Source: Glycomyces algeriensis (GTDB taxonomy: Bacteria; Actinomycetota; Actinomycetes; Mycobacteriales; Micromonosporaceae). Taken from it: a stretch of DNA of 64,000 nt. This document shows, piece by piece, positions 1 to 64,000 of this stretch. Where the stretch lies: contig NZ_JAPZVR010000005.1 of NCBI RefSeq assembly GCF_027622855.1, forward strand, positions 186,001 through 250,000. Reading direction: 5' to 3'. The notes under the pieces are model-generated. The model was not told the origin of the DNA. It saw only the letters and a list, made by a program, of their open reading frames with translations, and did not search any database. The position numbers were made by a program, and so were the translations under genes. Numbering within the stretch: the stretch's first letter is position 1; every line of letters starts with the position of its first letter.

Positions 1-73
1 AAACGTTTCCAATTCATCCCACACGGGCTGGTTTTCGGAAACCGCTGCGCCCGACAACCGCCCCCCCCACCTG

Positions 74-110
74 AGCGCCCTCCTCGCTCCCCCGGCGAGG
101 GGGGCGCTCA
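74..110. terminator. GC-rich hairpin
   Basis: Arms GAGCGCCC and GGGCGCTC enclose a second paired section and a C-rich loop, just after a run of eight or nine C at about 60-68. It could end a transcript entering from the left edge, or be part of a small structured RNA. There is no gene in positions 1-173. Confidence 0.4.
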
Positions 111-127
111 CTATGCGGCGCAAGGAG

Positions 128-160
128 AAGGCCGCCCGGATCGTTCCGGGCGGCCTTTTC
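128..160. terminator. Intrinsic terminator
   Basis: Perfect stem GGCCGCCCGGA / TCCGGGCGGCC followed on the plus strand by TTTTCT. On the minus strand it follows the lipoprotein stop at 174, so it probably works in both directions. Confidence 0.75.
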
Positions 161-173
161 TGCGTCTGCGGCG

Positions 174-788
174 CTAGCCGGCCTCGGCCTGCGCGGCGGC
201 GATGCCCTTGGCGAGTTCGGTGAAGCCCCCGACGAGCTCGTTCACCACGGCCGGGTCCGTGTCCACCGGTGTGGTGTACCGCATCTCGAAGATCGTGCCG
301 CCCTCGTACCAGCCCATCTCCAGGGCCGGTCCCGCGCCGGTGTCCTCGGTGTGGACGATCCAGTAGGCGGCCTCGCCGAGCCCGTCGATCGCCTCGGTGC
401 CGTCGGCGAGCTCCTCCTCGTAGACCTCGACCTTGGCCTCGGTGCCGATCACGAACAGCGTCAGGTCCGGGTAGGCGGCCTCGCCGGTCTGGACGGCGCA
501 GGTGAGCTGGGCCGGCGCCTCCTCGCCCTCGGCGGCCTCGCCGGGCCCGCCCGAGGCGAAGCGGAAGTCCTCGCCCGTCACGGAGTTCAAGGTCGCGGAG
601 TCGATGAGCGGGCACGCGCCCGCGGCGTCGGCCAGGTCGAGCTCGACCGGCTCGGGCGGGGCCGACGCCTCGGTCGACGAGTTCGCGGCGGAGCCCTCCG
701 GCTCCTCGCCCGAGGGCGAGTCGTCGTCACTGCAGGCGGCCAGCGCCATGAGGAACGCGGCGGGGATCGCGATCAGCGCGCGCTTCAT
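174..788 (-). CDS. Small secreted lipoprotein, unknown function
   Basis: 204-residue protein with a lipoprotein signal peptide: basic start MKRALIA, hydrophobic stretch, then lipobox LAAC at about residue 20, so it should be anchored outside the membrane. A Ser/Glu-rich linker precedes a globular domain of about 140 residues with two further cysteines, resembling the small DUF3558-type lipoproteins of actinomycetes; that family assignment is tentative. The ATG at 788 is chosen over upstream starts because the signal peptide begins there and it overlaps the sulfurtransferase stop as ATGA, implying translational coupling. Confidence 0.8.
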   Translation of the reverse strand: MKRALIAIPAAFLMALAACSDDDSPSGEEPEGSAANSSTEASAPPEPVELDLADAAGACPLIDSATLNSVTGEDFRFASGGPGEAAEGEEAPAQLTCAVQTGEAAYPDLTLFVIGTEAKVEVYEEELADGTEAIDGLGEAAYWIVHTEDTGAGPALEMGWYEGGTIFEMRYTTPVDTDPAVVNELVGGFTELAKGIAAAQAEAG

Positions 789-1744
789 CGGGTCTCCCCC
801 TTCGGCGACGCTTGCGAGCCGATAATTGGCTGCTGTGGCGATGCTTGCGAGCCGTCGATTGGCTGCTGTGGCGATGCTTGCGAGCCGTCGATCGGCTCCA
901 GTGGCGACGTTTGCGCGCCGTCGTCTAGCGCGGTCGCCACGGCGCCGCCGCGCGAGACCCAGTCGCTCCAGGAGCCGATGTACACCGGCGGTGTGGGCAG
1001 GCCCGCGGCGGTGACGGCGAGCGCGGTGCGCGCCGCGCCGACGCCGGAGCCGCAGTAGTAGGCCGCTTCCGGGTGGGACGCATAGCGTTCGCGCAGCCGG
1101 TCGGTGTCCGCGAGGTCGTCCTCGCCGAGGAAGAGGTTGATGGCGCCGGGCACGTGGCCGGCGACGGGGTCGATCGGTTCCGTCTCGCCGCGGTAGCGCT
1201 CGGGGGCGCGCACGTCGACCAGTTCGCGGGTCTCGGCCCATTCGGCGGCGGACTCGGCGTCGAGCACGGGGAGGTGCCCGGGGCTGACGTGGACGTTGCC
1301 GGGCTTGGGGTCCGCGGTCTGCGCCTCGAGCGGGAGTCCGGCACCGGTCCAGGCCTTGATGCCGCCTTGGAGGACCTGGACCTGCTCGATCCCGGCCCAG
1401 CGGAGGGTCCACCAAGTACGGGCGGCGGCCAAGCTAATTGACGGCTCGCCCGCGTCGCCGAAGGGGCCGTCGCCGTCGTCGTAGACGAGCACATGTGAGT
1501 CGTCGTCGATGCCGGCGGCGCGCAGGACCGCTTGCAGCGCTTCGGGTTCGGGGAGCGGGTGGCGTCCGCCGAGGGTCTCGACGGGGCCGCACACGTCCCG
1601 GTCGAAGTCGAGCCGGACCGCGCCGGGCAGGTGCCCTTCGGCGTAGTCGGCGTCCCTCGAGGGTCCCCCGAGCGTCCAGCGGACGTCGAGCCGGACCGAT
1701 CCGTGCAGTTCAGCGGCCGCCTCGGCGCCGATCAATGGCCTCAT
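785..1744 (-). CDS. sseA: Thiosulfate/3-mercaptopyruvate sulfurtransferase (two rhodanese domains)
   Basis: 319 residues with two rhodanese domains. The first (about 1-125) is the inactive copy. The second carries the catalytic loop CGSGVGA with the persulfide cysteine at about residue 231. Such enzymes move sulfur from thiosulfate or mercaptopyruvate to thiophilic acceptors in the cytoplasm. Two oddities: the N-domain has an extra segment GPFGDAGEPSIS before LAAARTWW, and the C-terminus ends in an 11-residue repeat (QQPIDGSQASP). Both are encoded by the same DNA repeat in opposite orientations. It is coupled to the downstream lipoprotein and ends 10 bp after the deaminase. Confidence 0.88.
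   Translation of the reverse strand: MRPLIGAEAAAELHGSVRLDVRWTLGGPSRDADYAEGHLPGAVRLDFDRDVCGPVETLGGRHPLPEPEALQAVLRAAGIDDDSHVLVYDDGDGPFGDAGEPSISLAAARTWWTLRWAGIEQVQVLQGGIKAWTGAGLPLEAQTADPKPGNVHVSPGHLPVLDAESAAEWAETRELVDVRAPERYRGETEPIDPVAGHVPGAINLFLGEDDLADTDRLRERYASHPEAAYYCGSGVGAARTALAVTAAGLPTPPVYIGSWSDWVSRGGAVATALDDGAQTSPLEPIDGSQASPQQPIDGSQASPQQPIIGSQASPKGETR
797..935. repeat. Four tandem 33-bp repeats in the sulfurtransferase 3' end
   Basis: Units start at 804, 837, 870 and 903, plus-strand core GGCGATGCTTGCGAGCCGTC. The second and third are nearly identical; the first and fourth are diverged. The 33-bp period keeps frame and gives an 11-residue repeat. An inverted copy of unit 1 with its flank (797-831) lies at 1432-1466. 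Confidence 0.85.
1432..1466. repeat. Inverted diverged copy of the 33-bp repeat
   Basis: The reverse complement of this stretch matches 797-831 at 30 of 35 positions, including the 5' flank CCCCTTCGGCGACGC. It encodes the extra GPFGDAGEPSIS segment in the N-terminal rhodanese domain. Confidence 0.7.
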
Positions 1745-1753
1745 GGCCCCAGA

Positions 1754-2263
1754 TTAACGGAGGTGCGCGTTGGGGCGTTCGGCCGCGTCCGCGAATTCGG
1801 TCATCACGGCGACAACCACGCCGTTCTCCCGCAAAATCGCGTCGCCGCCGGGCGCGTCGACGAAGTTGAGCGGCTCGCCGAGCGCGTACACGACGCGGGT
1901 GACGCCCGCATCGAGCAGCAGGCGGGCGCAGGGGTCGGGGCGTGAGGCGCGGTGCCCGCACGGCTCCATGGAGGAGTAGGCGGTCGCGCCGCGCGCGGCG
2001 GCGCCGGCGTGGCGGAGGGCGACCTCCTCGGCGTGGTCGTTCGGCTCCTCGGCACGCGAGTATCCTTCGCCGACGGCGCGGCCGTCTGCGACGATCACGG
2101 CGCCGACGCTGAAGGCGGTGGTGGACGGCGGGCAGCGTTCGGCCAGATCGACGGCGCGCGCCATCCAGCGGGCGTCGTCCTCTGTGGATTGATCGGCGTG
2201 GTTCGGCACGGTCTCACCGTACCGCTGCACGACGCGACCCGGACGCCACGAGGCGGTAGTCAC
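1754..2263 (-). CDS. Cytidine/deoxycytidylate deaminase-type zinc enzyme (RibD-like)
   Basis: 169 residues. The zinc-deaminase signature is complete: HAEE at about residue 95 (zinc histidine and proton-shuttling glutamate) and PCG...C (MEPCGHRASRPDPC). The spacing and the MARAVDLAERC opening resemble the pyrimidine deaminase domain of RibD, but no reductase domain follows. Substrate cannot be told; riboflavin intermediates, dCMP or a nucleobase are possible. The real start may be internal, since the first 20 or so residues are not family-like. It is probably co-transcribed with the sulfurtransferase 10 bp downstream. Confidence 0.78.
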   Translation of the reverse strand: MTTASWRPGRVVQRYGETVPNHADQSTEDDARWMARAVDLAERCPPSTTAFSVGAVIVADGRAVGEGYSRAEEPNDHAEEVALRHAGAAARGATAYSSMEPCGHRASRPDPCARLLLDAGVTRVVYALGEPLNFVDAPGGDAILRENGVVVAVMTEFADAAERPNAHLR

Positions 2264-2382
2264 CGGTCCTTGCCGAGGGCCGATACCATGTGGGAGTCCC
2301 CCGACACTCCAGCCACGTCAGACGTGCGCGCGGCGAACGATTCCAGAGGCCCGCGGGTCGCCGATCAAGTGAGGTGCAGTAG

Positions 2383-3741
2383 TTGTCCGTCCAGTCCCCT
2401 CCCGCTCCGACACAGGCGCCCAGCGCACCTGCTGCAACCGGGCAGCGACGGTTCGACCGCGTGCTGGCCGCGCTGCGGTTCACGCCCGGGCAGCTGCGCG
2501 GTGTGCTCGTCCTGGTCGCGGCGCTCATCCTCGGCGCCGGGATCACCGGCATGACCGCGATCATCGCGAAGTCGGCCGTCATCGAGGAGACCACCAGCCA
2601 GTCCGGGCGGCTCTCCGTGGCCGCCCTGTCGCTGTACCAGGCGCTCTCGCAGGCCGACGCGACCGCCGCGTCCTCGTACCTGACGGCGGGCACGCCCTCG
2701 GACGAGATGAACGAGACCTACCGCGAGGCGATGCGCGACGCCACCGTCGCCCTCGCCACGGCCGCAGGGGAAGTGAAGACCCCCGCTGACACCGCGCTGG
2801 TCGCCGAGCTCAACGCCCGCATGCCGGTCTACACCGGGCTGGTGGAGACCGCGCGGACCTTCAACCGCCTCGGCGAGCCCGTCGGCGCGACCTACCAGGA
2901 GCAGGCCTCCACGCTCATGCGCGAGGAGATGCTGCCGAAGGCGCACGACCTCCAGGAGAACTCGCTCGGGCAGCTGAACGACTCGCGCGCGGAGGCCGCG
3001 GCATTCCCGTGGGTCGCCGCCGGACTGGCCGTCGCCGCGCTCGGCACGCTCGTGTGGGCCCAGATGTGGCTCTCGCGCAAGACGAACCGCGTGTTCAACC
3101 TCGGGCTCGTCGGCAGCACCGTGCTGCTCGTCGGGTTCGCCGGCTGGCTCGCGACGGCCTCGCTGGCGTCGGCGAGCCACACCAACACGTCCCATGAGGA
3201 CGGTTCCGCGCCGCTCGAGCTGCTCGCCGAAGCCGAGATCACCGCCCAGCAGGCGCGCGCGGAGGAGTCCCTCCTGCTCATCGCGCGCGGCGAGGACCAG
3301 GCCGCCGCCGACCGCTTCGAAGAGCACTTCAAGGCCCTCACCGACCCCGGCAAGCTGCTCGACCGCCTCGACGAGGCGTTCGCGGACGACGCCGAGCTCT
3401 CTGCGAACATCGACACCGCCCGCGAGGCGGCCGAGACCTGGCGGGCCGGGCACGACGAGGTCGTCAAACTCGCCCAGAGCGGCCAGTACACCGACGCAGT
3501 GGTGCTCGTCGTCGGCGAAGGCGGCGGTGAGGACGCCCCCAGCCTGTGGACGTCCTTCACGACCCTCAACAACGCATTGACCGAAGCGACCGACGTCAGC
3601 GCCGAACGCTTCGCCGAGGCCACCAACGACGCCCAGAGGTCCCTCTCGGGCGCCGCGGCCGGGCTCGCGGCCCTGGCGCTCGGCGCGCTCATCAGCGCCG
3701 CGGTCGGCATCCAGCTTCGAGTGGCGGAGTACTACGCATGA
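2383..3741 (+). CDS. glnX: GlnX-like four-helix membrane protein of the GlnH/PknG amino-acid sensing system
   Basis: 452 residues. It starts at TTG with GAGGTG 7 bp upstream. Membrane helices lie at about 35-57, 208-230, 237-262 and 422-446, leaving two large extracytoplasmic domains (about 58-207 and 263-421) rich in Ala/Glu helices. In mycobacteria and corynebacteria GlnX passes the ligand state of lipoprotein GlnH across the membrane to kinase PknG; here the same three genes are adjacent in the same order. Sequence alone shows only the topology; the name rests on synteny. Its TGA overlaps the glnH ATG (ATGA). Confidence 0.82.
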   Translation: MSVQSPPAPTQAPSAPAATGQRRFDRVLAALRFTPGQLRGVLVLVAALILGAGITGMTAIIAKSAVIEETTSQSGRLSVAALSLYQALSQADATAASSYLTAGTPSDEMNETYREAMRDATVALATAAGEVKTPADTALVAELNARMPVYTGLVETARTFNRLGEPVGATYQEQASTLMREEMLPKAHDLQENSLGQLNDSRAEAAAFPWVAAGLAVAALGTLVWAQMWLSRKTNRVFNLGLVGSTVLLVGFAGWLATASLASASHTNTSHEDGSAPLELLAEAEITAQQARAEESLLLIARGEDQAAADRFEEHFKALTDPGKLLDRLDEAFADDAELSANIDTAREAAETWRAGHDEVVKLAQSGQYTDAVVLVVGEGGGEDAPSLWTSFTTLNNALTEATDVSAERFAEATNDAQRSLSGAAAGLAALALGALISAAVGIQLRVAEYYA

Positions 3742-4694
3742 TCCGAAACCAGCTCCGGCTCGCGGCCGCAGCCGCCGCCTGCCTCGTCCTCGCCGCCTGC
3801 TCGCAGCCGGCCGACATGGGGCCGCCGCAGGTCGACGTCCCCACGCCCCTGCCCTCGGGGATCGACTTCTCCCCCGAGATCGAGACCGAACCGGTCGACG
3901 AGAGCTGCACGCCGCTCGCGTCCTACAACCCCGGCACGACCTCGGTCGAGCAGGCGATCGCCGGCCTCGACAACCAGGACCAGATCACCATCGGCGTCAG
4001 CCAGTCCACGAACCTCATGGGCTACATCGACCCCGAGACGAACACCCCCGCCGGGTTCGACATCGACATCGCCACCGCGATCGCCCACTCGATCCTCGGC
4101 CCCGACGCGACCATCCGCTGGGTCCCCATGACCTCCGGCGAGCGCGAAGAGGCCGTCAACAGCGACCGGGTCGACATGGTCGTGCGCACCATGACCATGA
4201 ACTGCAAGCGCTGGGCCAACGTCGAGTTCTCCGCCGAGTACTTCCACGCCGGCCAGCGCCTCCTCGTGCCGACCGCCTCGGGCATCACGGGCCTCGCCGA
4301 CCTCGCCGACGACCACCGCGTGTGCACCGGCGACGGCTCCACCTCCGTGCGCACCATCGCCGAGCAGTCCGCGGCCCAGGCCGTCACCGTCCCGGACTTC
4401 AACGACTGCCTCGTCCTGCTCCAGCAGGGCACCGTCGACGCCATCACCAGCGACGACACGATCCTCGCGGGCATGGCCGCCCAGGACCCGACCCTCGAGG
4501 TCGTGGGCGAGGCATTCTCCCAGGAGCCCTACGGGATGGCCTTCCAGAAGGGCAACACCGACCTCGCCCGCTACGTCAACGGCGCCCTCGCCCAGATCAT
4601 CGCGAACGGCACCTGGCAGACCGCCTACAACAAGTGGCTCGAAGGGCCGCTGGGCGTCCCGGGCGTGCCGCCGACCCCCCAGTACCGGGATTAA
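3738..4694 (+). CDS. glnH: GlnH-type amino-acid-binding lipoprotein
   Basis: 318 residues with a lipoprotein signal (lipobox LAAC, Cys about 21), then a family 3 periplasmic solute-binding fold: ITIGVSQSTNLMGYIDP, GFDIDIATAIAHSILG, VDMVVRTMTM and an AITSDDTIL hinge segment. The class binds Asp/Glu/Gln or other polar amino acids. No ABC permease or ATPase genes are present, so a receptor role is more likely than transport, as for mycobacterial GlnH, which signals through GlnX to PknG. It overlaps glnX by 4 bp and lies 9 bp before pknG. Confidence 0.9.
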   Translation: MIRNQLRLAAAAAACLVLAACSQPADMGPPQVDVPTPLPSGIDFSPEIETEPVDESCTPLASYNPGTTSVEQAIAGLDNQDQITIGVSQSTNLMGYIDPETNTPAGFDIDIATAIAHSILGPDATIRWVPMTSGEREEAVNSDRVDMVVRTMTMNCKRWANVEFSAEYFHAGQRLLVPTASGITGLADLADDHRVCTGDGSTSVRTIAEQSAAQAVTVPDFNDCLVLLQQGTVDAITSDDTILAGMAAQDPTLEVVGEAFSQEPYGMAFQKGNTDLARYVNGALAQIIANGTWQTAYNKWLEGPLGVPGVPPTPQYRD

Positions 4695-4703
4695 GGGAGC
4701 GCC

Positions 4704-7139
4704 ATGAGCGACCAGCAGCCGCCTCCAGAGCACACCCAGCGGTACCTCCCGGGCGCACACCAGCCCGAAGGCGAGGCCACCGACACCGTCAGCATCCGCA
4801 AGCGGCTCAACACGCCGCCCGCAGTGCCGCCGCAGCCGGGCTTCGCGCCCACGCCCCCCGGCCCGCCCGGGACCAACGCGTTCCCGCCGCAGCACAGCGC
4901 CGCGCCCATCGCGCCGAACTCGGCGCCGCCGGTCCACTCGCCTTCCGCGCCACCGGTCTCACCGCCGCTGCCGCAGCCGGGCACGCTGGGCCTCGCGCCC
5001 GCCGGCGCCCTGCACTCGCCGCCCCCGGCCCCGTACCGGGCCCCCGCCGCGCCACTGCCGCAGCCGATCACCGGCCCCGTCACGCGCTCCACGACCACCA
5101 GCGCCCGCCAGCGCGGCGGCCTCTCCGACATGCCGCCCGTGCCGCCCCGCGACCCCGCCGAAGCGGTCATGGAGCACCCGCAGGTGCCCGAGCACAAGCG
5201 GTTCTGCTCCTCGTGCGGCAAGCCCGTCGGCCGGCCCCAGGCCGGGCGCGCGGGCCGCGTCGAGGGCTACTGCGCGCACTGCCGCACCCGGTACTGGTTC
5301 ACGCCCGCGCTCAGTCCTGGTGACGTCCTCTCCGAGCGCTACGAGGTGCTCGGCGCCATCGCCCACGGCGGCCTCGGCTGGATCTACCTCGCCAACGACA
5401 AGAACTTCGCCGACGACCTGACGCAGCGCTGGGTCGTCATCAAGGGCCTCATCAACACCTCGGACGAGGACGCGATCGAGGCCGCGATCAACGAGCGGCG
5501 CTTCCTCGTCGGCATCGACCACCCCAACGTGGTCGACATCCACGACTTCGTGACCGCCGCCGACCCGCGCTCGGGCCAGCTCCAGTCGTACATCGTCATG
5601 GAGTACCTGGCAGGGAAGTCCTTGCGGGACATCAGGGACGCGGTCGACGAGAACGGCGAGCGCAAGCCGCTGCCGCTGGAGCAGGTGCTCACCTACACCG
5701 CCGAACTGCTGCCCGCGTTCAGCTACCTGCACGACCGGGGCCTGCTGTTCTGCGACTTCAAGCCGGACAACATGATCCACGTCGAGACCTGGCTCAAGCT
5801 CATCGACCTCGGCGCGGTGCGCCACGTCGACGACATGGAGTCGGCGATCTACGGCACGCCCGGGTACTCGGTGCCGAACGACGAGATCCTCTCCGTGGGG
5901 CCGTCGGTGACCTCGGACCTGTACACGATCGGCCGCTCGATGGCCGTGCTGGCCTTGGACTTCAAGGGGTTCACCAGCACCTACCGCGACAAGCTGCCCC
6001 CGGCCTCCGAAGCGCCCGCGTTCGCCGAGTTCGGGTCGTTCCACCGGCTGCTGCTGCGCGCCACGAACGCCGAGCCGCGCTCGCGGTTCCAGGACGCGGA
6101 CGAGATGCGCTCCCAGGTGCGCGGCGTGCTGCACGAGGTGCAGTCGGTGCAGAAGGGCGAGCCGCGGTTCGAGCCGTCGACGCTGTTCAGCGGCGAGCAG
6201 GCCGTGTTCGGCGAGCCCGATGTGGAGTACGACATCCACGCCGTGGGCGACCCGTTCGACGTGGCGCACGCGCTGCCCGCGCCGATGGTCGACCTCGCCG
6301 ACCCGATGGCCGCGTTCATGGCGACCCTCCAGGCCACTGATGCCGCGGGCATCCTCGCCGAGCTCAACGCCGCGCCCGTGCAGAGCCCCGAGGTGCATCT
6401 GCGGCGCGTCCGGACGCTCGTCAACGCCGGGGACCTGCACCAGGCCAACGCGGCGCTCGACCAGTTCGCGCAGCGCGAGGGCAACACCTGGCAGGTCACC
6501 TGGCTGCGCGGCACGATCTCGCTGCTCGCGGCCGATTTCCACACGGCCGCAGCGCATTTCGACGCCGTCTACTCGCACCTCCCCGGAGAGCTGGCCCCGC
6601 GCCTGGCGCTGGCGGCGTGCGCGGAGATGGCGGGCCGACGCGACCTGGCCCTGCCGCACTACACGCGGATCTGGACCTGCGACCACCGGTTCGTCTCGGC
6701 CGCGTACGGCCGGGCGCGCCTGCTCGACCTCGAGGGGAACTCGACGGAGGCGATCTCGACGCTGCACCAGGTCCCGAAGACCTCGGCGCAGTACGGGATC
6801 GCGCAGACCGCGGCGATCCAGACCGCGCTGCACTCGCGCACGTCGCCGCCGTCGCTGCTGGACCTGCACCACATGGCCGGGCGGCTCGACGAGCTGAAGC
6901 TCGAGCCGCGGCGCCGCCACCTGGTGTCGACCCGCATCCTCCACCTGGCGCTGGACACGGTGCTGCGCACCGGGCCCGCGCACGAGCCGCGCGTGTTCGG
7001 CGCGCAGCCGGAGGAGCGGGAGCTGCGCCTGGCGCTGGAGCGGACCTACCGTGACCTCGCCCACGCCTGCACCCGCAGGGAGGACCAGGTGTACTACTTC
7101 GACCTGGCGAACGAACACCGTCCCCGCACGATGCTGTAG
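4704..7139 (+). CDS. pknG: Serine/threonine protein kinase PknG (rubredoxin, kinase, TPR)
   Basis: 811 residues; mycobacterial PknG is about 750. Order: Pro-rich disordered N-tail (1-160); rubredoxin-like metal site with Cys168-x2-Cys171 and Cys190-x2-Cys193; kinase domain from about 213 with Gly-loop AHGGLG, VVIKGL lysine, catalytic Asp351 in CDFKPDN (replacing HRD) and Asp368 in DLG (replacing DFG); TPR region about 520-790. No membrane helix, so soluble. PknG controls glutamate and TCA metabolism by phosphorylating GarA/OdhI FHA proteins, and its metal site affects activity. It lies between its receptor genes and a PP2C/FHA pair. Confidence 0.95.
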   Translation: MSDQQPPPEHTQRYLPGAHQPEGEATDTVSIRKRLNTPPAVPPQPGFAPTPPGPPGTNAFPPQHSAAPIAPNSAPPVHSPSAPPVSPPLPQPGTLGLAPAGALHSPPPAPYRAPAAPLPQPITGPVTRSTTTSARQRGGLSDMPPVPPRDPAEAVMEHPQVPEHKRFCSSCGKPVGRPQAGRAGRVEGYCAHCRTRYWFTPALSPGDVLSERYEVLGAIAHGGLGWIYLANDKNFADDLTQRWVVIKGLINTSDEDAIEAAINERRFLVGIDHPNVVDIHDFVTAADPRSGQLQSYIVMEYLAGKSLRDIRDAVDENGERKPLPLEQVLTYTAELLPAFSYLHDRGLLFCDFKPDNMIHVETWLKLIDLGAVRHVDDMESAIYGTPGYSVPNDEILSVGPSVTSDLYTIGRSMAVLALDFKGFTSTYRDKLPPASEAPAFAEFGSFHRLLLRATNAEPRSRFQDADEMRSQVRGVLHEVQSVQKGEPRFEPSTLFSGEQAVFGEPDVEYDIHAVGDPFDVAHALPAPMVDLADPMAAFMATLQATDAAGILAELNAAPVQSPEVHLRRVRTLVNAGDLHQANAALDQFAQREGNTWQVTWLRGTISLLAADFHTAAAHFDAVYSHLPGELAPRLALAACAEMAGRRDLALPHYTRIWTCDHRFVSAAYGRARLLDLEGNSTEAISTLHQVPKTSAQYGIAQTAAIQTALHSRTSPPSLLDLHHMAGRLDELKLEPRRRHLVSTRILHLALDTVLRTGPAHEPRVFGAQPEERELRLALERTYRDLAHACTRREDQVYYFDLANEHRPRTML

Positions 7140-7151
7140 CGAAGGAGCCCT

Positions 7152-8219
7152 ATGCAGCCCTCATCCACCTTGGGCGCCGCGAAGCGTTGCACCGCTTGCG
7201 GTCTCCCCGCCGACATCGGCCGCTACTGCGAGGATTGCGGCGGCGATCTGGAGGAGTTCGCGGTCCCGGCCGAGGAGGTCCCCTGGCGTTCCTCCATCGC
7301 GGTCGAGGAGAACACCGACCATCCCGGCGGCTCGGACGACCACATCGCGTTCGTGCTGCCCGGGATCGGCGCCGCGACCGACGTGGGCCACCGGCACCAC
7401 TACAACCAGGACTCGATCGCGATCGCGGTCGCCGACGACGGGCGCAAGATCGCGGTCGTCTGCGACGGCGTCTCCGGCGCCTCGGACTCCGAGCGCGCGT
7501 CACTCGCAGGAGTGGAAGCGGCCGTGACGGAGATCCGCGCGGCGCTCGGCGAGGGGCTCACCGCGGAGGACGCGTCGCGCCGCGGCGTGGGCGCGGCCCA
7601 CTCGGCGGTGGCCGCGGTCGGGAAGCAGTACCCGAACTCGCCGCCGTCCTCCACGTACGTCTCGGCCGTGGTCGAGGGGAACCAGGCGATCCTGTGCTGG
7701 GTCGGCGATTCGCGAGCGTACTGGGCCGGCGAGAAAGAGGCGAGATGCCTCACGGTGGACGACACGATCCAGGCCCGCCTGGAGTACCAGGGGGTCGACC
7801 CGGCGGACGAGCGCTACAAGAACCCGTACGCCAAGGCCCTGCTCGCGTGGCTCGGCGCGGACGCGCCGACCCTCAACCCGAACCTCCTCCGGGTGGATCT
7901 GGGCGGTGGGCATGTCGTAGTGTGCAGCGATGGTCTGTCGCGCTATTTCAATGACGATCACGACCTTCTGCCACTGCCGGACGGCAGCGTTGGCGACAAG
8001 GCGGTAGCGTTGACACGACAAGCGCTCGCCAACGGCGGGCACGACAACATCAGTGTCGCGGTGGTGGAACTCGAATCCCCCGGTTCGGTCCAGGCCGACG
8101 GTCATGCCCAGGAGCATGCCGGCCAGGACGTCCAGAACCAGGGTGACGGGTCCGCCGCGCCCTCTGGTGTCGTCAGCGAGGCCGAGTACACCCAAATGCT
8201 TGGAGGGGGACGACCTTGA
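7152..8219 (+). CDS. PP2C-family protein phosphatase with N-terminal zinc ribbon
   Basis: 355 residues. An N-terminal zinc ribbon (Cys13-x2-Cys16, Cys26-x2-Cys29) precedes a PP2C domain whose metal and catalytic motifs are all visible: NQDS, VCDGVSG, VGDSRAY, CSDGLS and GGHDNISV. It should remove phosphate from Ser/Thr in the cytoplasm and is the natural antagonist of PknG, 12 bp upstream. A good Shine-Dalgarno (AAGGAG) precedes the ATG. The C-terminal 50 residues are Gln/Gly-rich. Its stop overlaps the TTG start of the FHA gene, so the two are translationally coupled. Confidence 0.92.
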
Positions 8220-9427
8220 CCTACCAGCCGACCTACGGCGGTGCCCCACAGCCGGGCGGGTACCAGTGCGCATGCGGGGCCTTCCCGCAAGCCCAGTTCT
8301 GCGAGCAGTGCGGAACGCCCAACCCGGCGTGGCAGCAAGGCCAGCCCCCGCAGTCGCCGGCCTTCGGCCAGGGCTACGCCCCGAACGACCCTTACGGGCA
8401 GCCTCAGGACCCCTACGGGCAGCAACAGCAGCAGCCCGGCGGTTACGGCCAGCAGGACCCGTACGGCCAGCCCCAGCAGCAGGACCCCTACGGGCAACCG
8501 CAGCAGGGCTACGGCCAGCAGGACCCCTACGGGCAGCCGTCGCAGCCGCAAGACCCTTACGCGCAGCCTCAGCAGGGTTACGGACAGCAGGACCCCTACG
8601 GCCAGCAGCAGCCCCAGCAGGGGTACGGCCAGGACCCGTACGGCCAGCCGTCCCAGCCCCAGCAGGACCCTTACGGGCAGCCGCAGCAGGGCTACGGGCA
8701 GCAGGATCCTTACGCCCAGCCGCAGCAGCAGGACCCTTACGGTCAGCAGCCCGGCGGATACGGCCAGCAGGACCCGTACGGCCAGCCCCAGCAGCAGGAC
8801 CCCTACGGGCAACCGCAGCAGGGCTACGGCCAGGACCCGTACGCGCAGCAGGCGTACGGCGCCGCGCCGACCTCGGCTCCGCCCGGACCGCCTCCGGGCG
8901 TCCCGGCCGCGCCGTTCGGCGCCCCGACCTCCGCGCCGCCCGCATCGGCGACCGGCGGGTTCTCCATGCCGGACGCGCAGCCGAGCGACCTCGCGTCGAA
9001 CTACGCCCCGCCCGGCCAGGCGGCCACCCGCTGGGGTGTCGCCGTCACCGCCGACCAGGGCTACTTCAACAAGGTCGCGGCCTCTGACGGGGCCTCGCAG
9101 CTGCAGTACCCGTCGTTCGCGAAGCCGCGCCGCTTCCCGCTCGACAAGCCGGACCTCACGATCGGCCGCTACAGCGCCAAGCGCGGCGTCACCCCGGACA
9201 TCGACCTGTCCGGCGACGTCGCCGACCCGGGCGTGAGCGCGCAGCACGCGAAGCTGTTCTCCAAGCCCGACGGCTCCTGGACGATCATGGACGTCGGCTC
9301 CTCGAACGGCACGTTCCTCAACGGCTCCGACGAGCCGCTGGCGCCGAACGTGGAGTTCCCGGTGACCGACGGGACCTACATCAACATCGGCGCGTGGACG
9401 CGCCTGACGGTCCACTACGAGGGTTAA
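8216..9427 (+). CDS. FHA-domain protein with zinc ribbon and DPYGQ low-complexity repeats
   Basis: 403 residues from TTG 8216 (TTGA overlap with the phosphatase stop). Parts: zinc ribbon Cys18-x-Cys20 / Cys29-x2-Cys32; about 160 residues of repeating DPYGQPQQ and GYGQQ units; a Pro/Ala linker; FHA domain at about 315-400 with the phosphothreonine-binding residues in [14 protein letters not shown] and [12 protein letters not shown] domains read phosphothreonine. By position it is the likely PknG partner or substrate, playing the GarA/OdhI role, but the ETTS phospho-site of GarA is absent. The Tyr/Gln/Gly repeats suggest condensate or scaffold behaviour (inference). Confidence 0.9.
8429..8833 (+). 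repeat. Intragenic duplication in the DPYGQ region (90-bp copies 315 bp apart)
   Basis: Positions 8429-8518 and 8744-8833 are identical except one base (8443 T versus 8758 A). The 315-bp offset equals 105 codons. Shorter 21-45 bp repeats fill the space between. Confidence 0.85.
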
Positions 9428-9438
9428 GACGCAACAGG

Positions 9439-9468
9439 AAAGGCCGGGTCCATCGGACCCGGCCTTTT
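9439..9468. terminator. Intrinsic terminator ending the glnX-FHA operon
   Basis: Stem AAGGCCGGGTC / GACCCGGCCTT followed by TTCT, 12 bp after the FHA stop. It also separates the convergent hydrolase gene. Confidence 0.85.
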
Positions 9469-9478
9469 CTCGTACCGT

Positions 9479-10387
9479 CTACTCCCCCTTGAGGAAGCTC
9501 CGGATCCGGAAGCCGACCGCCGGGTTCATGAGGACCTTGCGGTGGCCCAGGCCCGTGGTCGCCATGAGCTCGGCGTTCGGCCACGCGTCGGCGAGGGCCT
9601 TGCCGTGGCGGAACGGGTTGGGCCGGTCGCCCTGGTCGTGGACGATGAGCACCGGGCCGTCGAGTTCGATGCCGCGCAGCGAGAAGTCGTCGAGCTTGAC
9701 CCCCGATTTGGCCTCCCCCAGCGGCACGAGCCGCTCGAAGATGCGGGGGCCGACCGGCACGATCGCGCCGATCGTGTCGCGGAAGCCCTCCTGGCCGCCG
9801 ATGAACGGCGCGAGCATCGCGATCCGCACCGCGGTGGTGTCGACGCCGCTCTGGTGCAACCCGTGCACGGCGCTGAGCGCGCCCATGGAGTGGGCGACCA
9901 CGCCGTAGGGGGTGCCGAACTTCTCCAGGACGACGTTCATGGCCTCGATGAGGTGCAGGCCGTTCGCGTGACGCTCGCCCCAGGGCCCGGGACCGGCGTT
10001 GCCATGGCTCGGCGCGTCGAAGGCGACGACGCGGTAGCCCGAGGCCACCAGGTTCGCCGCGATGAACTTGAAGTCGCCGGTGGAGCCGCCCCAGCCGTGC
10101 ACGAGGTAGACCAGCGGGGCCTCGCCAGTGGTTTCAGGGGCCCAGTCGAAGCCCCACAGGTTCGTGCCGAGGCATTCGAGCTCGAAGACGTGCGCGCCGG
10201 CCGGGGCCTCGCCGCGCAGGCGCTTCTCGGGGCCGGCCGGGAGCCGGAACCACAGCTCGCACAGGACCTTCGCGGCCCGCGCGGGGGCGACGCGCTCGGC
10301 GGCGGAGAAGCCGGAGCGCACGTACCAAGGAGCACGAACGGTCGTGCTTTTCTTCTTCACCACGGGGGTCGAGGCAGTGGACGTCAT
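9479..10387 (-). CDS. Alpha/beta-hydrolase
   Basis: 302 residues from ATG 10387, with AGGAAGG just upstream. Alpha/beta-hydrolase fold: oxyanion-strand motif YLVHGWGGS, nucleophile elbow AHSMGA (Ser), acid in HDQGD and histidine in GLGHRKVL. It lacks a signal peptide, so cytosolic; substrate unknown. It lies 17 bp downstream of the TetR gene in the same direction, so the two probably form an autoregulated unit. An inverted repeat like the one upstream of tetR is buried in its own 5' coding region (10331-10348). Confidence 0.82.
   Translation of the reverse strand: MTSTASTPVVKKKSTTVRAPWYVRSGFSAAERVAPARAAKVLCELWFRLPAGPEKRLRGEAPAGAHVFELECLGTNLWGFDWAPETTGEAPLVYLVHGWGGSTGDFKFIAANLVASGYRVVAFDAPSHGNAGPGPWGERHANGLHLIEAMNVVLEKFGTPYGVVAHSMGALSAVHGLHQSGVDTTAVRIAMLAPFIGGQEGFRDTIGAIVPVGPRIFERLVPLGEAKSGVKLDDFSLRGIELDGPVLIVHDQGDRPNPFRHGKALADAWPNAELMATTGLGHRKVLMNPAVGFRIRSFLKGE
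10331..10348. promoter_or_regulatory. Second candidate TetR operator, inside the hydrolase 5' end
   Basis: AGCACGAACGGTCGTGCT: the same AGCACGA/TCGTGCT half sites as at 10998-11011 but separated by 4 bp, 40-57 bp into the hydrolase reading frame (Lys-Ser-Thr-Thr-Val-Arg-Ala). Confidence 0.35.
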
Positions 10388-10404
10388 GAGCGAGCCTTCC
10401 TGGG

Positions 10405-10986
10405 TTAACTCTGCAGACTGCCGAGCAGTCGGTTGAACGCCGTCCACGCGCGGTCGGCGGCGTCGGGGTAGGACAGGATGCGGCTCATCCAGTTGTAGCC
10501 CAACAGGATGCCGAACACCTCCTGTGCCACCTGGAAGACGTCGGTGTCTTCGGGGAACTCGCCCTGGGCGACCGCCGTGGAGGCGATCCGGGCGAGGGTC
10601 TCGAGCAGCTCGCGCTGCTCGGAGGCCATGAAGTCGTGCAGCGGGCCCGGCAGGTCGTCGAACTCCGCGGCGGCGGCCAGGAACAGGCAGCCGCCCGGGT
10701 GCGAGTACCACTGCATCCAGTACTCGACGATGGCCTGCAGGCGGGTGATCCCGCGCGGCTTCGCGAGCGCGGGCCGGATCACCTCGTCGATGAACTGCTC
10801 GCCGTTGCGCTGCATGCAGGCCAGCTGGAGCGTCTCCTTCGACTTGAAGTGGGCGTACAGGCCCGACTTCGACATGTCGGCGGCCGCGGCCAGCGATCCG
10901 ATGGTCAGCCCGGAGAGCCCCGAGTAGCGGGCCATCCGGACCGCTTCATCGAGGATCGCCTGCCTCGTCATCTCGCCTTTGCGCAC
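10405..10986 (-). CDS. TetR/AcrR-family repressor
   Basis: 193 residues. N-terminal helix-turn-helix (about 8-55): ILDEAVRMARYSGLSGLTIG, then ADMSKSGLYAHFKSKETL, the classic TetR recognition region. The all-helical C-terminal half would bind a ligand and dimerise. Start taken at GTG 10986; an ATG five codons in is possible. A perfect 14-bp palindrome sits 12 bp upstream of the start, well placed for autoregulation. The hydrolase follows in the same direction and is the obvious target. Confidence 0.88.
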   Translation of the reverse strand: MRKGEMTRQAILDEAVRMARYSGLSGLTIGSLAAAADMSKSGLYAHFKSKETLQLACMQRNGEQFIDEVIRPALAKPRGITRLQAIVEYWMQWYSHPGGCLFLAAAAEFDDLPGPLHDFMASEQRELLETLARIASTAVAQGEFPEDTDVFQVAQEVFGILLGYNWMSRILSYPDAADRAWTAFNRLLGSLQS

Positions 10987-10997
10987 GACCTAAAAAT

Positions 10998-11011
10998 AGC
11001 ACGATCGTGCT
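10998..11011. promoter_or_regulatory. Candidate TetR operator
   Basis: Perfect 14-bp palindrome AGCACGATCGTGCT immediately upstream of the tetR start, overlapping where the promoter or ribosome site should be. Confidence 0.55.
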
Positions 11012-11053
11012 GGAAACTCCACGGGCGAGCGCTAGGGGGTGTGAGAGCAGTCC

Positions 11054-12310
11054 CTAGACATCGCATTCGCTCGCTTCGCCGGTGTACGAGAACGTCACCG
11101 CGACCTGCTCGGACAGCGCCCGCGTCGAGCCCGGCTCGGGCGACTGGCCGATGATCTCGCAGTCCTCGTGGGACCAGTCGAAGACGCCGCGCTCCTCCCC
11201 CGACTGGTCCACGCCGGCGAAACCCGCCGCCTCGACGGCCTGCACGGCCTCGGCGGTCGACATGCCCATCACGTCGGGCACCGAACCGGTCGGCGCGCTC
11301 TCGGTCGTCGGCTGCGACTCCTCCGTCGGGTCCTCCTCGGCGCCCTGGTCCTCGGGGTCCTGCACGGTCTCCTCAGGGGTGGGCGACGCCGAGGCGCTCG
11401 TGCTGGCCTCCGCGGAGGGCGTGTCGCTCGTCTCGGGCGAGGCGGCCGTGGTCGGCTCGGAAGTCGTTGCGGCGGAAGCGCTCTCATCGATGGCGGCGTC
11501 GTCGTCGGCGGTGTCGCCGTCGCCGAGCTGGGAGCCGAACGCGGCCCCCGCGCCGACCACGACCAGCAGCGCGGCGGCCACCACGACCGCGCGTTTCTGG
11601 CCGCCGCGTCGCTTCGGAGCCTCCTGCTCCTCGACGAACGGCAGCTCGCGGGTGGCCACGGGAGCGGCCTCAGCGGCGAGGACCTTCGCGTGCGGGGCGG
11701 CGAGCACGGGTTCGAGACCGAAGCGGCGGCGCAGCATCGTGGCCGCGAGCGGGGTGCGGGCCGCGCCGCCCGCCATCAGCAGGCCCGCGAGCTCGGCGGG
11801 GTGGACGCCGGCCTCGGCGAGGGTCTCCTCCATGACGTCCGCGGTCGTCGCGACCAGCTCCTCGACGCGCGACTCGAACTCGTCGCGCGTCAGCGGCATC
11901 TTGATGTCCGCTGCGGGCAGCGTGATGACGGTGAAGTCGCGCTCGGAGAGCTGCTCCCGCGCCTGCGTGATCTTCTCCAGGAGGAGGGCGCGCAGCTGCC
12001 GGTCGGCCGGTTCGGCCGGGTCGGCGATGCGGGACCAGAGGCGGACGCCGGCGTCGGGATGGCGGCCCGAGAGGTACGCCAGGATGAGGCCGTCGAACTC
12101 GGCGCCGCCGATCGGCTCGGTGCGCTCGGCGGCGACGACGAAACTGCTCTCGATGCGGCGCACGACGGCGGCGTGGAACGAGGAGCGGCCGAGGCGGTAG
12201 ACCGCGAAGGCGGCGCCGGAGGGGAGGGAGCCTCCGGTGGAACTGCTGAGACTTGCCGCGGCGGCCCCGGGGTCGATCCGGACCGATGCGGCCGGGGGGA
12301 CGTTCTGCAT
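11054..12310 (-). CDS. Membrane protein: partial Hsp70-type ATPase domain plus PASTA domain
   Basis: 418 residues from ATG 12310 (a GTG at 12373 would add 21). The first 200 residues match the second half of an Hsp70 nucleotide-binding domain: an AAFAVYRLG strand where Hsp70 has the DLGGGT region, GGAEFDGLI, and LLMAGGAARTPLAATMLRRRFG near the end. The first phosphate loop (DLGTTNS) of real Hsp70 is missing. A membrane helix (about 235-255), a Ser/Thr/Glu-rich linker and a PASTA domain (about 345-410) follow. PASTA domains bind muropeptides outside the cell, so this may link cell-wall state to the inside. Confidence 0.75.
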   Translation of the reverse strand: MQNVPPAASVRIDPGAAAASLSSSTGGSLPSGAAFAVYRLGRSSFHAAVVRRIESSFVVAAERTEPIGGAEFDGLILAYLSGRHPDAGVRLWSRIADPAEPADRQLRALLLEKITQAREQLSERDFTVITLPAADIKMPLTRDEFESRVEELVATTADVMEETLAEAGVHPAELAGLLMAGGAARTPLAATMLRRRFGLEPVLAAPHAKVLAAEAAPVATRELPFVEEQEAPKRRGGQKRAVVVAAALLVVVGAGAAFGSQLGDGDTADDDAAIDESASAATTSEPTTAASPETSDTPSAEASTSASASPTPEETVQDPEDQGAEEDPTEESQPTTESAPTGSVPDVMGMSTAEAVQAVEAAGFAGVDQSGEERGVFDWSHEDCEIIGQSPEPGSTRALSEQVAVTFSYTGEASECDV

Positions 12311-12432
12311 AGCGCCGAGTGTAGGACCGACGGATCGCACGGCTTCGACCCGTCTTGATCTGTTTTGAGGCACTTACGCTGCGCAATCAAAACGTTCGGC
12401 GCGCGGCGGCCGTTTCCCGTCGAGGACAACGG

Positions 12433-12466
12433 AGCGGGGCCGGGAGTCGAAACTCCCGGCCCCGCT
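12433..12466. terminator. Hairpin terminator downstream of nrdJ
   Basis: AGCGGGGCCGGGAG / CTCCCGGCCCCGCT, 14-bp perfect stem with a 6-base loop, just past the nrdJ stop. There is no long U-run. Confidence 0.65.
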
Positions 12467-12480
12467 TCACGCAACGATGC

Positions 12481-15300
12481 CTAGCTGCAGCCGCTCGTGG
12501 CGCCGCAGCCTTCGCAGGCGTAGCAGGAGCCGGCCGGGCGCATCTTCGTGCCGCAGTTCATGCACAGCGGCGCGTCGGCGCTGCGGGCCTGGGCCGAGTT
12601 GAGGATGTCCTTGCGGGACTTCTTCGTCTCGATCTGCACCCGCTCGGTGACGGCCTCCTCGATCGGCGCCGAGGCGCGCAGCTCATCGAGGTCGACCTCG
12701 TGGACCTTCGCAGGGTCTTCACCGTTGACCTCGGCGGTGCGCTCGGCGGTCGTCAGGATGCCGAGCGCCGCGCGGTCCTCGTACGGAAGGTAGTCCAGCG
12801 CGAGGCGCCGGAAGATGTAGTCCACCAGCGAGGAGGCCATGCGGATGTCCGGGTCGTCGGTCATCCCCGCGGGCTCGAAGCGCATGTTGGTGAACTTCTC
12901 GACGTACTTCTCGAGCGGCACGCCGTACTGCAGCGCGATCGAGATCGACACCGACAGCGCGTCCATGACGCCGGCGAGGGTCGAGCCCTGCTTCGACATC
13001 TTGAGGAAGACCTCGCCGAGGCCGTCGTCCGGGTAGGACGAGGAGGTCATGTACCCCTCGGCCCCGCCCACGCTGAACGAGATGGTCTGGGACGGGCGCT
13101 TCTTCGGCAGCTTGCGGCGGACCGGCCCGTGGGCCGCGACCGTCTCGACGACCTTCTCGACCGCTTCCTCGACGGCCTTGTCGATCTCCTTCTTCTTCGC
13201 GGAGAGCGGCTGGCCGACCTTGCAGTTGTCGCGGTAGACCGCAAGGGCCTTGAGGCCGAGCTTCCAGCCCTGGAAGTAGACCTCTTCGATGTCCTCGACG
13301 GTGGCCGTCTCGGGCAGGTTGACGGTCTTGGAGACCGACCCGCTCAGGAACGGCTGCACGGCGGCCATCATGTTGACGTGGCCCATCGGGGAGATGGACC
13401 GCTCGCCCATGGCGCAGTCGAAGACGGAGTAGTGCTCCTCGTCCAGGTGCGGGGCGCCGACGACGTAGCCGTGCTCGGCGATGTAGTCGACGATCTCCTG
13501 GCGCTGTTCCTCGGTGTAGCCGAGGTTCGCCAGCGCGCGGGGCACGGTCTGGTTGACGATCTCCATGGAGCCGCCGCCGACGAGCTTCTTGTGCTTGACG
13601 AGCGCCAGGTCGGGCTCGATGCCCGTGGTGTCGCAGTCCATCATGAACGAGATGGTGCCGGTCGGCGCGAGCACCGAGGCCTGCGCGTTGCGCCAGCCGT
13701 TGACGGCGCCGATCTCGTTGCCCTTGGCCCACTCGGCCTTGGCGGCGTCCAGGACGGTGGCGTCAACGTCGCCGAAGGTGCGGACCTCCTCAGCGGCGGC
13801 GGCGTGCTGGCGCATGACCCGCTGGTGCGGGTCGGCGTTGAGCGCGTAGCCCGCGTACGGGCCGACGACGCCGGCGATCTCGGCGGAGCGGCGGTAGGAG
13901 ACGCCGGTCATCAGCGAGGTGATGGCGGCGGCCAGCGCCCGGCCGTCCTCGGAGTCGTAGGCGTGGCCCGAGGCCATGAGCAGCGCGCCCAGGTTCGAGT
14001 AGCCGATGCCGAGCTGGCGGAAGTCGCGAGTGGTCTGCCCGATCTTCTCGGTCGGGAAGTCCGCGAAGGAGATCGAGATCTCCATGGCGGTGATGACGAA
14101 CTCGACGGTCTTGACGAACCGCTCGACGTCGAACGAGCCGTCCTCGCCGAGGAACTTCATGAGGTTCAGGCTCGCCAGGTTGCACGAGGAGTCGTTGAGG
14201 CTCATGTACTCCGAGCACGGGTTGGACGCGTAGATCCGGTCCGTGTTGGCGTTCGTGTGCCAGTCGTTGATGATGTCGTCGTACTGGATGCCCGGGTCGG
14301 CGCACTCCCAGGCGGCCTGGGCCATCTTGCGGAAGACCTCGCGGGCGTCGCGGCGCGAGAGCTCCTTGCCGTCGAGGCGTCCCTTGAGGGCGTAGTCGGT
14401 GCCCTGCTCGACGGCCTCCATGAACTCGTCCGTGACGCGGACCGAGTTGTTGGCGTTCTGGTACTGGACCGAGAACATGTCGTCGCCGCCGAGGTCCATG
14501 TCGAACCCGGCGTCGCGCAGGGCGCGGATCTTGTCCTCTTCGCGGGACTTGGTCTCGATGAAGTCCTCGATGTCGGGGTGGTCGACGTCGAGGATGACCA
14601 TCTTGGCGGCCCGGCGGGTCGCGCCGCCGGACTTGATGGTGCCGGCGGAGGCGTCGGCGCCGCGCATGAAGCTGATCGGGCCGGAGGCGTTGCCGCCGGA
14701 GGAGAGCAGCTCGGCGGAGGAGCGGATCTTGGAGAGGTTGACCCCGGCGCCGGAGCCGCCCTTGAAGATCATCCCCTCTTCCTTGTACCAGTCGAGGATC
14801 GACTCCATGGTGTCGTCCACGCTGAGGATGAAGCAGGCCGAGACCTGCTGCGGCGCGGCGGTGCCCACGTTGAACCAGACGGGCGAGTTGAAGCTGAAGT
14901 ACTGGTGGAGGAGGAGCCAGGTGAGCTCGTCGGCGAAGATCTGGGCGTCCTCGCTCGTGGCGAAGTACCCGTGCTTCTCGCCGGCGGCGTGGTAGGCCTG
15001 CACGACCCGGTCGATGACCTGCTTGAGGCTGCTCTCGCGCTGCGGGGTGCCGACGGCGCCGCGGAAGTACTTCGAGGTGACGATCTGGGTGGCGTTGATG
15101 CTCCAGAACGCGGGGAACTCGACGCCGCGCTGCTCGAAGTTGATCGAGCCGTCGCGCCAGTTGGTCATGACGACGTCGCGGGACTCCCACTGGACTTCGT
15201 CGTACGGGTGCACTCCCGGCGTGGTGAAGACGCGCTCGACCTTGAGGCCGTCGGTCTTCGGCTTCGCCGCGGTGGCTGTTGCTCTGGTGGTCTTCGGCAT
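12481..15300 (-). CDS. nrdJ: Vitamin B12-dependent (class II) ribonucleotide reductase
   Basis: 939 residues from ATG 15300 (GAGGAAC upstream). It converts ribonucleotides to deoxyribonucleotides using an adenosylcobalamin radical, independent of oxygen. Visible: N-terminal Cys in QQVSACFILS, substrate loop GGSGAGVNLSKIRSS, radical motif NPCSEY, APTGTISFMMDCDTTGIEP, and a Cys-rich tail (CMNCGTKM...CYACEGCG...CS) that serves as redox shuttle or zinc site. The length fits the long actinobacterial NrdJ. It follows nrdR by about 70 bp in the same direction, so the repressor controls both. It depends on B12 supply. Confidence 0.96.
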   Translation of the reverse strand: MPKTTRATATAAKPKTDGLKVERVFTTPGVHPYDEVQWESRDVVMTNWRDGSINFEQRGVEFPAFWSINATQIVTSKYFRGAVGTPQRESSLKQVIDRVVQAYHAAGEKHGYFATSEDAQIFADELTWLLLHQYFSFNSPVWFNVGTAAPQQVSACFILSVDDTMESILDWYKEEGMIFKGGSGAGVNLSKIRSSAELLSSGGNASGPISFMRGADASAGTIKSGGATRRAAKMVILDVDHPDIEDFIETKSREEDKIRALRDAGFDMDLGGDDMFSVQYQNANNSVRVTDEFMEAVEQGTDYALKGRLDGKELSRRDAREVFRKMAQAAWECADPGIQYDDIINDWHTNANTDRIYASNPCSEYMSLNDSSCNLASLNLMKFLGEDGSFDVERFVKTVEFVITAMEISISFADFPTEKIGQTTRDFRQLGIGYSNLGALLMASGHAYDSEDGRALAAAITSLMTGVSYRRSAEIAGVVGPYAGYALNADPHQRVMRQHAAAAEEVRTFGDVDATVLDAAKAEWAKGNEIGAVNGWRNAQASVLAPTGTISFMMDCDTTGIEPDLALVKHKKLVGGGSMEIVNQTVPRALANLGYTEEQRQEIVDYIAEHGYVVGAPHLDEEHYSVFDCAMGERSISPMGHVNMMAAVQPFLSGSVSKTVNLPETATVEDIEEVYFQGWKLGLKALAVYRDNCKVGQPLSAKKKEIDKAVEEAVEKVVETVAAHGPVRRKLPKKRPSQTISFSVGGAEGYMTSSSYPDDGLGEVFLKMSKQGSTLAGVMDALSVSISIALQYGVPLEKYVEKFTNMRFEPAGMTDDPDIRMASSLVDYIFRRLALDYLPYEDRAALGILTTAERTAEVNGEDPAKVHEVDLDELRASAPIEEAVTERVQIETKKSRKDILNSAQARSADAPLCMNCGTKMRPAGSCYACEGCGATSGCS

Positions 15301-15373
15301 GTTCCTCGCCCCTGTCTGCTCATGCCTGGTCATGGGAATCGGATGGGTGTTCGTGCTGAGGGGTGCGGCCGCC

Positions 15374-15841
15374 TCAAGCGGTGCTGTTTCGTGCGGCGTG
15401 CTCTTCGCGCAGCTGCGCGATGGCCGCCTCGAAGTCCTCGAGGGACTCGAAGTCCTGGTAGACGCTGGCGAAGCGGAGGTAGGCGACCTCGTCGAGCCGG
15501 CGGAGCGGCTTGAGGATCGCGAGGCCGACTTCGTGGGCTGGCACTTCGGCCACGCCCTTCGAGCGGATCTCGTCTTCGACGGCCTGGGCCAGCTTCGCCA
15601 CGTCGTCGGCGCCGACCGGGCGGCCCTGGCAGGCCTTGAGGACGCCGGAGGCGACCTTGCCCCGGCTGAACGGCTCGGTCGCGCCGCTGCGTTTGACGAC
15701 GGCGAGGATGGACTCCTCGACGGTGGTGAAGCGCTTCTCGCACTGCTGGCAGACCCGGCGGCGGCGGATGATCTTCCCGTCCTCGGCCTCGCGGGAATCG
15801 ACTACGCGGCTGTCGGGATGGCGACAGTACGGGCAACGCAT
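15374..15841 (-). CDS. nrdR: Transcriptional repressor NrdR
   Basis: 155 residues: zinc ribbon Cys3-x2-Cys6 ... Cys31-x2-Cys34 ([17 protein letters not shown] and [13 protein letters not shown]), then an ATP-cone (about 48-138) that senses ATP/dATP. With dATP bound, NrdR represses ribonucleotide reductase genes at paired NrdR boxes; such boxes lie about 190 bp upstream. A strong Shine-Dalgarno AAGGAGA supports the ATG. A 60-codon TTG frame upstream (15844-16026) is judged to be 5' leader, not a gene. Confidence 0.96.
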
Positions 15842-15995
15842 CGCTAGTCTCCTTCTTGAGCCATCGTCTCACCGGCCTCGGCGGCATCGCGGGCCGTAGA
15901 TTGGTACGTCCCGACGGTGCTCGAGGGGGTTCCATCGCGCCGGTACCGCGCCGGGAGGGACAGTCTGCCCCTCGCCGCCTCGGAAGGTGCTGAAA

Positions 15996-16046
15996 CCCCA
16001 ACACCTAGTGAGAGACGATACAACAAACCACAAGATCTTGTGTCAA
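15996..16046 (-). promoter_or_regulatory. nrdRJ promoter with candidate NrdR boxes
   Basis: On the minus strand TTGACA (16041-16046) is a perfect -35 element. The 12-bp palindrome ACAAGATCTTGT (16030-16041) overlaps it and fits the NrdR-box pattern. A weaker partial site, CACCTAGTG (16002-16010), is centred about 29-30 bp away, close to three helical turns as expected for paired boxes. The -10 is weak (TTGTAT). Confidence 0.6.
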
Positions 16047-16123
16047 GGATAGCGCAGATGGGTTGCCGGGCGACGGCGGAGTTCGGGGGCGGGCTCCAGT
16101 GAACCAGCGGCCGCCGGGCTATC

Positions 16124-16143
16124 GTTCACCCGTACGGGTGAAC
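16124..16143. promoter_or_regulatory. Perfect 20-bp palindrome between nrdR and lexA
   Basis: GTTCACCCGTACGGGTGAAC. There is no loop or U-run, so an operator is more likely than a terminator. It lies about 44 bp before the LexA box and about 78 bp upstream of the nrdR -35. Cognate regulator unknown. Confidence 0.5.
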
Positions 16144-16186
16144 CTGGGCCAAAACACACTCGGAGCAGCGCGGCGACACGCCGCAG

Positions 16187-16202
16187 TCGCACGAATGTTT
16201 GA
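16187..16202 (+). promoter_or_regulatory. LexA (SOS) box with lexA promoter
   Basis: TCGCACGAATGTTTGA matches the actinobacterial SOS box TCGAAC-N4-GTTCGA at 10 of 12 specified positions. A TTTGAC/TTGACA -35 region (16198-16209) overlaps or follows it, with TACATT at 16222 as a possible -10, so bound LexA would block its own promoter. Confidence 0.75.
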
Positions 16203-16272
16203 CTTGACACAGCACCTGAGTTACATTGTCGGAATCAGACATACCGTCCCATTTGTCTAACGGGAGCCTCCT

Positions 16273-16929
16273 GTGGCTAGCGAGACCACAACAGCCCGAC
16301 CGAAAACGCGCAAGCTCACGCGTCGGCAGCAGCAAGTCCTCGAGTACATCGAGGAGTTCATCAACAACAAGGGGTACCCGCCCAGCGTCCGGGAGATCGG
16401 CGCCGAAGTCGGGCTCGCCTCGGCCTCGTCGGTGGCCTACCAGATGAAGCAGCTCGAGCGGAAGGGCTACCTCAACCGCCTGGCCGGCCGGCCGCGCGCG
16501 GTCGGGGTCCGCCAGTCCACCCCGGGCGGCGTCCAGACCTGCTCGCAGCACCCCCGGCCGCGGTACGTGCCGATGGTCGGCGAGATCGCCGCCGGGCAGC
16601 CGATCCTGGCTGAAGAGCGCGACTACGACGTCATGCCCCTGCCGGCCGAGTTCGTCGGCGAAGGCGTGCACTTCCTCCTGCGCGTCAAGGGCGACTCGAT
16701 GGTCGAAGCGGCCATCACCGACGGCGACTGGGTGGTCGTGCGCCAGCAGCCCGACGCCCTCAACGGCGAGATCGTGGCCGCCATGATCGACGGCGAGGCC
16801 ACCGTCAAGACCTGGAAGCGCAAGAACGGCAAGCCGTGGCTGCTCCCCGCCAACTCCCTGTACGACCCGATCGACGCCTCTGAGGCCGAGATCCTCGGCC
16901 GCGTCGTGGCCGTCCTCCGGAAGATCTAG
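16273..16929 (+). CDS. lexA: SOS repressor LexA
   Basis: 218 residues from GTG 16273 (GGGAGCC upstream). Winged-helix DNA-binding domain about 10-78 (TRRQQQVLEYIEEFI, PPSVREIGAEVGLAS), then the self-cleaving S24 peptidase domain: scissile Ala-Gly in GEIAAGQP, nucleophile Ser142 in KGDSMVE and general base Lys179 in ATVKTW. RecA filaments trigger autocleavage and release SOS genes. The LexA box upstream shows autoregulation. It is divergent from nrdRJ, so nucleotide supply and DNA-damage response share one control region. Confidence 0.97.
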   Translation: MASETTTARPKTRKLTRRQQQVLEYIEEFINNKGYPPSVREIGAEVGLASASSVAYQMKQLERKGYLNRLAGRPRAVGVRQSTPGGVQTCSQHPRPRYVPMVGEIAAGQPILAEERDYDVMPLPAEFVGEGVHFLLRVKGDSMVEAAITDGDWVVVRQQPDALNGEIVAAMIDGEATVKTWKRKNGKPWLLPANSLYDPIDASEAEILGRVVAVLRKI

Positions 16930-16931
16930 CT

Positions 16932-16951
16932 CTGCGGCCTTCGGGCCGCAG
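16932..16951. terminator. Hairpin after lexA
   Basis: CTGCGGCC-TTCG-GGCCGCAG: 8-bp stem with a stable UUCG-type loop, 3 bp after the lexA stop. No U-run. Confidence 0.55.
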
Positions 16952-17035
16952 CAGTACCGCTGCGCTCGGGAGCAGTGCACCTCGCGCTGCTCCGGGCGCC
17001 GCAGCGTCTCAGGCCTCCGGGCTCACCGGATCGGC

Positions 17036-18709
17036 TTAGCGGCCACGGCCGTACGTATTGCCGCTCTCAGGCGGGCCCCAGAAGCCGTCCTCCGGCTCCG
17101 GGGTCCGTTCGTCGTTTCCGGCCCCGTAGACGCCACCCTGCGGCGCGCCGTAGGTGTTCCCCCGCCCAGCGGGCGGAGCGGCGGGGCGGGCCCCGTAGAC
17201 GTTGCCTGAGGGCTCGGGACGGGCACCGAAGCTCTGGCCCGGGCCGGCGTTGTCGTAGACGCTGCCCTGGCCGCCGCGCTCGAACGCGCCGTACTGCGGC
17301 TCCTCGCGGGCGCCGCCGTACACGGCCCCTTGGCCGGAGGGCGGGGTCGCGGGCCGGGTGCCGCCGTAGACGTTCCCCGAAGGCTCGGCGCGCGCGCCGC
17401 CGTAGACCGAGCCGGTGGACTCGGAGCGGGCCGGACTCGCGCCGTACACGTTGCCCGAAGGCTCCGGGCGGGCGCCGCCGTAGACGCCCCCGCGGGCGAT
17501 CTGGCCCAGGTCGGGATCGGGCTGACCGGAGTCGAGGCCGAGGTCCACGGGGTCGTCGTCGAACGCTTCGCCGCGGTTGCGGCCGAAGTCCGACTCCTCG
17601 CGTGCGTAGCCCAGCTCGGCGTCGTCGTCCTCGTCACCGTTCTGCTTGCGGTACTTGCGGATGATGATGATGCCGAAGACCATCGTGGCCATGCCGAGGA
17701 TCGCGATGGCGGCCAGAATCTTCACGATCGTGCCCACGCCCAGGTCGAGGATGCGGTCGACCAGGCTCGGCCCCTCCTCCTCGGCGGCGCCGCCCGCGGC
17801 GTCCTCGCTCGCGGGGGGCTCTTCAGCGGCCGCGGCGGCCGGGGCGTACCGGGTGATGGTGCCGACCGTGCCGTCGCCGTCCACAGAGGACAGAGTGTTG
17901 AAGTTGCCGTCGGCGTCGTATGAGAGGCCCTGCGCGGTGCCCTCATCGGCGATCGGCGTGACCACCGGGGTGCCCTCGGTCAGCGTCGTTACCACGTCGC
18001 CGTCCACAGTCCACTCGTAGACGGCGCTCTCGGTGCGCAGCGCGACCTTCGAGGCGTCCGCGTTCAGGGCCGCGCCGGTGACCGATCCGCCCTCGGAGAG
18101 CACGACGGTGCCGATGCTCTCCAGCGGCGTGTCCTCGGTCTGGTTCTCGCCGGGCGGGTAGAAGAGCTCGGTTTCACCCTCGGATGCCGAGAAGAACAGC
18201 GGCTTCTTGTCGTCGGCGTCCGGGATCAGGAACGTCTCGACCGAGGTGGCCGCACCGGGGAAGACGTAGCGGTAGGCCACGTTGTTGCTGAAGTCGTCCA
18301 GGGCGATCTGGTTGACCGTGATCCAGTCGCGGTTCTCGGCGTCGCCCGTGTCGCCCACCCACATGAAGCCGTCGGCGTCGAGCGCCAGCGCCTGCGGGTC
18401 GCGCGGCTGGTGGTCGATGAAGACCTCATCGGCGTCGCGCGGGTTGCAGTCCTCGCCGACACGCAGGACCGACAAGGTGCCGTCCTGGTTGTCAGCGGAG
18501 GACACGATCCACCAGCCGTCGCCGTCCGCGGCGGCGGTGATGCCCGAAGGGTTCGCCAGTCGCGGGTCGTGCAGGTCGCACACCACTTCCCCGCCGCCCT
18601 CTTCCTGGGCATAGACGGGGGGCGCAGCCACCACCAGGACAGCCGCTCCGGCTGCCCCGGCGACGATCCGCGCAGGCAGGGCCCCTCGGCCCACACGGCG
18701 CTCTCGCAT
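17036..18709 (-). CDS. Secreted beta-propeller-like membrane protein with cytosolic Tyr-Gly repeat tail
   Basis: 557 residues from ATG 18709 (a GTG at 18730 adds 7). Signal peptide to about residue 35 (PPVYAQ). The extracellular part (about 40-290) has repeated strands typical of a beta-propeller (DADGFMWVGDTGD, NADASKVALRTESAVYEW, DADGNFNTLSSVDGDG). A membrane helix at about 333-357 precedes basic IRKYRKQ and an acidic cytosolic stretch. The tail of about 180 residues has ten or so units of the form GNVYGGARPEPS. Function unknown; the shape suggests an outside sensor or adhesin with a repetitive inside tail. Confidence 0.78.
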   Translation of the reverse strand: MRERRVGRGALPARIVAGAAGAAVLVVAAPPVYAQEEGGGEVVCDLHDPRLANPSGITAAADGDGWWIVSSADNQDGTLSVLRVGEDCNPRDADEVFIDHQPRDPQALALDADGFMWVGDTGDAENRDWITVNQIALDDFSNNVAYRYVFPGAATSVETFLIPDADDKKPLFFSASEGETELFYPPGENQTEDTPLESIGTVVLSEGGSVTGAALNADASKVALRTESAVYEWTVDGDVVTTLTEGTPVVTPIADEGTAQGLSYDADGNFNTLSSVDGDGTVGTITRYAPAAAAAEEPPASEDAAGGAAEEEGPSLVDRILDLGVGTIVKILAAIAILGMATMVFGIIIIRKYRKQNGDEDDDAELGYAREESDFGRNRGEAFDDDPVDLGLDSGQPDPDLGQIARGGVYGGARPEPSGNVYGASPARSESTGSVYGGARAEPSGNVYGGTRPATPPSGQGAVYGGAREEPQYGAFERGGQGSVYDNAGPGQSFGARPEPSGNVYGARPAAPPAGRGNTYGAPQGGVYGAGNDERTPEPEDGFWGPPESGNTYGRGR

Positions 18710-18780
18710 CAGGCAAGTGTTCCAGAACACGGGGTGTACCGGCCAGGCCCCCCGAGAGACATGTTCAGGACCACTGCGTT

Positions 18781-20196
18781 TCAGTCGGTTTCCAGGACGA
18801 ACGCTCGCAATTCACCGGCCAGCGCCTCGTCGACGCGGGCCGTGATGACCGTGCCGTCGCCCCGGTGCTCGGTCGAGAGGACCTCGCCGCGGGAGCGCAT
18901 GCGCGAGACGAGGTCGCCTCGCACGTACGGGATGCAGACGGTGAGGGTCGTGTCCGGCTGCGGGAGGGCCTGCTCGATGGCGGCGCGGAGCTTGTCGATG
19001 CCTTCGCCGGAGTGGGCGGAGACGAAGACCGCGTCGGGCCAGTCGGAGCGCAGCTGCAGGACGTCGTCGGGCGCGACCAGGTCGAGCTTGTTGACGACCA
19101 CGAGCTCGGGGACCTCTTCGGCGCCGACCTCGGCGAGCACCACGCGGACCGCTTCGGCCTGGCCGAGCGGGTCGGGGTGCGAGCCGTCGATGACGTGGAC
19201 GATGAGGTCCGCCTCGGCGACCTCCTCGAGGGTCGAGCGGAACGCCTCGACGAGCTGGTGCGGCAGGTGCCGCACGAACCCGACCGTGTCGGTCACGGTG
19301 TACTCGCGGCCCTCGGCGGTGCGGGAGCGCCGCGTCGAGGTGTCGAGGGTGGCGAACAGGGCGTCCTGGACGAGGATGCCCGCGCCGGTGAGGGCGTTGA
19401 GCAGGCTCGACTTGCCCGCGTTGGTGTAGCCGGCGATCGCTACGCCGGGCACGCGGTTTCGGGTGCGGGAGTCGCGCTTGGTCTCGCGGGTGACGGTGAG
19501 CTTCGCGAGTTCGCGGCGGAGCTTGGCGACCTTGGCGCGGATGCGCCGGCGGTCGGTCTCGAGCTTCGTCTCACCGGGGCCGCGGAGGCCGACGCCGCCG
19601 TTGGAGCCGCCCTGGCGGCTCATGGCGTCGCCCCAGCCGCGCAGGCGCGGCAGGAGGTACTGGAGCTGGGCGAGTTCGACCTGGGCCTTGCCCTCGGCGC
19701 TCTTCGCGTGCTGGGCGAAGATGTCGAGGATCAGGGCGGTGCGGTCGATGACCTTGACGTTGATGGCCTTCTCGAGGGCGATCAGCTGGCCCGGGGAGAG
19801 TTCGCCGTCGGCGATCACCGTGTCGGCCCCGAGGGCTTCGACGGCGTCCTTGACCTCGCGGACCTTGCCGGAGCCGATGAAGGTGCCGGCGTCGGGCTTG
19901 GAGCGGCGCTGGATGAGGCCTTCGACGACCTCGGAGCCGGCGGTCTCGGCGAGCTGCGCGAGCTCGGCGAGCGAGTTCTCGGCGTCGTCGATCGTGCCTT
20001 CGGTCCACACCCCGACGAGGACGACGCGCTCGAGGCGCAGGCGGCGGTACTCGGCGTCGGTGACGTCTTCGAGTTCGGTCGAGGCGAGCCCGGCGACGCG
20101 TCGCAGTGCTTGGCGTGCTTCCAGGTCCAGTTCGCCCGTTGAGGGGGCGGCGCCGGACGGGAAGTCATCTTGGGAGTTCATGTGCTCTTCGTGCAT
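18781..20196 (-). CDS. hflX: Ribosome-associated GTPase HflX
   Basis: 471 residues from ATG 20196; ATG 20181 is an alternative. N-terminal HflX domain (SLAELAQLAETAGSEVV, DAGTFIGSGKVREVKDAV), a glycine-rich linker (GGSNGGVGLRGPGETKLE), coiled section, then a G domain: G1 GYTNAGKSSLLN, G3 DTVGFVRHLP, G4 NKLD. HflX binds 50S or 70S ribosomes and splits stalled ribosomes under stress. The dapF gene, often its neighbour in actinomycetes, lies 2 kb away with malic enzyme between. Confidence 0.95.
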   Translation of the reverse strand: MHEEHMNSQDDFPSGAAPSTGELDLEARQALRRVAGLASTELEDVTDAEYRRLRLERVVLVGVWTEGTIDDAENSLAELAQLAETAGSEVVEGLIQRRSKPDAGTFIGSGKVREVKDAVEALGADTVIADGELSPGQLIALEKAINVKVIDRTALILDIFAQHAKSAEGKAQVELAQLQYLLPRLRGWGDAMSRQGGSNGGVGLRGPGETKLETDRRRIRAKVAKLRRELAKLTVTRETKRDSRTRNRVPGVAIAGYTNAGKSSLLNALTGAGILVQDALFATLDTSTRRSRTAEGREYTVTDTVGFVRHLPHQLVEAFRSTLEEVAEADLIVHVIDGSHPDPLGQAEAVRVVLAEVGAEEVPELVVVNKLDLVAPDDVLQLRSDWPDAVFVSAHSGEGIDKLRAAIEQALPQPDTTLTVCIPYVRGDLVSRMRSRGEVLSTEHRGDGTVITARVDEALAGELRAFVLETD

Positions 20197-20490
20197 CACC
20201 ACAAGCTTGACACGAGCGTGTGACACCGGCGAGTGAATATCGCGCAGAGCGTAGTCGGCGGCGCCACGAAGCGGTCCTGCGACCGCGCCGGGACCCGCGT
20301 TCGTGAGCGGTGGAGTGGCGGGTCCTATGCGGGCAACAGGGCTGAGGCGGTCTTGCGCGCGGCAGTGGCATCATTCAAGGCATCCGCCTCTGCAGACGCT
20401 CTGCTCGCGAGCGGCCTCGACGGCGATCGCGGGCCTGACGAGCATCGCCGAGGGGCGCGTCCACGACGAAGTGCACACCTAAGGAGCGGC
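20197..20490. other. Divergent gap between hflX and malic enzyme
   Basis: About 294 bp that must hold both promoters. The only ORF here is an upstream extension of the malic enzyme frame with no family similarity. No RNA gene or clear hairpin was recognised. Confidence 0.5.
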
Positions 20491-21879
20491 ATGACTGCAG
20501 CCCGTCTTCCCAGCGCCGGGTTCTCCATCACGGTCCGGTTGGCCCTCTCGGCCGACCCGGGCGCGGCGGGACGCCTCGCCACGGTCGTGGGGCAGGCCGG
20601 TGCGATCGTCACCGCGCTCGACGTGGTCGCCTCCGACAACAAGCGCATGACCGTCGACCTCACGTGCGACGCCTCCGACGCCGCCCACGCCGAGCAGGTC
20701 ACCCAGATCCTGGAGGCCATGCCGGACTTCGACGTGAAGAAGGTCTCCGACCGGACCTTCCTCGTCCACCTCGGCGGCAAGATCGAGGTCACCCCCAAGG
20801 TGCCGCTGCGCAACCGCGACGACCTGTCGATGGCGTACACGCCCGGCGTCGCCCGCGTGTGCATGGCGATCTACGAGAACCCCGACGACGCCCGGCGCCT
20901 CACCATCAAGCGCAACACGGTCGCGGTCGTGACCGACGGCTCCGCTGTGCTCGGCCTGGGCAACATCGGGCCCGCCGCCGCGATGCCGGTCATGGAGGGC
21001 AAGGCGGCGCTGTTCAAGAAGTTCGGCGACGTCGACGCGTGGCCGGTGTGCCTGGACACGCAGGACACCGACGAGATCGTGAACATCGTGACGGCGCTCG
21101 CGCCCACCTACGGCGGCATCAACCTCGAGGACATCGCCGCCCCGCGCTGCTTCGAGATCGAGGCGCGGCTGCGCGAGCGGCTCGACATCCCCGTGTTCCA
21201 CGACGACCAGCACGGCACCGCGATCGTGGTGCTCGCGGCGCTCACGAACGCGCTGCGCGTGGTGGGCAAGGAGTTCGCGGACGTGCGCGTGGCCATCGTG
21301 GGCTGCGGCGCGGCCGGGACGGCGATCATGCGGCTGCTGGAGAAGGCCGGGATCGGCGACATCATCCCGGTCGACCGCGACGGGGCGCTGCACAGCGGCA
21401 TGGAGACCGACAACGAGACCTGGAAGTGGCTGGGCACGCACTTCAACAAGGACGACTACTCGGGCGACCTCTCGGGGGCGGTCGAGGGCGCGGACGTGTT
21501 CATCGGCGTGAGCGCGCCGAACATCCTCAAGGGCTCCGACGTGGCGAAGATGGCGAAGGACCCGATCGTGTTCGCGCTGGCGAACCCGGACCCGGAGATC
21601 AGCCCGACCGAGGCGGCGCGGTACGCGGCGATCGTGGCGACCGGCCGGTCGGACCAGCCGAACCAGATCAACAACGTGCTGGCGTTCCCGGGCGTGTTCC
21701 GGGGGCTGCTGGACGCGCAGGCGCGCGACTGGAACGACGACGCGGCGCTGGCGGCGGCGAAGGCGATCGCGGACTGCGTGGGCGCGGAGAAGGTGAACGC
21801 GACGTACATCGTGCCGAGCGTCTTCGACCCGAACGTGGCCCCGGCGGTGGCGGCGGCGGTCAAGCAGGCGATGCGCTGA
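20491..21879 (+). CDS. NAD-type malic enzyme with N-terminal ACT domain
   Basis: 462 residues. ATG 20491 is chosen because AAGGAGCGGC sits directly upstream; the longer open frame (to 20233) is unlike any domain. An ACT-type regulatory domain (about 8-85) precedes the malic enzyme core: YTPGVARVC, the lysine region [26 protein letters not shown] and the Rossmann motif [13 protein letters not shown], then ALANPDPEI. It converts malate to pyruvate and CO2 with NAD(P) reduction. The ACT domain suggests allosteric control by an amino acid (inference). Confidence 0.93.
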
Positions 21880-22041
21880 GGTGCGGCGCCCGCTCGGCGC
21901 CGAGAGTGCAGAGCGCTGATCCTCGCCGCTCGCTCGGCACCGGGAGCATGCCGCGCTCACGCTCGTAGCCAGGCGCGCGCCTGCTCGTGGTCCGATCGCC
22001 ATCCGCTCGCCGACGACGCAGCGAATGTGACCCGATTAACG

Positions 22042-22070
22042 CCCCGGGAACCGCTGGTTCCCGGGGTTTT
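22042..22070. terminator. Intrinsic terminator
   Basis: CCCCGGGAACC-GCT-GGTTCCCGGGG followed by TTTTCT, between the convergent malic enzyme and dapF. Confidence 0.9.
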
Positions 22071-22104
22071 CTGTCGGACCCCCGCGCGACGATGATGCCC
22101 ACAT

Positions 22105-22132
22105 CCCCTCTTGGGTGGGTGGGGGCTGTGGA
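22105..22132. repeat. G-rich intergenic motif, copy 1
   Basis: CCCCTCT, 2 bp, then GGTGGGTGGGGGCTGTGGA. The same two blocks (19 nt identical) occur at 48671-48699. It could form a G-quadruplex-like structure. Confidence 0.55.
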
Positions 22133-22201
22133 TGGCTATGGCCGACACGCCTCACATTCACGTTCCGCGGACGCCAGGTCCGGAAGACGTTCCCGCGAGC
22201 G

Positions 22202-22993
22202 CTAGATCCGGAAGGTGCCTTCGGCGACGATCACGGCCGGGCCGGTGAGGTAGAGGGTCTCGTTGGTGACGGTGATCGTGAGCGTCCCGCCGGGAACGTC
22301 CACTTTGCACACACCGGTGTCCTGGCCCGCGTGCCGCAGCGCGACCGCGCCGACCGCGCACGCGCCCGTGCCGCACGAGGCCGTCTCGCCGACGCCGCGC
22401 TCGTGGACGCGCATCCGCACATGCGGGGCCGCGCCCGTCACGAACTCCACGTTCACGCCCTGCGGGAACACGCCCGCGTCGTAGCGCGGTTGGTGGAAGA
22501 GCTCCAGCGCCTCGAGCTCCGCCTCGTCGCCGAGGTGGCACACCAGGTGCGGGTTCCCCATCGACACGGCCTGCCCGGGCCATGTGAAGCCCTCCACGGA
22601 AGCCTGCGAGGTGGGGCCGAACTCGGCCGCGCCCATGTCGACCCGCAGCTCATCGCCCTCGACGCGCACGGTCTTGATGCCGGCCCGCGTCGCCACGGCG
22701 ACCTCCGGGCCCTCCGCGAGCCCCTGCTCGAGCAGGTACCGCACGAACACGCGCACCCCGTTGCCGCACATCTCGGCGATCGAGCCGTCGGCGTTCCGGT
22801 AGTCCATGAACCACGCCGCCGCCGGGTCCTCCGACGGGGCGACGCGCAGCAGCCCGTCGCCGCCGATCCCGAACCGGCGGTCGCACAGCAGCGCCACTTG
22901 GGCGTCCTTCAGCGGCAGCGCGTCCTGGAGGTCCGGCACGATCACGAAGTCGTTCCCGGTGCCGTGTCCCTTGGCGAAGTCGATGGTGGTCAC
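22202..22993 (-). CDS. dapF: Diaminopimelate epimerase
   Basis: 263 residues from GTG 22993 (VTTIDFAKGHGTGNDFVIV). It converts LL- to meso-diaminopimelate for lysine and peptidoglycan. Both catalytic cysteines are present, in EMCGNGVRVFVRYL and ASCGTGACAVG, and two-fold pseudo-symmetry is visible. Only 41 bp separate its start from the divergent CobT-like gene, so the promoters must overlap. Confidence 0.95.
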   Translation of the reverse strand: MTTIDFAKGHGTGNDFVIVPDLQDALPLKDAQVALLCDRRFGIGGDGLLRVAPSEDPAAAWFMDYRNADGSIAEMCGNGVRVFVRYLLEQGLAEGPEVAVATRAGIKTVRVEGDELRVDMGAAEFGPTSQASVEGFTWPGQAVSMGNPHLVCHLGDEAELEALELFHQPRYDAGVFPQGVNVEFVTGAAPHVRMRVHERGVGETASCGTGACAVGAVALRHAGQDTGVCKVDVPGGTLTITVTNETLYLTGPAVIVAEGTFRI

Positions 22994-23034
22994 TTGGCAA
23001 TTGTGCCCCACGGCTCCCGCGCTAGGCTTCTGCC

Positions 23035-24240
23035 GTGACTGAGACGACCGATGCCGGGCCCCTCGCCGACCTGAAAGCGAAGTTCCCCAACGGGGTGTGG
23101 ACCACCCGCGCCAACGCGCGGCTCCAGGACGCCCTCATCGAAGGCGCCGGCCTCGGCCGCCTCCAGCCCGCCGTCGGCTGGGCCGCGCGCATGCAGGCCA
23201 CCGAGGCGCCCGTGCCGTTCGCCTCGCCCCAGATGCTCCTGTTCGCCGGCGAGTACCCGGACGGATGGGACTCCGGCGACTACGCGCCCGTCGAAGCGCA
23301 GGCCGAAGCGCTCGAGCAGGGGGAAGGGCCGCTCGCCGAGCAGGCCGCCCGCGCCGGGCTCCCCTTCACCGTCGTCCGCACGCCCGCCAGCGAAGGCGTC
23401 GAAGGCCCGCTCCTGGACGAGACCGAGCTGAACGAGGTCCTGCGCCTGGGCCGCGAGGCCGCCGACCGCGCGATCGACGCCGGCGCCGACATCCTCCTCA
23501 TCGCCGGGCTCGGCGCTGGCGCCGCGACCGCCTCGGTCGCCGTCTGCTCCTTCATCGCCAAGGACGACATCACCACCTACCAGCCGCAGCTGCACGCCCC
23601 CGGCGGCGCGGTCCAAGACGCCGCCTGGATGGGCCGCATCGCCGCCCTGCGCGACCACCTCGCGTTCAACCGCGGCTTCAAACGCAGCCCCGAAGCGCTC
23701 GTCACGCGCCTCGGCGGCGCCCAGCTCGGCGCGATGGCGGCCGCGATCTTCACCGCCGCCACCCGCTCCACCGCGATCCTCATCGACGGACCGGCAGCCA
23801 TGGCCGCCATGATGATCGCCCGCGACTTCGGCCTCGCCGCCCCCAAGTGGTGCTACGCGCCGAACCGCTCGACCCATCCCGTCGTCGTCAAGCTCGCCAA
23901 GCAGGGCGGCCTCGCCGACGACCTCGGCTTCGAGCTCGACCTCCCCGACGCCGCCGCGCTCCCCCTCGGCTGGGACCTCCTCCAGACGGGCCTGCGCATC
24001 TCGCAGTCGCTCCCGATGCCCGCCAAGGAGGAGCCCGAACCGGAACCGGCGGCTGTGGTCGCCGCCGAGGCCGCGGTGATCGAGGAGACCGGTGCCGTGA
24101 CAGATCCTGTAGAGCTTGCCGCCGCCCCCGAGCCGAGCGAGGTCGCCGCGACGGCCGACGAGACCGGCGCCGCGACCGACCCGGTCGAACTGGCCTCCAA
24201 CGAGACCGAGGCGTCCGAGGAGAAGCCCACCGAGGCATGA
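23035..24240 (+). CDS. CobT-like protein (nicotinate-nucleotide:dimethylbenzimidazole phosphoribosyltransferase family)
   Basis: 401 residues from GTG 23035. The body (about 10-330) follows CobT: AGLGAGAATASVAV at the place of the nucleotide loop and EALVTRLGGAQLGAMAAA plus ILIDGPAAMAAMMIA as the conserved core. CobT joins the lower base to cobalamin. However, the family's GIGNTT loop and the GEG(S/T)G segment with the catalytic glutamate are not recognisable, so activity is doubtful. A Glu/Ala/Pro tail of about 65 residues follows. B12 is needed by NrdJ encoded nearby. The next gene overlaps by 4 bp. Confidence 0.72.
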   Translation: MTETTDAGPLADLKAKFPNGVWTTRANARLQDALIEGAGLGRLQPAVGWAARMQATEAPVPFASPQMLLFAGEYPDGWDSGDYAPVEAQAEALEQGEGPLAEQAARAGLPFTVVRTPASEGVEGPLLDETELNEVLRLGREAADRAIDAGADILLIAGLGAGAATASVAVCSFIAKDDITTYQPQLHAPGGAVQDAAWMGRIAALRDHLAFNRGFKRSPEALVTRLGGAQLGAMAAAIFTAATRSTAILIDGPAAMAAMMIARDFGLAAPKWCYAPNRSTHPVVVKLAKQGGLADDLGFELDLPDAAALPLGWDLLQTGLRISQSLPMPAKEEPEPEPAAVVAAEAAVIEETGAVTDPVELAAAPEPSEVAATADETGAATDPVELASNETEASEEKPTEA

Positions 24241-25022
24241 CGCACGCGGATCCCCGGGCACTCGTCGAAGCGCTCGACGACTGGGCCCGGCGCACCGACT
24301 GGGTGGACTGGGTCGAGATCGGCGGCTCGATCGGCAGGGGCGCGGGCGATGAACTCTCCGATGTGGACGCCGGCATCGGCGTCCTGGGACTCGCCGACCA
24401 CCCGGGCCGCATCGACGACGCACGCACCGCAATGGACGCGTTCGCTCCCGTCGCCGCGTCCCTCACCCAGATCCTCGGCGGCGACACCACCCACCTCATC
24501 AGCGTCTACGAGGACGGCCGCCAGCTCTCACTCGTCGTCCTCGACGCCGAGGCCCGGCAAGGGCTCCCGCCGCAGGCCGTTGCGACCGTTGACAAGTCCG
24601 GCCGCCTCAGTCGCAGCCTCGACCAGAGCCGCTGGGACGCCGACGAAGCCACCGTCCGCGAATGGGCCTTCCTCGCCTGGATCGCGATCGGCGACGCCGC
24701 CCGCCACCGCCTCCGCGGCCGCACCTGGCGGGCCCTGCACGCCCTCACCGACGCCCGCGACCACCTCTGGCGCCTCTGGGCCCACTCGCACGGCCTGGCC
24801 TTCCCGATGTTCGGCGCGGTGACCGTCGAGAACGCGGGCGCCGACCTCCCGCCCGGCATCGAGGCGACCCACCCGGGCGACCTCAGCACCGCCGCGATCC
24901 ACCGGGCGCTCACCGCCCTCGCCAGGCTCCTCGAGCCCTACACCGCAGGCGACCTGGCGGCACTCGCCGACACAGTCCGGGCCCGGCTCGACCTGCTCGA
25001 AAGCTCGATCTCGACGGCGTGA
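24237..25022 (+). CDS. Nucleotidyltransferase-fold protein
   Basis: 261 residues; the ATG overlaps the CobT-like stop (ATGA), showing coupling. The N-terminal third has the nucleotidyltransferase signature GGSIGRGAGDELSDVDAGI with both metal aspartates, and a later Asp in LVVLDAE. The rest is helical (WAFLAWIAIGDAARHRLRGRTW), as in aminoglycoside nucleotidyltransferases. It may transfer AMP to a small molecule or protein; the substrate cannot be read from sequence. It is not a HEPN-MNT toxin pair, since no HEPN partner is adjacent. Confidence 0.7.
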   Translation: MTHADPRALVEALDDWARRTDWVDWVEIGGSIGRGAGDELSDVDAGIGVLGLADHPGRIDDARTAMDAFAPVAASLTQILGGDTTHLISVYEDGRQLSLVVLDAEARQGLPPQAVATVDKSGRLSRSLDQSRWDADEATVREWAFLAWIAIGDAARHRLRGRTWRALHALTDARDHLWRLWAHSHGLAFPMFGAVTVENAGADLPPGIEATHPGDLSTAAIHRALTALARLLEPYTAGDLAALADTVRARLDLLESSISTA

Positions 25023-25060
25023 CCAGTGGGAATGAGTGAGCGGCCGGTAAACTCGGCCGC

Positions 25061-27784
25061 ATGAGCACCGCCCGGCTCCTCCTCGCCCTCGCCGACCTCG
25101 CGCCCGCCTCGCCCCAGGCGAAGCAGGACCAGCTGCGAGACCACCTCGGCAAGCTGCACGCGTGGAGTCCCGAACCCAGCACCGCTCTGGCCGCGGCCGA
25201 ACTGGCGAAGCACGACGAACTCCACCGGGACGAGCGGCTGCTGCGCCAGGGCTGGGGCGTGGTCATCGGCCGCATCGAGGTCGACGGCAAGCAGCGGGAG
25301 GTCCGCGTTCCGCTCGTCAACCGGCCGGTGCGGCTCAAGGCGGTCGCACCCGGCTCCGACATCCAGAAGGTGATCGCGGCCGGCGACATCGAAGTCCACG
25401 AAGCGCTGGCCGGGACCGACTTCGCCGCGCAGCTCGAGGCCGTGTTCAAGCCGGCTCGCAGTGCTGCTGTCCTGGAGGACCTCGCCTGGCTGCCGCGGGC
25501 GGCCGCGGCCGCCGGATTCCCGGACGCCGCGATCGGGCACCCAGAGCCGCAACGCGAACGGGACCGGCTCCTCGTGGTCGCCGAGACCGTGGTCTACATC
25601 GCGGCCGAGCAGGGCCCGACGCCGCTGGCCTCCGGGCTGCGCTCCTGGGCGAAACGGCCGGGCATCGAGCAGACCGCGTTCGCCGCCATGCACGACCCGG
25701 TCGACGCCGAGCCCGAGGCCGACCCGCGCCCGCCGCAGTGCCCGCTGCCGCTCAGCGGCGAGCAGGCCGCGGCCGTCGTCCAGGCCCGCACCGCCCCGGT
25801 CACGGTCATCGCGGGCGCGCCCGGATGCGGCAAGAGCCACACCCTCGCCGCGATCGCCTTGGACGCCATGGCGAACGGGCAGTCGGTGCTCATCGCCGCC
25901 CAATCCGTGCACGCCGCCGACGTCCTCGCCGAACTCCTCGACCGCCATCCCGGGCCGCTGCCCGTCCACTTCGGCGACTCCGAGCGCCGCGACCGGTTCC
26001 TGACCCGGCTCGGCACCGGAACCGCGAAGGGCCACAAGCGCCGCGAGGTCGAACGGCTGCAGGAGTCCGCCGCCGAAGCGGCCGAGTACACCGCCCGCAT
26101 CGAAGCGGAGATCGCGACCTGGCTCGACCTCGAGTCCCGCCGCGGACGCGTGCAGGACCTGCCGCTGTTCCTCCTCGACGACTTCCCCGGGCTCCGCGAC
26201 GCCGACCTCGACGAGGCCGACCGGCTCCTCGCCCGCTCCCGCCGCGACGACGGCTGGTGGCAGCGCCTGCGGGCCCGCCTCGCCGCCAAGCGCCTGCGCC
26301 GCATCGCGGGCGCCGACGGCAGCACCACCGCCCTCGCCCGAGCCCTCCGCACCGCACGCGACCAGCGCGGCGCCGCCCGCCTCGCCGCCGCCGGAGGCCT
26401 GCGCCTCGCACCGCTCTGGGCCAGCCTCGAAGCCGCGGACACCGAAGCGGCCCAGGCGATCGGCCGCGCACTCGAGCTCGAGTCCGGTTCCGCCGATCGC
26501 CGTGGCGCGGCCTCGCGCAGGGCGCTGGCCGAGCTCGGCACCGCGCTGCGCAGCGGCAGCCGCCCGCAGCGCCGGTTGCGGCTGGAGAGCGTCGACGTCG
26601 CGGCCCTGCTGCGGGCCATGCCGTTGTGGATCGGCACGGTGGCGGATGTCGAGGACGTGCTCCCGGCCCGCGCCGGCATGTTCGACCTGGTGATCCTCGA
26701 CGAGGCCTCCCACATCAACCAGCTCCGCGCCGCCCCGGTCCTCGCCCGGGCCCGCCGCGCGGTCGTCGCGGGCGATCCCCGGCAGCTGCGGTTCGTCTCG
26801 TTCGCCAGCGCGGCGAAGACCGCTGACGTCCTGGACGAGCACGGCATCGCCGATCGCCTGGGGCAGTTGGACATCGGCAAGGTGAGTTCGTACGACCTGG
26901 CGTGCGGTGCCGGGCCGGTCGTGGAGCTGACCGAGCACCACCGCAGCGTGCCGCATCTGATCGGCTTCTCGGCTGCGAAGTTCTACCACGGTCGGGTCAA
27001 GCCGATCACCACCCATCCGCGCAACCATGAGGCGGACGCGATCTCGGTGCACCGCGTCGAGGCGCAGTCCTCTCAGGAGGGTGTGGTCGAAGCAGAGGTC
27101 TCGCGCGCGCTCGAGCTGCTCGCCGGGCTCGTCGACGCGGGCACGGTCGGCCTGGCCGTGATCTCGCCGTTCCGGGCGCAGGCCGAGGCGATCGAGGCCG
27201 GGATTCTCAAGCGCTTCGACCTGGAGACGATCCGGCGCCATCGCATGCGGACCGGCACGGTGCACGCGTTCCAGGGCAGCGAGGCGGAGACTGTGGTCAT
27301 CGCTCTCGGTGTGGCCGAAGGCGACACGGCGGGCCGCCGCCGCTTCGCGGCCGGGCCGAACCTGTTCAACGTGATGGTCACGCGGGCGCGCGGGCACCTC
27401 CACGTGGTCACCGCGGTCGGTGAGACGGACGGCCTCATCGGCGAGTTCCTGCGCTACGCGGACCGGCCGCCGCGTTCCCCGGGGAACGGTGACCCGGTCG
27501 GGAAGTGGACGGCGCGGCTCGCCGATGCGCTGGAGGGCGCGGAAGTGCCCGTGCGCCAGGCGTATCCGGTCGGGCACTGGTCGTTGGACCTCGTGGTGGG
27601 CGACGCCGAGGACGCGATCGGCGTGGTCGCCGAGGTCCACCCGGAGGGCCCGGCCGCGCACATCGCCCGCCACCGCGCCCTGCGGCGCGCGGGATGGCGC
27701 ATCGAGGAGGCCTTCCCCTCGGCCTACGGCGACGATCCCTCAAGGGCCGCAATCGACCTGCTGGCCGAGTTGCGGGGTCACTGA
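25061..27784 (+). CDS. Superfamily 1 helicase fused to a C-terminal PD-(D/E)XK-like nuclease
   Basis: 907 residues. An N-terminal domain of about 200 residues is unrecognised. The SF1 (Upf1-like) core follows: Q motif PLSGEQAAAV, Walker A GAPGCGKSH (Lys258), an inserted helical region about 320-480, Walker B LVILDEAS (Asp547, Glu548), motif III VVAGDPRQLRF, motif V TVHAFQGSEAETVV and motif VI NVMVTRARGHLHVV. The last 90 residues (PVGHWSLDLVV, VVAEVHPEG, HRALRRAGWRIEEAFPS) look like the small restriction-type MTES_1575/DUF559 nuclease fold, with His in place of the usual Lys. The fusion suggests nucleic-acid defence or repair. Confidence 0.82.
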   Translation: MSTARLLLALADLAPASPQAKQDQLRDHLGKLHAWSPEPSTALAAAELAKHDELHRDERLLRQGWGVVIGRIEVDGKQREVRVPLVNRPVRLKAVAPGSDIQKVIAAGDIEVHEALAGTDFAAQLEAVFKPARSAAVLEDLAWLPRAAAAAGFPDAAIGHPEPQRERDRLLVVAETVVYIAAEQGPTPLASGLRSWAKRPGIEQTAFAAMHDPVDAEPEADPRPPQCPLPLSGEQAAAVVQARTAPVTVIAGAPGCGKSHTLAAIALDAMANGQSVLIAAQSVHAADVLAELLDRHPGPLPVHFGDSERRDRFLTRLGTGTAKGHKRREVERLQESAAEAAEYTARIEAEIATWLDLESRRGRVQDLPLFLLDDFPGLRDADLDEADRLLARSRRDDGWWQRLRARLAAKRLRRIAGADGSTTALARALRTARDQRGAARLAAAGGLRLAPLWASLEAADTEAAQAIGRALELESGSADRRGAASRRALAELGTALRSGSRPQRRLRLESVDVAALLRAMPLWIGTVADVEDVLPARAGMFDLVILDEASHINQLRAAPVLARARRAVVAGDPRQLRFVSFASAAKTADVLDEHGIADRLGQLDIGKVSSYDLACGAGPVVELTEHHRSVPHLIGFSAAKFYHGRVKPITTHPRNHEADAISVHRVEAQSSQEGVVEAEVSRALELLAGLVDAGTVGLAVISPFRAQAEAIEAGILKRFDLETIRRHRMRTGTVHAFQGSEAETVVIALGVAEGDTAGRRRFAAGPNLFNVMVTRARGHLHVVTAVGETDGLIGEFLRYADRPPRSPGNGDPVGKWTARLADALEGAEVPVRQAYPVGHWSLDLVVGDAEDAIGVVAEVHPEGPAAHIARHRALRRAGWRIEEAFPSAYGDDPSRAAIDLLAELRGH

Positions 27785-28437
27785 GGCGCAGTGCCGTTGT
27801 TCGCGGCGTGTTCGAGGGCCGCAGCCGGGGAGTCAGCGGTGTGGGTCGGCGCGTACTCGGTCTGGGACCATTCGCGGCCGAGGTGCAGCCAGACGCTGCG
27901 GAGGCCGAGTCGGTGCGCGCCCAGGATGTCGGCGTCGTCGCGGTCGCCGATCATCCAGGCGCCGTCGAGGGTGGCGCCGACTGCGTCGGCCGCCGCGTGG
28001 AAGATCCCGGCCTCGGGCTTGCGGAACCCCACCCCTTCGCTGACCACGGCGGCGTCGACGTACCGGTCCAGACCGGAGGCCTTGACCTTCCCGGTCTGCT
28101 GCGGCACGGCCCCGTTGGTGACGATCATGACCTGGTGCCCGGCGGCGCGGACCGCTTGCAGCGCAGCGACGGTCGCATCGGTGACCCGGGCGTGCTCGCG
28201 TGCTCCGCTGCGCAGGAAGTCGATGACCGCGTCCTCCTCGAGTTTGATCGGGTAGCGCTCGATGATCGCCTGCGCGACAGTCGGTCGCGCCGCGTAGCCG
28301 GAGGCGTCCACCGACATCACCCAGTCCACGTCCTCGGCCGGAAGCCCGTGCGCGGCCAGGAACTCGCTCACCCCGAGCCGGAAGGCCCCGTCGCGGTCGA
28401 TGAGCGTGTTGTCCAGGTCGATCATCAGGAGCGTCAT
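27778..28437 (-). CDS. HAD-superfamily hydrolase
   Basis: 219 residues. HAD motifs in order: I IDLDNTLID (nucleophile Asp and acid Asp), II IVTNGA, III KPEAGIF lysine, IV IGDRDDADILGA. A helical cap (about 18-85) gives subfamily I, like phosphoglycolate phosphatase or 2-haloacid dehalogenase; the DNTLID start favours a small-molecule phosphatase. ATG 28437 fits motif I at residue 7. Its 3' end overlaps the convergent helicase gene by 7 bp. Confidence 0.88.
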   Translation of the reverse strand: MTLLMIDLDNTLIDRDGAFRLGVSEFLAAHGLPAEDVDWVMSVDASGYAARPTVAQAIIERYPIKLEEDAVIDFLRSGAREHARVTDATVAALQAVRAAGHQVMIVTNGAVPQQTGKVKASGLDRYVDAAVVSEGVGFRKPEAGIFHAAADAVGATLDGAWMIGDRDDADILGAHRLGLRSVWLHLGREWSQTEYAPTHTADSPAAALEHAANNGTAPQ

Positions 28438-28516
28438 GCCCTGGATGCTACGGATCACGCCACCCCAGCGGCAAACGCGTTCCCACGACACCGCCCGCGC
28501 CCGGTAGCTTCGGTCC

Positions 28517-28999
28517 ATGACGCAACTCCCCCAGGCGGTCCTCGACCGCTTCGCGACCTCCTACGCCGTCGTGTGCGCCTTCATCACCGACCCGGAAGGG
28601 CGGGTGCTCGTCGTCAAGCCGACTTACCGCCCCGAGTGGCAGTTCGTGGGCGGGATGATCGACCGCGGCGAATCACCGCACGAGGCATGCGCACGGGAGG
28701 TCAAGGAGGAGATAGGCATCGACCTCCCGGTCGGCGACCTCCTGGTGCTCGACTACGTTCCGGACCACGGGTTCGACTCGGCCCCGATGACGGTCTACAT
28801 CTTCGATTGCGGGATCGTCCAGGACCCCGCGGGGATCCGCCTGCAGGCGGACGAGCTCGCGGACTTCGCATGCCTTCCGGTCGACGAGGCCGCAGCGCGG
28901 TTCCACTCCACCAACAGCGCCCGGGTCGAGCGTGCAGCGGAGGCTCGCCGCACCGGCCGCACCTCCTATGTGCCGCAGAGCGGCCCAGCGCCTCGGTGA
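28517..28999 (+). CDS. Nudix hydrolase
   Basis: 160 residues with a complete Nudix box (GGMIDRGESPHEACAREVKE, then EIG) at about residues 45-67, where the REVKEE glutamates bind Mg2+. The family splits nucleoside diphosphates linked to another group. The substrate is not evident; mutT-like or ADP-sugar cleaning roles are possible. Divergent from the HAD gene with 79 bp between. Confidence 0.88.
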   Translation: MTQLPQAVLDRFATSYAVVCAFITDPEGRVLVVKPTYRPEWQFVGGMIDRGESPHEACAREVKEEIGIDLPVGDLLVLDYVPDHGFDSAPMTVYIFDCGIVQDPAGIRLQADELADFACLPVDEAAARFHSTNSARVERAAEARRTGRTSYVPQSGPAPR

Positions 29000-29100
29000 G
29001 GGCCGTGGGACCTGGACGTCAAGTCCGGAACCTGACTGCCAACGCCAATCCAGCGCTCTTACGCTCGGGCCGTCGAATTCAACCCGCTCTGGAGCGAAGC

Positions 29101-29140
29101 GCATAGCGGCCCCGCGGCTCCGGCCGCGGGGCCGCTATGC
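29101..29140. terminator. Long perfect hairpin between convergent genes
   Basis: 17-bp perfect stem GCATAGCGGCCCCGCGG / CCGCGGGGCCGCTATGC with a 6-base loop, between the Nudix and transporter genes. Likely a bidirectional terminator. Confidence 0.8.
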
Positions 29141-29148
29141 GGGACGGC

Positions 29149-30111
29149 CTACGCTTCGGCCGTTGCGGGGGCCTCTGCCTCCGTGGCGTCCTTTGCCGGG
29201 CGGCGGGACCAGCAGGCGGCCAGCAGGGAGCCGGAGATGTTGTGCCAGACCGAGAACACCGCTGCGGGCAGGGCCGCGACCGGGTTGAAGTGGGCCGTCG
29301 CGAGCGCGGCGGCGAGGCCGGAGTTCTGCATGCCGACCTCGATGCTGACGGCTCGGCGGCCGGTGACAGGCAGGCGGCCCAGCTTGGCGAGCGCGTAGCC
29401 GAGCGCGAGGCCAAAGCCGTTGTGCAGCACCACGGCGAGGACGACGAGCGCGCCGACCTTGAGCAGCGAGTCGGCGCTGCCGGCCACGACCGCCATGACC
29501 ACGAGCGTGATGCCGAGGACCGAGATGAGCGGCAGTGCGTCGAGGACCTTGTCGATGAGGCGCGGTGCGAAGCGGCGCAGCAGGAGGCCGACCACGACGG
29601 GCACGAGCACGATCTGGATGATCGAGACGAAGAGGTCGCCCGCGTCCACGGGCAGGAACTCGCCGGCGAGCCAGAGGACCAGGACCGGCGTGAGGAGCGG
29701 GGCGAGGAGGGTCGAGACCGAGGTCATCGCGACCGAGAGGGCGGTGTCCCCTTTGGATAGGTAGACCATCACGTTCGAGGCCGTGCCGCCCGGGGCGGCG
29801 CCGACGAGGATCATGCCGACGGCGAGCATGGGCTCCATGTCGAAGGCGCGCGCGAGGCCGTACCCGGCGAGGGGCATGACGAGGTACTGCGCGATGACGC
29901 CGAGGACCACGGGCCACGGCCGCTTGCCGATGATCGCGAAGTCCTTGGGCTGCAGGGTCATGCCCATGCCGAGCATGATGATCATGAGGAAGTACGGCAC
30001 GGCCGTGCCGAGCGGCGCGAAGGTGGTCGGGGTCGCGAAGGCGACCGCGGCCGCCGCGAGCACGATGGCGGGCAGCCAGGTGCCGGTGAGGTTGCTGATG
30101 CGTTGCAACAT
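29149..30111 (-). CDS. Bile acid:sodium symporter (BASS/SBF) family transporter
   Basis: 320 residues from ATG 30111, nine to ten membrane helices. Family marks are GAAPGGTASNVMVYLSKGDTALS in the discontinuous helix and SIEVGMQNSGLAAALA near the C-terminus, the two Na+-site crossover regions. Relatives move organic anions such as pantoate, pyruvate or other carboxylates with Na+; the actual substrate is unknown. A short hydrophilic tail ends the protein. A strong inverted repeat lies in its promoter region. Confidence 0.9.
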   Translation of the reverse strand: MLQRISNLTGTWLPAIVLAAAAVAFATPTTFAPLGTAVPYFLMIIMLGMGMTLQPKDFAIIGKRPWPVVLGVIAQYLVMPLAGYGLARAFDMEPMLAVGMILVGAAPGGTASNVMVYLSKGDTALSVAMTSVSTLLAPLLTPVLVLWLAGEFLPVDAGDLFVSIIQIVLVPVVVGLLLRRFAPRLIDKVLDALPLISVLGITLVVMAVVAGSADSLLKVGALVVLAVVLHNGFGLALGYALAKLGRLPVTGRRAVSIEVGMQNSGLAAALATAHFNPVAALPAAVFSVWHNISGSLLAACWSRRPAKDATEAEAPATAEA

Positions 30112-30412
30112 CGGGGGATTCGCTTTCTGCTTGGAACGCTTGGGGCGTCGTTGCCGCTGAGCAGGGTTGCGAGGGGTGGTGGGGCGGACGCGGGACGGCT
30201 GACACTCTACTAGTCCGCCGAGGGTTGGGAATCTGATTCCCAACCTGTGGATGGACAACGGCATGGAAACGGGGCGCGGGCCCGCCCGCGCGCCGGGGGG
30301 TACGGGGAGTAGTTGGAAGGTCGGGCGAGGCGCGTGGCTCGCAGGCCCACCCTGGGTCGGCCCACCGCCTTGTACACGGCGCGCGGGCCCCCCCGCGCCC
30401 CGTTTCCTCCGT
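30112..30412. other. Gap upstream of the BASS transporter
   Basis: No gene seen. It contains the inverted repeat at 30224-30244 and GC-rich sequence without a clear U-run terminator for the beta-mannosidase gene that would be transcribed into it. Confidence 0.5.
30204..30244 (-). promoter_or_regulatory. Candidate promoter and operator of the BASS transporter
   Basis: Inverted repeat GTTGGGAAT-N3-ATTCCCAAC (30224-30244). On the minus strand TAGAGT (30204-30209) is a plausible -10, with the repeat covering the matching -35 region, as a repressor site would. Confidence 0.4.
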
Positions 30413-32860
30413 TCAGTCGTTGATCGCTCGCAGGACCGGCTTGCCGGTCAGCGCCCTCTGGAGTTCGGGCGAGGCGGCGATCTTCTCGCTCTGCACGGTG
30501 AACACCACGTGCTCGCCCGGGACGAGGGTGACGAGCGCCTTGTCCACCACCGCGTCCGGGTCGAGGCGGTCGGCGAACAGGCACAGGTCGCGGAGGACGC
30601 TCTCGGCATGGACGGTGACGGCGACGCCGCCGGGCACGGGAGCGACCTCGGTGGCGAACCGGGCCTTCGACCAGTCCATGTCCTTGTCCTCCTTGGTGAA
30701 CCAGGTCGCGCGGGGGAAGTCCTCGCGGCCGGTCAGGAGGAACTCGCCGTCCATCGGGATCGCGCCCGGCTCGAGTTCGAGCACGGCCGTGTCACGCGGA
30801 TCGATCTCCATCTGCACGAGCGCCCGACCGATGATGCGGCCCTCGGCGTTGCACTTCCAGAAGCCGATCACGCCCTCCCAGGTCTCGGCAGAGTCGTTGA
30901 CCACGACCATGTTCAGGCCGTCGCCGTCGGGCTGGAAGGTCACGAAGCGGTCGGCGTAGACGTCGCGCAGCGCGTACCAGAGCGGCTTGAGCCGCTCCTC
31001 GCCGTCGATCGCGGCCCAGGAGGTGACGGGCCAGCAGTCGTTGAGCTGCCAGACGATCGCGCCCGAGCAGTACGGCTGCAGCGAGCGGAAGTACTCGATG
31101 CCCAGGCGCATCGCGCGGGCCTGGTTGACCTGCGTGAAGTACAGCCAGTCGTCGAAGTCGCGCACGGGCGGCAGGTGCGCGTCGAGGCCGGCCTGGAGCT
31201 TGTCCTGGCCGTTCTCGGCCTTCTGGTGCCACAGCATGGCGGCGCTGTCCGCGGTCAGCGGATCGTCGTGGACCATGCGCCGCACGGTGGCCCACGTGGG
31301 CGGCGCCTGGTAGCCGAACTCGGCGACGAAGCGCGGCTTCCAGTCGCGGTAGTGGACGTAGTCGCGCTGGTTCCACACGTCCCAGATGTGCACGGAGGCG
31401 TGCGCCTGCTCGTTCGGGTGCAGATCGCGCGTGCCGGAGTACGGGCTGCCGGGCCAGTACGGCCGAGTGCCGTCCACTTCGGATACGAGTTTCGGGAGGA
31501 GACCGTGGTAGTAGCCCGCGCCCCAGGTGCGGTCACCGAGGTCGCCCTGCCAGTCCCAGTCGTGCCAGCCCCAGAGGTTCTCGTTGTTGCCGGTCCAGGT
31601 CACCAGGCTCGGGTGCGGAGCGAGGCGGGCGAGATTGTCGCGGGCCTCGGCCTCCACTTCGGACCAGAACGGCTCTTCCTCCGGATAAGCGGCGCACGCG
31701 AACAGGAAGTCCTGCCCCACGAGGAGCCCGAGCCGGTCGCAGATCCGGTAGAACTCCTCGGACTCGTAGACCCCGCCGCCCCACACGCGGATGTAGTTGA
31801 CGCCGGCCGCGACCGCCTGGCGCAGACGCCGCTCGATGCGGGCGGCGTCGATCCGGCCGAACAGGGCCTCGTCGGGGATCCAGTTGACGCCCTTGATCCA
31901 GACGGTCTCACCGTTGACCTTGAGGTGGTAGGGGCGGCCGTCCGCGTCGGGCTCGGTGTCGAGTTCGACGGTGCGGAAACCGATCTGGCGCTCCCAATCG
32001 TCGAGGACGACGTCTCCGGAGCGCACGCTGACCGAGGCGTCGTACAGCTCCCGGTCGCCGTGGCCGCGCGGGCGCCAGAGACCCGGGTTCTCGACTTCGA
32101 GCCGCACGGTGGCGACATGGGAACCGGCCGGGACGCGCAGCTCGGCCTCGGCGACGACCTCGCCGTCCACCGGCCGCGCAACGGCGCAGACGAGGTCGAT
32201 GTCGGCATCGGCGGCCCGCTTGAGGCGGACGTCGAGCTCGACGATCCCGGTACCGTCCTCAAGGGATACCCGCGGCACGACCGCGTCGATGCGCGCGGTC
32301 TTCCAGGACTCCAGCCGCACCGGCCGCCAGATCCCGACCCCGGCGAGGTTCGGGCCCCAGTCCCAGCCGAAGTTGCAGGCGGCCTTGCGGATGAAGTTGC
32401 CGGGTTCGGGGTAGGCGTTCGGCCGGTCGCCGAGCCGGTCGCGCTGGGCCTCGGCGTACGTGTACGGCGCCGTGAAGTGCACCTCGAGTTCGTTCGCGCC
32501 CTCGCGGAGCAGGCCGCGCACGTCGAAGCGGTAGCGGCGGTGCATGTTCGCGGTCTCGCCGACGACGGTGCCGTTGAGGCTGACCCGGGCTACCGTGTCG
32601 AGCCCGTCGAAGGCCAGCTCGACCCCGTCCCAATCCGCGGCCTCGTATGCGAAAGCGGTCCGGTACGTCCAGTCGCGGCGGCCGACCCAGGCCAGTTCGC
32701 GCTCGGCCTCGTCCACGTACGGGTCGGCGACGAGTCCGGCGGCCAGCAGGTCCGCGACCACCTCGCCGGGGACCGAGGCCGGGATCGCCTCGACGGCCAC
32801 CGGGGCCCCGGGGTCCCCGGTGACGGTCCAGCCTTCGTGCAGGGTTCGCTTGGCGCTCAA
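30413..32860 (-). CDS. GH2 beta-mannosidase
   Basis: 815 residues. Start set at TTG 32860, where GGAG lies 5 bp upstream; longer frames are not family-like. Architecture: jelly-roll sugar-binding domain (WVGRRDWTYRTAF, FDGLDTVARVSLNG, NFGWDWGP), immunoglobulin-like domain, TIM barrel with acid/base Glu in WTGNNENLWGWHDWD and nucleophile Glu in VAEFGYQAPP, then C-terminal domains. No signal peptide, so it cuts beta-1,4-manno-oligosaccharides inside the cell. It is divergent from a LacI regulator, with a mannanase gene beyond: a mannan-use cluster. Confidence 0.92.
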   Translation of the reverse strand: MSAKRTLHEGWTVTGDPGAPVAVEAIPASVPGEVVADLLAAGLVADPYVDEAERELAWVGRRDWTYRTAFAYEAADWDGVELAFDGLDTVARVSLNGTVVGETANMHRRYRFDVRGLLREGANELEVHFTAPYTYAEAQRDRLGDRPNAYPEPGNFIRKAACNFGWDWGPNLAGVGIWRPVRLESWKTARIDAVVPRVSLEDGTGIVELDVRLKRAADADIDLVCAVARPVDGEVVAEAELRVPAGSHVATVRLEVENPGLWRPRGHGDRELYDASVSVRSGDVVLDDWERQIGFRTVELDTEPDADGRPYHLKVNGETVWIKGVNWIPDEALFGRIDAARIERRLRQAVAAGVNYIRVWGGGVYESEEFYRICDRLGLLVGQDFLFACAAYPEEEPFWSEVEAEARDNLARLAPHPSLVTWTGNNENLWGWHDWDWQGDLGDRTWGAGYYHGLLPKLVSEVDGTRPYWPGSPYSGTRDLHPNEQAHASVHIWDVWNQRDYVHYRDWKPRFVAEFGYQAPPTWATVRRMVHDDPLTADSAAMLWHQKAENGQDKLQAGLDAHLPPVRDFDDWLYFTQVNQARAMRLGIEYFRSLQPYCSGAIVWQLNDCWPVTSWAAIDGEERLKPLWYALRDVYADRFVTFQPDGDGLNMVVVNDSAETWEGVIGFWKCNAEGRIIGRALVQMEIDPRDTAVLELEPGAIPMDGEFLLTGREDFPRATWFTKEDKDMDWSKARFATEVAPVPGGVAVTVHAESVLRDLCLFADRLDPDAVVDKALVTLVPGEHVVFTVQSEKIAASPELQRALTGKPVLRAIND

Positions 32861-32983
32861 AGAGACTCCTATGCCTTGGGTAGCGAGCGGTGGAGGACAC
32901 CACTGTCGGCAGCGTAGCCAGCGGCGGCTCGTGCGTGAACGCGCCCGTCGACCCGGCACCGCGCGAGGCCCGCGTCACAGTAT

Positions 32984-33004
32984 CGCTTAACCGGATAAGT
33001 AGCG
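32984..33004. promoter_or_regulatory. Candidate LacI-type operator at beta-mannosidase
   Basis: CTTAACCGGATAAG (32986-32999): CG-centred near-palindrome with one mismatched pair, of the type bound by LacI-family proteins, about 126 bp upstream of the mannosidase start. Confidence 0.55.
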
Positions 33005-33086
33005 TCAACCCCAATCCGGGCCGGTCCTTGACCGAACCGCCGCCGAATTGAGATCATGCTCCTCGAGCCCTCCGATCATCACGGCT

Positions 33087-33096
33087 GAACCGGTTC
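33087..33096. promoter_or_regulatory. Candidate LacI operator upstream of lacI
   Basis: GAACCGGTTC, a perfect 10-bp CG-centred palindrome sharing the AACCGG core with 32986-32999, about 80 bp before the regulator start. No other gene lies in 32861-33174. Confidence 0.4.
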
Positions 33097-33174
33097 GCTC
33101 AAATCGTGCGCTACAGTCTGGAAACCGGCGCTCAACGCAAGTCCGTGCCCTAGTGCCACTCGAGAGGACCACCG

Positions 33175-34224
33175 ATGACCAGGCGAGTCACCATCGCGGA
33201 CATCGCCGCCGCGGCGGGCGTGTCGAAGGGCGCGGTCTCCTACGCCCTCAACGGGAGGCCCGGCGTCTCGGAGACCACCCGCACCAAGATCCTCGCCATC
33301 GCCGCCGAAATGGGGTTCGTCCCCAACCGCGCCGCCCGGTCCCTCTCGGTCTCCTCCGCGCAGGCCGTGGGCATCGCGCTGCGCCGCTCCGCGCGCACCA
33401 TCGGCATCGAGCCCTACTTCATGGAGCTCATCAGCGGCATCGAGGCCACCCTCTCCGCCGGGTCCTTCGGCCTCACCCTCCAGATCGTGGGCACGGTCGA
33501 GGAGGAGCTGGAGGTGTACCGGCGCTGGTGGGCCGAGCGGCGCGTCGACGGCGTGTTCCTGTGCGACGTCGGCACCAGCGACCAGCGGCTCGACTTCATC
33601 GCCGACCTCGGGCTGCCCGCGGTGGCCGTCGGCGGCCCGATCGAGGGCGCGCGGTTCCCCGCGGTCTGGCACGACGACGTCGAGCCCAGCCGCGACATCC
33701 TCGAGTACCTGTACACCCTGGGCCACCGCCGCGTCGCCCGCATCGCGGGCATCCCCGGCCTGCTGCACACCGCGATCCGCGACAAGGCGTACGACGACAC
33801 CGCGGCCGACCTCGCCTTCGAGTCCGTCACGACCATCCACAGCGACTACACCGGCGAGCAGGGCGCCCAGATCACGCGGCGCCTGCTCTCGTCCGCCAAG
33901 CGCCCCACCGCGATCGTCTACGACAACGACGTGATGGCGGTGGCCGGCCTCGGCGTCGCCCACGAGCTCGGGCTCGAGATCCCCGAGCAGCTGTCCCTCG
34001 TGGCCTGGGACGACTCGCAGCTGTGCCGCCTCACCCACCCGGCGCTCACCTCGCTGACCCGGGACATCCCGGCCTACGGCGCCAAGTGCGCCGAGGTCCT
34101 CCTGACCCTCATCGGCGCCGCCACGGAAGCCGCGCACCAGGGCGCCGAAACGCGAACTTTCTCGGTTCAGTGCAAGCCCGCGCAGCTCTCCCCGCGCGGG
34201 TCCACGGGCCCGGCCCAGACCTGA
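33175..34224 (+). CDS. LacI-family transcriptional regulator
   Basis: 349 residues. N-terminal LacI helix-turn-helix (VTIADIAAAAGVSKGAVSYA) with hinge helix (NRAARSLSV), then a periplasmic-binding-like ligand domain (EPYFMELISGIEA, PTAIVYDNDVMAVAGL, SLVAWDDSQLCRLTHPALT). Its place between beta-mannosidase and mannanase, with CG-centred operators nearby, makes it the probable repressor of mannan use, induced by a manno-oligosaccharide (inference). Confidence 0.93.
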   Translation: MTRRVTIADIAAAAGVSKGAVSYALNGRPGVSETTRTKILAIAAEMGFVPNRAARSLSVSSAQAVGIALRRSARTIGIEPYFMELISGIEATLSAGSFGLTLQIVGTVEEELEVYRRWWAERRVDGVFLCDVGTSDQRLDFIADLGLPAVAVGGPIEGARFPAVWHDDVEPSRDILEYLYTLGHRRVARIAGIPGLLHTAIRDKAYDDTAADLAFESVTTIHSDYTGEQGAQITRRLLSSAKRPTAIVYDNDVMAVAGLGVAHELGLEIPEQLSLVAWDDSQLCRLTHPALTSLTRDIPAYGAKCAEVLLTLIGAATEAAHQGAETRTFSVQCKPAQLSPRGSTGPAQT

Positions 34225-34319
34225 GTCGCCGTTTCGGCGATCACCGCAGTTCCGGCCTGCAATCAGGCCAATTTCGCGGCACGTCTTGAACCCCATCAAT
34301 ATTTATGGTTCTCTATGTT

Positions 34320-34344
34320 GAGGTGAGATTAACCGATTCACCTC
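34320..34344. promoter_or_regulatory. Inverted repeat in the mannanase leader, with LacI-like core
   Basis: Arms GAGGTGA and TCACCTC are 11 bp apart; the spacer contains TTAACCGAT, sharing the TTAACCG half of the mannosidase operator. It lies 28-52 bp upstream of the mannanase ATG, so it could be operator and/or leader hairpin. Confidence 0.45.
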
Positions 34345-34371
34345 ACACCTGAACCTACAGATGGGATCGAC

Positions 34372-35790
34372 ATGGATACCGGCATCCCCGACGCCGTCCC
34401 TTCGCGGCGCCGCCAGTCGCGCCGCCGCATGCGCAAGTGGCTCATGGCCACTGCGACCGCCCTCGCCGTCGTCTTCGCGGGCGTCTGGCAGCTCCTCCCC
34501 GCGAGCGCGCAGCAGTCCGGCGGTTTCTCCGTCGACGGCACGCAGCTCATCGACGCCAACGGCAACCCGTTCATCATGCGCGGCACCTCCCACGCCGACG
34601 TCTGGTACCAGGGCGAGTTCGCCAGCTACGGCGAGATCAGCGACCTGGGCGCCAACACCGTCCGCGTCGTCCTCGGCTCCGGCCAGCGCGGCTGGGGCAC
34701 CTCCTCGGCCTCCCGCGTCGCCGACATCATCGCCGAGTGCAAGGCCCAGCAGCTCATCTGCGTGCTCGAGGTCCACGACACCACCGGTTACGGCGAGCAG
34801 TCCGGGGCGGCGACCCTCGACCAGGCCGTGGACTACTGGCAGAGCATCCAGAGCGTCCTCGAGGGCGAGGAGGAGTACGTCCTCATCAACATCGGGAACG
34901 AGCCGTGGGGCAACCAGAACACCTCGGGCTGGCTGAACGCCACGAAGTCCGCGATCCAGCAGATGCGGGCCGCCGGCTTCGACCACACGCTCGTCGTGGA
35001 CGCGCCGAACTGGGGTCAGGACTGGGAGAAGCGGATGCTGAACGGGGCCCCTGAGGTCGCGGCGGCGGACACCCAGGGGAACACGGTGTTCTCGGTGCAC
35101 ATGTACGAGGTGTACACCTCGGCGCAGTCCGTGATCGACTACTTCGAGGCGTTCGAGCAGATGAACCTGCCGCTCATCGTCGGCGAGTTCGGCAACATCC
35201 ACGGCGGGCAGAACGTCGCGTGGCAGACCATCCAGAGCGAGGCCCAGGCCCGCGGCATCGGCTGGCTCGCGTGGTCCTACTCGGGCAACGGCAGCGGGGT
35301 CGAGCACCTGGACCAGGTCACGAGCTTCAACCCGAGCCAGCTGACCACCTGGGGCCAGGGCGTGTTCAACGGCGCCAACGGCATCGGGAACACCGCCGAG
35401 CGCGCCACCGTCTTCGGCGACGACCCGGACCCGACCACGACCACCCCGACCTCGACGCCGTCCGAGGAGCCGACGACCGGCGGGCCGACCGAGGGCGACT
35501 GCACCGCGAAGATCGCGGTGGGCAGCTCGTGGGGTTCGGGCTGGCAGGGGAACGTGAGCGTCACGGCATCGCAGGGCGCGGTGGACGGCTGGCGGCTCAC
35601 CTGGACGTGGGCCGGGACCACCCGGATCACGAGCAGCTGGAACGCCGATCTGACGGCCTCGGGCGCGAACGTGACCGCGGAGGACGTGGGCTGGAACGCC
35701 ACCGTCGCGAGCGGCCAGACCCGCGAGGTCTTCGGCTTCATCGCGTCGGGTCCGACCGGTGCGCCGACGGTGACCTGCGAAGCGATCTAG
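34372..35790 (+). CDS. Secreted GH5 mannan endo-1,4-beta-mannosidase with CBM2
   Basis: 472 residues. Signal peptide with a basic start (SRRRQSRRRMRK) ending near ASAQQ. The GH5 barrel (about 48-345) resembles GH5 subfamily 8 mannanases of Streptomyces: DANGNPFIMRGTSHADVWY, ANTVRVVLGSG, acid/base Glu in INIGNEPWGN, nucleophile Glu in IVGEFGNIHGG. A Thr/Pro/Ser linker leads to a CBM2 cellulose-binding module (about 375-472: GSSWGSGWQGNVSV, GWRLTWTW). It should cut plant mannan outside the cell, feeding the GH2 enzyme. A cellulase role cannot be excluded. Confidence 0.87.
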   Translation: MDTGIPDAVPSRRRQSRRRMRKWLMATATALAVVFAGVWQLLPASAQQSGGFSVDGTQLIDANGNPFIMRGTSHADVWYQGEFASYGEISDLGANTVRVVLGSGQRGWGTSSASRVADIIAECKAQQLICVLEVHDTTGYGEQSGAATLDQAVDYWQSIQSVLEGEEEYVLINIGNEPWGNQNTSGWLNATKSAIQQMRAAGFDHTLVVDAPNWGQDWEKRMLNGAPEVAAADTQGNTVFSVHMYEVYTSAQSVIDYFEAFEQMNLPLIVGEFGNIHGGQNVAWQTIQSEAQARGIGWLAWSYSGNGSGVEHLDQVTSFNPSQLTTWGQGVFNGANGIGNTAERATVFGDDPDPTTTTPTSTPSEEPTTGGPTEGDCTAKIAVGSSWGSGWQGNVSVTASQGAVDGWRLTWTWAGTTRITSSWNADLTASGANVTAEDVGWNATVASGQTREVFGFIASGPTGAPTVTCEAI

Positions 35791-35803
35791 TACGGCGATA
35801 AGG

Positions 35804-35837
35804 AACGGGCGGCGGACCATCTGGTCCGCCGCCCGTT
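35804..35837. terminator. Intrinsic terminator
   Basis: AACGGGCGGCGGACCA-TC-TGGTCCGCCGCCCGTTT, a 16-bp perfect stem between the convergent mannanase and small basic protein genes. Confidence 0.85.
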
Positions 35838-35865
35838 TCGCCGGTGCGACCGTTTCCGGTCGGTA

Positions 35866-36084
35866 CTAGCCGTTCTTGGTCGGGAGCTGGAACTTCCCGG
35901 GCCCGCCCTTCGGCATCTGGGAGCGGACGCCGCCCTTCTTGTTGCCGATGGGCTGGTGGCCGGTCTTCTCGGCCTTCTTGCCGCGGGCGAGCGCACGGCG
36001 CTGCTCGCGGTTCAGGGGCTCCTCAACGGTGCCTTCAGTGGCTTCTTCTGCGGCTTCTTGGGCCTTGGGAGCTTCGGCGGTCAT
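35866..36084 (-). CDS. Small conserved basic protein, unknown
   Basis: 72 residues: an acidic Ala/Glu-rich N-half, then the basic motif NREQRRALARGKKAEKTGH and a Gly/Lys-rich tail. Ribosome site AAGGGGAAGCGT precedes the ATG, supporting a real gene. Similar small disordered proteins occur in actinomycetes, sometimes RNA- or ribosome-associated, but no function can be assigned. The 216 bp upstream to 36300 holds no recognised element. Confidence 0.65.
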   Translation of the reverse strand: MTAEAPKAQEAAEEATEGTVEEPLNREQRRALARGKKAEKTGHQPIGNKKGGVRSQMPKGGPGKFQLPTKNG

Positions 36085-36300
36085 ACGCTTCCCCTTTTCG
36101 GGTAGAGAGTGAAGAGACGTGAGCGCGAAACGGAGTCAGACTCTACGTCTCGAGAACTTGGCACTCAGTCGTATTGGCGGCCTCATCGCGGGAGGCGGCC
36201 GAATCTCTTCTAAAAGATCATGCGGCCCACTCTAGCGGAGGCCCGGACGCGGCACAACAACGTTTGCGAGCGGCGTGCGGGTGACTCTACCCTCATACGC

Positions 36301-37590
36301 ATGACCCAGCCCCGTCAGCGCAGTGTGCCGGCCGACCGCCCGTACAGCCGGCGCGGACCGCAGCCTGCGCCCAGTCCGGCGAAGCTCGCGCGCGTGCGCA
36401 CCGTCGCCCAGGACGCCATGCGCGGCGCCCGCTGGTGGACGCTCCTGGACCTCGAGCGGATCCTGCGCGGCGACACCGAGTTCTGGCGGGACCTCTGGGC
36501 GCCGTCGCTCGCGATCGCGGCGCACAAGGTGGGCCTGAAGAACGCCCGGTCGCGGCTCGACGAGGCGATCGACGCCGGTTTCCACCAGACCGACCTCTTC
36601 GAGCCCGAGCTCTCGGCGGCGTTCGGCGCGGACCCGGACTGGGCGGCGGTGCTGGAGCGGGCCCGCGCGAACGTGCCGAGGCCGGCGCTGCGGCTCACGG
36701 CCTGGCCCGAGCCGGGTCCGGCCGCGCCGCTGCGCCTGGACCGCGCTGAGGCCCACCGGGAGCCGCAGCTGCCGCCGCGCCTGCCGCGACCGGGCACTGG
36801 GGCCTGGGAGACGGCGAAGGCGCTGCTGGGGTGGACGGCCGGGTTGTGGCGGCATGCGAACGCGCGCATCAACGCGGGTGACGCACTGGACGTACTCGAG
36901 CAGGTCGCCAACGGCGCCCGCTACTCGTGCGTGGAGTACTCGATCGTGCTCGCGCAGGGCCTCAACGCGCTCCGCGTCCCGGCCCGCCGAGTGTGGCTGC
37001 GGCGCGGCGACTACCACGACGGCGTGGGCCAGGGGCATGCCGTGGCGGAGGCCTGGATCGACGACCTCGACCAGTGGGTGCTGCTCGACGGCCAGCACGG
37101 CGCGTACTGGGCCGACGAGGGCGGGAGGCCCTTGAGCCTGCCCGAGCTCCAGGCGCGCGAGCGGCCCGCGCGGCCGGTGCACGTGGGGCCCCGCGAGGCC
37201 ATCAGGGATCCGGAGCTGTGGTCGGCGTACTTCGCGCACGCCTCGGTCACCGGGATCGCGTGGGAGCCGGAGGGTTTCGTGCCGGTGTTCCAGGACGGCC
37301 AGGTCCTCACCGCCGAGCGGCTCGTGCGCGACAGCGCCGGGGCCTACCCGCGCCTCTCGGACCTCGCGATCGGCGTGACCGCGCTCGGCGGCGCGCCGGC
37401 GGTGGAGTTGAAGCCGGTGCACCCGTATGCGACCGGTGGCTCGTGGAACGGCGAGCCGATCATCGTGCAAGGGCGGCAGCGGTTCGCGCGGGCGCTCGAC
37501 CGCGAGCCGGGTGACCACAGCGCCGCGCTGGCCGCTCTGACCCCTTACGGCCCCTTGGCCTCCCGTGAGCTGCGCTGGACCGCGGCCTAA
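36301..37590 (+). CDS. Transglutaminase-like superfamily protein
   Basis: 429 residues from ATG 36301; the longer frame from 36220 has no domain. The papain-like transglutaminase fold is visible at about 200-275 with triad Cys210 (YSCVEYSIVL), His246 (GHAVAEAWI) and Asp263 (WVLLDGQ). No signal peptide, so cytosolic; it may be a protease or peptide-processing enzyme. The N-terminal 150 residues are Arg/Pro-rich and unrecognised. The last 33 codons are repeated in the DNA directly after the stop, a sign of replication slippage. Confidence 0.75.
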   Translation: MTQPRQRSVPADRPYSRRGPQPAPSPAKLARVRTVAQDAMRGARWWTLLDLERILRGDTEFWRDLWAPSLAIAAHKVGLKNARSRLDEAIDAGFHQTDLFEPELSAAFGADPDWAAVLERARANVPRPALRLTAWPEPGPAAPLRLDRAEAHREPQLPPRLPRPGTGAWETAKALLGWTAGLWRHANARINAGDALDVLEQVANGARYSCVEYSIVLAQGLNALRVPARRVWLRRGDYHDGVGQGHAVAEAWIDDLDQWVLLDGQHGAYWADEGGRPLSLPELQARERPARPVHVGPREAIRDPELWSAYFAHASVTGIAWEPEGFVPVFQDGQVLTAERLVRDSAGAYPRLSDLAIGVTALGGAPAVELKPVHPYATGGSWNGEPIIVQGRQRFARALDREPGDHSAALAALTPYGPLASRELRWTAA

Positions 37591-37751
37591 GCGCTCGACC
37601 GCGAGCCGGGTGACCACAGCGCGGCACCGGCCGCCCTGACCCCGTACGGCCCCTTGACCTCCCGCGAGCCGAGGACCACAAGTCGGCACTGGCCACCCTG
37701 ACCCCGTACGGCCCCTTGACCTCCCGCAAGCCACGCCGGGCGGCGTCCTGA
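37492..37751 (+). repeat. Tandem partial copies of the transglutaminase gene 3' end
   Basis: The segment from GCGCTCGACCGCGAGCCGGG at 37492 recurs at 37591, exactly 99 bp later and in the same frame right after the TAA. A third, shorter copy (GACCACAAGTCGGCACTGGC...) starts near 37673. Copies 2 and 3 have diverged and are not expressed as part of the protein. Confidence 0.85.
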
Positions 37752-37777
37752 ACGCTCGATCCGTTCGGACTCTCGAA

Positions 37778-37816
37778 TTGACCGGTCCTTAATCCTAGTA
37801 ATCCCATGGGATTACT
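37778..37816 (+). promoter_or_regulatory. Promoter region with perfect 20-bp palindrome
   Basis: TTGACC (37778-37783) is a good -35. The palindrome AGTAATCCCATGGGATTACT (37797-37816) follows, covering the expected -10/start region, 14 bp before the leader peptide. An AT-rich palindrome of this kind fits a dimeric repressor, perhaps of the Rrf2 sulfur-regulator type (inference). Confidence 0.45.
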
Positions 37817-37830
37817 GATATCGTCGACTC

Positions 37831-37905
37831 ATGCAGCCCGCCAACGCATTCGCACAGCGGCGCGAGGTCGACCAGATGCGCGTCGCCAGCGCCCTCTGTC
37901 GCTGA
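37831..37905 (+). CDS. Putative leader peptide (24 aa)
   Basis: MQPANAFAQRREVDQMRVAS-ALCR. The R-x-VD-x-x-RVASALC(R) pattern matches the short ORFs annotated as putative leader peptides ahead of many actinobacterial genes, often for sulfur metabolism, where Cys codons near the end allow attenuation. It lies 206 bp upstream of the haloperoxidase-like gene. No strong Shine-Dalgarno is visible. The stretch between 37906 and 38111 contains no other convincing gene. Confidence 0.55.
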   Translation: MQPANAFAQRREVDQMRVASALCR

Positions 37906-38111
37906 CCCCGCCTCCCCCGCCGATCTGAGCGACACTCCCCCACGCGATCGGCCCGCAGATTCTGCTTCCGCCACGCCCGCAAGGCGTTCGGTCCGCGGCG
38001 CAGCCGCTTCCACTCCATCCGCAAAGAACGCTTCCGACTCCGTACGCGCATCGCGCCCCAAGGAGTCGCCGTTCCCCATGCCTGCACACCCATCCCACCG
38101 CAAGGAGCATC

Positions 38112-39392
38112 ATGTCCACTCCCAGCCCCACCTCGATATCCCGCCGCGCCGTGCTCGCCGCCGCACCCGTCGCCGCCGCCGGCGTCGCGATCGGCACCGC
38201 GTCCCCGGCTGCGGCCGGACCCGCGGCCAACGCCTCGGTCGCGGTCCTGCACTGGTTCGACGCGACCAACGCCGCCGTCACCGCCGCACCCGCGACCACC
38301 CAGGTCACCAACAGCCGCACCTGGGCCATCGCCTGGCTCGCCGCGGCCCGCGCGGTCAAGCGGGTCCCCCACGGCGTCAACGCGGGCCAGTACCGGGAGG
38401 CCGCGCTCGCCGCCGCCGTGCACCACGCGCTCTCCACCCTCGCCCCGTCGCAGACCGAGGCCCTGGACGCGGCGCTCGAGGCGGCGCTCGCTCGGGTCCC
38501 CGAGGGCCGGGCCAAGCGCAAGGGTGTCGCCGCGGGCTTCGAGCGGGCGGAGGCCCTGCTCGCCGACCGGGCGGGCGACGGGCTCGACCCCGCATCGGTG
38601 AGCCCGGCGTACACGCCTCCGGCCGCCGCGCCGGGCGTGTGGCAGCCGACCCCGCCCGCGCACGGGCCCGCGCAGCAGGCGGGCACGCGCTTCGCCGTCC
38701 CGTTCGCGCTCGACAGCGCCGACCAGTTCCGTCTCGACCCGCCCCCGGCCCTCGGCACCCCGCAGTACCGGGCCGACCTCGAGGAGGTCTACGCGTACGG
38801 GGGCCTGAACAGCACCGCGCGCACCCAGGCGCAGACCGACACCGCGCAGTTCTGGCTCGGCAGCTCGTTCACCCTCTACAACCCGGTGCTTCGCGCCGCG
38901 CTCCAGCACCACACCGGGTCGCTGCGCGACCAGGTGGCGCTCGTGGCGCTCTTCCACGTCGCCTCGGTCGACACGCAGATCGCGACTTCGGACTCGAAGT
39001 ACGCGCACCTGCTGTGGCGCCCGGTCACCGCGATCGCGGGGCCGGTCGAGGACGGCGACCCGGCCACGGTGCAGGACCCGAACTGGGCGCCGCTGCACAC
39101 CACCCCGTCGCACCCGGACTACCCGAGCGGGCACAACACCTACTCGGGTTCGGCCGAGGAGGTGCTCACCCAGCTCGTGGGCGACGGGCCCGGCGCGGCG
39201 TTCACCATTCCGAGCCCGACCGCGCCCGGCGTGACCCGGACGTACACGACCTGGAATCCGCTCACGACCGAGAACGTCGACGCGCGGGTCTGGTCGGGCA
39301 TCCACTCGCGCTCGGCGGACCTCGCGGGCGTCGAGTTGAGCCGCACGGTGGCCGCGCACGTGCTGAGCAGGGCTGACGACCTGCTCGCTTAG
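38112..39392 (+). CDS. Secreted vanadium-dependent haloperoxidase / PAP2-like protein
   Basis: 426 residues. Tat-type signal peptide (SRRAVLAAAPVAAA, cut near ASPAAAG). The three anion-binding motifs of the vanadium haloperoxidase/PAP2 fold are present: KYAHLLWRP, YPSGHNTYSG and RVWSGIHSRSA. Bound vanadate would give haloperoxidase activity, bound phosphate acid phosphatase activity; sequence alone does not decide. AAGGAGC precedes the ATG. A leader peptide and palindrome upstream suggest attenuated or repressed expression. Confidence 0.87.
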   Translation: MSTPSPTSISRRAVLAAAPVAAAGVAIGTASPAAAGPAANASVAVLHWFDATNAAVTAAPATTQVTNSRTWAIAWLAAARAVKRVPHGVNAGQYREAALAAAVHHALSTLAPSQTEALDAALEAALARVPEGRAKRKGVAAGFERAEALLADRAGDGLDPASVSPAYTPPAAAPGVWQPTPPAHGPAQQAGTRFAVPFALDSADQFRLDPPPALGTPQYRADLEEVYAYGGLNSTARTQAQTDTAQFWLGSSFTLYNPVLRAALQHHTGSLRDQVALVALFHVASVDTQIATSDSKYAHLLWRPVTAIAGPVEDGDPATVQDPNWAPLHTTPSHPDYPSGHNTYSGSAEEVLTQLVGDGPGAAFTIPSPTAPGVTRTYTTWNPLTTENVDARVWSGIHSRSADLAGVELSRTVAAHVLSRADDLLA

Positions 39393-39484
39393 GGCAGGCC
39401 TTAAGACCTCGGGGTCGAGGAGAAGGGCGCTCCGGCGGCACGCATGAGGCCGCCGGGGCGCCCGCATGCCCTAGGCATCGACAT

Positions 39485-39524
39485 TTGCCTATCTATTGAC
39501 AGGCAAGCGCTCGCACGGTAGGTT
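39485..39524 (+). promoter_or_regulatory. Strong promoter overlapped by an inverted repeat
   Basis: TTGACA (39496-39501), 17-bp spacer, TAGGTT (39519-39524): near-consensus sigma-70-type promoter. Inverted repeat TTGCCT-N10-AGGCAA (39485-39506) covers the -35, a typical repressor placement. Confidence 0.65.
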
Positions 39525-39530
39525 TGCTTC

Positions 39531-39702
39531 ACTTCCCTCATAACCATCGAGAAGCCGCATCTGGCGGCGCCTCCCGGAACTGCGAACGGCGGACTGCTCC
39601 GACCGATCTGGGAGCGCTCCATCCAGGCGCTTCGCGCTGCCCCTCTTCGGTATCGCGGCAATGGCGAAGACCCCCGGCCCCCGGCTCGTCGGCGGGTCTT
39701 CG
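39531..39702 (+). ncRNA. Candidate non-coding transcript
   Basis: After the strong promoter no convincing reading frame follows; the only ATG frame (39661) is 31 codons without a ribosome site and overlaps the final hairpin CGAAGACCC...GGGTCTTCG (39665-39702). The transcript of about 170 nt would contain the site TGGGAGCGCTCCAT. No known RNA family was recognised. The rest of the 39393-39752 gap has no gene. Confidence 0.35.
39609..39622. promoter_or_regulatory. CebR-like palindrome
   Basis: TGGGAGCGCTCCAT: identical to the first 12 positions of the Streptomyces CebR operator (TGGGAGCGCTCCCA), which controls cellulose/cello-oligosaccharide genes. It is downstream of the promoter at 39496, not upstream of a sugar gene. 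Confidence 0.4.
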
Positions 39703-39752
39703 TCGCGGAAACGGCGAGCGGGCCGGATGACGACCGGTCCGATTCGCAGGAC

Positions 39753-40541
39753 CTAGCGCAGCGCCTCGTCCAGGATGTACCGCTCGGCGTCCAGGAGCCG
39801 CAGGTCCCGCGCCGGCCGGCGCAGGTGCCCCTTCTCCACGATCCGCTCGAACGCGGGGTCGCCCGCCTGGGCCATCCGCCGGATGCCCTCGATGTGGTCC
39901 ACGATCCGCTTGCGGATCACCTTGATGAACCGCTGGCGGTCACGGTCGGAGAGCCCGTACGCGTCCGCGAACATCCGCAGCCGCCGCGCCCGGTCCGGCT
40001 TCTTCCAGCCCAGCGTGACCGAGTCCCGGTCGGTGAAGATCGGCACCCACGTCCAGGCCGCATAGGCGACGTCGTAGATCCGCGCGCCCGGGCTCGCCAG
40101 GTCGAAGTCGATGAGCGAGAGCGTCCCGTCCGGCCGCCACACCACGTTGTGCGGGGCGGCGTCGTGGTGGCAGATGACCTCGGTGTCCGGCGGCGGCGGC
40201 CCGAAGGACCGCCACGTCGCGCCCTGCGGCGGCCGGAACCCGTACTGCGCGTCGTGGAACATCCGCAGCATCTTCGCGACCGCGCTCATGGTCTCGTCGG
40301 TCGTCCAGTGCGGCGCCAGCGGGTACTTGCCCGGCTCGCCCTCGACGAACGAGAGCACCTCCCGGGCGTGCTCGTCGACGCCCAGCACCCGCGGCGCGCC
40401 CGTGAAACCGGCGCCGTCGAGGTGCCGCAGGAGCGAATGCACCGCGGGAGTCCAGGGCCCCGTGTTCCGGCGGACCGTATCGCCCAGCCGGACGACCGTG
40501 CTCGTGTTGCCGCCGATCAGCGGAATCTCGTCTTGGCTCAC
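39753..40541 (-). CDS. Aminoglycoside phosphotransferase (APH)-family kinase
   Basis: 262 residues from GTG 40541. APH/choline-kinase fold: a short N-lobe, catalytic loop ICHHDAAPHNVVW (Asp and Asn) and metal motif LIDFDLASPG. These enzymes phosphorylate small hydroxylated molecules such as antibiotics, sugars or amino alcohols. Nothing nearby fixes the substrate. It lies 37 bp downstream of ftsY in the same direction and could be co-transcribed. Confidence 0.85.
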   Translation of the reverse strand: MSQDEIPLIGGNTSTVVRLGDTVRRNTGPWTPAVHSLLRHLDGAGFTGAPRVLGVDEHAREVLSFVEGEPGKYPLAPHWTTDETMSAVAKMLRMFHDAQYGFRPPQGATWRSFGPPPPDTEVICHHDAAPHNVVWRPDGTLSLIDFDLASPGARIYDVAYAAWTWVPIFTDRDSVTLGWKKPDRARRLRMFADAYGLSDRDRQRFIKVIRKRIVDHIEGIRRMAQAGDPAFERIVEKGHLRRPARDLRLLDAERYILDEALR

Positions 40542-40578
40542 CGGTCCCCGCAGTGCCTGCCGAATTCGTTAAGGGGTG

Positions 40579-41718
40579 TCAGGACTCGGCGCCGTCGACA
40601 ATCGCGTCGACGAACGCTCCGACTTCGAACGGAGCCAGGTCGTCCGGCCCCTCCCCGAGTCCGACCAGCTTAACCGGTACCCCCAACTGCCGCTGTACCG
40701 CGATCACGATCCCGCCCTTGGCGGAGCCGTCGAGTTTGGTGAGCACGATGCCGGTGACGTCGCAGACCTCGCCGAACACCTTCGCCTGCTGCAGGCCGTT
40801 CTGGCCGGTCGTCGCGTCGAGCACCAGCAGCGTCTCCGCCACCGGGCCCTGCTTCTCGACGACCCGCTTGACCTTCCCCAGCTCGTCCATCAGGCCGGCC
40901 TTGTTCTGGAGCCGCCCGGCGGTGTCGATCAGGACCACGTCCGCGCCCTCCTCGGCCCCGGCCTTCACCGCGTCGAACGCGACCGAAGCGGGGTCGGCGC
41001 CCTCGCCGCGGCGCACCACCCTGGCGCCCACGCGCGAACCCCAAGTCTCGAGCTGCTCCGCGGCGGCGGCGCGGAACGTGTCCGCCGCGCCCATGAGCAC
41101 GGTCTTGTCCTCAGCGATGAGCACGCGGGCCACCCGGCCGCACGTCGTGGTCTTGCCCGAGCCGTTGACGCCCACCATCATGATCACGGCCGGTCCCTCG
41201 CCCGAAGGCGAGACGGTGGCGATCGAACGGTCGAGCTCCGGCTCGAGGACGGCGGTGAGCTCGGCCTTCAGCAGGCGGCGCAGCTCTTCGGGGTCGCGGG
41301 TGCCCAGGACCTTCACCCGCTCGCGCAGGCTCTCGACCACAGCGGTCGTGTCGGCCATGCCCACATCGGCGCCGAGCAGGATCTCCTCGATCTCGTCCCA
41401 CACGTCGTCGTCGAGCTTGTCGCTCGCCAGGAGCGCCAAAAGGCCCTTCCCGAGCGCGTTGTTGGAACGGGCCAGACGCGAACGCAGCCGCACCAGGCGG
41501 CCTTCGACGGGCTCGGGCTTCTCAAGGCCCGGAGTCGTCGGCGCCTCGGCCTGCGGCGCAGCGGCCTCCGGCTCAGCCTGCTTCGGGGCCTCGACCTGCG
41601 GCTCCTCAGCCGGCGCCTCGACCGCCTTCGAGCGGGAAGCGCGCACACCGACCACGATGCCGCACACCGCCGCGACCACGACGACGGCCGCGACCACCCA
41701 GATCCACAGGTTGTCCAC
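40579..41718 (-). CDS. ftsY: Signal recognition particle receptor FtsY
   Basis: 379 residues from GTG 41718, chosen because GGAGGA sits 7 bp upstream. An N-terminal membrane helix (WIWVVAAVVVVAAVCGIVVGV) and a Glu/Pro/Ala linker precede the NG domains: G1 GVNGSGKTTT, DTFRAAAAEQL, G3 IDTAGRLQNK, G4 TKLDGSAKGG, and the closing GLGEGPDDLAPF. It receives ribosome-SRP complexes at the membrane for co-translational insertion. It follows smc by about 80 bp, as in many actinomycetes. Confidence 0.96.
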   Translation of the reverse strand: MDNLWIWVVAAVVVVAAVCGIVVGVRASRSKAVEAPAEEPQVEAPKQAEPEAAAPQAEAPTTPGLEKPEPVEGRLVRLRSRLARSNNALGKGLLALLASDKLDDDVWDEIEEILLGADVGMADTTAVVESLRERVKVLGTRDPEELRRLLKAELTAVLEPELDRSIATVSPSGEGPAVIMMVGVNGSGKTTTCGRVARVLIAEDKTVLMGAADTFRAAAAEQLETWGSRVGARVVRRGEGADPASVAFDAVKAGAEEGADVVLIDTAGRLQNKAGLMDELGKVKRVVEKQGPVAETLLVLDATTGQNGLQQAKVFGEVCDVTGIVLTKLDGSAKGGIVIAVQRQLGVPVKLVGLGEGPDDLAPFEVGAFVDAIVDGAES

Positions 41719-41799
41719 AGGAAAGTCCTCCACCAGAGCTTCAGTCGCACGGATGCGACCGGGCAGCCGCACACGTGCAACCACTGTACTGGGGGCCGG

Positions 41800-44700
41800 T
41801 CAGTCCTCTTCGCGGGAGAACTTCTGGCTGATGACCTGCGTGACACCCGCGCGCATCGTCACGCCGTACAGCGCGTCGCCGATCTCCATCGTGCGCTTCT
41901 GGTGCGTGATGATGAGCAGCTGCGAGTTCTCCTGCAGCCGCCGCAGCAGGTCCAGCAGGCGTCCGAGGTTCACGTCGTCGAGCGCCGCCTCCACCTCGTC
42001 CATCAGGTAGAACGGGCTGGGGCGGGCGCGGAAGATCGCGACCAGCAGCGCCAGCGCGGTCAGGGACCGCTCGCCGCCGGAGAGCAGCGAGAGCCGCTTG
42101 ACCTTCTTGCCGGGCGGGCGGGCCTCGACCTCGACACCCGTGTGAAGCATGTCGTCGGGGTCGGTGAGCAGGATGCGGCCCTCGCCGCCGGGGAAGACGG
42201 TCTGGAAGACGTTCTCGAACTCGCGGGCGGTGTCCGCGAACGCCTCGGCGAACACCTGCTGGATGCGGTCGTCCACCTCCTTCACCACAGTGGTGAGATC
42301 GGCGCGGGTCTTCTTGACGTCCTCGAGCTGCTCGTTGAGGAACTTGTACCGCTCCTCCAGGGCCGCGAACTCCTCGAGCGCGAGCGGGTTGACCTTGCCG
42401 AGGAGCTTCAGCTCGCGCTCGCCGCGGGCGGCGCGCTTCTCCATGGTCGGGCGGTCGAACTCGTACGGCTCGGGCTCGGGCCTCCCCTTCTCGAGCGCGG
42501 CACCGACCTCTTCGGAACTGGGCGGCACCAACTGGTCGGGGCCGTACTCCGCGAGCAGGGTCTCGATGTCGACGCCGAACTCCGCGCCGGCCTTCTCCTC
42601 GAGCTGCTCGATGCGCAGGCGCTGCTCGGCGCGGGCGACCTCGTCGCGGTGCGCGGCGGAGGTTATGCGCTCGAGCTCGGCCGCAGTGGCCCCGGCGCGG
42701 TTGCGGAGGTCGGCGAGAGCGGCTTCGCGGCGGGTCTGCGCGGCGGCGACCTGGTCGCGTTCGATCGCCGCGGCCTCAAGGGAGTCGGTGAGCGCGACGC
42801 CGGCGTTCTCAGCGGCCTCGGCGACGAGCGCCGCCACCTTCGCACCGCGGGCGCGGGACGCGCGGCGGGCTTCGGCGCGGGCGCGCGCGGCGCGCTCGGA
42901 CTGGGCCTGGCGGGCGAGGGCGTCGGCGCGCCCGGCCAGCGCGGAGGCGCGCTCCTCGGCGGTGCGCACGGAGAGGCGGGTCTCCATCTCGTTCTGGCGG
43001 GCGGCGTCGAGCGCGCGGGAGAGGACGTCGCGCTCGTCGGTCGAGGGCTCCTCGATCGCGGGCAGCGATTCGAGCTCCTCAAGGCGCGCTTCGAGGTCGG
43101 TGAGGCCCGCGGTGTCGCTCTCGCGGGCGGCCTGCGCGCGGTCCTTGGTCTGCTGGAGGCGGGCGACCTCGGCCTCGGCGCTGCGGGCGGCGGCGCCGAG
43201 CTCGGCCAGACGGCGGGCGACGACGCTGTGCGCGGCCTCGGCCTGGCGCTGGGCGGTGCGCACGGCCTCCGCGGCGGCCTCGGCCTCGGCGTGGGCCTCG
43301 CGGGCGGCCTCGAACTGCTCGCGCAGCTGGGCGGCGAGGGACTCCGAGGCGAGCTTGCGGTCGCGGGCCTCGTCGACGGCGGCCTGGATCTCGATGTAGG
43401 ACTGGGCTTTCGCGGAACCGCCGAACGCGGTCGCCGCGCCGAGCACGTCGCCCGCGCGGGTGACGGCGGTGAGCTGCGGGTGGGCGTCCACGATGGCGCG
43501 GGCGGCGTCGAGGTCGTCGGCGACGCACATCCCGGCGAGCACGGCGCGGACGGTGGAGTCGAGTTCGGCGGGGGCCTTGACGGTGTCGGCGACGGCCCGG
43601 TAGCCGGCGGGGATGTCCGCATGTGACTGCGCGCCCGCAATGAGGAAGCCGGCCTGCCCGCCGTCCTCGTCGCGGAGGAACTTGAGCGCTTCGGCGGCGC
43701 TGGCGGGGTTGGTGACGGCGATGGCGTCGGCGAGGCGGCCGAGGGCGGCGGCGAGCACGGCCTCGTAGCCGGGTTCGACGGTGAGGAGGGCGGCCACGGA
43801 GCCGAGGACCCCGGGAACGGCGTCGGCGCGGGCGAGGAGGGCGGCGGCGCCGTCCTTTCGGCGCAGGCCGACGGCGAGGGCCTCTTCACGGGCGGCCCAC
43901 TGGGAGGCCTCGCGGTCGGCCTCGCGCTCGGCGGCTTGGAGGCGGTCGGCTTCGGCCTTGGCGGCGGCGACGCGGGCCTTCGCCTCGGCGACGGCCTCGT
44001 CGAACTCGGTGTTCGACTCGACCGCTTCGTTCTCGGCCTCGGCTTCGGCGTGGGCCTCGGCGGCGGCCTCGGCGCGTTCGCGGGCCTCGGCGAGCGCGAT
44101 GCTGGCGCGTTCGAGCTCTTCGGCCGCGGCGGCGGTGCGGGTCTGGAGGGAGTCGACGCGGCCCCGCAGGGTGGCGAGGGCTTCGCGGCGCTCGGCGGCG
44201 GCCTTCACGGCGGTGACGATGCGCTGCTCGGCCTCTGAGAGCGCGGCCTCGGTCTCCTCGCGTGCCTCCACTGCGGAGGAGAGGCGCTCGGAGTCCTCCG
44301 CGATGGACTCGCGCAGCTCGATCTCCTGCTCGCGGATGCGCTCGGCCTCGGTCTCGAGGACTTCGGGGTCGCGCCCGGCGCGGTCGTCCCCGGTGTCCTC
44401 GGAGAGGTAGCGGCGGCGTTCGGCGGCGAGCTGGGCGGTCGAGCGCAGGCGCTCGGCGACGGCCTGGAGGCGGTACCAGGTCTCCTGCAGGCGGGCCAGG
44501 CGCGGCTTGTCGGCGGCGTGCGCGGCCTCGACCTCGCCCACCTGGGCGTTGAGGCGCTCGTGCTCCTCGGCGAGGACGTCTTTGCGCTCCTTCAGGGCCT
44601 CTTCGTCGGCGAGGTCCTTGGCGATGTTGCCGCGCAGCGAGGTGAGGTCGTCGGCGAGGAGGCGCAGGCGGGCCTCGCGCAGGTCCATCTGGATGGTCTG

Positions 44701-45345
44701 GGCGCGGCGGGCGAGCTCGGCCTGGCGGCCGAGCGGCTTGAGCTGGCGGCGCAGCTCGCCGGTGAGGTCGGCGAGGCGGTCGAGGTTGCCCTGCATGCCC
44801 TCGAGCTTGCGGAGGGCCTTCTCCTTGCGCTTGCGGTGCTTGAGGACGCCGGCGGCCTCCTCGATGAAGGCGCGGCGGTCCTCGGGGCGGGCGTGCAGAT
44901 AGGAGTCGAGCTTGCCCTGGCCGACGAGGACGTGCATCTCGCGGCCGATGCCGGCGTCGGAGAGGAGGTCCTGCACGTCGAGGAGGCGGCAGCGGTCGCC
45001 GTTGATCTCGTACTCGCCTTCGCCGGAGCGGTACATGCGGCGGGTGATCGAGACTTCGGAGTAGTCGATGGGGATGGCGCCGTCGGAGTTGTCGATCGTC
45101 AGCGTGACCTCGGCGCGGCCGAGCGCGGGGCGGCCGGTGGTGCCGGCGAAGATGACGTCCTCCATCTTGCCGCCGCGCAGGGACTTCGCGCCCTGCTCGC
45201 CGAGGACCCAGGCGATGGCGTCGACGACATTGGACTTCCCGGAGCCGTTCGGACCCACGACGCAGGTGATCCCCGGTTCGAAACGCAGGGTCGTGGCCGA
45301 GGCGAAGGACTTGAAGCCCTTCAGCGTGAGGCTCTTCAGGTACAA
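41800..45345 (-). CDS. smc: Chromosome segregation protein SMC
   Basis: 1181 residues from TTG 45345 (GGAG upstream). N-terminal ATPase head with Walker A GPNGSGKSN and GEQGAKSLRGGKMEDVIFAG; coiled-coil arms about 165-500 and 660-1000; hinge about 505-650 (AVPGVLGSVAALLTVEPGYE, ATAFGGSAKAQSY); C-terminal head with signature LLSGGERSLTALALL and Walker B PFYLMDEVEAALDD. It forms a dimer with ScpA/ScpB (not in the window) to condense and separate chromosomes. Confidence 0.97.
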   Translation of the reverse strand: MYLKSLTLKGFKSFASATTLRFEPGITCVVGPNGSGKSNVVDAIAWVLGEQGAKSLRGGKMEDVIFAGTTGRPALGRAEVTLTIDNSDGAIPIDYSEVSITRRMYRSGEGEYEINGDRCRLLDVQDLLSDAGIGREMHVLVGQGKLDSYLHARPEDRRAFIEEAAGVLKHRKRKEKALRKLEGMQGNLDRLADLTGELRRQLKPLGRQAELARRAQTIQMDLREARLRLLADDLTSLRGNIAKDLADEEALKERKDVLAEEHERLNAQVGEVEAAHAADKPRLARLQETWYRLQAVAERLRSTAQLAAERRRYLSEDTGDDRAGRDPEVLETEAERIREQEIELRESIAEDSERLSSAVEAREETEAALSEAEQRIVTAVKAAAERREALATLRGRVDSLQTRTAAAAEELERASIALAEARERAEAAAEAHAEAEAENEAVESNTEFDEAVAEAKARVAAAKAEADRLQAAEREADREASQWAAREEALAVGLRRKDGAAALLARADAVPGVLGSVAALLTVEPGYEAVLAAALGRLADAIAVTNPASAAEALKFLRDEDGGQAGFLIAGAQSHADIPAGYRAVADTVKAPAELDSTVRAVLAGMCVADDLDAARAIVDAHPQLTAVTRAGDVLGAATAFGGSAKAQSYIEIQAAVDEARDRKLASESLAAQLREQFEAAREAHAEAEAAAEAVRTAQRQAEAAHSVVARRLAELGAAARSAEAEVARLQQTKDRAQAARESDTAGLTDLEARLEELESLPAIEEPSTDERDVLSRALDAARQNEMETRLSVRTAEERASALAGRADALARQAQSERAARARAEARRASRARGAKVAALVAEAAENAGVALTDSLEAAAIERDQVAAAQTRREAALADLRNRAGATAAELERITSAAHRDEVARAEQRLRIEQLEEKAGAEFGVDIETLLAEYGPDQLVPPSSEEVGAALEKGRPEPEPYEFDRPTMEKRAARGERELKLLGKVNPLALEEFAALEERYKFLNEQLEDVKKTRADLTTVVKEVDDRIQQVFAEAFADTAREFENVFQTVFPGGEGRILLTDPDDMLHTGVEVEARPPGKKVKRLSLLSGGERSLTALALLVAIFRARPSPFYLMDEVEAALDDVNLGRLLDLLRRLQENSQLLIITHQKRTMEIGDALYGVTMRAGVTQVISQKFSREED

Positions 45346-45582
45346 CGGTCGCTCCGGGCTGGTGTGCTTCGCTTCGGGTGCGGGACCGTCCCAGCCTACA
45401 AGGCCGCCATCGGGGAGAGGGGTATATCAAAGGCCCCAAAGGGGACGAACCGGGGGAGGGGAGGCGGGGCTTTTCGGGGACGGCCCGGGCGCTCAGGGGC
45501 GGCTGAGCATTCAGGGGCAGACATGGCAATGCGCGCCGGCTGTATCAGCAGGCGCGCCGTTCTTCCGTTGTCGCGAGACGAC

Positions 45583-45771
45583 TTAAGTCAACGCGGGCTC
45601 ATGCAGCCGCATCAACTCCTCGACATGATCGTGCTCGATCTCGTCCTCCCGGGCCCGGAGCTCGGCGAGCTCGGACTCGAGGTTGCGTACTCGCGCGCGT
45701 AGCTGGACCACTTCTTCGAGCAGGCGCTTGTTGGGAGCCTGGCCGATGTGGCCGTAGAGGGCTTTCGCCAT
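45583..45771 (-). CDS. Small coiled-coil protein, conserved in actinomycetes
   Basis: 62 residues: MAKALYGHIGQAPNKRLLEE start, then one continuous heptad-type helix (VVQLRARVRNLESELAELRA). A strong ribosome site AAGGAGAAACC precedes the ATG. Proteins of this shape (MAKALxGHxG followed by a coiled coil) are common and uncharacterised in actinobacteria. It is 237 bp upstream of smc in the same direction, so a shared transcript is possible. No function assigned. Confidence 0.75.
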   Translation of the reverse strand: MAKALYGHIGQAPNKRLLEEVVQLRARVRNLESELAELRAREDEIEHDHVEELMRLHEPALT

Positions 45772-46121
45772 GGTTTCTCCTTGCGATCACGTCGACTGGT
45801 GGCGTTGGCGTACGCACCATGAAAACGTCGCATTTTGCTGAGTGAATTTTTTTAGTCGCTGGGGCCGATTGCCCCTAGCCGGACCAGTGGAGCACGGCTC
45901 GTGAACACTGGCCGTCTCCTGACATCATCCGCCTGATCGACGGTTCTCGTCAAGCTTTGCACATGCTTTGCCCATCGGATTCGACGGGGGTCACAACTGA
46001 GGGGGGTGCCTCACGTTCGGAAGGGGCCGATCTGCTCCGTGCACGAGGCGCGCAAACCTGGTAGGGTCCCGGAAAATCCGAACGATTCACACGTAACCCC
46101 ACGTGACGAGGCCCTACCCCC
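45772..46121. other. Divergent gap upstream of the CAP protein
   Basis: 350 bp between two divergent genes. No RNA or gene recognised. Inverted arms GGTAGGG and CCCTACC bracket the last 50 bp before the CAP-protein start and could form a leader hairpin. Confidence 0.4.
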
Positions 46122-46862
46122 ATGCGAAGACTCCAGGGCGGACGCCACCGCGACCGCGCCGAGCACCGCCGCCGGATGCTCATGCTCATCCCGGTGACCT
46201 TCGGCCTCACGGCGGGCGCGACCTCACTCTGGGCGCTCGGATCGCCACTCGACGGCCTCGCCGCCTCCGGCGACGCCCCCACCACCGCCCAGGTCGAGAC
46301 CACCCTTCCGGAGGACCCCACCTCGCCCGAACCCCAGGTGCTCGACGCCCCCAGTGAAGCCGGGATGCGCACACAGGAGGCCGAGGAAGTCCCCACCACC
46401 GAGACGCCCGAGGAGACCACCGAGGCGCCGACCCAAGCGGACGAGGGCGACGCCGGCGACGACGGGGACCAGGCCGGATCCGGCGAGTTCGCCGACACCG
46501 AGGCGGCCGTGGCCGACCTCGTCGACGCCGAACGCGCCGAAGCCGGCTGCGGCTCCCTCGAACGCGACTCCCGACTCGACAACGCCGCCCGCCTCCACGC
46601 CGAGGACATGGCCGCCAACGACTACTTCGACCACACCTCGCAGGACGGCCGCGGCCCCACCGAGCGCGCCGCCGAGCAGGGCTACGAAGGCGGCGTCGGC
46701 GAGAACATCGCCGCGGGCTACCCCGACGCCGCGGCCGTCATGGAGGGCTGGATGAACTCCGAAGGGCACCGCGCGAACATCCTCAACTGCGACTACAGCG
46801 TGCTCGGCATCGGCATCGCCGACCGCGACGGCACCCTCTACTGGGTCCAGAACTTCGGCTGA
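46122..46862 (+). CDS. Secreted CAP/SCP-domain protein
   Basis: 246 residues. Arg-rich start and one hydrophobic segment (about 19-45) act as signal peptide or anchor; an acidic Thr/Glu/Pro linker follows (about 50-125); the CAP domain (about 128-246) shows ADLVDAERAEAGCGSL, LHAEDMAANDYFDHTS, GENIAAGYPDA and GWMNSEGHRANILN with its histidine and glutamate pair. Bacterial CAP proteins are extracellular; roles include wall-associated binding or hydrolysis, usually unproven. It interrupts the smc-mutM order known from relatives. Confidence 0.85.
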   Translation: MRRLQGGRHRDRAEHRRRMLMLIPVTFGLTAGATSLWALGSPLDGLAASGDAPTTAQVETTLPEDPTSPEPQVLDAPSEAGMRTQEAEEVPTTETPEETTEAPTQADEGDAGDDGDQAGSGEFADTEAAVADLVDAERAEAGCGSLERDSRLDNAARLHAEDMAANDYFDHTSQDGRGPTERAAEQGYEGGVGENIAAGYPDAAAVMEGWMNSEGHRANILNCDYSVLGIGIADRDGTLYWVQNFG

Positions 46863-47040
46863 CGGGGCGCTTTTCAGAGCACCGATCGGGCCAGCATTAT
46901 CGCAGGTGAACCATGCTGGAACCTCTTACTGTCGTCCATCCGACTCAACGCTGGACTGAATGATTACCAACAGTCATGCTGGGATGGCCGCCCGCTGAGG
47001 CGCGCATCTGGGGAGGCGAGCAAAAAACCTGAAGGACGAG

Positions 47041-47682
47041 GTGCCAACCGTGCGTGTCATGCTCTACGACCCGAATCAGGTCTTCTCCGCCAGCATTCGA
47101 CCCCTGCTCCACCGACGCGGTGACATCCCAGTCGAGGCGAGGACCGCGAAAGCGCTCGTGGCGGCGGATGCGCAGATCGACTGCTGCCTGGTCGCACTCG
47201 AAGCGGTCTCCCGCAACCGGGTCCTGACCGACTGCAAGCGACCGCTCTTCCTCATCACCGACCGCGACGACGGCTCGGTCCTCCGCAAGGCCGTCTCGGT
47301 CTCGGCGGCCGGAATAGCCAACACCCACATCATGCCCGGCGATCTGCTCGAAGCCATCGACCGCGGGCTCCTCACTCCGCCCTACTACGACCCGCAGCTG
47401 CTGCGCGCGGCCCTCCAGCCGGCCCCGCTCCTCGGCGAGCACGACGCACTCGAACTCGCCCACCACCTGACCCCGAGAGAGGACGACGTGCTGCGCCGCA
47501 TCGTGCGCGGCGAACCGACCGCCCAGATGGCCACCCAGATGGGCGTCTCCGTCTCCACCGTCCGCTCCCACGTCCAGAACGTGCTCGGCAAGCTCGGCGT
47601 GAACTCGCGCCTCGCGGCGATCGCCTTCGCCATCAACTACGGCCTGGACACCGTCAGGGAGAAGCACCCGCAGCTCAGCTGA
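47041..47682 (+). CDS. LuxR-type regulator with atypical receiver domain
   Basis: 213 residues from GTG 47041 (AAGGACGAG upstream). The C-terminal LuxR helix-turn-helix is clear (LTPREDDVLRRIVRGEPTAQ, VSTVRSHVQNVLGKLGVNSR). The first 120 residues fold like a receiver (VRVMLYDPNQVFSASIRPLL) but the paired acidic residues and the phosphorylated aspartate at the end of strand 3 (here CCLVALE) are not preserved, so conventional phosphorelay is unlikely. No partner histidine kinase is nearby. It ends 22 bp before mutM and may be co-transcribed with it. Confidence 0.85.
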   Translation: MPTVRVMLYDPNQVFSASIRPLLHRRGDIPVEARTAKALVAADAQIDCCLVALEAVSRNRVLTDCKRPLFLITDRDDGSVLRKAVSVSAAGIANTHIMPGDLLEAIDRGLLTPPYYDPQLLRAALQPAPLLGEHDALELAHHLTPREDDVLRRIVRGEPTAQMATQMGVSVSTVRSHVQNVLGKLGVNSRLAAIAFAINYGLDTVREKHPQLS

Positions 47683-47704
47683 GCCGAGGGCTCATACTTG
47701 AGGG

Positions 47705-48535
47705 GTGCCAGAGCTTCCCGAAGTAGAGACCGTCCGCCGCGGGGTCGACGAGGCCTTCCGCGGCGGGCGCATCAGCGCCGTCGAGGTCTACAACCCCCGC
47801 ACCGTGCGCCGCCACGCCACCGGCATCGCCGATTTCCAGCTGAGCCTCACGGGCCTGCAGGTCACCGGCAGCGGGCGGCGCGGCAAGTTCATGTGGCTCA
47901 CGCTGGACGACGGCCGCGCGCTCGTGTGCCACCTGGGCATGAGCGGCCAGCTGCACGTCGTCACCGACGGCCGCGCGGCGCACAAGCACCTGCGCGGCCG
48001 GATCGGGTTCGCCGACGCGCGCGAGCTGTGGTTCATCGACCAGCGGACCTTCGGGTACTGGGACCTCGCGGAACTCGACAACTCCGTGCCGAAGACCATG
48101 GCCCACATCGCCCCCGACGTGTTCGAGGCCGCGTTCGACGCGAATGCGGCCGCCGAGCGGCTGCTGCGGCGCCAGATCGAAGTCAAGAAGGCCCTGCTCG
48201 ACCAGACCTGGATCAGCGGGGTCGGGAACATCTACGCCGACGAGGCGCTGTGGCGCGCGCGGCTGCGCGGCCGGCGCAGCGGCGCGTCGCTCTCGAAGCG
48301 CAAGGCCCTGGAGCTGCTCGGCCACGTCAAGGACGTGCTCACCGAGTCCCTCGCGGTCGGCGGCACCTCGTTCGACGAGCTGTACGTGGACGCCCGCGGC
48401 GAGGCCGGGTACTTCGCCCGCGAACTCGCGGTCTACGGCCGCGCGGGCCAACCGTGCAAGCGGTGCGACACCCCGATCAAACGCGAGGTCATCGGCGACA
48501 GGTCCGCGCACTACTGCCCGAAATGCCAGCGCTGA
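47705..48535 (+). CDS. mutM: Formamidopyrimidine-DNA glycosylase
   Basis: 276 residues from GTG 47705. The mature N-terminus PELPEVE supplies the catalytic proline and glutamate; Lys in RGKFMWL, the helix-two-turn-helix region (LLDQTWISGVGNIYADEALW) and the zinc finger (CKRC...CPKC) complete the enzyme. It removes 8-oxoguanine and formamidopyrimidines and nicks the DNA. Actinomycete order mutM-rnc is kept, but here the two genes are convergent. Confidence 0.97.
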   Translation: MPELPEVETVRRGVDEAFRGGRISAVEVYNPRTVRRHATGIADFQLSLTGLQVTGSGRRGKFMWLTLDDGRALVCHLGMSGQLHVVTDGRAAHKHLRGRIGFADARELWFIDQRTFGYWDLAELDNSVPKTMAHIAPDVFEAAFDANAAAERLLRRQIEVKKALLDQTWISGVGNIYADEALWRARLRGRRSGASLSKRKALELLGHVKDVLTESLAVGGTSFDELYVDARGEAGYFARELAVYGRAGQPCKRCDTPIKREVIGDRSAHYCPKCQR

Positions 48536-48670
48536 AGACGGCTCGAAGACACCACCGAGACCACCGAGAACCCTGCTGAACCACTCTTTCGGGTGACATT
48601 TCGGCCCGCGGCGGCGTTCGCGGGCCGTTCTTGTCGGGGCCGGGTGGGACGCTCGGCCCTGACCTTCTTT

Positions 48671-48699
48671 CCCCTCTAGTGGTGGGTGGGGGCTGTGGA
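48671..48699. repeat. G-rich intergenic motif, copy 2
   Basis: CCCCTCT, 3 bp, then GGTGGGTGGGGGCTGTGGA, identical over 19 nt to 22114-22132. Both copies lie between the 3' ends of convergent genes. Confidence 0.55.
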
Positions 48700-48730
48700 C
48701 GGTGTTCCCGGCAGCAATGCAAAACGTGAA

Positions 48731-48758
48731 GGGCGGCACCGGAGATCCGGTGCCGCCC
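48731..48758. terminator. Hairpin between mutM and rnc
   Basis: GGGCGGCACCGGA-GA-TCCGGTGCCGCCC, 13-bp perfect stem; on the minus strand it is followed by TTCACGTTTT. Serves the rnc side and probably mutM. Confidence 0.75.
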
Positions 48759-48773
48759 CTCAGAACGTCTTGT

Positions 48774-49490
48774 CTACCGCTGCTTCACGCCGAGGCGTTC
48801 GGACAGCATCTGCCAGGCGAGCTTGGCGGCGATCTGCTCGGCGTCCTTCTTCGAACCGCCGGAGCCCTCGCCGAACTCCTCGCCGGCCACGACCGCCCAC
48901 GCCGTGAACTGCTTGGCGTGGTCGGGGCCGGACTCGGTGATCCGGTACTCGGGCACGCCGAGTCCGGAGTCGGCCGTCAGCTCCTGCAGGCTCGTCTTCC
49001 AGTCCAGGGCTGCGCCCTGTCCGGCCGCGGCCTCCATGAGCGGGTCGAAGAACCGGTGCACCACGACCTTGGCGGTCTCCACCCCGTACTGCAGGTAGAC
49101 GGCGCCCAGCAGCGCCTCGACCGCATCGGCGAGGATCGAGTTCTTGCCGCGTCCGCCCGAGCTCTCCTCGCCCTTGCCGAGCATGAGGTGCGGGCCGATG
49201 CCGCCCGCGCCCATGCGGCGCGCCACCCCGGCCAGCGCCTTCATGTTCACCACGGACGCGCGCAGGCGCGCGAGCTGCCCTTCGGGCAGGTCGGGGTGCT
49301 CCTGGTAGAGCGCGGTCGTGACCACCAGGCTGAGCACGGAGTCCCCGAGGAACTCCAGGCGCTCATTGGTGGGCAGTCCGCCGTGCTCGTAGGCGTAGGA
49401 CCGGTGTGTCAGGGCGAGACGCAGCAGTTCGGGGTCGATATCTCGGACCCCGAACACCGCTTCGAAATGTTGTACTGCCTTGTCGCCCAT
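48774..49490 (-). CDS. rnc: Ribonuclease III
   Basis: 238 residues. Catalytic domain with signature [15 protein letters not shown] and the second metal-site residues in [16 protein letters not shown]-terminal double-stranded RNA-binding domain about 160-232 ([33 protein letters not shown]). It cuts double-stranded RNA in rRNA and mRNA processing. It follows rpmF by about 14 bp in the conserved DUF177-rpmF-rnc order. Confidence 0.97.
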
Positions 49491-49503
49491 GTGCGGGAGG
49501 ACT

Positions 49504-49677
49504 TTAGGCCTCGAGGACCTGACGGCCCCTGTACGTGCCGCAGGTCTCGCAGACCTGGTGGCCGCGCTTCTTGGCGTGGCACTGCGGGCACTCGATCAAC
49601 TGGATCGGGGCAGCTTTCCACTGCGACCGACGGTGTCGGGTGTTGCTGCGCGACATACGACGCTTCGGAACAGCCAC
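49504..49677 (-). CDS. rpmF: 50S ribosomal protein L32
   Basis: 57 residues, GTG start 49677 with GGAG 7 bp upstream. Sequence opens [20 protein letters not shown] and carries a four-cysteine zinc site CPQC ... CETC. This is the zinc-binding (C+) form of L32. It sits between DUF177 and rnc as in most actinomycetes and is shorter than most ORF cut-offs. Confidence 0.95.
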
Positions 49678-49710
49678 TTCAGAACTCCATACCTATACGC
49701 TTACGCTGTG

Positions 49711-50280
49711 CTATTTCGATTCGCCGTCATTGTCGGCGAGTCGAAGCTTCTCCAAGCCCGCCCAACGGGGGTCCACGGTCTCGTGAACGTGGTCGTCGGG
49801 CAGTTCATCCCAAGGAACGCCGCACTCGGCGCACATTCCCGGGCAGTCAGGTCGGCACAGCGGGGTGACTGGCATCGCCAGCACCAGCGCGTCCCGGACC
49901 GCGGGCTCCAGATCGAGCAGGTCCCCCTCGAGCCGCATGATCTCATCGGCTTCGGTGGTCGCTTCGGTGACGGAGCCTTCATAAGCGTACAGCTCCTGCA
50001 CCTGGACGCTGAGAGCGTCCTGCACCGGTGCGAGGCACCTCGCACACTCGCCTTCGGCGACCGCCTCGACCCCGCCGGAGGCGAGCACGCCTTCACTGAC
50101 GCCGGTGAGGTGGATGTCGAGGTCGAGGACCGCGCCCTTGGGAACCGCGTACACCGACTCGAGGCCGTAGGCCTCGGGTGCGGGGATCTCGAGCGCGACG
50201 TGCATCGTCGTGCCCGCGCCGCGCAGTTCCGCGGTGTCGAACACCAGCGGCGCGGCGGGATCCAGAGCGGTCTTCCTCAT
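49711..50280 (-). CDS. DUF177/YceD-family protein
   Basis: 189 residues. YceD features: beta-rich N-half, CARCLAPV, and a C-terminal cysteine cluster (LCRPDCPGMCAECG) before a DPRWAGLEKL ending. The family is always beside rpmF and is linked to 23S rRNA accumulation in bacteria and plants. Here it lies 33 bp upstream of rpmF in the same direction. The gap 50281-50481 upstream holds a GC-rich imperfect hairpin near 50425-50455 and no gene. Confidence 0.9.
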   Translation of the reverse strand: MRKTALDPAAPLVFDTAELRGAGTTMHVALEIPAPEAYGLESVYAVPKGAVLDLDIHLTGVSEGVLASGGVEAVAEGECARCLAPVQDALSVQVQELYAYEGSVTEATTEADEIMRLEGDLLDLEPAVRDALVLAMPVTPLCRPDCPGMCAECGVPWDELPDDHVHETVDPRWAGLEKLRLADNDGESK

Positions 50281-50481
50281 GGGTGTACTGCGGTCCTTCG
50301 GTAGGGAGGTGCGCCTCGATCGAGGCCGACCGGTAATGCTACATCAACGGCGGAACCGGCCCCAACCCAGGTAGCGGGCGCAGTGAAGCACGGGGGGAGG
50401 GTGTGAGCGAGCCGACACGCGAGGGGTCCGCCCGGTGCCGCCGGACGGGCCCCCAAAGGGCTCGAGAGGTCTCGAACGCCC

Positions 50482-51021
50482 TTACAGCTGCGGGAGGGGC
50501 TTCTCTTCCTCGACGGGCTCCTGCTGCGAGGGCGCGAAGCTGCCGATCTCCCGGAGGGTGTGCATCTTGTCGCGGCCGCGCTCCACACCCGAGAGGGCGC
50601 GGTGCAGGAACTGCTCGAAGTTGGCGAGCGTCGTGTCGACGTACTCGTCGACCTCGTCGCGCAGTCGCTGCGCCTCGCCGCGGGCCTCCGCGATGATGCG
50701 GTTGCCCTCGTGCTCTGCGGAGACGGTGATCTCGTGGCGGGAGACGAGCCGCGCGTGCTCGGTCTCGCCCTCGGTGATGATCCGCTCGGCCTCGCGCTCG
50801 CCGGCGTCGATGATCTTGTCGCGCTCCTGAAGCATGGCCTCGGCGCGGCGCAGGTCGCCGGGGAGTTCGTTCTGGAGCTCTTCGAGCATGGCGATCATCT
50901 CGGCCCGGTCAACTTTGCAGGCCCTTGACATGGGCACGGCCTTGGCCTGCTCCACGTAGGCGATGATCTCTTCGATCCGGTCGAGCGCACCCACCGATTT
51001 GCTCCCGTCGATGTCAGTCAT
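50482..51021 (-). CDS. sepIVA: SepIVA-like / DivIVA-like septation protein
   Basis: 179 residues, almost wholly helical coiled coil (ELPGDLRRAEAMLQERDKII, AEHEGNRIIAEARGEAQRLR, EVDEYVDTTLANFEQFL). It has the form of DivIVA/ATP-synthase-b-like proteins. Position next to DUF177-rpmF-rnc-mutM matches mycobacterial SepIVA (Rv2927c), needed for septation and polar growth. Assignment rests on shape and synteny. Gene symbol is therefore provisional. Confidence 0.78.
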   Translation of the reverse strand: MTDIDGSKSVGALDRIEEIIAYVEQAKAVPMSRACKVDRAEMIAMLEELQNELPGDLRRAEAMLQERDKIIDAGEREAERIITEGETEHARLVSRHEITVSAEHEGNRIIAEARGEAQRLRDEVDEYVDTTLANFEQFLHRALSGVERGRDKMHTLREIGSFAPSQQEPVEEEKPLPQL

Positions 51022-51057
51022 GGGGACATTGTCCCGGATGAGGGTGGAATAAGGAGG

Positions 51058-51549
51058 CTATTCCTGGCGCAAACGCTCGATCAGTCGCGATTGGACGAAT
51101 TCCGGCACATAGGGCGAGATGTCGCCGCCCCATTTCACCACGTCCTTGACCATCGAGGAGGACAGGAAGGAGTACAGGGGGTTGGTCGGAATGAACACCG
51201 TCTCGATCCCCCTCAACCCGTAGTTCATCTGAGCCATCTGTAGTTCGTAGTCGAAGTCGGAGGCCGCGCGGACGCCTCTGACCAGCACTCCGGCGCCGTG
51301 TTCCTTGCAGAAGTCGACGACCAGGCCCTGGAAGGACGCGATGCGCACATTGGGGATGTCCGCGGTGGTCTCGCGGAGGAGTTCCACCCGCTCCTCGACG
51401 CTGAACAACGCGTTCTTGGAGGCGTTGTGGAAGACCGCGACCCACACCTCATCGTACAGCTGGGCGGCGCGTCCGAAGATGTCGAGATGACCGTAGGTCA
51501 CCGGATCGAATGAACCGGAGCAGGCGGCGATTCGGGCTTCAGGTTTCAC
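51058..51549 (-). CDS. coaD: Phosphopantetheine adenylyltransferase
   Basis: 163 residues, the usual CoaD size, from GTG 51549; the GTG overlaps the rsmD stop (GTGA), showing coupling. Motifs: CSGSFDPVTYGHLDI (T/HxGH nucleotide site), VRGVRAASDFDYELQMAQMN and SFLSSSMVKDV. It transfers AMP to 4'-phosphopantetheine, the penultimate step of CoA synthesis. Forms a hexamer in the cytoplasm. Confidence 0.97.
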   Translation of the reverse strand: MKPEARIAACSGSFDPVTYGHLDIFGRAAQLYDEVWVAVFHNASKNALFSVEERVELLRETTADIPNVRIASFQGLVVDFCKEHGAGVLVRGVRAASDFDYELQMAQMNYGLRGIETVFIPTNPLYSFLSSSMVKDVVKWGGDISPYVPEFVQSRLIERLRQE

Positions 51550-52103
51550 AGGGCGTGACCGTAGCAAAGTGCCGTGCTGCCGTAGCGACGGACGCGGTCT
51601 TCTGCGATCTTCTCCGGCCACGGCACGGAGGCCTCTTTGCCGCCGCGTTCGACCACCACGTCGGCGTCGTCGGCGAGCCATCCGTTCGCGACCAGTGCTT
51701 CCAGCACTTCGGCGATGGCGGTGTCCGTGACGGCGTAGGGCGGGTCGGCGAAGACGATGTCGAACGGCTCGGCGGGGCCGTTCTGCAGGGCCTTCTCGAC
51801 GGGGGCGCAGATCACTTCCGCACCGGTGACGGCGAGGTCGGCGATGTTGCGTCGCAGGAGCTTCGCAGTGAGGGCGTGCGACTCGACGAAGAGCGCCGAG
51901 TCGGCGCCGCGCGAGAGCGCTTCGAGGCCGACCGCGCCGGACCCGGCGTAGAGGTCGGCGAAGCGCAGTCCGTCGAGGTCGCCGCCGGGGGCGAGCGAGT
52001 TGAACAGCGCTTCGCGGACCCGGTCGGAGGTGGGCCGGGTGCGGTCCCCCGGAGGCGTGGCGAGGCGGCGGCCCTTGAGGCTGCCGGCGATGATCCTAGT
52101 CAT
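51546..52103 (-). CDS. rsmD: 16S rRNA (guanine-966-N2) methyltransferase
   Basis: 185 residues from ATG 52103 (MTRIIAGSLKGRRLATPPG). SAM-binding strand FADLYAGSGAVGLEALSRGA and catalytic FADPPYAV (N6/N2-type DPPY). RPTSDRVREALFNSL is diagnostic of RsmD. It modifies 16S rRNA G966 and is coupled to coaD, a frequent bacterial pairing. The 234-bp gap on its upstream side (52104-52337) shows no gene. Confidence 0.95.
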   Translation of the reverse strand: MTRIIAGSLKGRRLATPPGDRTRPTSDRVREALFNSLAPGGDLDGLRFADLYAGSGAVGLEALSRGADSALFVESHALTAKLLRRNIADLAVTGAEVICAPVEKALQNGPAEPFDIVFADPPYAVTDTAIAEVLEALVANGWLADDADVVVERGGKEASVPWPEKIAEDRVRRYGSTALCYGHAL

Positions 52104-52337
52104 TTGCCACAACAATAATCCGGTGCGGCGCGGACCGCAGGTCGCCGGTCGCGGGGCGCATCGCGGAGCGGACCCCGGGCGCGGCCCCGACCGACGATCC
52201 CTCATATTTCAGCGAATGTCGGACCCGTGTGGGATCGTCATCGCATTTCTTCGGTTGGTCGGAGGTGGATGCGGGTGGGAAGGGGCATGCCCTATGTCCC
52301 GAGCGCAGCGAGCGCGCCGCCGCCGCCCGCGCCCCCG

Positions 52338-54527
52338 TCAGCCCTTCTCCAGGAACTCGCCGCGGTCGGCCGCCAGGTCGTCCACGAGTTCGGCCAGGCC
52401 CGGCTCGCCCTTGAGCTCCGGATCGGCGCTGATGAGCGCGGTCGCCTCGGCGCGGGCCGCCTCGATGATGTCGGCGTCCTTCAGCAGCGACAGAAGCTTC
52501 ACGTGCGACTTCACGCCCGACTGGGCCGCGCCGAGCACGTCGCCCTCGCGGCGCTGCTCCAGGTCGAGCTCGGCCAGCGCGAAGCCGTCGGTGGTGGAGG
52601 CGACGGCGTCGAGGCGTTCGCGTGAGGAGGAGCCCTCGGGGGCTTCGCTCACGAGCAGGCAGAGGCCCGGGTGGGCGCCGCGGCCGACGCGGCCGCGCAG
52701 CTGGTGGAGCTGGGAGATGCCGAAGCGCTCGGCGTCGAGCACGACCATGGCGGTGGCGTTGGGCACGTTGACGCCCACTTCGATGACGGTGGTCGCGACG
52801 AGCACGTCGAGGTCGCCGGCGGCGTAGGCGCGCATGACGCGGTCCTTCTCGTCGGTGTCGAGGCGGCCGTGCAGGAGCCCGAGGCGCAGGCCGCTGAGGG
52901 CCCCGCCGCGCAGCTGCTCGATGACGTCGACGACCGCGAGCGGCGGGCGCTTGTCACCGGCTCCGTTGTCTTCGGCGTCGTCGCCTCCGACGCGGGGGCA
53001 GACGACGTAGGCCTGGCGTCCGGCGGCGACCTCTTCGCGCACGCGGTTCCAGGTGCGGGCCAGCCACCGCTGGTCGGTGTAGGGCACGACGTGGGTGGCG
53101 ATGGGGGTGCGGCCGGCCGGGAGCTCGGTGAGGCGGCTGGTCTCGAGGTCGCCGTAGACGGTCATGGCGACGGTGCGCGGGATCGGGGTGGCGGTCATGA
53201 CGAGCGTGTGCGGGGGCCGGTCGGCCTTGGCGCGCAGGGCGTCGCGCTGCTCGACCCCGAAGCGGTGCTGCTCGTCGACGACGACGAAGCCGAGGTCGGC
53301 GAAGTCGACGCCGTCGTACAGGAGCGCGTGCGTGCCGATGACGATCCCGGCGGTGTTGGTCTTGACCTCGTCGAGCACGGTGCGGCGCTGGGCGGCGGTG
53401 GCCGAGCCGGTGAGGAGCGCGACGCGGGTCGCTTCGGGCGGGGCGCCGAGCTCGCCGCCGCGGGCCAGATCGCCGAGCATCTCGATGATGGAGCGGTGGT
53501 GCTGGGCCGCAAGGACTTCGGTGGGGGCGAGGAGCGCGGCCTGGCCGCCGTGGGCGACGACCTGGAGCATGGCGCGGAGTGCGACGAGGGTCTTGCCGGA
53601 GCCGACGTCGCCTTGGAGGAGCCGGTGCATCGGGTGGTCCCCGGCGAGTTCGGCGGCGATCTCTTCGCCGACCTGCCGCTGGCCCTCGGTGAGGGTGAAC
53701 GGGAGGCGGGCGTCGAACGCCTCGGGGAGCGCGCCGCCGCGGGCGTACGCGGTGGCGGTCTCGCCTGCGGCCGCTGCCTTGCGGCGCACGAGGACGGCTT
53801 GCATGACCAGGGCCTCTTGCCATTTGAGGCGCTTCTTGGCCGCGCCGAGGGCCTCGTGGGAGTCGGGGCGGTGGATCTGGCGCAGCGCGGTGCCGTAGCC
53901 GAGGAGGCTCAGGTCCTCGCGCAGGGAGCGCGGGAGCGGGTCGGGCGGTGTCGGGACCATGTCGAGGACCGTGTGGATGGCCTTGGCGATGTTCCAGGTC
54001 GGGATCTCGGCGGTGGCCGGGTAGACGGGGATGAGGGTCCCGGCGAACTCCTCGATCGCGCTCGACGGGTCGGCGGCGTCCTCGGCGAGGAGCTGGTACT
54101 GCGGGGAGTTGAGCTGGAGGCGCCCGCGGAACTGGGCGACCTTGCCCGCGAACAGGCCCCAGCGCCCGGCGACAAGCTCCTTCGCGCGCCACGCCTGGTT
54201 GAAGAACGTGAGGGTGAGCGAGCGCCCGGCCTCGTCCGCGACGATCACCTCGAGGAGGTCGCGGGGCTTGCCGCCCGGCCGCGAACCGCGCCCGCGGCCC
54301 TTGGGGACGAAGGATTTCTGGACGGCGGCGCGCACCTGCGCGGTGACGGTGACGTCCTCGCCGATCTGGAGCGCGCCGAGGTCGGTGCGCTCGCCCCGCT
54401 GGGCGTAGCGGAACGGGTAGTGCCCGAGGAGGTCCCCCACCGTGTCGAGGCCCAGTCCCTCGCTGAGGGCCTCCACGGTCTTCTTGCCCAGGACCTCGCG
54501 CAGCCGGGTGTCCAGCCCAATGGTCAT
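52338..54527 (-). CDS. recG: ATP-dependent DNA helicase RecG
   Basis: 729 residues from ATG 54527, overlapping the DAK-protein stop as ATGA. N-terminal wedge/OB domain (about 60-200: VTAQVRAAVQKSF, LTLTFFNQAW), then helicase motifs: Q-region LTEGQRQVGEEI, Walker A GDVGSGKT, LLAPTEVLA, DEQH box VVVDEQHRFG, MTATPIPRT, and C-lobe VIEVGVNVPNA, QLRGRVGRG. It remodels stalled forks and Holliday junctions. Confidence 0.96.
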   Translation of the reverse strand: MTIGLDTRLREVLGKKTVEALSEGLGLDTVGDLLGHYPFRYAQRGERTDLGALQIGEDVTVTAQVRAAVQKSFVPKGRGRGSRPGGKPRDLLEVIVADEAGRSLTLTFFNQAWRAKELVAGRWGLFAGKVAQFRGRLQLNSPQYQLLAEDAADPSSAIEEFAGTLIPVYPATAEIPTWNIAKAIHTVLDMVPTPPDPLPRSLREDLSLLGYGTALRQIHRPDSHEALGAAKKRLKWQEALVMQAVLVRRKAAAAGETATAYARGGALPEAFDARLPFTLTEGQRQVGEEIAAELAGDHPMHRLLQGDVGSGKTLVALRAMLQVVAHGGQAALLAPTEVLAAQHHRSIIEMLGDLARGGELGAPPEATRVALLTGSATAAQRRTVLDEVKTNTAGIVIGTHALLYDGVDFADLGFVVVDEQHRFGVEQRDALRAKADRPPHTLVMTATPIPRTVAMTVYGDLETSRLTELPAGRTPIATHVVPYTDQRWLARTWNRVREEVAAGRQAYVVCPRVGGDDAEDNGAGDKRPPLAVVDVIEQLRGGALSGLRLGLLHGRLDTDEKDRVMRAYAAGDLDVLVATTVIEVGVNVPNATAMVVLDAERFGISQLHQLRGRVGRGAHPGLCLLVSEAPEGSSSRERLDAVASTTDGFALAELDLEQRREGDVLGAAQSGVKSHVKLLSLLKDADIIEAARAEATALISADPELKGEPGLAELVDDLAADRGEFLEKG

Positions 54528-56143
54528 TCGGCTCCTAGCAGCAGCAGCGGTTCGTCGTCTCCGGCGGGCAGCTGCTGGATCTCCACCAGCGGCCACGCCT
54601 CACTGACATGATCGCTCAAGGCTGTGACAATCCCCGCGTTCGAACCGGCGCCGGGCAGGACCGTGAGGAGTTCGGCGCCGTCGGCGCAGAGGCGGTCGGC
54701 GAGGTCGCGGGCCGCTTCTTCAGCAGTGTCGAACACGCCGAAGTCCGCTTCGCCGACGACGACGGCGATGCCCTCGGTCTCGGAGCGGAGCTCGCCGGTG
54801 CGGCAGGCCCTGATCGCTTCGGCCATGGCGGTGACGTCGTCGTCGAACCGCCGCTCGGGGTCGTGGACGGCGACGGCCGCGACGGCCTGCACCACGGTGA
54901 TCGTGCGCAGGACGGTGGCCTGAGCGCCGGTGCTGCGGGCGGCTTCGACCGCCTCGTGCGCGGCGTGCGCGGTCTCGGGGCTGTCGGCGAGCACCACCAC
55001 GCTGGCGGCGCCGTCACCGATGGCCGCCGCGAGTTCGGCGCCGACCGTGGCGCTGGTCGCCGTGCGGCAGCCCTCGTCCGCGAGGAACTCGCGCATCCGC
55101 GCGACGGCGGTGACGACGACGAGGGACCGCGTCGGCGCTCCGGCCGCATGGTGGCGCGCGGGCACGGCGTGCATGCGGGCGCCCGCGTGGGCGCCGAGCG
55201 TGTCGTCGAAGCGGGTCACGGAGATGCGGTGCACGCGCCCGCGCTCGATCCCGGCCTCGATGGCCGCGCCGATGTCGTTGACGTGCACGTGGACGTTGAA
55301 CGTGGTGACGTCCTTGGCGGCGCGGGAGCCGATGATGACCACCGAGTCGCCGAGCTCGGTGAGGCGGTGGCGCAGGTCGGCGGCGGCCGCGGCGTTCGCT
55401 TCGAGGAGGTACTGGACCTCGTAGCCGTAGACCTCCGAGCCGGTCTCGCGCGGGACCTCCTCGACTTCGGAGACGGCGCGGACGCGGTGGCGCTCGAGGA
55501 GGTCCAACGCGCCGGTCGAGACCGAGCCGGTGAGGGTCTCCACGAGCGCCTCGAGGATCACGGTGAGGGCCAAGCCCCCGGCGTCCACGACCCCGGCGCG
55601 AGCGAGCGCGGGCAGCTGCCCGGGCGTGGCCGCGACGGCTTCGGCGGCGGCCTCGGCGGCGGCGCGGGCGGCCGAGACCAGGCCGAACGGGGCGGCCTTC
55701 CCGGCGGCCGAGGCCGCTGCTTCGGCGACGGTGAGGATGGTGCCGGCGGTCGGGACGGCGACGGCCGCGGTGGCGGCGTCGGTGGCCGAGCGCAGCCCGG
55801 CGGCGAAGCCCTTCGCGTCGATCTCGTCGCTGTTCCAGACGTCCGCGAGGCCGCGGAGCATCTGCGCGAGGATCACGCCGGAGTTGCCGCGGGCCGAGAG
55901 CAGCGCGCGTCCGGCGGCCTCGTCGAGGAGCGGTTCGAGGGTGAGCCCTGGCGTGGCGCCCTGGAACGCGGCCTGGAGGGTCGCGACCATGTTCGTCGCG
56001 GTGTCGGAGTCGGCGACGGGGAACACGTTGAGCTCGTCGACGCCGCGCCGGTGGCGGGTCAACGTGTCGATGCCGCGCGCGGCCCACTCGCGCATGATGT
56101 CGGCGTCGAGGACCTGGCGTCCGGTTTCAGGGATTTCCACCAC
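54524..56143 (-). CDS. DAK2-domain protein (FakA-like fatty-acid kinase subunit family)
   Basis: 539 residues from GTG 56143. N-terminal DhaL/DAK2 domain (about 10-205) has the Mg-ADP aspartates in NVFPVADSDTATNM and the loop SARGNSGVILAQMLRG. The remainder (about 230-539) matches the FakA middle and C-terminal domains (GYEVQYLLEAN, DSVVIIGSRAAKDV, NVHVHVNDIG). FakA phosphorylates fatty acids bound to FakB; no FakB (DegV) gene is in the window, so the partner lies elsewhere. DAK2-recG coupling is widely conserved. Confidence 0.9.
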   Translation of the reverse strand: MVEIPETGRQVLDADIMREWAARGIDTLTRHRRGVDELNVFPVADSDTATNMVATLQAAFQGATPGLTLEPLLDEAAGRALLSARGNSGVILAQMLRGLADVWNSDEIDAKGFAAGLRSATDAATAAVAVPTAGTILTVAEAAASAAGKAAPFGLVSAARAAAEAAAEAVAATPGQLPALARAGVVDAGGLALTVILEALVETLTGSVSTGALDLLERHRVRAVSEVEEVPRETGSEVYGYEVQYLLEANAAAAADLRHRLTELGDSVVIIGSRAAKDVTTFNVHVHVNDIGAAIEAGIERGRVHRISVTRFDDTLGAHAGARMHAVPARHHAAGAPTRSLVVVTAVARMREFLADEGCRTATSATVGAELAAAIGDGAASVVVLADSPETAHAAHEAVEAARSTGAQATVLRTITVVQAVAAVAVHDPERRFDDDVTAMAEAIRACRTGELRSETEGIAVVVGEADFGVFDTAEEAARDLADRLCADGAELLTVLPGAGSNAGIVTALSDHVSEAWPLVEIQQLPAGDDEPLLLLGAE

Positions 56144-56195
56144 GGGCTCAGAGGATACGCCCTTCCGGTGGCCGAGCGGGGCTTCGGACCATGGA

Positions 56196-56232
56196 AAAAG
56201 GACCGGCCCGCGCGCTATCGCGTGCGGGCCGG
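56196..56232 (-). terminator. Terminator of the GMPVS-repeat membrane protein
   Basis: CCGGCCCGC / GCGGGCCGG stem; on the minus strand it is followed by CCTTTTTCC. Confidence 0.8.
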
Positions 56233-56250
56233 CCGATGCCTGGGTGGGTG

Positions 56251-57531
56251 CTACGCGCCGAAGCTGATGCTGCCCCGGGCCGCTTCCAGCGCTTCGACCT
56301 GGTCGGCGGTGGCCGAACCGACGAAGCCGACGTAGCCGTCGCCGTTCTCGATGACCGCGGTCATCACGGTCAGGTCGCCGACGGTGAAGGTGTTGAAGTA
56401 GGCCGACCGGGCGTCGACCCGGTACTGCGTGGCCTGCGCGCCTTCGGCGGCGCCGCCGGCCCAGGTCGCGGCCAGATTCTGCAGGTTGCCGCTGAGGTCG
56501 GCGATCGGGACGTCCGCTCCTGCGCCGATCGTGGCCGGGTCGAGCGCGCCGAAGAACACCGTCGGGCCCGTGCCGGCGAGGAGCAGGCCGGTCGCCCCGG
56601 TGAATCCGCCGGGCGGGTTCGCCGCTTCGGTGGATCCCTCCGCGGCGAGGATGCTCAGGCCCGAGGCTTCGTTGGCGACGACGGTCTGCACGGCCGGCGT
56701 CTCCGGCTCCGGCTCGGCGGGCGCGCTGCTTTCGGCCGCGCTGCTCTCAGCGGCCTCGCTGCTCTCGGCCGCCTGGCTCTCCGTGGCCTGGTTGCTCTCG
56801 ATGGTGGCGGTGTCGTCGCCGTTGTCCTCGAAGGGGTTGAAGAGGATGAAGCCGCCGACGCCGAGGGCGAGCGCGATGACCACGATCCCGGCGACGATGA
56901 GCCACATCGTGCCCTTGCCGCCCTTCTTCTTGCCCTTGCGCTGGATCGTGTCGGGGGCGCCCCACGGCTGCGCGCCGCCGCCCGAGATCGGCACGAGCTG
57001 GCCGCCCTGCGGACCGAACTGCCCGCCGCCGAACGGCGGCTGGCCGCCGGGGCCCATCGGGGCCGAGACGGGCATGCCCGAGACCGGCATGCCGGAAGCG
57101 GGGATGGAGGAGACGGGCGGCATCCCGGAGACCGGCATTCCCGAGACGGGCATGCCGCCTGCCGGACCGAACGGGTCGGAGATCGAGGGAGGCGGAGGGG
57201 ACGCCTGAAACGGCTGCTGCGGCGGCATGCTCTGGTAGGGCTGCTGCGGGGGCATGTTCTGGAAGGCCTGCGGCTGCGGCGCGTCGAACGGGGAGACGGG
57301 GACGCCGGGAGGCGGACCGAACTGCTGCGGCGACGGCTGGCCGGGCCCGCCGACGTACTTGACGGTCCCGTCCTCTTCGACCGGGCCCTGTCGGCCCGAC
57401 TGCGCCATGCGCTGACTCTCCGGCGACCACGGCGCGTCCTCGTGGGGAGGCTGCTCGTTCGGGCGGTACACCGGGGGCTGTTGCTGCGGCGGCTGCCAGC
57501 CGTCGGCAGGCTGCTGCGGGGTGTGGCTCAT
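56251..57531 (-). CDS. Membrane protein with Pro/Gln-rich and GMPVS-repeat cytosolic region
   Basis: 426 residues. A long disordered N-terminal part (1-200) holds PPQQP runs and five or so GMPVS units; a basic stretch (RKGKKKGGKG) then one membrane helix (about 211-235, MWLIVAGIVVIALALGVGGF) with the N-terminus inside; an acidic Ser/Glu linker; and an extracellular domain of about 140 residues (about 285-426) with no recognised family. Basic-inside charge supports this topology. Function unknown. Similar Pro-rich single-pass proteins are common in actinomycetes. Confidence 0.75.
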   Translation of the reverse strand: MSHTPQQPADGWQPPQQQPPVYRPNEQPPHEDAPWSPESQRMAQSGRQGPVEEDGTVKYVGGPGQPSPQQFGPPPGVPVSPFDAPQPQAFQNMPPQQPYQSMPPQQPFQASPPPPSISDPFGPAGGMPVSGMPVSGMPPVSSIPASGMPVSGMPVSAPMGPGGQPPFGGGQFGPQGGQLVPISGGGAQPWGAPDTIQRKGKKKGGKGTMWLIVAGIVVIALALGVGGFILFNPFEDNGDDTATIESNQATESQAAESSEAAESSAAESSAPAEPEPETPAVQTVVANEASGLSILAAEGSTEAANPPGGFTGATGLLLAGTGPTVFFGALDPATIGAGADVPIADLSGNLQNLAATWAGGAAEGAQATQYRVDARSAYFNTFTVGDLTVMTAVIENGDGYVGFVGSATADQVEALEAARGSISFGA

Positions 57532-57930
57532 GTTCGACTCACCAAAGAAGATATGGGCATCGGCACATCATGTGTATGCGGCCAGCCTACGGGATCTGAA
57601 CCCATCCTAGAGTCACCAACGGTAGCCGACCGCGGCAGCCGCCACAGCGCAGCGCCGCCGCGGAGCGTCCTGGGAGGACCGACGAATCTGCGCGATCCGG
57701 ACCCAAGTCTGCTTGCAGCACACTGGGTCTTTCGATTGCGGCGCAGATGTTCCGACCGGGAGCGACCGACCCGTCGCCGGGTCGGCCCGGCCTCCGGGGG
57801 CCCGGCCCTCGGCGGCTGTGGCGCAGGTCCCGCCACCTGGATGGTCGGCGGTCCGCCGGGTCCGTTAGAATTACCGGGTTGCCCGCCGTCGGGGTGGGCC
57901 GAATGAACGTCAATGCAGGAGTTTTGGATT
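57532..57930. other. Divergent gap before rpmB
   Basis: 399 bp that must contain the promoters of both flanking genes. TAGGAT on the minus strand (57604-57609) is a possible -10 for the membrane protein. No RNA gene was recognised, and the antisense frame across rpmB is spurious. Confidence 0.5.
57866..57871 (+). promoter_or_regulatory. Likely rpmB -10 element
   Basis: TAGAAT, five of six consensus positions, 60 bp upstream of the rpmB start. No good -35 is visible. Confidence 0.4.
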
Positions 57931-58122
57931 ATGTCGAGCGTGTGTGAAGTCTGCGCGAAGCGCCCCGGCTTCGGCAACAACGTCCCGTGGTCCCACAAGA
58001 AGACCCGTCGTCGTTGGAACCCGAACCTGCAGACCATCCGCATCGCGACTGGCTCCGGCGACAACAAGCGCCGCGCCAAGGTCTGCACTTCGTGCATCAA
58101 GGCCGGCAAGGTCACCCGCTAA
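57931..58122 (+). CDS. rpmB: 50S ribosomal protein L28
   Basis: 63 residues from ATG 57931 (AGGAG 9 bp upstream; an in-frame ATG 18 bp earlier lacks family match). L28 features: CEVCAKRPGFGNNVPWSHKK, RRRWNPNLQTI and the second cysteine pair VCTSC, so it is the zinc-binding form. A terminator follows at once, so it is a single-gene unit. Confidence 0.96.
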   Translation: MSSVCEVCAKRPGFGNNVPWSHKKTRRRWNPNLQTIRIATGSGDNKRRAKVCTSCIKAGKVTR

Positions 58123-58148
58123 GGGGTCTGACGCCGCGAAAGACTTAC

Positions 58149-58178
58149 GCCGCCGGGGCTCTGCCCCGGCGGCGCTTT
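58149..58178. terminator. Intrinsic terminator after rpmB
   Basis: CGCCGCCGGGGC-TCT-GCCCCGGCGGCG followed by CTTTG, 27 bp after the rpmB stop. Confidence 0.85.
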
Positions 58179-58364
58179 GTCGTACCCGAAGCAGGTGTGC
58201 AACGTGATTGCGCCGACACTCGGCGTGAAATCGCCGCGTTCTTGTCGGACCCGGGTGGGATGGTCGACCGAACTCCCCATCCAGGGCGGGTAGGTAGGCG
58301 CCGCCCGCCGGCCAGACCGAACGCGGCCGCTCGAACCGATGCCCGAGCGGCCTGCTCCCTCGCG

Positions 58365-59315
58365 TTATTCCTTCGTGAAGTGGTCCCAGCCCGTAGGGCC
58401 GGTCCAGCGCTTGCCGTCGACCGTGACTCCCGCTCCTTCGGTGACCGTGCCGATGCGTCGCCAGCCTTCGGGGAGGAGCACGTCGGGCGGGAAGGCCGCC
58501 GCGAGCGCGTGGTCCTCGCCGCCGGTGAGGATCCAGCCGCGGGCGTCGGCGCCCAGGGCTTCGGCCGCGTTGCGCATGGGTTCGGGGACGGGCAGGGCCG
58601 CGGTGTCGACGTCGATGGCGACACCGGAGTCGTCGGCGATGTGGCCCACGTCGGCGAGGAGCCCGTCGGAGACGTCGATCATGGCGCGCACGCCCATGAG
58701 GGCGGCGTCACGTCCGGCCGGGTACGGCGGCTGCGGCCTGCGGTAGGCGCCCACGAGCGCACCCGGGGAGCGGAAGCCGCGCGAGAGGACGTTGAGGCCG
58801 CCTGCGGCCCAGCCGATCCGTCCCGCCAGCGCGAGCACGTCGCCCGGCTCGGCGCCGCCGCGCGTGACCGGTTCGCGGCCTTCGAGGTCGCCGAGGGCGG
58901 TCACGGTGACGGTGAGGAGCTCGCCGCGGGTGGTGTCGCCGCCGACGACGGCCGCGCCGACGGCGGCGGCCTCGGCGGCGAGGCCGGAGGCGAGGCCTTC
59001 GAGCCATTCGGCGGGCAGGTCCTGCGGGGCGGCGACGGCGGCGAGGAGCGCGGTGGGCCGGGCGCCCATCGCGGCGATGTCGGCGAGGTTGGCGGCGGCG
59101 GCCTTGTGGCCGACGTCGGCGGCGGAGCACCAGTCGCGGCGGAAGTGGTTGCCTTCGACGAGCATGTCGGTGCAGGCGACGACGCGGCCGTCGGGGGCGG
59201 TGACGACCGCGGCGTCGTCCCCGGGTCCGAGCACGACGGCGGGCGTGGTCGCGAAATGGCGCGTGAAGCGCTCGATGAGGCGGAACTCGCCGACCTCGGC
59301 GACGGTCTCACTCAC
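58365..59315 (-). CDS. thiL: Thiamine-monophosphate kinase
   Basis: 316 residues from GTG 59315; the longer open frame to 60158 is antisense to other genes. AIR-synthase-type fold motifs: LGPGDDAAVV, DMLVEGNHFRRDW, NLADIAAMGARP, VGGDTTRG and MIDVSDGLLADVGHI, all metal or nucleotide contacts of ThiL. It makes thiamine pyrophosphate from thiamine phosphate. Divergent from the Lrp-type RAM gene. Confidence 0.95.
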   Translation of the reverse strand: MSETVAEVGEFRLIERFTRHFATTPAVVLGPGDDAAVVTAPDGRVVACTDMLVEGNHFRRDWCSAADVGHKAAAANLADIAAMGARPTALLAAVAAPQDLPAEWLEGLASGLAAEAAAVGAAVVGGDTTRGELLTVTVTALGDLEGREPVTRGGAEPGDVLALAGRIGWAAGGLNVLSRGFRSPGALVGAYRRPQPPYPAGRDAALMGVRAMIDVSDGLLADVGHIADDSGVAIDVDTAALPVPEPMRNAAEALGADARGWILTGGEDHALAAAFPPDVLLPEGWRRIGTVTEGAGVTVDGKRWTGPTGWDHFTKE

Positions 59316-59460
59316 GTGCGGATCAGTCCTCGGGCGTTTGTTGGTCGGTGAAGCACTGGGTAATCTTCGCTCAAAGGCGATCGCGAAGCGGTCAGGCCCA
59401 CCCGTGTCGGGTTCGGCCCCACGATCCCCTTCTGCCCGTCTCCCTGAGGAGGCCTGTCGC

Positions 59461-59694
59461 ATGGTACAGGCGTATATCTTGGTCCAGACCGAGGTCGGCA
59501 TGGCCGATCGGGTGTCCGCGGACGTGTCGGCGATCGAGGGCGTGGTCCGGGTGGACATCGTCACCGGCCCGTACGACGTGGTGGCGCTCACCGAGGCCGC
59601 CTCCGCGGACCATCTGCGGACGCTGGTGGTGAGTAGAGTCCAGCGGGTGGCGGGCATTACCCGCACGTTGACCTGTTCGATTCTCACTGACTGA
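59461..59694 (+). CDS. Stand-alone Lrp/AsnC effector (RAM) domain
   Basis: 77 residues with strong ribosome site GAGGAGG before ATG 59461. The whole protein is the alpha-beta RAM domain (MVQAYILVQTEVGMADRVSA, VVRVDIVTGPYDVVAL, VQRVAGITRTLTC) with no DNA-binding helix-turn-helix. Such proteins bind amino acids and can pair with full-length Lrp/AsnC regulators. It precedes DUF3515 by 14 bp; thiL-RAM-DUF3515 is a common actinomycete neighbourhood. Confidence 0.9.
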   Translation: MVQAYILVQTEVGMADRVSADVSAIEGVVRVDIVTGPYDVVALTEAASADHLRTLVVSRVQRVAGITRTLTCSILTD

Positions 59695-59708
59695 GGAGCG
59701 GGGTCCTG

Positions 59709-60248
59709 GTGGGTTCCGAGAAGAAGTCGCGCCTTCCGGCGATCGTGGCGACCGCCGTGGCGGTGCCGGTCGCAGTGGTCGCGGGTGTGCTGGTGTTCAA
59801 CGCGATCGCGCCGAAGGCCGAGCCGGTGCACGAGGACCTCTCGCCGGTGGCGGTCGAGGTCCCCGCGCTGAGCGAGGAGGACGCCGTGGTGTGCCTGGCG
59901 CTCACGGCGACCGCGCCGGAGTCGGCGGGCGGCCTGCAGGCGCGCCCGGTCGAGGGCGGCGCGGGTGCGGCGGAGTCGGTCATGGCGTACGGCGATCCGG
60001 CGGTCGTGGCGACCTGCGGGGTCGAACCGGTCGCGGTGGAGGACACGGCGCTGGTCTACAAGCTCAACGGGGTCTGCTGGTACTCGGACGAGGCGGGCCT
60101 GGAGTGGACGTCGCTCGACCGGCAGGTGCCGGTGGGCGTGAGCGTCCCGGAGACGCACGAGCAGCCGGTCGACGTGCTCAACGACCTGTCGACGGCGATC
60201 GCGGACAAGGTCCCGGCGGCCGCTGAGGCGCCGACAGGGTGCGCGTGA
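59709..60248 (+). CDS. DUF3515 secreted/membrane-anchored protein
   Basis: 179 residues from GTG 59709. One N-terminal membrane helix (about 10-32, AIVATAVAVPVAVVAGVLVF), then an extracellular domain containing CLALTATAPESAGGL, YGDPAVVATCGV and YKLNGVCWYSD, with four cysteines likely paired. DUF3515 is an actinobacterial family of unknown function near ddl/thiL. Stop overlaps the next gene (GTGA). Confidence 0.9.
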   Translation: MGSEKKSRLPAIVATAVAVPVAVVAGVLVFNAIAPKAEPVHEDLSPVAVEVPALSEEDAVVCLALTATAPESAGGLQARPVEGGAGAAESVMAYGDPAVVATCGVEPVAVEDTALVYKLNGVCWYSDEAGLEWTSLDRQVPVGVSVPETHEQPVDVLNDLSTAIADKVPAAAEAPTGCA

Positions 60249-60838
60249 GCGCTGCGCTCGAGCGCTCGTTCTTCGCGCGCGATTCGGTACGGGTGGCCCC
60301 GGAGCTGCTGGGCTGCTTGGTGACCGCGAACGGCGTCACCGTGCGTCTGACGGAGGTCGAGGCGTACCGCGAGGACGATCCGGCCTCGCATTCCTTTCGC
60401 GGGGAGACGAAGCGGACGGCGGTCATGTTCGGCCCGCCCGGGTTCCTGTACGTCTACTTCACCTACGGGATGCATTACTGCGCGAACCTGGTATGCGGCC
60501 CCGACGGTTCGGGGGCGGCGGTGCTGCTGCGGGCCGGCGAGGTCGTGGACGGGCTCGACGCGGCTCGCGCGCGGCGGGGCGCGAAGGTGCCGGACCGGGA
60601 CCTCGCGCGCGGCCCCGCGCGCCTGGCGCAGGCGCTGGGCTGGGACCGCGAGGACGACGGCCGCGACATGATCGGCGCGGTGCGCTCGGGCGGCGGCGCG
60701 GCGGCGGTCGCCGCCGGGCCGCGGACCGGCATCACGAAGGCGGCCGACACCGATTGGCGGTTCTGGATCCCGGGCGACCGGTTCGTGTCCCCGTACAAGC
60801 GCCACCCGAAGGCCCCGCCGGCGCCTGTCGCCGATTGA
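60245..60838 (+). CDS. 3-methyladenine DNA glycosylase (Mpg/AAG family)
   Basis: 197 residues from GTG 60245, which overlaps the DUF3515 stop; a GTG two codons earlier is possible. AAG fold signatures: LLGCLVTANG, catalytic Glu in VEAYREDDPASHSF, MFGPPGFLYVYFTYGMHYC, RGPARLAQALG and GPRTGI. It flips out and removes 3-methyladenine, hypoxanthine and other alkylated purines. No LexA box is seen, so expression seems tied to the RAM-DUF3515 unit. Confidence 0.94.
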   Translation: MSAALERSFFARDSVRVAPELLGCLVTANGVTVRLTEVEAYREDDPASHSFRGETKRTAVMFGPPGFLYVYFTYGMHYCANLVCGPDGSGAAVLLRAGEVVDGLDAARARRGAKVPDRDLARGPARLAQALGWDREDDGRDMIGAVRSGGGAAAVAAGPRTGITKAADTDWRFWIPGDRFVSPYKRHPKAPPAPVAD

Positions 60839-60850
60839 GCGGGCGTCCGC

Positions 60851-62755
60851 TTATTCGAGTCGCACGTCGAAGTGCGGCGAGCGCATGAGCTCTTGGAACG
60901 CTTCGAGCGTGTCCTCGTGCAAGTGCACTTCGGAGTTCCGGCCTTCGGCGTTCGGCGATTCGAAGTAGACGATCGCCTTCAGCCGCGGATAGTGCGCCAT
61001 CTGGTATTTGGCCGCTTGGAAGACCGCCTTCTGGTGGCCCGGGTACTTCTCTTCATGGAAGACGCCCCATTCGGCGAGCATCATCGGCTTGTCGGGGTGC
61101 TCGCGCGCGACCCAGTGGTAGAAGCCGGGCCAGGCGCTCTCGCCCTTGGTCTGGTCGACGATCTCGCCGAAGTCCGAGTGCCCGTCGTCGTGGAGCGACT
61201 GGCCGTAGCCCGAGAGGCCGATCCAGTCGACCACGTCGGCACCGGGGTACAGGTCCCCGTGCCAGGGCTTCTCGACCCACTTCAGGTAGCCCATGTAGTT
61301 CATGACCGTGACGAGGTTGTCCACCCCGGCCCCGCGGAGGCGCTCGACGACGTAGCGGAACATGTCCGCGTAGTCCGACGCCTCCATATTGGAGCCCTCA
61401 GTCTGGACGACGTCGTTCTCGGGCTCGTGGTGGACGGTGAAGAAGAACGGCTTCTGGAAGTTGGCCTTGATGTGCTCTGCGAGCTTGTCGAGATAGGCGT
61501 CGGTCTCCGGGTCGCCCGCGGCGATCGCGCCCCATTCGGCCATTTGCGGCTTCCAGTTGATGAGGAGGGTCCGCGGGTGCTGCGGGTCCTCGGTGAGCGC
61601 GATCTGCTCCGGAGTCGGGAACATGCGCTCGCTGCCGCGCTCATAGGCGTGGTAGATCTGCTGGTCGTGCCCCACTCTGGACTCGAACGCGAGGAGCTCC
61701 TGCTCCTTCTCCCGCGACGTGTGCGCCGCGGGGGCGACGCCGACGAGGGCGCCGCAGGTCGGGATGAGCTTCTCCCCTGTCGCGCAGGTGGAGAGCTGGT
61801 CCTCGACCTGACCTGATTCCGGATTCAGCGGCGGGCCGCCGGGCGAGGTCGGTTCGGCGGCCGGGAGCGCCGGGTCGGCCGACGGGTCCGCTGCGGGCGC
61901 CGGGACCGTCGCGGGCGTCGGGCTCGGCGACGCGGTCGGCGCCGGATCGGTCGACGCGGTCGGCGCCGGATCGGTCGACGCGGGAGCCTCAGAGGACGGC
62001 GCGTCCGGCGTGCCGGTCGGGTCCCCTGTGGGCGACGGGCTCGGGGCGGTCGGCCCGCCGGTCGGGTACGGCAGCGGGGCGGGCATGGTCGGCGGGGCCG
62101 GGGCCACCGGCGGCACGGCCGAGATGGTGCGCAGGTTCGGGCCCGAACCGTACTCGGCGCCCTCGAACTCCAAGTAGGCGTTGCGGTCGGGGGTCGTGAC
62201 GGCGAAGCCGTAGCGGCCCGGCGCGCCGATCGCACCGGAGACGTCGAGGACCACTTCGGTGTCCCCCGCCTCGATCTCGACCGCGTCCCACACCGCGCCG
62301 TACGGCGGGGCGGTGGCGGCCGTGAGCGTGCACAGGCAGCTCACCGGGTGCACGGAGGCGACCTCGACGGTCATGTCCTCGCTGTCGGGCGGCACGGCGA
62401 CGGGCAGGCGCAGCTCGGCGGTGTGGTTCGGCCGGACCGTGGACTCGTCGACGACGAACTGCAGGTGGGTGACGGCGATGCCGAGGTCGCTGGAGGTGCC
62501 GACCGGCAGCACCGCGGGCGACTGCGGGGCGGGACCGGTGACCTGCGTGGCGGTGAACGACGCGGCGAGCGGGGCGTGGTCGTAGGTGCCGTTGCCGTCC
62601 TGCCAGGCCTCGTCGACGGCGATGCCGTCGCGCTGCCCGCCCGCGCCGACCCCGTAACCGGCCACGAAGCCCGCCAGTACCAGCGGCAGCACCGCCAGGA
62701 CGGTCACGATGCCGCGGCCGGCCCGCAGGCTCTGGCGCTTCTCGGTATCGCTCAT
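60851..62755 (-). CDS. Secreted GH26-like glycoside hydrolase
   Basis: 634 residues from ATG 62755 (GAAGAAGGTGG upstream). N-terminal signal/anchor (about 17-40), a beta-sandwich-like domain (about 60-210), a Pro/Thr/Ala/Asp linker with TDPAPTAS repeats, then a TIM-barrel domain (about 320-634) with acid/base Glu in FFTVHHEPEND and nucleophile Glu in MMLAEWGVF, as in GH26 (mannanase, lichenase, exopolysaccharide hydrolase). Divergent from a Wzz-type gene, so it may trim or release exopolysaccharide rather than digest plant mannan. Confidence 0.78.
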   Translation of the reverse strand: MSDTEKRQSLRAGRGIVTVLAVLPLVLAGFVAGYGVGAGGQRDGIAVDEAWQDGNGTYDHAPLAASFTATQVTGPAPQSPAVLPVGTSSDLGIAVTHLQFVVDESTVRPNHTAELRLPVAVPPDSEDMTVEVASVHPVSCLCTLTAATAPPYGAVWDAVEIEAGDTEVVLDVSGAIGAPGRYGFAVTTPDRNAYLEFEGAEYGSGPNLRTISAVPPVAPAPPTMPAPLPYPTGGPTAPSPSPTGDPTGTPDAPSSEAPASTDPAPTASTDPAPTASPSPTPATVPAPAADPSADPALPAAEPTSPGGPPLNPESGQVEDQLSTCATGEKLIPTCGALVGVAPAAHTSREKEQELLAFESRVGHDQQIYHAYERGSERMFPTPEQIALTEDPQHPRTLLINWKPQMAEWGAIAAGDPETDAYLDKLAEHIKANFQKPFFFTVHHEPENDVVQTEGSNMEASDYADMFRYVVERLRGAGVDNLVTVMNYMGYLKWVEKPWHGDLYPGADVVDWIGLSGYGQSLHDDGHSDFGEIVDQTKGESAWPGFYHWVAREHPDKPMMLAEWGVFHEEKYPGHQKAVFQAAKYQMAHYPRLKAIVYFESPNAEGRNSEVHLHEDTLEAFQELMRSPHFDVRLE

Positions 62756-62959
62756 CGTCCACCTTCTTCCGTCCAATGTGACCTGCACTCAAATGCTGCG
62801 AATCACCATATTAGCGAACAAACTGGTTTTTACTAGTCTGCTCTCGCAAACACAACCCCGACCCCGTTCACGGCGCGCCTGGAAGCCGCCCGGCCGTCAC
62901 CTCAAGGTCACATCGCTCGTTACTCAATCGAGATCCCGATAACGAGAAAGGCCTTCGCG

Positions 62960-64000
62960 TTGAGGACCCCTGCCGCCCGCACGCTCGCCGACTACGGCGT
63001 CATCGTCCGCCGTTCCTGGTGGCTCATCATCGGAACGGTGGCCGCGGCACTGGCCGCCGGGTTCGCCTACACCTCGCTGAGCGAGGAGGTCTACGAGTCC
63101 ACGTCCGCGATCCTGGTGCTGCCCACCGCGAGCGACACCCCCGTCACGGGCGCCCGCACCGCCGGGCAGGTCAACCTCGACACCGAGGCCCAGCTCGTCA
63201 AGTCGACCGAGGTCGCCGTGGCCGCCGCCGAAGCGCTCGGCGCCGACGCCCCCGACGACCTCGTCTCGCGCGTGTCGGTCACCGTGCCGCCCAACACCGC
63301 CGTGCTCGAGATCGCCTTCCACGCCGGGAACCCCGAGGACGCCCGGGCCGGTGCCATCGCGTTCAGCGAGGCGTACCTCGACCACCGCCGCTCGGGGGCC
63401 ACCGCCTCGCTCGACAGCGCGATCGCCGCGGCCACCGTCGGCCTCGACGCGGTCAACGCCGACATCGCCGCCGCCGAGGACGAACTGTCCGGGATGGACT
63501 CGGACGGCTCCGGGCGGTCCGGACTCGAATCCGAGCTCGACGGGCTGCGCCAGCAGGCCGAGGAGATCGAAGCGGAGATCGCCGCGATCGAAGCCCAGCA
63601 GGGCGCGATCACGCCCGGCCGCGTCATCAACCAGGCCTCCGCGCCCAGCGCCCCGATCAGCCCGAACGCCCTCTTCAACCTCGCCGCCGCGCTCGGCCTC
63701 GGCCTCCCGCTCGGCCTCATCCTCGCGTGGGCCCGCCACCGCCTCGCCCGCAAGGTGGCCTACCCGACCGACCTGGTCGAGCGGTGCGAACTCGACGTGC
63801 TCGCCTCCGTGCCCCCGGGCGTGAAGTTCCAGCGCCGCGAGGTCTTCGGGGCCTACAGCCCCGGCGGCCGGGTCTTCTCCCAACTCCGCAATGTCGTGTC
63901 CTCGCAGCTCACTCACGATCAGCGCGTCATCGTCGTCGCCGGCGTGGCCCCCGGGCCCGCCGCGAGCGTCGTCGCCGCCAACCTCGCCACCGCGATGGCC
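62960..64000 (+). CDS. Wzz-type chain-length/BY-kinase-like protein (partial, runs off the window)
   Basis: 347 codons visible from TTG 62960 (GAGAAAGG upstream); the 3' end is outside. Wzz topology: membrane helix 1 (about 20-41, WWLIIGTVAAALAAGFAYTS), extracellular section with coiled coil (about 140-215), membrane helix 2 (about 235-257) and a cytosolic ATPase-like domain beginning VIVVAGVAPGPAASVVAANL. The Walker A lysine (GKS/T) expected there is absent, so kinase activity is doubtful. Such proteins set polysaccharide length in Wzx/Wzy export. The 62756-62959 gap must carry both divergent promoters. Confidence 0.85.
   Translation, partial: MRTPAARTLADYGVIVRRSWWLIIGTVAAALAAGFAYTSLSEEVYESTSAILVLPTASDTPVTGARTAGQVNLDTEAQLVKSTEVAVAAAEALGADAPDDLVSRVSVTVPPNTAVLEIAFHAGNPEDARAGAIAFSEAYLDHRRSGATASLDSAIAAATVGLDAVNADIAAAEDELSGMDSDGSGRSGLESELDGLRQQAEEIEAEIAAIEAQQGAITPGRVINQASAPSAPISPNALFNLAAALGLGLPLGLILAWARHRLARKVAYPTDLVERCELDVLASVPPGVKFQRREVFGAYSPGGRVFSQLRNVVSSQLTHDQRVIVVAGVAPGPAASVVAANLATAMA

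Follow-up and report, generated by a model that had tools for sequence, protein, structure and literature searches.

The FHA protein GarA is a known target of the much-studied Ser/Thr kinase PknG, whose gene lies in an operon with those of GlnX and GlnH in Mycobacterium and Corynebacterium. In mycobacteria and corynebacteria, N-terminal autophosphorylation sites of PknG recruit the FHA substrate, and the rubredoxin domain is absent from corynebacterial PknG, according to the sections of PMC8546545 used here. It is from this minimal mycobacterial and corynebacterial operon that the phosphatase of PknG and the origin of its partnership with FHA proteins are usually debated.

A second point of comparison is the TerY-P triad, reportedly described by Anantharaman 2012. 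In the portion of PMC11090510 that deals with it, the triad is defined as a TerY-like vWA protein, a PP2C and a zinc-ribbon kinase. An actinobacterial association of kinase-ribbon, PP2C and vWA has also been described (PMC7159879), with a zinc-ribbon kinase adjoining a PP2C and a stand-alone vWA in GAP1-N2-linked neighbourhoods; the passages of that paper concerned with them make no mention of PknG or of GlnX/GlnH, and treat FHA as an effector domain of other systems.

The window analysed here is a stretch of 64,000 nucleotides from the soil actinomycete Glycomyces algeriensis. Positions 2383-9427 of it hold a genuine five-gene signalling operon in which PknG is encoded together with a linked phosphatase and a linked phospho-reader:

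2383..3741, + strand: glnX, membrane signal transducer of the GlnX subfamily (NF058618, 366.9 bits, cut-off 250)
3738..4694, + strand: glnH, solute-binding lipoprotein related to the mycobacterial Asp/Glu-binding GlnH (SBP_bac_3, 99 bits)
4704..7139, + strand: pknG, Ser/Thr kinase with rubredoxin and TPR domains (PF16919, PF00069, PF16918)
7152..8219, + strand: PP2C gene, PP2C-type Ser/Thr phosphatase with N-terminal zinc ribbon (PF13672, PP2C_2, 53.2 bits)
8216..9427, + strand: FHA gene, with ribbon, Tyr/Gln/Gly/Pro-rich repeats and C-terminal FHA domain (PF00498, 49.5 bits)
9439..9467, + strand: terminator-like stem-loop 3' of the operon (AAAGGCCGGGTCC-ATC-GGACCCGGCCTTT, read by eye)

A preliminary description of this DNA had reported five co-directional genes with 4-bp overlaps or gaps of 9-12 bp, ended by one terminator, and the gene coordinates bear this out. 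The glnX and glnH genes overlap by 4 bp (ATGA), as do the PP2C and FHA genes (TTGA, the latter starting with TTG), while gaps of 9 bp and 12 bp separate glnH from pknG and pknG from the PP2C gene; the overlaps and gaps are identical in a Glycomyces relative (L006). The stem at 9439-9467 is not among the elements listed by the program's terminator scan. The TTG start of glnX at 2383 is uncertain: GAGGTG lies six bases 5' of it, and a codon-usage caller favours an alternative start at 2461.

GlnX falls short of the strict equivalog model kinGactiv_GlnX (NF041460; 207.5 bits against a cut-off of 780). GlnH has the lipobox LAAC and matches Mycobacterium tuberculosis GlnH (6h2t, E 5e-61), and by homology is predicted to be an amino-acid-binding lipoprotein. 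PknG displays the architecture of its family, with a rubredoxin-type domain (PF16919, 86.2 bits, cut-off 28.5) N-terminal to the kinase domain and the PknG TPR domain (PF16918, 231 bits) following it, PF00069 also scoring above its cut-off; residues 137-809 match 2pzi at E 2.5e-132. The PP2C_2 and FHA matches likewise exceed their Pfam cut-offs, and the PP2C metal-site motifs NQD, CDG, GDSRAY, CSDG and GGHDN are all present by eye. The operon thus shares with that of Mycobacterium and Corynebacterium the GlnX subfamily, GlnH, a PknG with rubredoxin and TPR domains, and the gene order, but here a PP2C gene and a gene for a non-GarA FHA protein are added downstream in the same operon.

All five genes are found in 21 of the 23 Glycomyces-type loci (the window, L006-L026 and L164), and the remaining two, L013 and L015, start at a contig end. 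Relatives display a wider layout, (TelA-F2-AAA)-glnX-glnH-coiled-coil-pknG-PP2C-vWA-FHA. The coiled-coil protein, whose gene is absent here, is mostly helical in an AlphaFold2 model (pLDDT 86.6), for which no PDB match was found at E 0.001 or better. Across 150 pknG loci, of which 78 come from a set of query relatives with a bias towards the query and two pairs have identical PknG (L076/L251 and the Glycomyces-type L009/L164), a PP2C gene lies on the same strand within 7.5 kb of pknG in 113, an FHA gene in 92 and a vWA gene in 79, with the PP2C frame downstream and at most 300 bp from the pknG frame in 112 of the 113. A further set comprised 59 PknG-bearing genomes from 13 families; we chose their loci from drawn samples, and two of the genomes (G200 and G214) are represented by a second pknG locus only. 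In this set PP2C is found near pknG in 34 genomes, vWA in 38 and FHA in 33; PP2C is near pknG in at least one genome of all 13 families, FHA in at least one of 12. Finally, in a class sample of 296 genomes (drawn, mutually related, with two draws taken as the same set and a Fisher test that ignores kinship), PknG occurs in 71 of the 77 genomes with the operon-type FHA subfamily and is missing in 6, the two lie no more than 8 kb apart in 62 of the 77, and the subfamily is missing in 27 of the 98 PknG genomes. The check proposed at the outset, a search for conserved linkage of pknG with PP2C and zinc-ribbon FHA genes, was therefore positive in all three sets, which rules out a chance or Glycomyces-only arrangement.

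The linkage has exceptions. PP2C is near pknG in 1/11 genomes of family f2 and 2/11 of family f52 (family identities, such as mycobacterial, were judged from sequence), so PknG can work without a linked PP2C. In Lentzea-named loci a PP2C gene was seen and an FHA gene was not, and family f68 commonly has a second member of the FHA subfamily that is not linked to pknG. We also considered and rejected a plasmid-borne operon: one record from the plasmid collection matched 34% of the FHA protein at 44.7% identity and, at 11.85 Mb, is probably a chromosome.

The features that bear on how the FHA protein could read PknG are as follows:

4734..4736, + strand: codon of PknG Thr11 (EHTQRY), a candidate site for autophosphorylation and FHA docking, function inferred
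8378..8864 (ends approximate), + strand: stretch of DPYGQ/GYGQ-type repeats, its length varying among Glycomyces
9008..9424, + strand: FHA domain, with a conserved WxVxVxxD strand-helix lead-in

An Arg, a Ser and an Asn of the FHA domain, which we take to belong to the phosphothreonine-binding site, are invariant in 24/24 aligned sequences. The domain was modelled by AlphaFold2 at a pLDDT of 90.8, and PDB sequence and fold searches with it returned FHA folds, and nothing beyond that. The operon protein shares with GarA/OdhI this fold and a place among the actinobacterial FHA proteins associated with PknG. The claim that it is distinct from GarA nevertheless stands: GarA has a gene of its own elsewhere in this genome and shares 34% identity with the operon protein over 89 residues; the operon protein scores 24.1 bits against the OdhI equivalog model (cut-off 200); and its 403 residues, which include a ribbon and Tyr/Gln repeats, contain no ETTS phosphorylation motif. 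On the side of the kinase, Thr11, Thr28, Thr123, Thr127 and Thr131 are invariant in 20/20 Glycomyces N-termini, two of which are identical, and Thr28, Thr123, Thr127 and Thr131 are likewise candidate sites of autophosphorylation and FHA docking.

The genes present, their domains, the intact phosphothreonine-binding residues of the FHA protein, the conserved linkage and the co-occurrence are what we observe, and on this basis we lean towards reading this one operon as a self-contained nutrient-signalling circuit, the Glycomyces-type reduction of an actinobacterial GlnX-GlnH-coiled coil-PknG-PP2C-vWA-FHA module. Its output in the cell and the direction of the change, a reduction, are what we infer. 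By analogy with mycobacterial and corynebacterial work, extracellular Asp/Glu-type amino acids would be bound by GlnH, GlnX would relay the signal through the membrane, and PknG would be switched on via its TPR domain. PknG may then autophosphorylate the conserved threonines of its long N-terminal tail, and the operon FHA protein could dock on these phosphothreonines as a dedicated reader, being a probable substrate or scaffold. The operon PP2C would erase the marks. A second PP2C is encoded on contig C6 of the same genome beside two FHA genes, presumably the place of the housekeeping PstP, so the operon phosphatase appears to be an additional one; with six PP2C_2 matches in the genome in total, other phosphatases could do the resetting job. 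A linked phosphatase and reader in a conserved module amount to a natural reconstitution set, the module predicts components that are lost or replaced elsewhere, and the role of PknG in Streptomyces, Nocardioides or Glycomyces becomes directly testable.

The same genes could instead serve the ordinary GlnH-GlnX-PknG-GarA pathway, in which GarA phosphorylation controls 2-oxoglutarate metabolism, the PP2C reverses it and the operon FHA protein is a mere scaffold. GlnX, GlnH and PknG plainly belong to that pathway, and 27/27 and 29/30 searched genomes have a GarA-type match. In the portions of the literature relevant here, the phosphatase Ppp of C. glutamicum dephosphorylates OdhI (PMC9769921), and GarA-type regulation extends beyond mycobacteria to Saccharopolyspora (PMC12321487). 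However, the GarA of this genome reads DVTATM where mycobacterial-type GarA has ETTSVF, making the equivalent of Thr21, the PknG-specific threonine, a Val; its reading frame continues into a nuclease domain; and the GarA N-termini of relatives in families f1 and f68 are alike with or without PknG. The argument from Thr21 is weakened by the position being independent of operon type: we had a first hint that the GarA phosphosite follows operon type, which was then unsupported across 56 GarA genes (4 unrecognised by the pattern). Of the 52 recognised motifs, 17 have Thr at the Thr21 position, including those of 4/4 genomes of the full-module family f4; the residue is Arg or Lys in 5/5 minimal-operon genomes of f52. 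With the conserved linkage favouring the operon FHA protein, we consider the ordinary pathway unlikely, if still worth keeping in view.

What the preliminary description missed is that the operon looks like a trimmed kinase-PP2C-vWA-FHA module, and the circuit is best read as resembling the TerY-P kinase-PP2C-vWA triad minus the vWA. As far as the triad is set out in the parts of PMC11090510 and PMC4978471 considered here, both combine kinase, PP2C and ribbons, and the relatives' wider module shares with it the vWA and in some cases TelA and an AAA ATPase; a TelA-like gene is near pknG in 32/150 loci, and a Cellulomonas locus carries TelA (300 bits), an AAA ATPase and a vWA with VWA_3_C. These observations, along with the 79 loci with vWA, would suit a TerY-P-like core that acts in stress or defence, with amino-acid sensing as one input among others and a stress response as output. 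Although the phosphatase is of the PP2C type as in the triad, the kinase here is PknG, with TPR and with its ribbon N-terminal rather than C-terminal to the kinase domain, the amino-acid receptor genes and the FHA reader are extra, and the Glycomyces operon is without vWA, TelA or AAA genes. Neither the operon nor the 7.5 kb around it yielded a vWA, the vWA of the relatives' family had no match in the genome (one relative's protein as query, without a positive control), and a search with positive controls found no TelA there. An anti-phage reading was rejected: the operon PP2C and FHA proteins and a relative's vWA had no match among PADLOC models, and of PknG only the kinase region matched, to kinase models. 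We therefore regard the stress or defence core as decidedly unlikely, and retain the nutrient-signalling circuit.

Both the mycobacterial three-gene operon and the Glycomyces five-gene operon look like trimmed forms of a larger, multi-family module. In a quick tree of 91 of the 150 PknG rows, minimal three-gene operons are scattered, with one clade next to full-module PknG, suggesting that they may have arisen by repeated trimming. The 59 rows left out were near-copies, truncated or frame-broken sequences and a number of paralogues that are solitary or divergent. Of the 88 inner branches 23 are open, long branches come together where paralogues lack PP2C, and the midpoint root serves for drawing only; the direction of change, trimming, is argued from parsimony rather than from a rooted tree. 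A bolder scenario, possible though doubtful, is that PknG originated as the kinase of a TerY-P-like kinase-PP2C-vWA-FHA module controlled by amino-acid receptors, the three-gene operon and GarA/OdhI control being later, repeated reductions and rewirings. In Glycomyces the vWA would have been lost and its role taken by an FHA protein whose disordered, Tyr/Gln-rich tail might form phospho-dependent clusters.

The three cytosolic proteins of the operon each carry a two-pair cysteine site, at the positions originally given:

5205..5282, + strand: PknG four-cysteine (rubredoxin-type) site, residues 168-193 (Cys 168/171/190/193)
7188..7238, + strand: PP2C zinc ribbon, residues 13-29 (Cys 13/16/26/29)
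8267..8311, + strand: FHA protein zinc ribbon, residues 18-32, CxC...CxxC (Cys 18/20/29/32)

These cysteines are strongly conserved. For PknG, 121/150 loci conform to a strict pattern of the site and 146/150 to a relaxed one, CxxC..CxxC is present in the PP2C of 110/113 loci and a C/H ribbon in the FHA gene of 90/92, compared with 31 (PP2C-type pattern) and 60 (FHA-type pattern) of 5122 background ORFs, these being unassigned ORFs of more than 200 aa, many of them presumably not real genes. Mycobacterial PknG has also been reported to show redox or metal-centre effects (parts of PMC4401782 and PMC8546545), in keeping with the proposal that the three ribbons supply a metal or redox input to the circuit. 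However, GarA, a neighbouring phospho-signalling protein, has an N-terminal ribbon in 29/56 genomes examined (none of the 29 a Glycomyces genome), which makes ribbons a common accessory in this setting, and corynebacterial PknG is functional without the rubredoxin domain. Of the receptor-kinase-phosphatase-reader circuit as first put forward, the conserved linkage and the non-GarA FHA protein hold, whereas the idea that this operon is set apart by a metal or redox input is unsupported, and that the ribbons provide such an input at all seems to us improbable. Their conservation is equally well explained by structural or interaction roles.

The window occupies G000:C30:186001-250000 of the 5.59 Mb Glycomyces algeriensis genome, and re-reading it confirmed the five-gene operon of the preliminary description, with all its overlaps, gaps and cysteine positions:

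1754-2263 (-), cytidine/deoxycytidylate deaminase-type gene, divergent neighbour of glnX
2383-3741 (+), glnX
3738-4694 (+), glnH
4704-7139 (+), pknG
7152-8219 (+), PP2C gene
8216-9427 (+), FHA gene
9439-9467, terminator-like stem, read by eye and not listed by the terminator scan
11054-12310 (-), protein in which an Hsp70-like segment precedes a PASTA domain

Domains are clear across the operon: the GlnX subfamily, a solute-binding protein, the rubredoxin, kinase and TPR domains of PknG, PP2C and FHA. GlnH aligns with mycobacterial GlnH, M. tuberculosis PknG aligns with PknG residues 137-809, and the closest named relatives of PknG are from Glycomyces (best identity 96%). In mycobacteria, the gene divergent from the operon is reported to be the Nudix gene renU (PMC4401782).

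In a class sample of 296 genomes, with the PknG and FHA-subfamily draws taken as the same genomes, PknG occurs in 98 and the operon-type FHA subfamily in 77. Both are present in 71 genomes, FHA only in 6, PknG only in 27 and neither in 192 (Fisher test 3e-38, a value that overstates independence, as the genomes are related). As 71 of the 77 FHA genomes carry PknG and 62 have the two within 8 kb (49 of 52 outside genome family f68), the linkage is conserved in relatives, contrary to the lack of linkage that the preliminary description had named as counter-evidence. Loci were retrieved for 59 genomes with PknG; PP2C lies close to pknG in 34 of them, vWA in 38 and FHA in 33. Only one of 11 genomes has any of these three nearby in family f2, probably Mycobacteriaceae because its GarA is of the ETTSVF type; in family f52, probably Pseudonocardiaceae, PP2C is near pknG in 2 of 11 and FHA in 0 of 11.

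Gene content was read around 150 pknG loci, namely 78 from named records, 71 others and that of the window; two pairs among them have identical PknG. The full module, which adds a coiled-coil gene (CC) and vWA, appears as GlnX-GlnH-CC-PknG-PP2C-vWA-FHA at 20 loci and as TelA-F2-AAA-GlnX-GlnH-CC-PknG-PP2C-vWA-FHA, F2 being the gene between TelA and AAA, at 29. The Glycomyces form, GlnX-GlnH-PknG-PP2C-FHA, was found at 21 loci, minimal GlnX-GlnH-PknG at 20, and GlnX-GlnH-PknG-PP2C at 16 (14 in records under the name Lentzea, one under Nocardia and one in another genome). A further 44 loci fall outside these classes, being mixed, truncated or paralogous. Pfam identified TelA, AAA, PP2C with a double zinc ribbon and vWA at a Cellulomonas locus, and FHA at one Nocardioides and one Nocardia locus. 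A cyanobacterial record, Phormidium (L070:4376-13116), has the row CC-PknG-PP2C-vWA-FHA-GlnX-like; therefore the module either is not restricted to actinobacteria or has moved. Two Glycomyces genomes (L149, L150) have a second, divergent locus, PknG-vWA-FHA-GlnX-GlnH, and at six loci (L140, L147, L152, L162, L165 and L168; five from f52, one from f1) a PknG-like kinase, likewise divergent, is accompanied by vWA and GlnX-like genes; PP2C was not found at either set.

The GlnX-GlnH-PknG arrangement has been reported as conserved in actinobacteria (PMC6069109), in a paper whose main text contains the word "phosphatase" 0 times. PMC11090510 gives the definition of the TerY-P triad, and PMC7159879 describes an actinobacterial association of kinase-ribbon, PP2C and vWA. 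Among the matches and passages listed by our full-text searches, no paper connects PknG with a neighbouring PP2C, vWA or non-GarA FHA gene; an earlier description may stand in Anantharaman 2012 or in figures (e.g. Fig. 2B of PMC6069109).

The cysteine ribbons of the operon proteins are real and conserved. That of PknG is the known rubredoxin domain, with a strict pattern fitting 121/150 loci and a relaxed one 146/150; the PP2C site is kept in 110/113 loci and the FHA ribbon in 90/92 (background in unassigned ORFs, 31/5122 and 60/5122, respectively). Two ribbons are the rule outside Glycomyces in PP2C (78/90) and FHA (60/69), and 75/127 PknG proteins there show a ribbon-like pattern ahead of the rubredoxin site. 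Glycomyces has a single ribbon in PP2C (23/23) and FHA (21/23) and the extra PknG ribbon in 0/23. Yet GarA, the known FHA-type PknG target, encoded outside the operon, also bears a ribbon of four cysteines at its N-terminus in 29 of 56 genomes (L204-L232, L186, L200), none from families f1, f2, f50 or f52. The ribbons therefore do not in themselves point to metal or redox sensing as a special input; of the self-contained receptor-kinase-phosphatase-reader circuit proposed earlier, this part is not supported, while the circuit itself gains partial support from the conserved linkage.

In such a circuit, GlnH-GlnX would sense and activate PknG, by analogy with steps established or proposed elsewhere (PMC6069109, PMC9769921); PknG would autophosphorylate and the FHA protein dock; and PP2C, judging from its linkage and intact motifs, may reset the system. 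The output could be the operon FHA protein, GarA or both. N-terminal autophosphorylation sites of PknG are reported to recruit the FHA substrate in mycobacteria and corynebacteria (PMC8546545). The Glycomyces PknG tail is variable save for a few motifs, whose threonines 11, 28, 123, 127 and 131 are invariant in 20/20 sequences (two identical). The operon FHA domain has a predicted FHA fold preceded by an additional strand and helix (pLDDT 90.8), and its phosphothreonine-binding Arg, Ser and Asn are kept in 24/24 aligned sequences. Its genome encodes five FHA domains: this one, a GarA-type gene, two genes adjoining another PP2C and one other. In the GarA of this genome, DVTATM replaces the mycobacterial-type ETTSVF, placing Val at Thr21, a named PknG site (PMC8546545). 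This would favour the operon FHA protein as partner, an argument on which we do not lean because the Thr21 position does not track operon type across 56 genomes. This GarA (L001:1300-2187; G000:C33:77380 onward) also lacks the normal C-terminal end, its reading frame continuing instead into a bifunctional-nuclease (BFN) domain, which may be a real fusion by deletion or an assembly error; the end is normal in three other Glycomyces genomes. Between ribbon and FHA domain, the operon protein is Q/G/P/Y-rich, with length and repeat number varying among Glycomyces, and three Streptomyces-like (f4) sequences have long G/P- or Q/P-rich linkers there; a disordered, cluster-forming or scaffolding role for this stretch would be conjecture.

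In a quick tree built from 91 PknG proteins, its root not fixed, Glycomyces falls together with full-module f50 (support 96). Nine minimal-operon f2 proteins form one clade, sister to the full-module PknG of G500 (SH-aLRT 99), and seven from f52 lie apart from these, among PP2C-bearing loci. The simplest reading of this unrooted tree is that minimal operons may reflect repeated trimming, an evolutionary twist of the PknG module that we deem worth testing. The module PknG of a contig labelled Acidobacteriaceae (L048), possibly misbinned, groups with Actinosynnema and another relative. G500, whose family is of mycobacterial type, combines one full GlnX-GlnH-CC-PknG-PP2C-vWA-FHA module with two minimal pknG operons (loci L256, L257 and L258), which makes it a natural setting in which to compare them.
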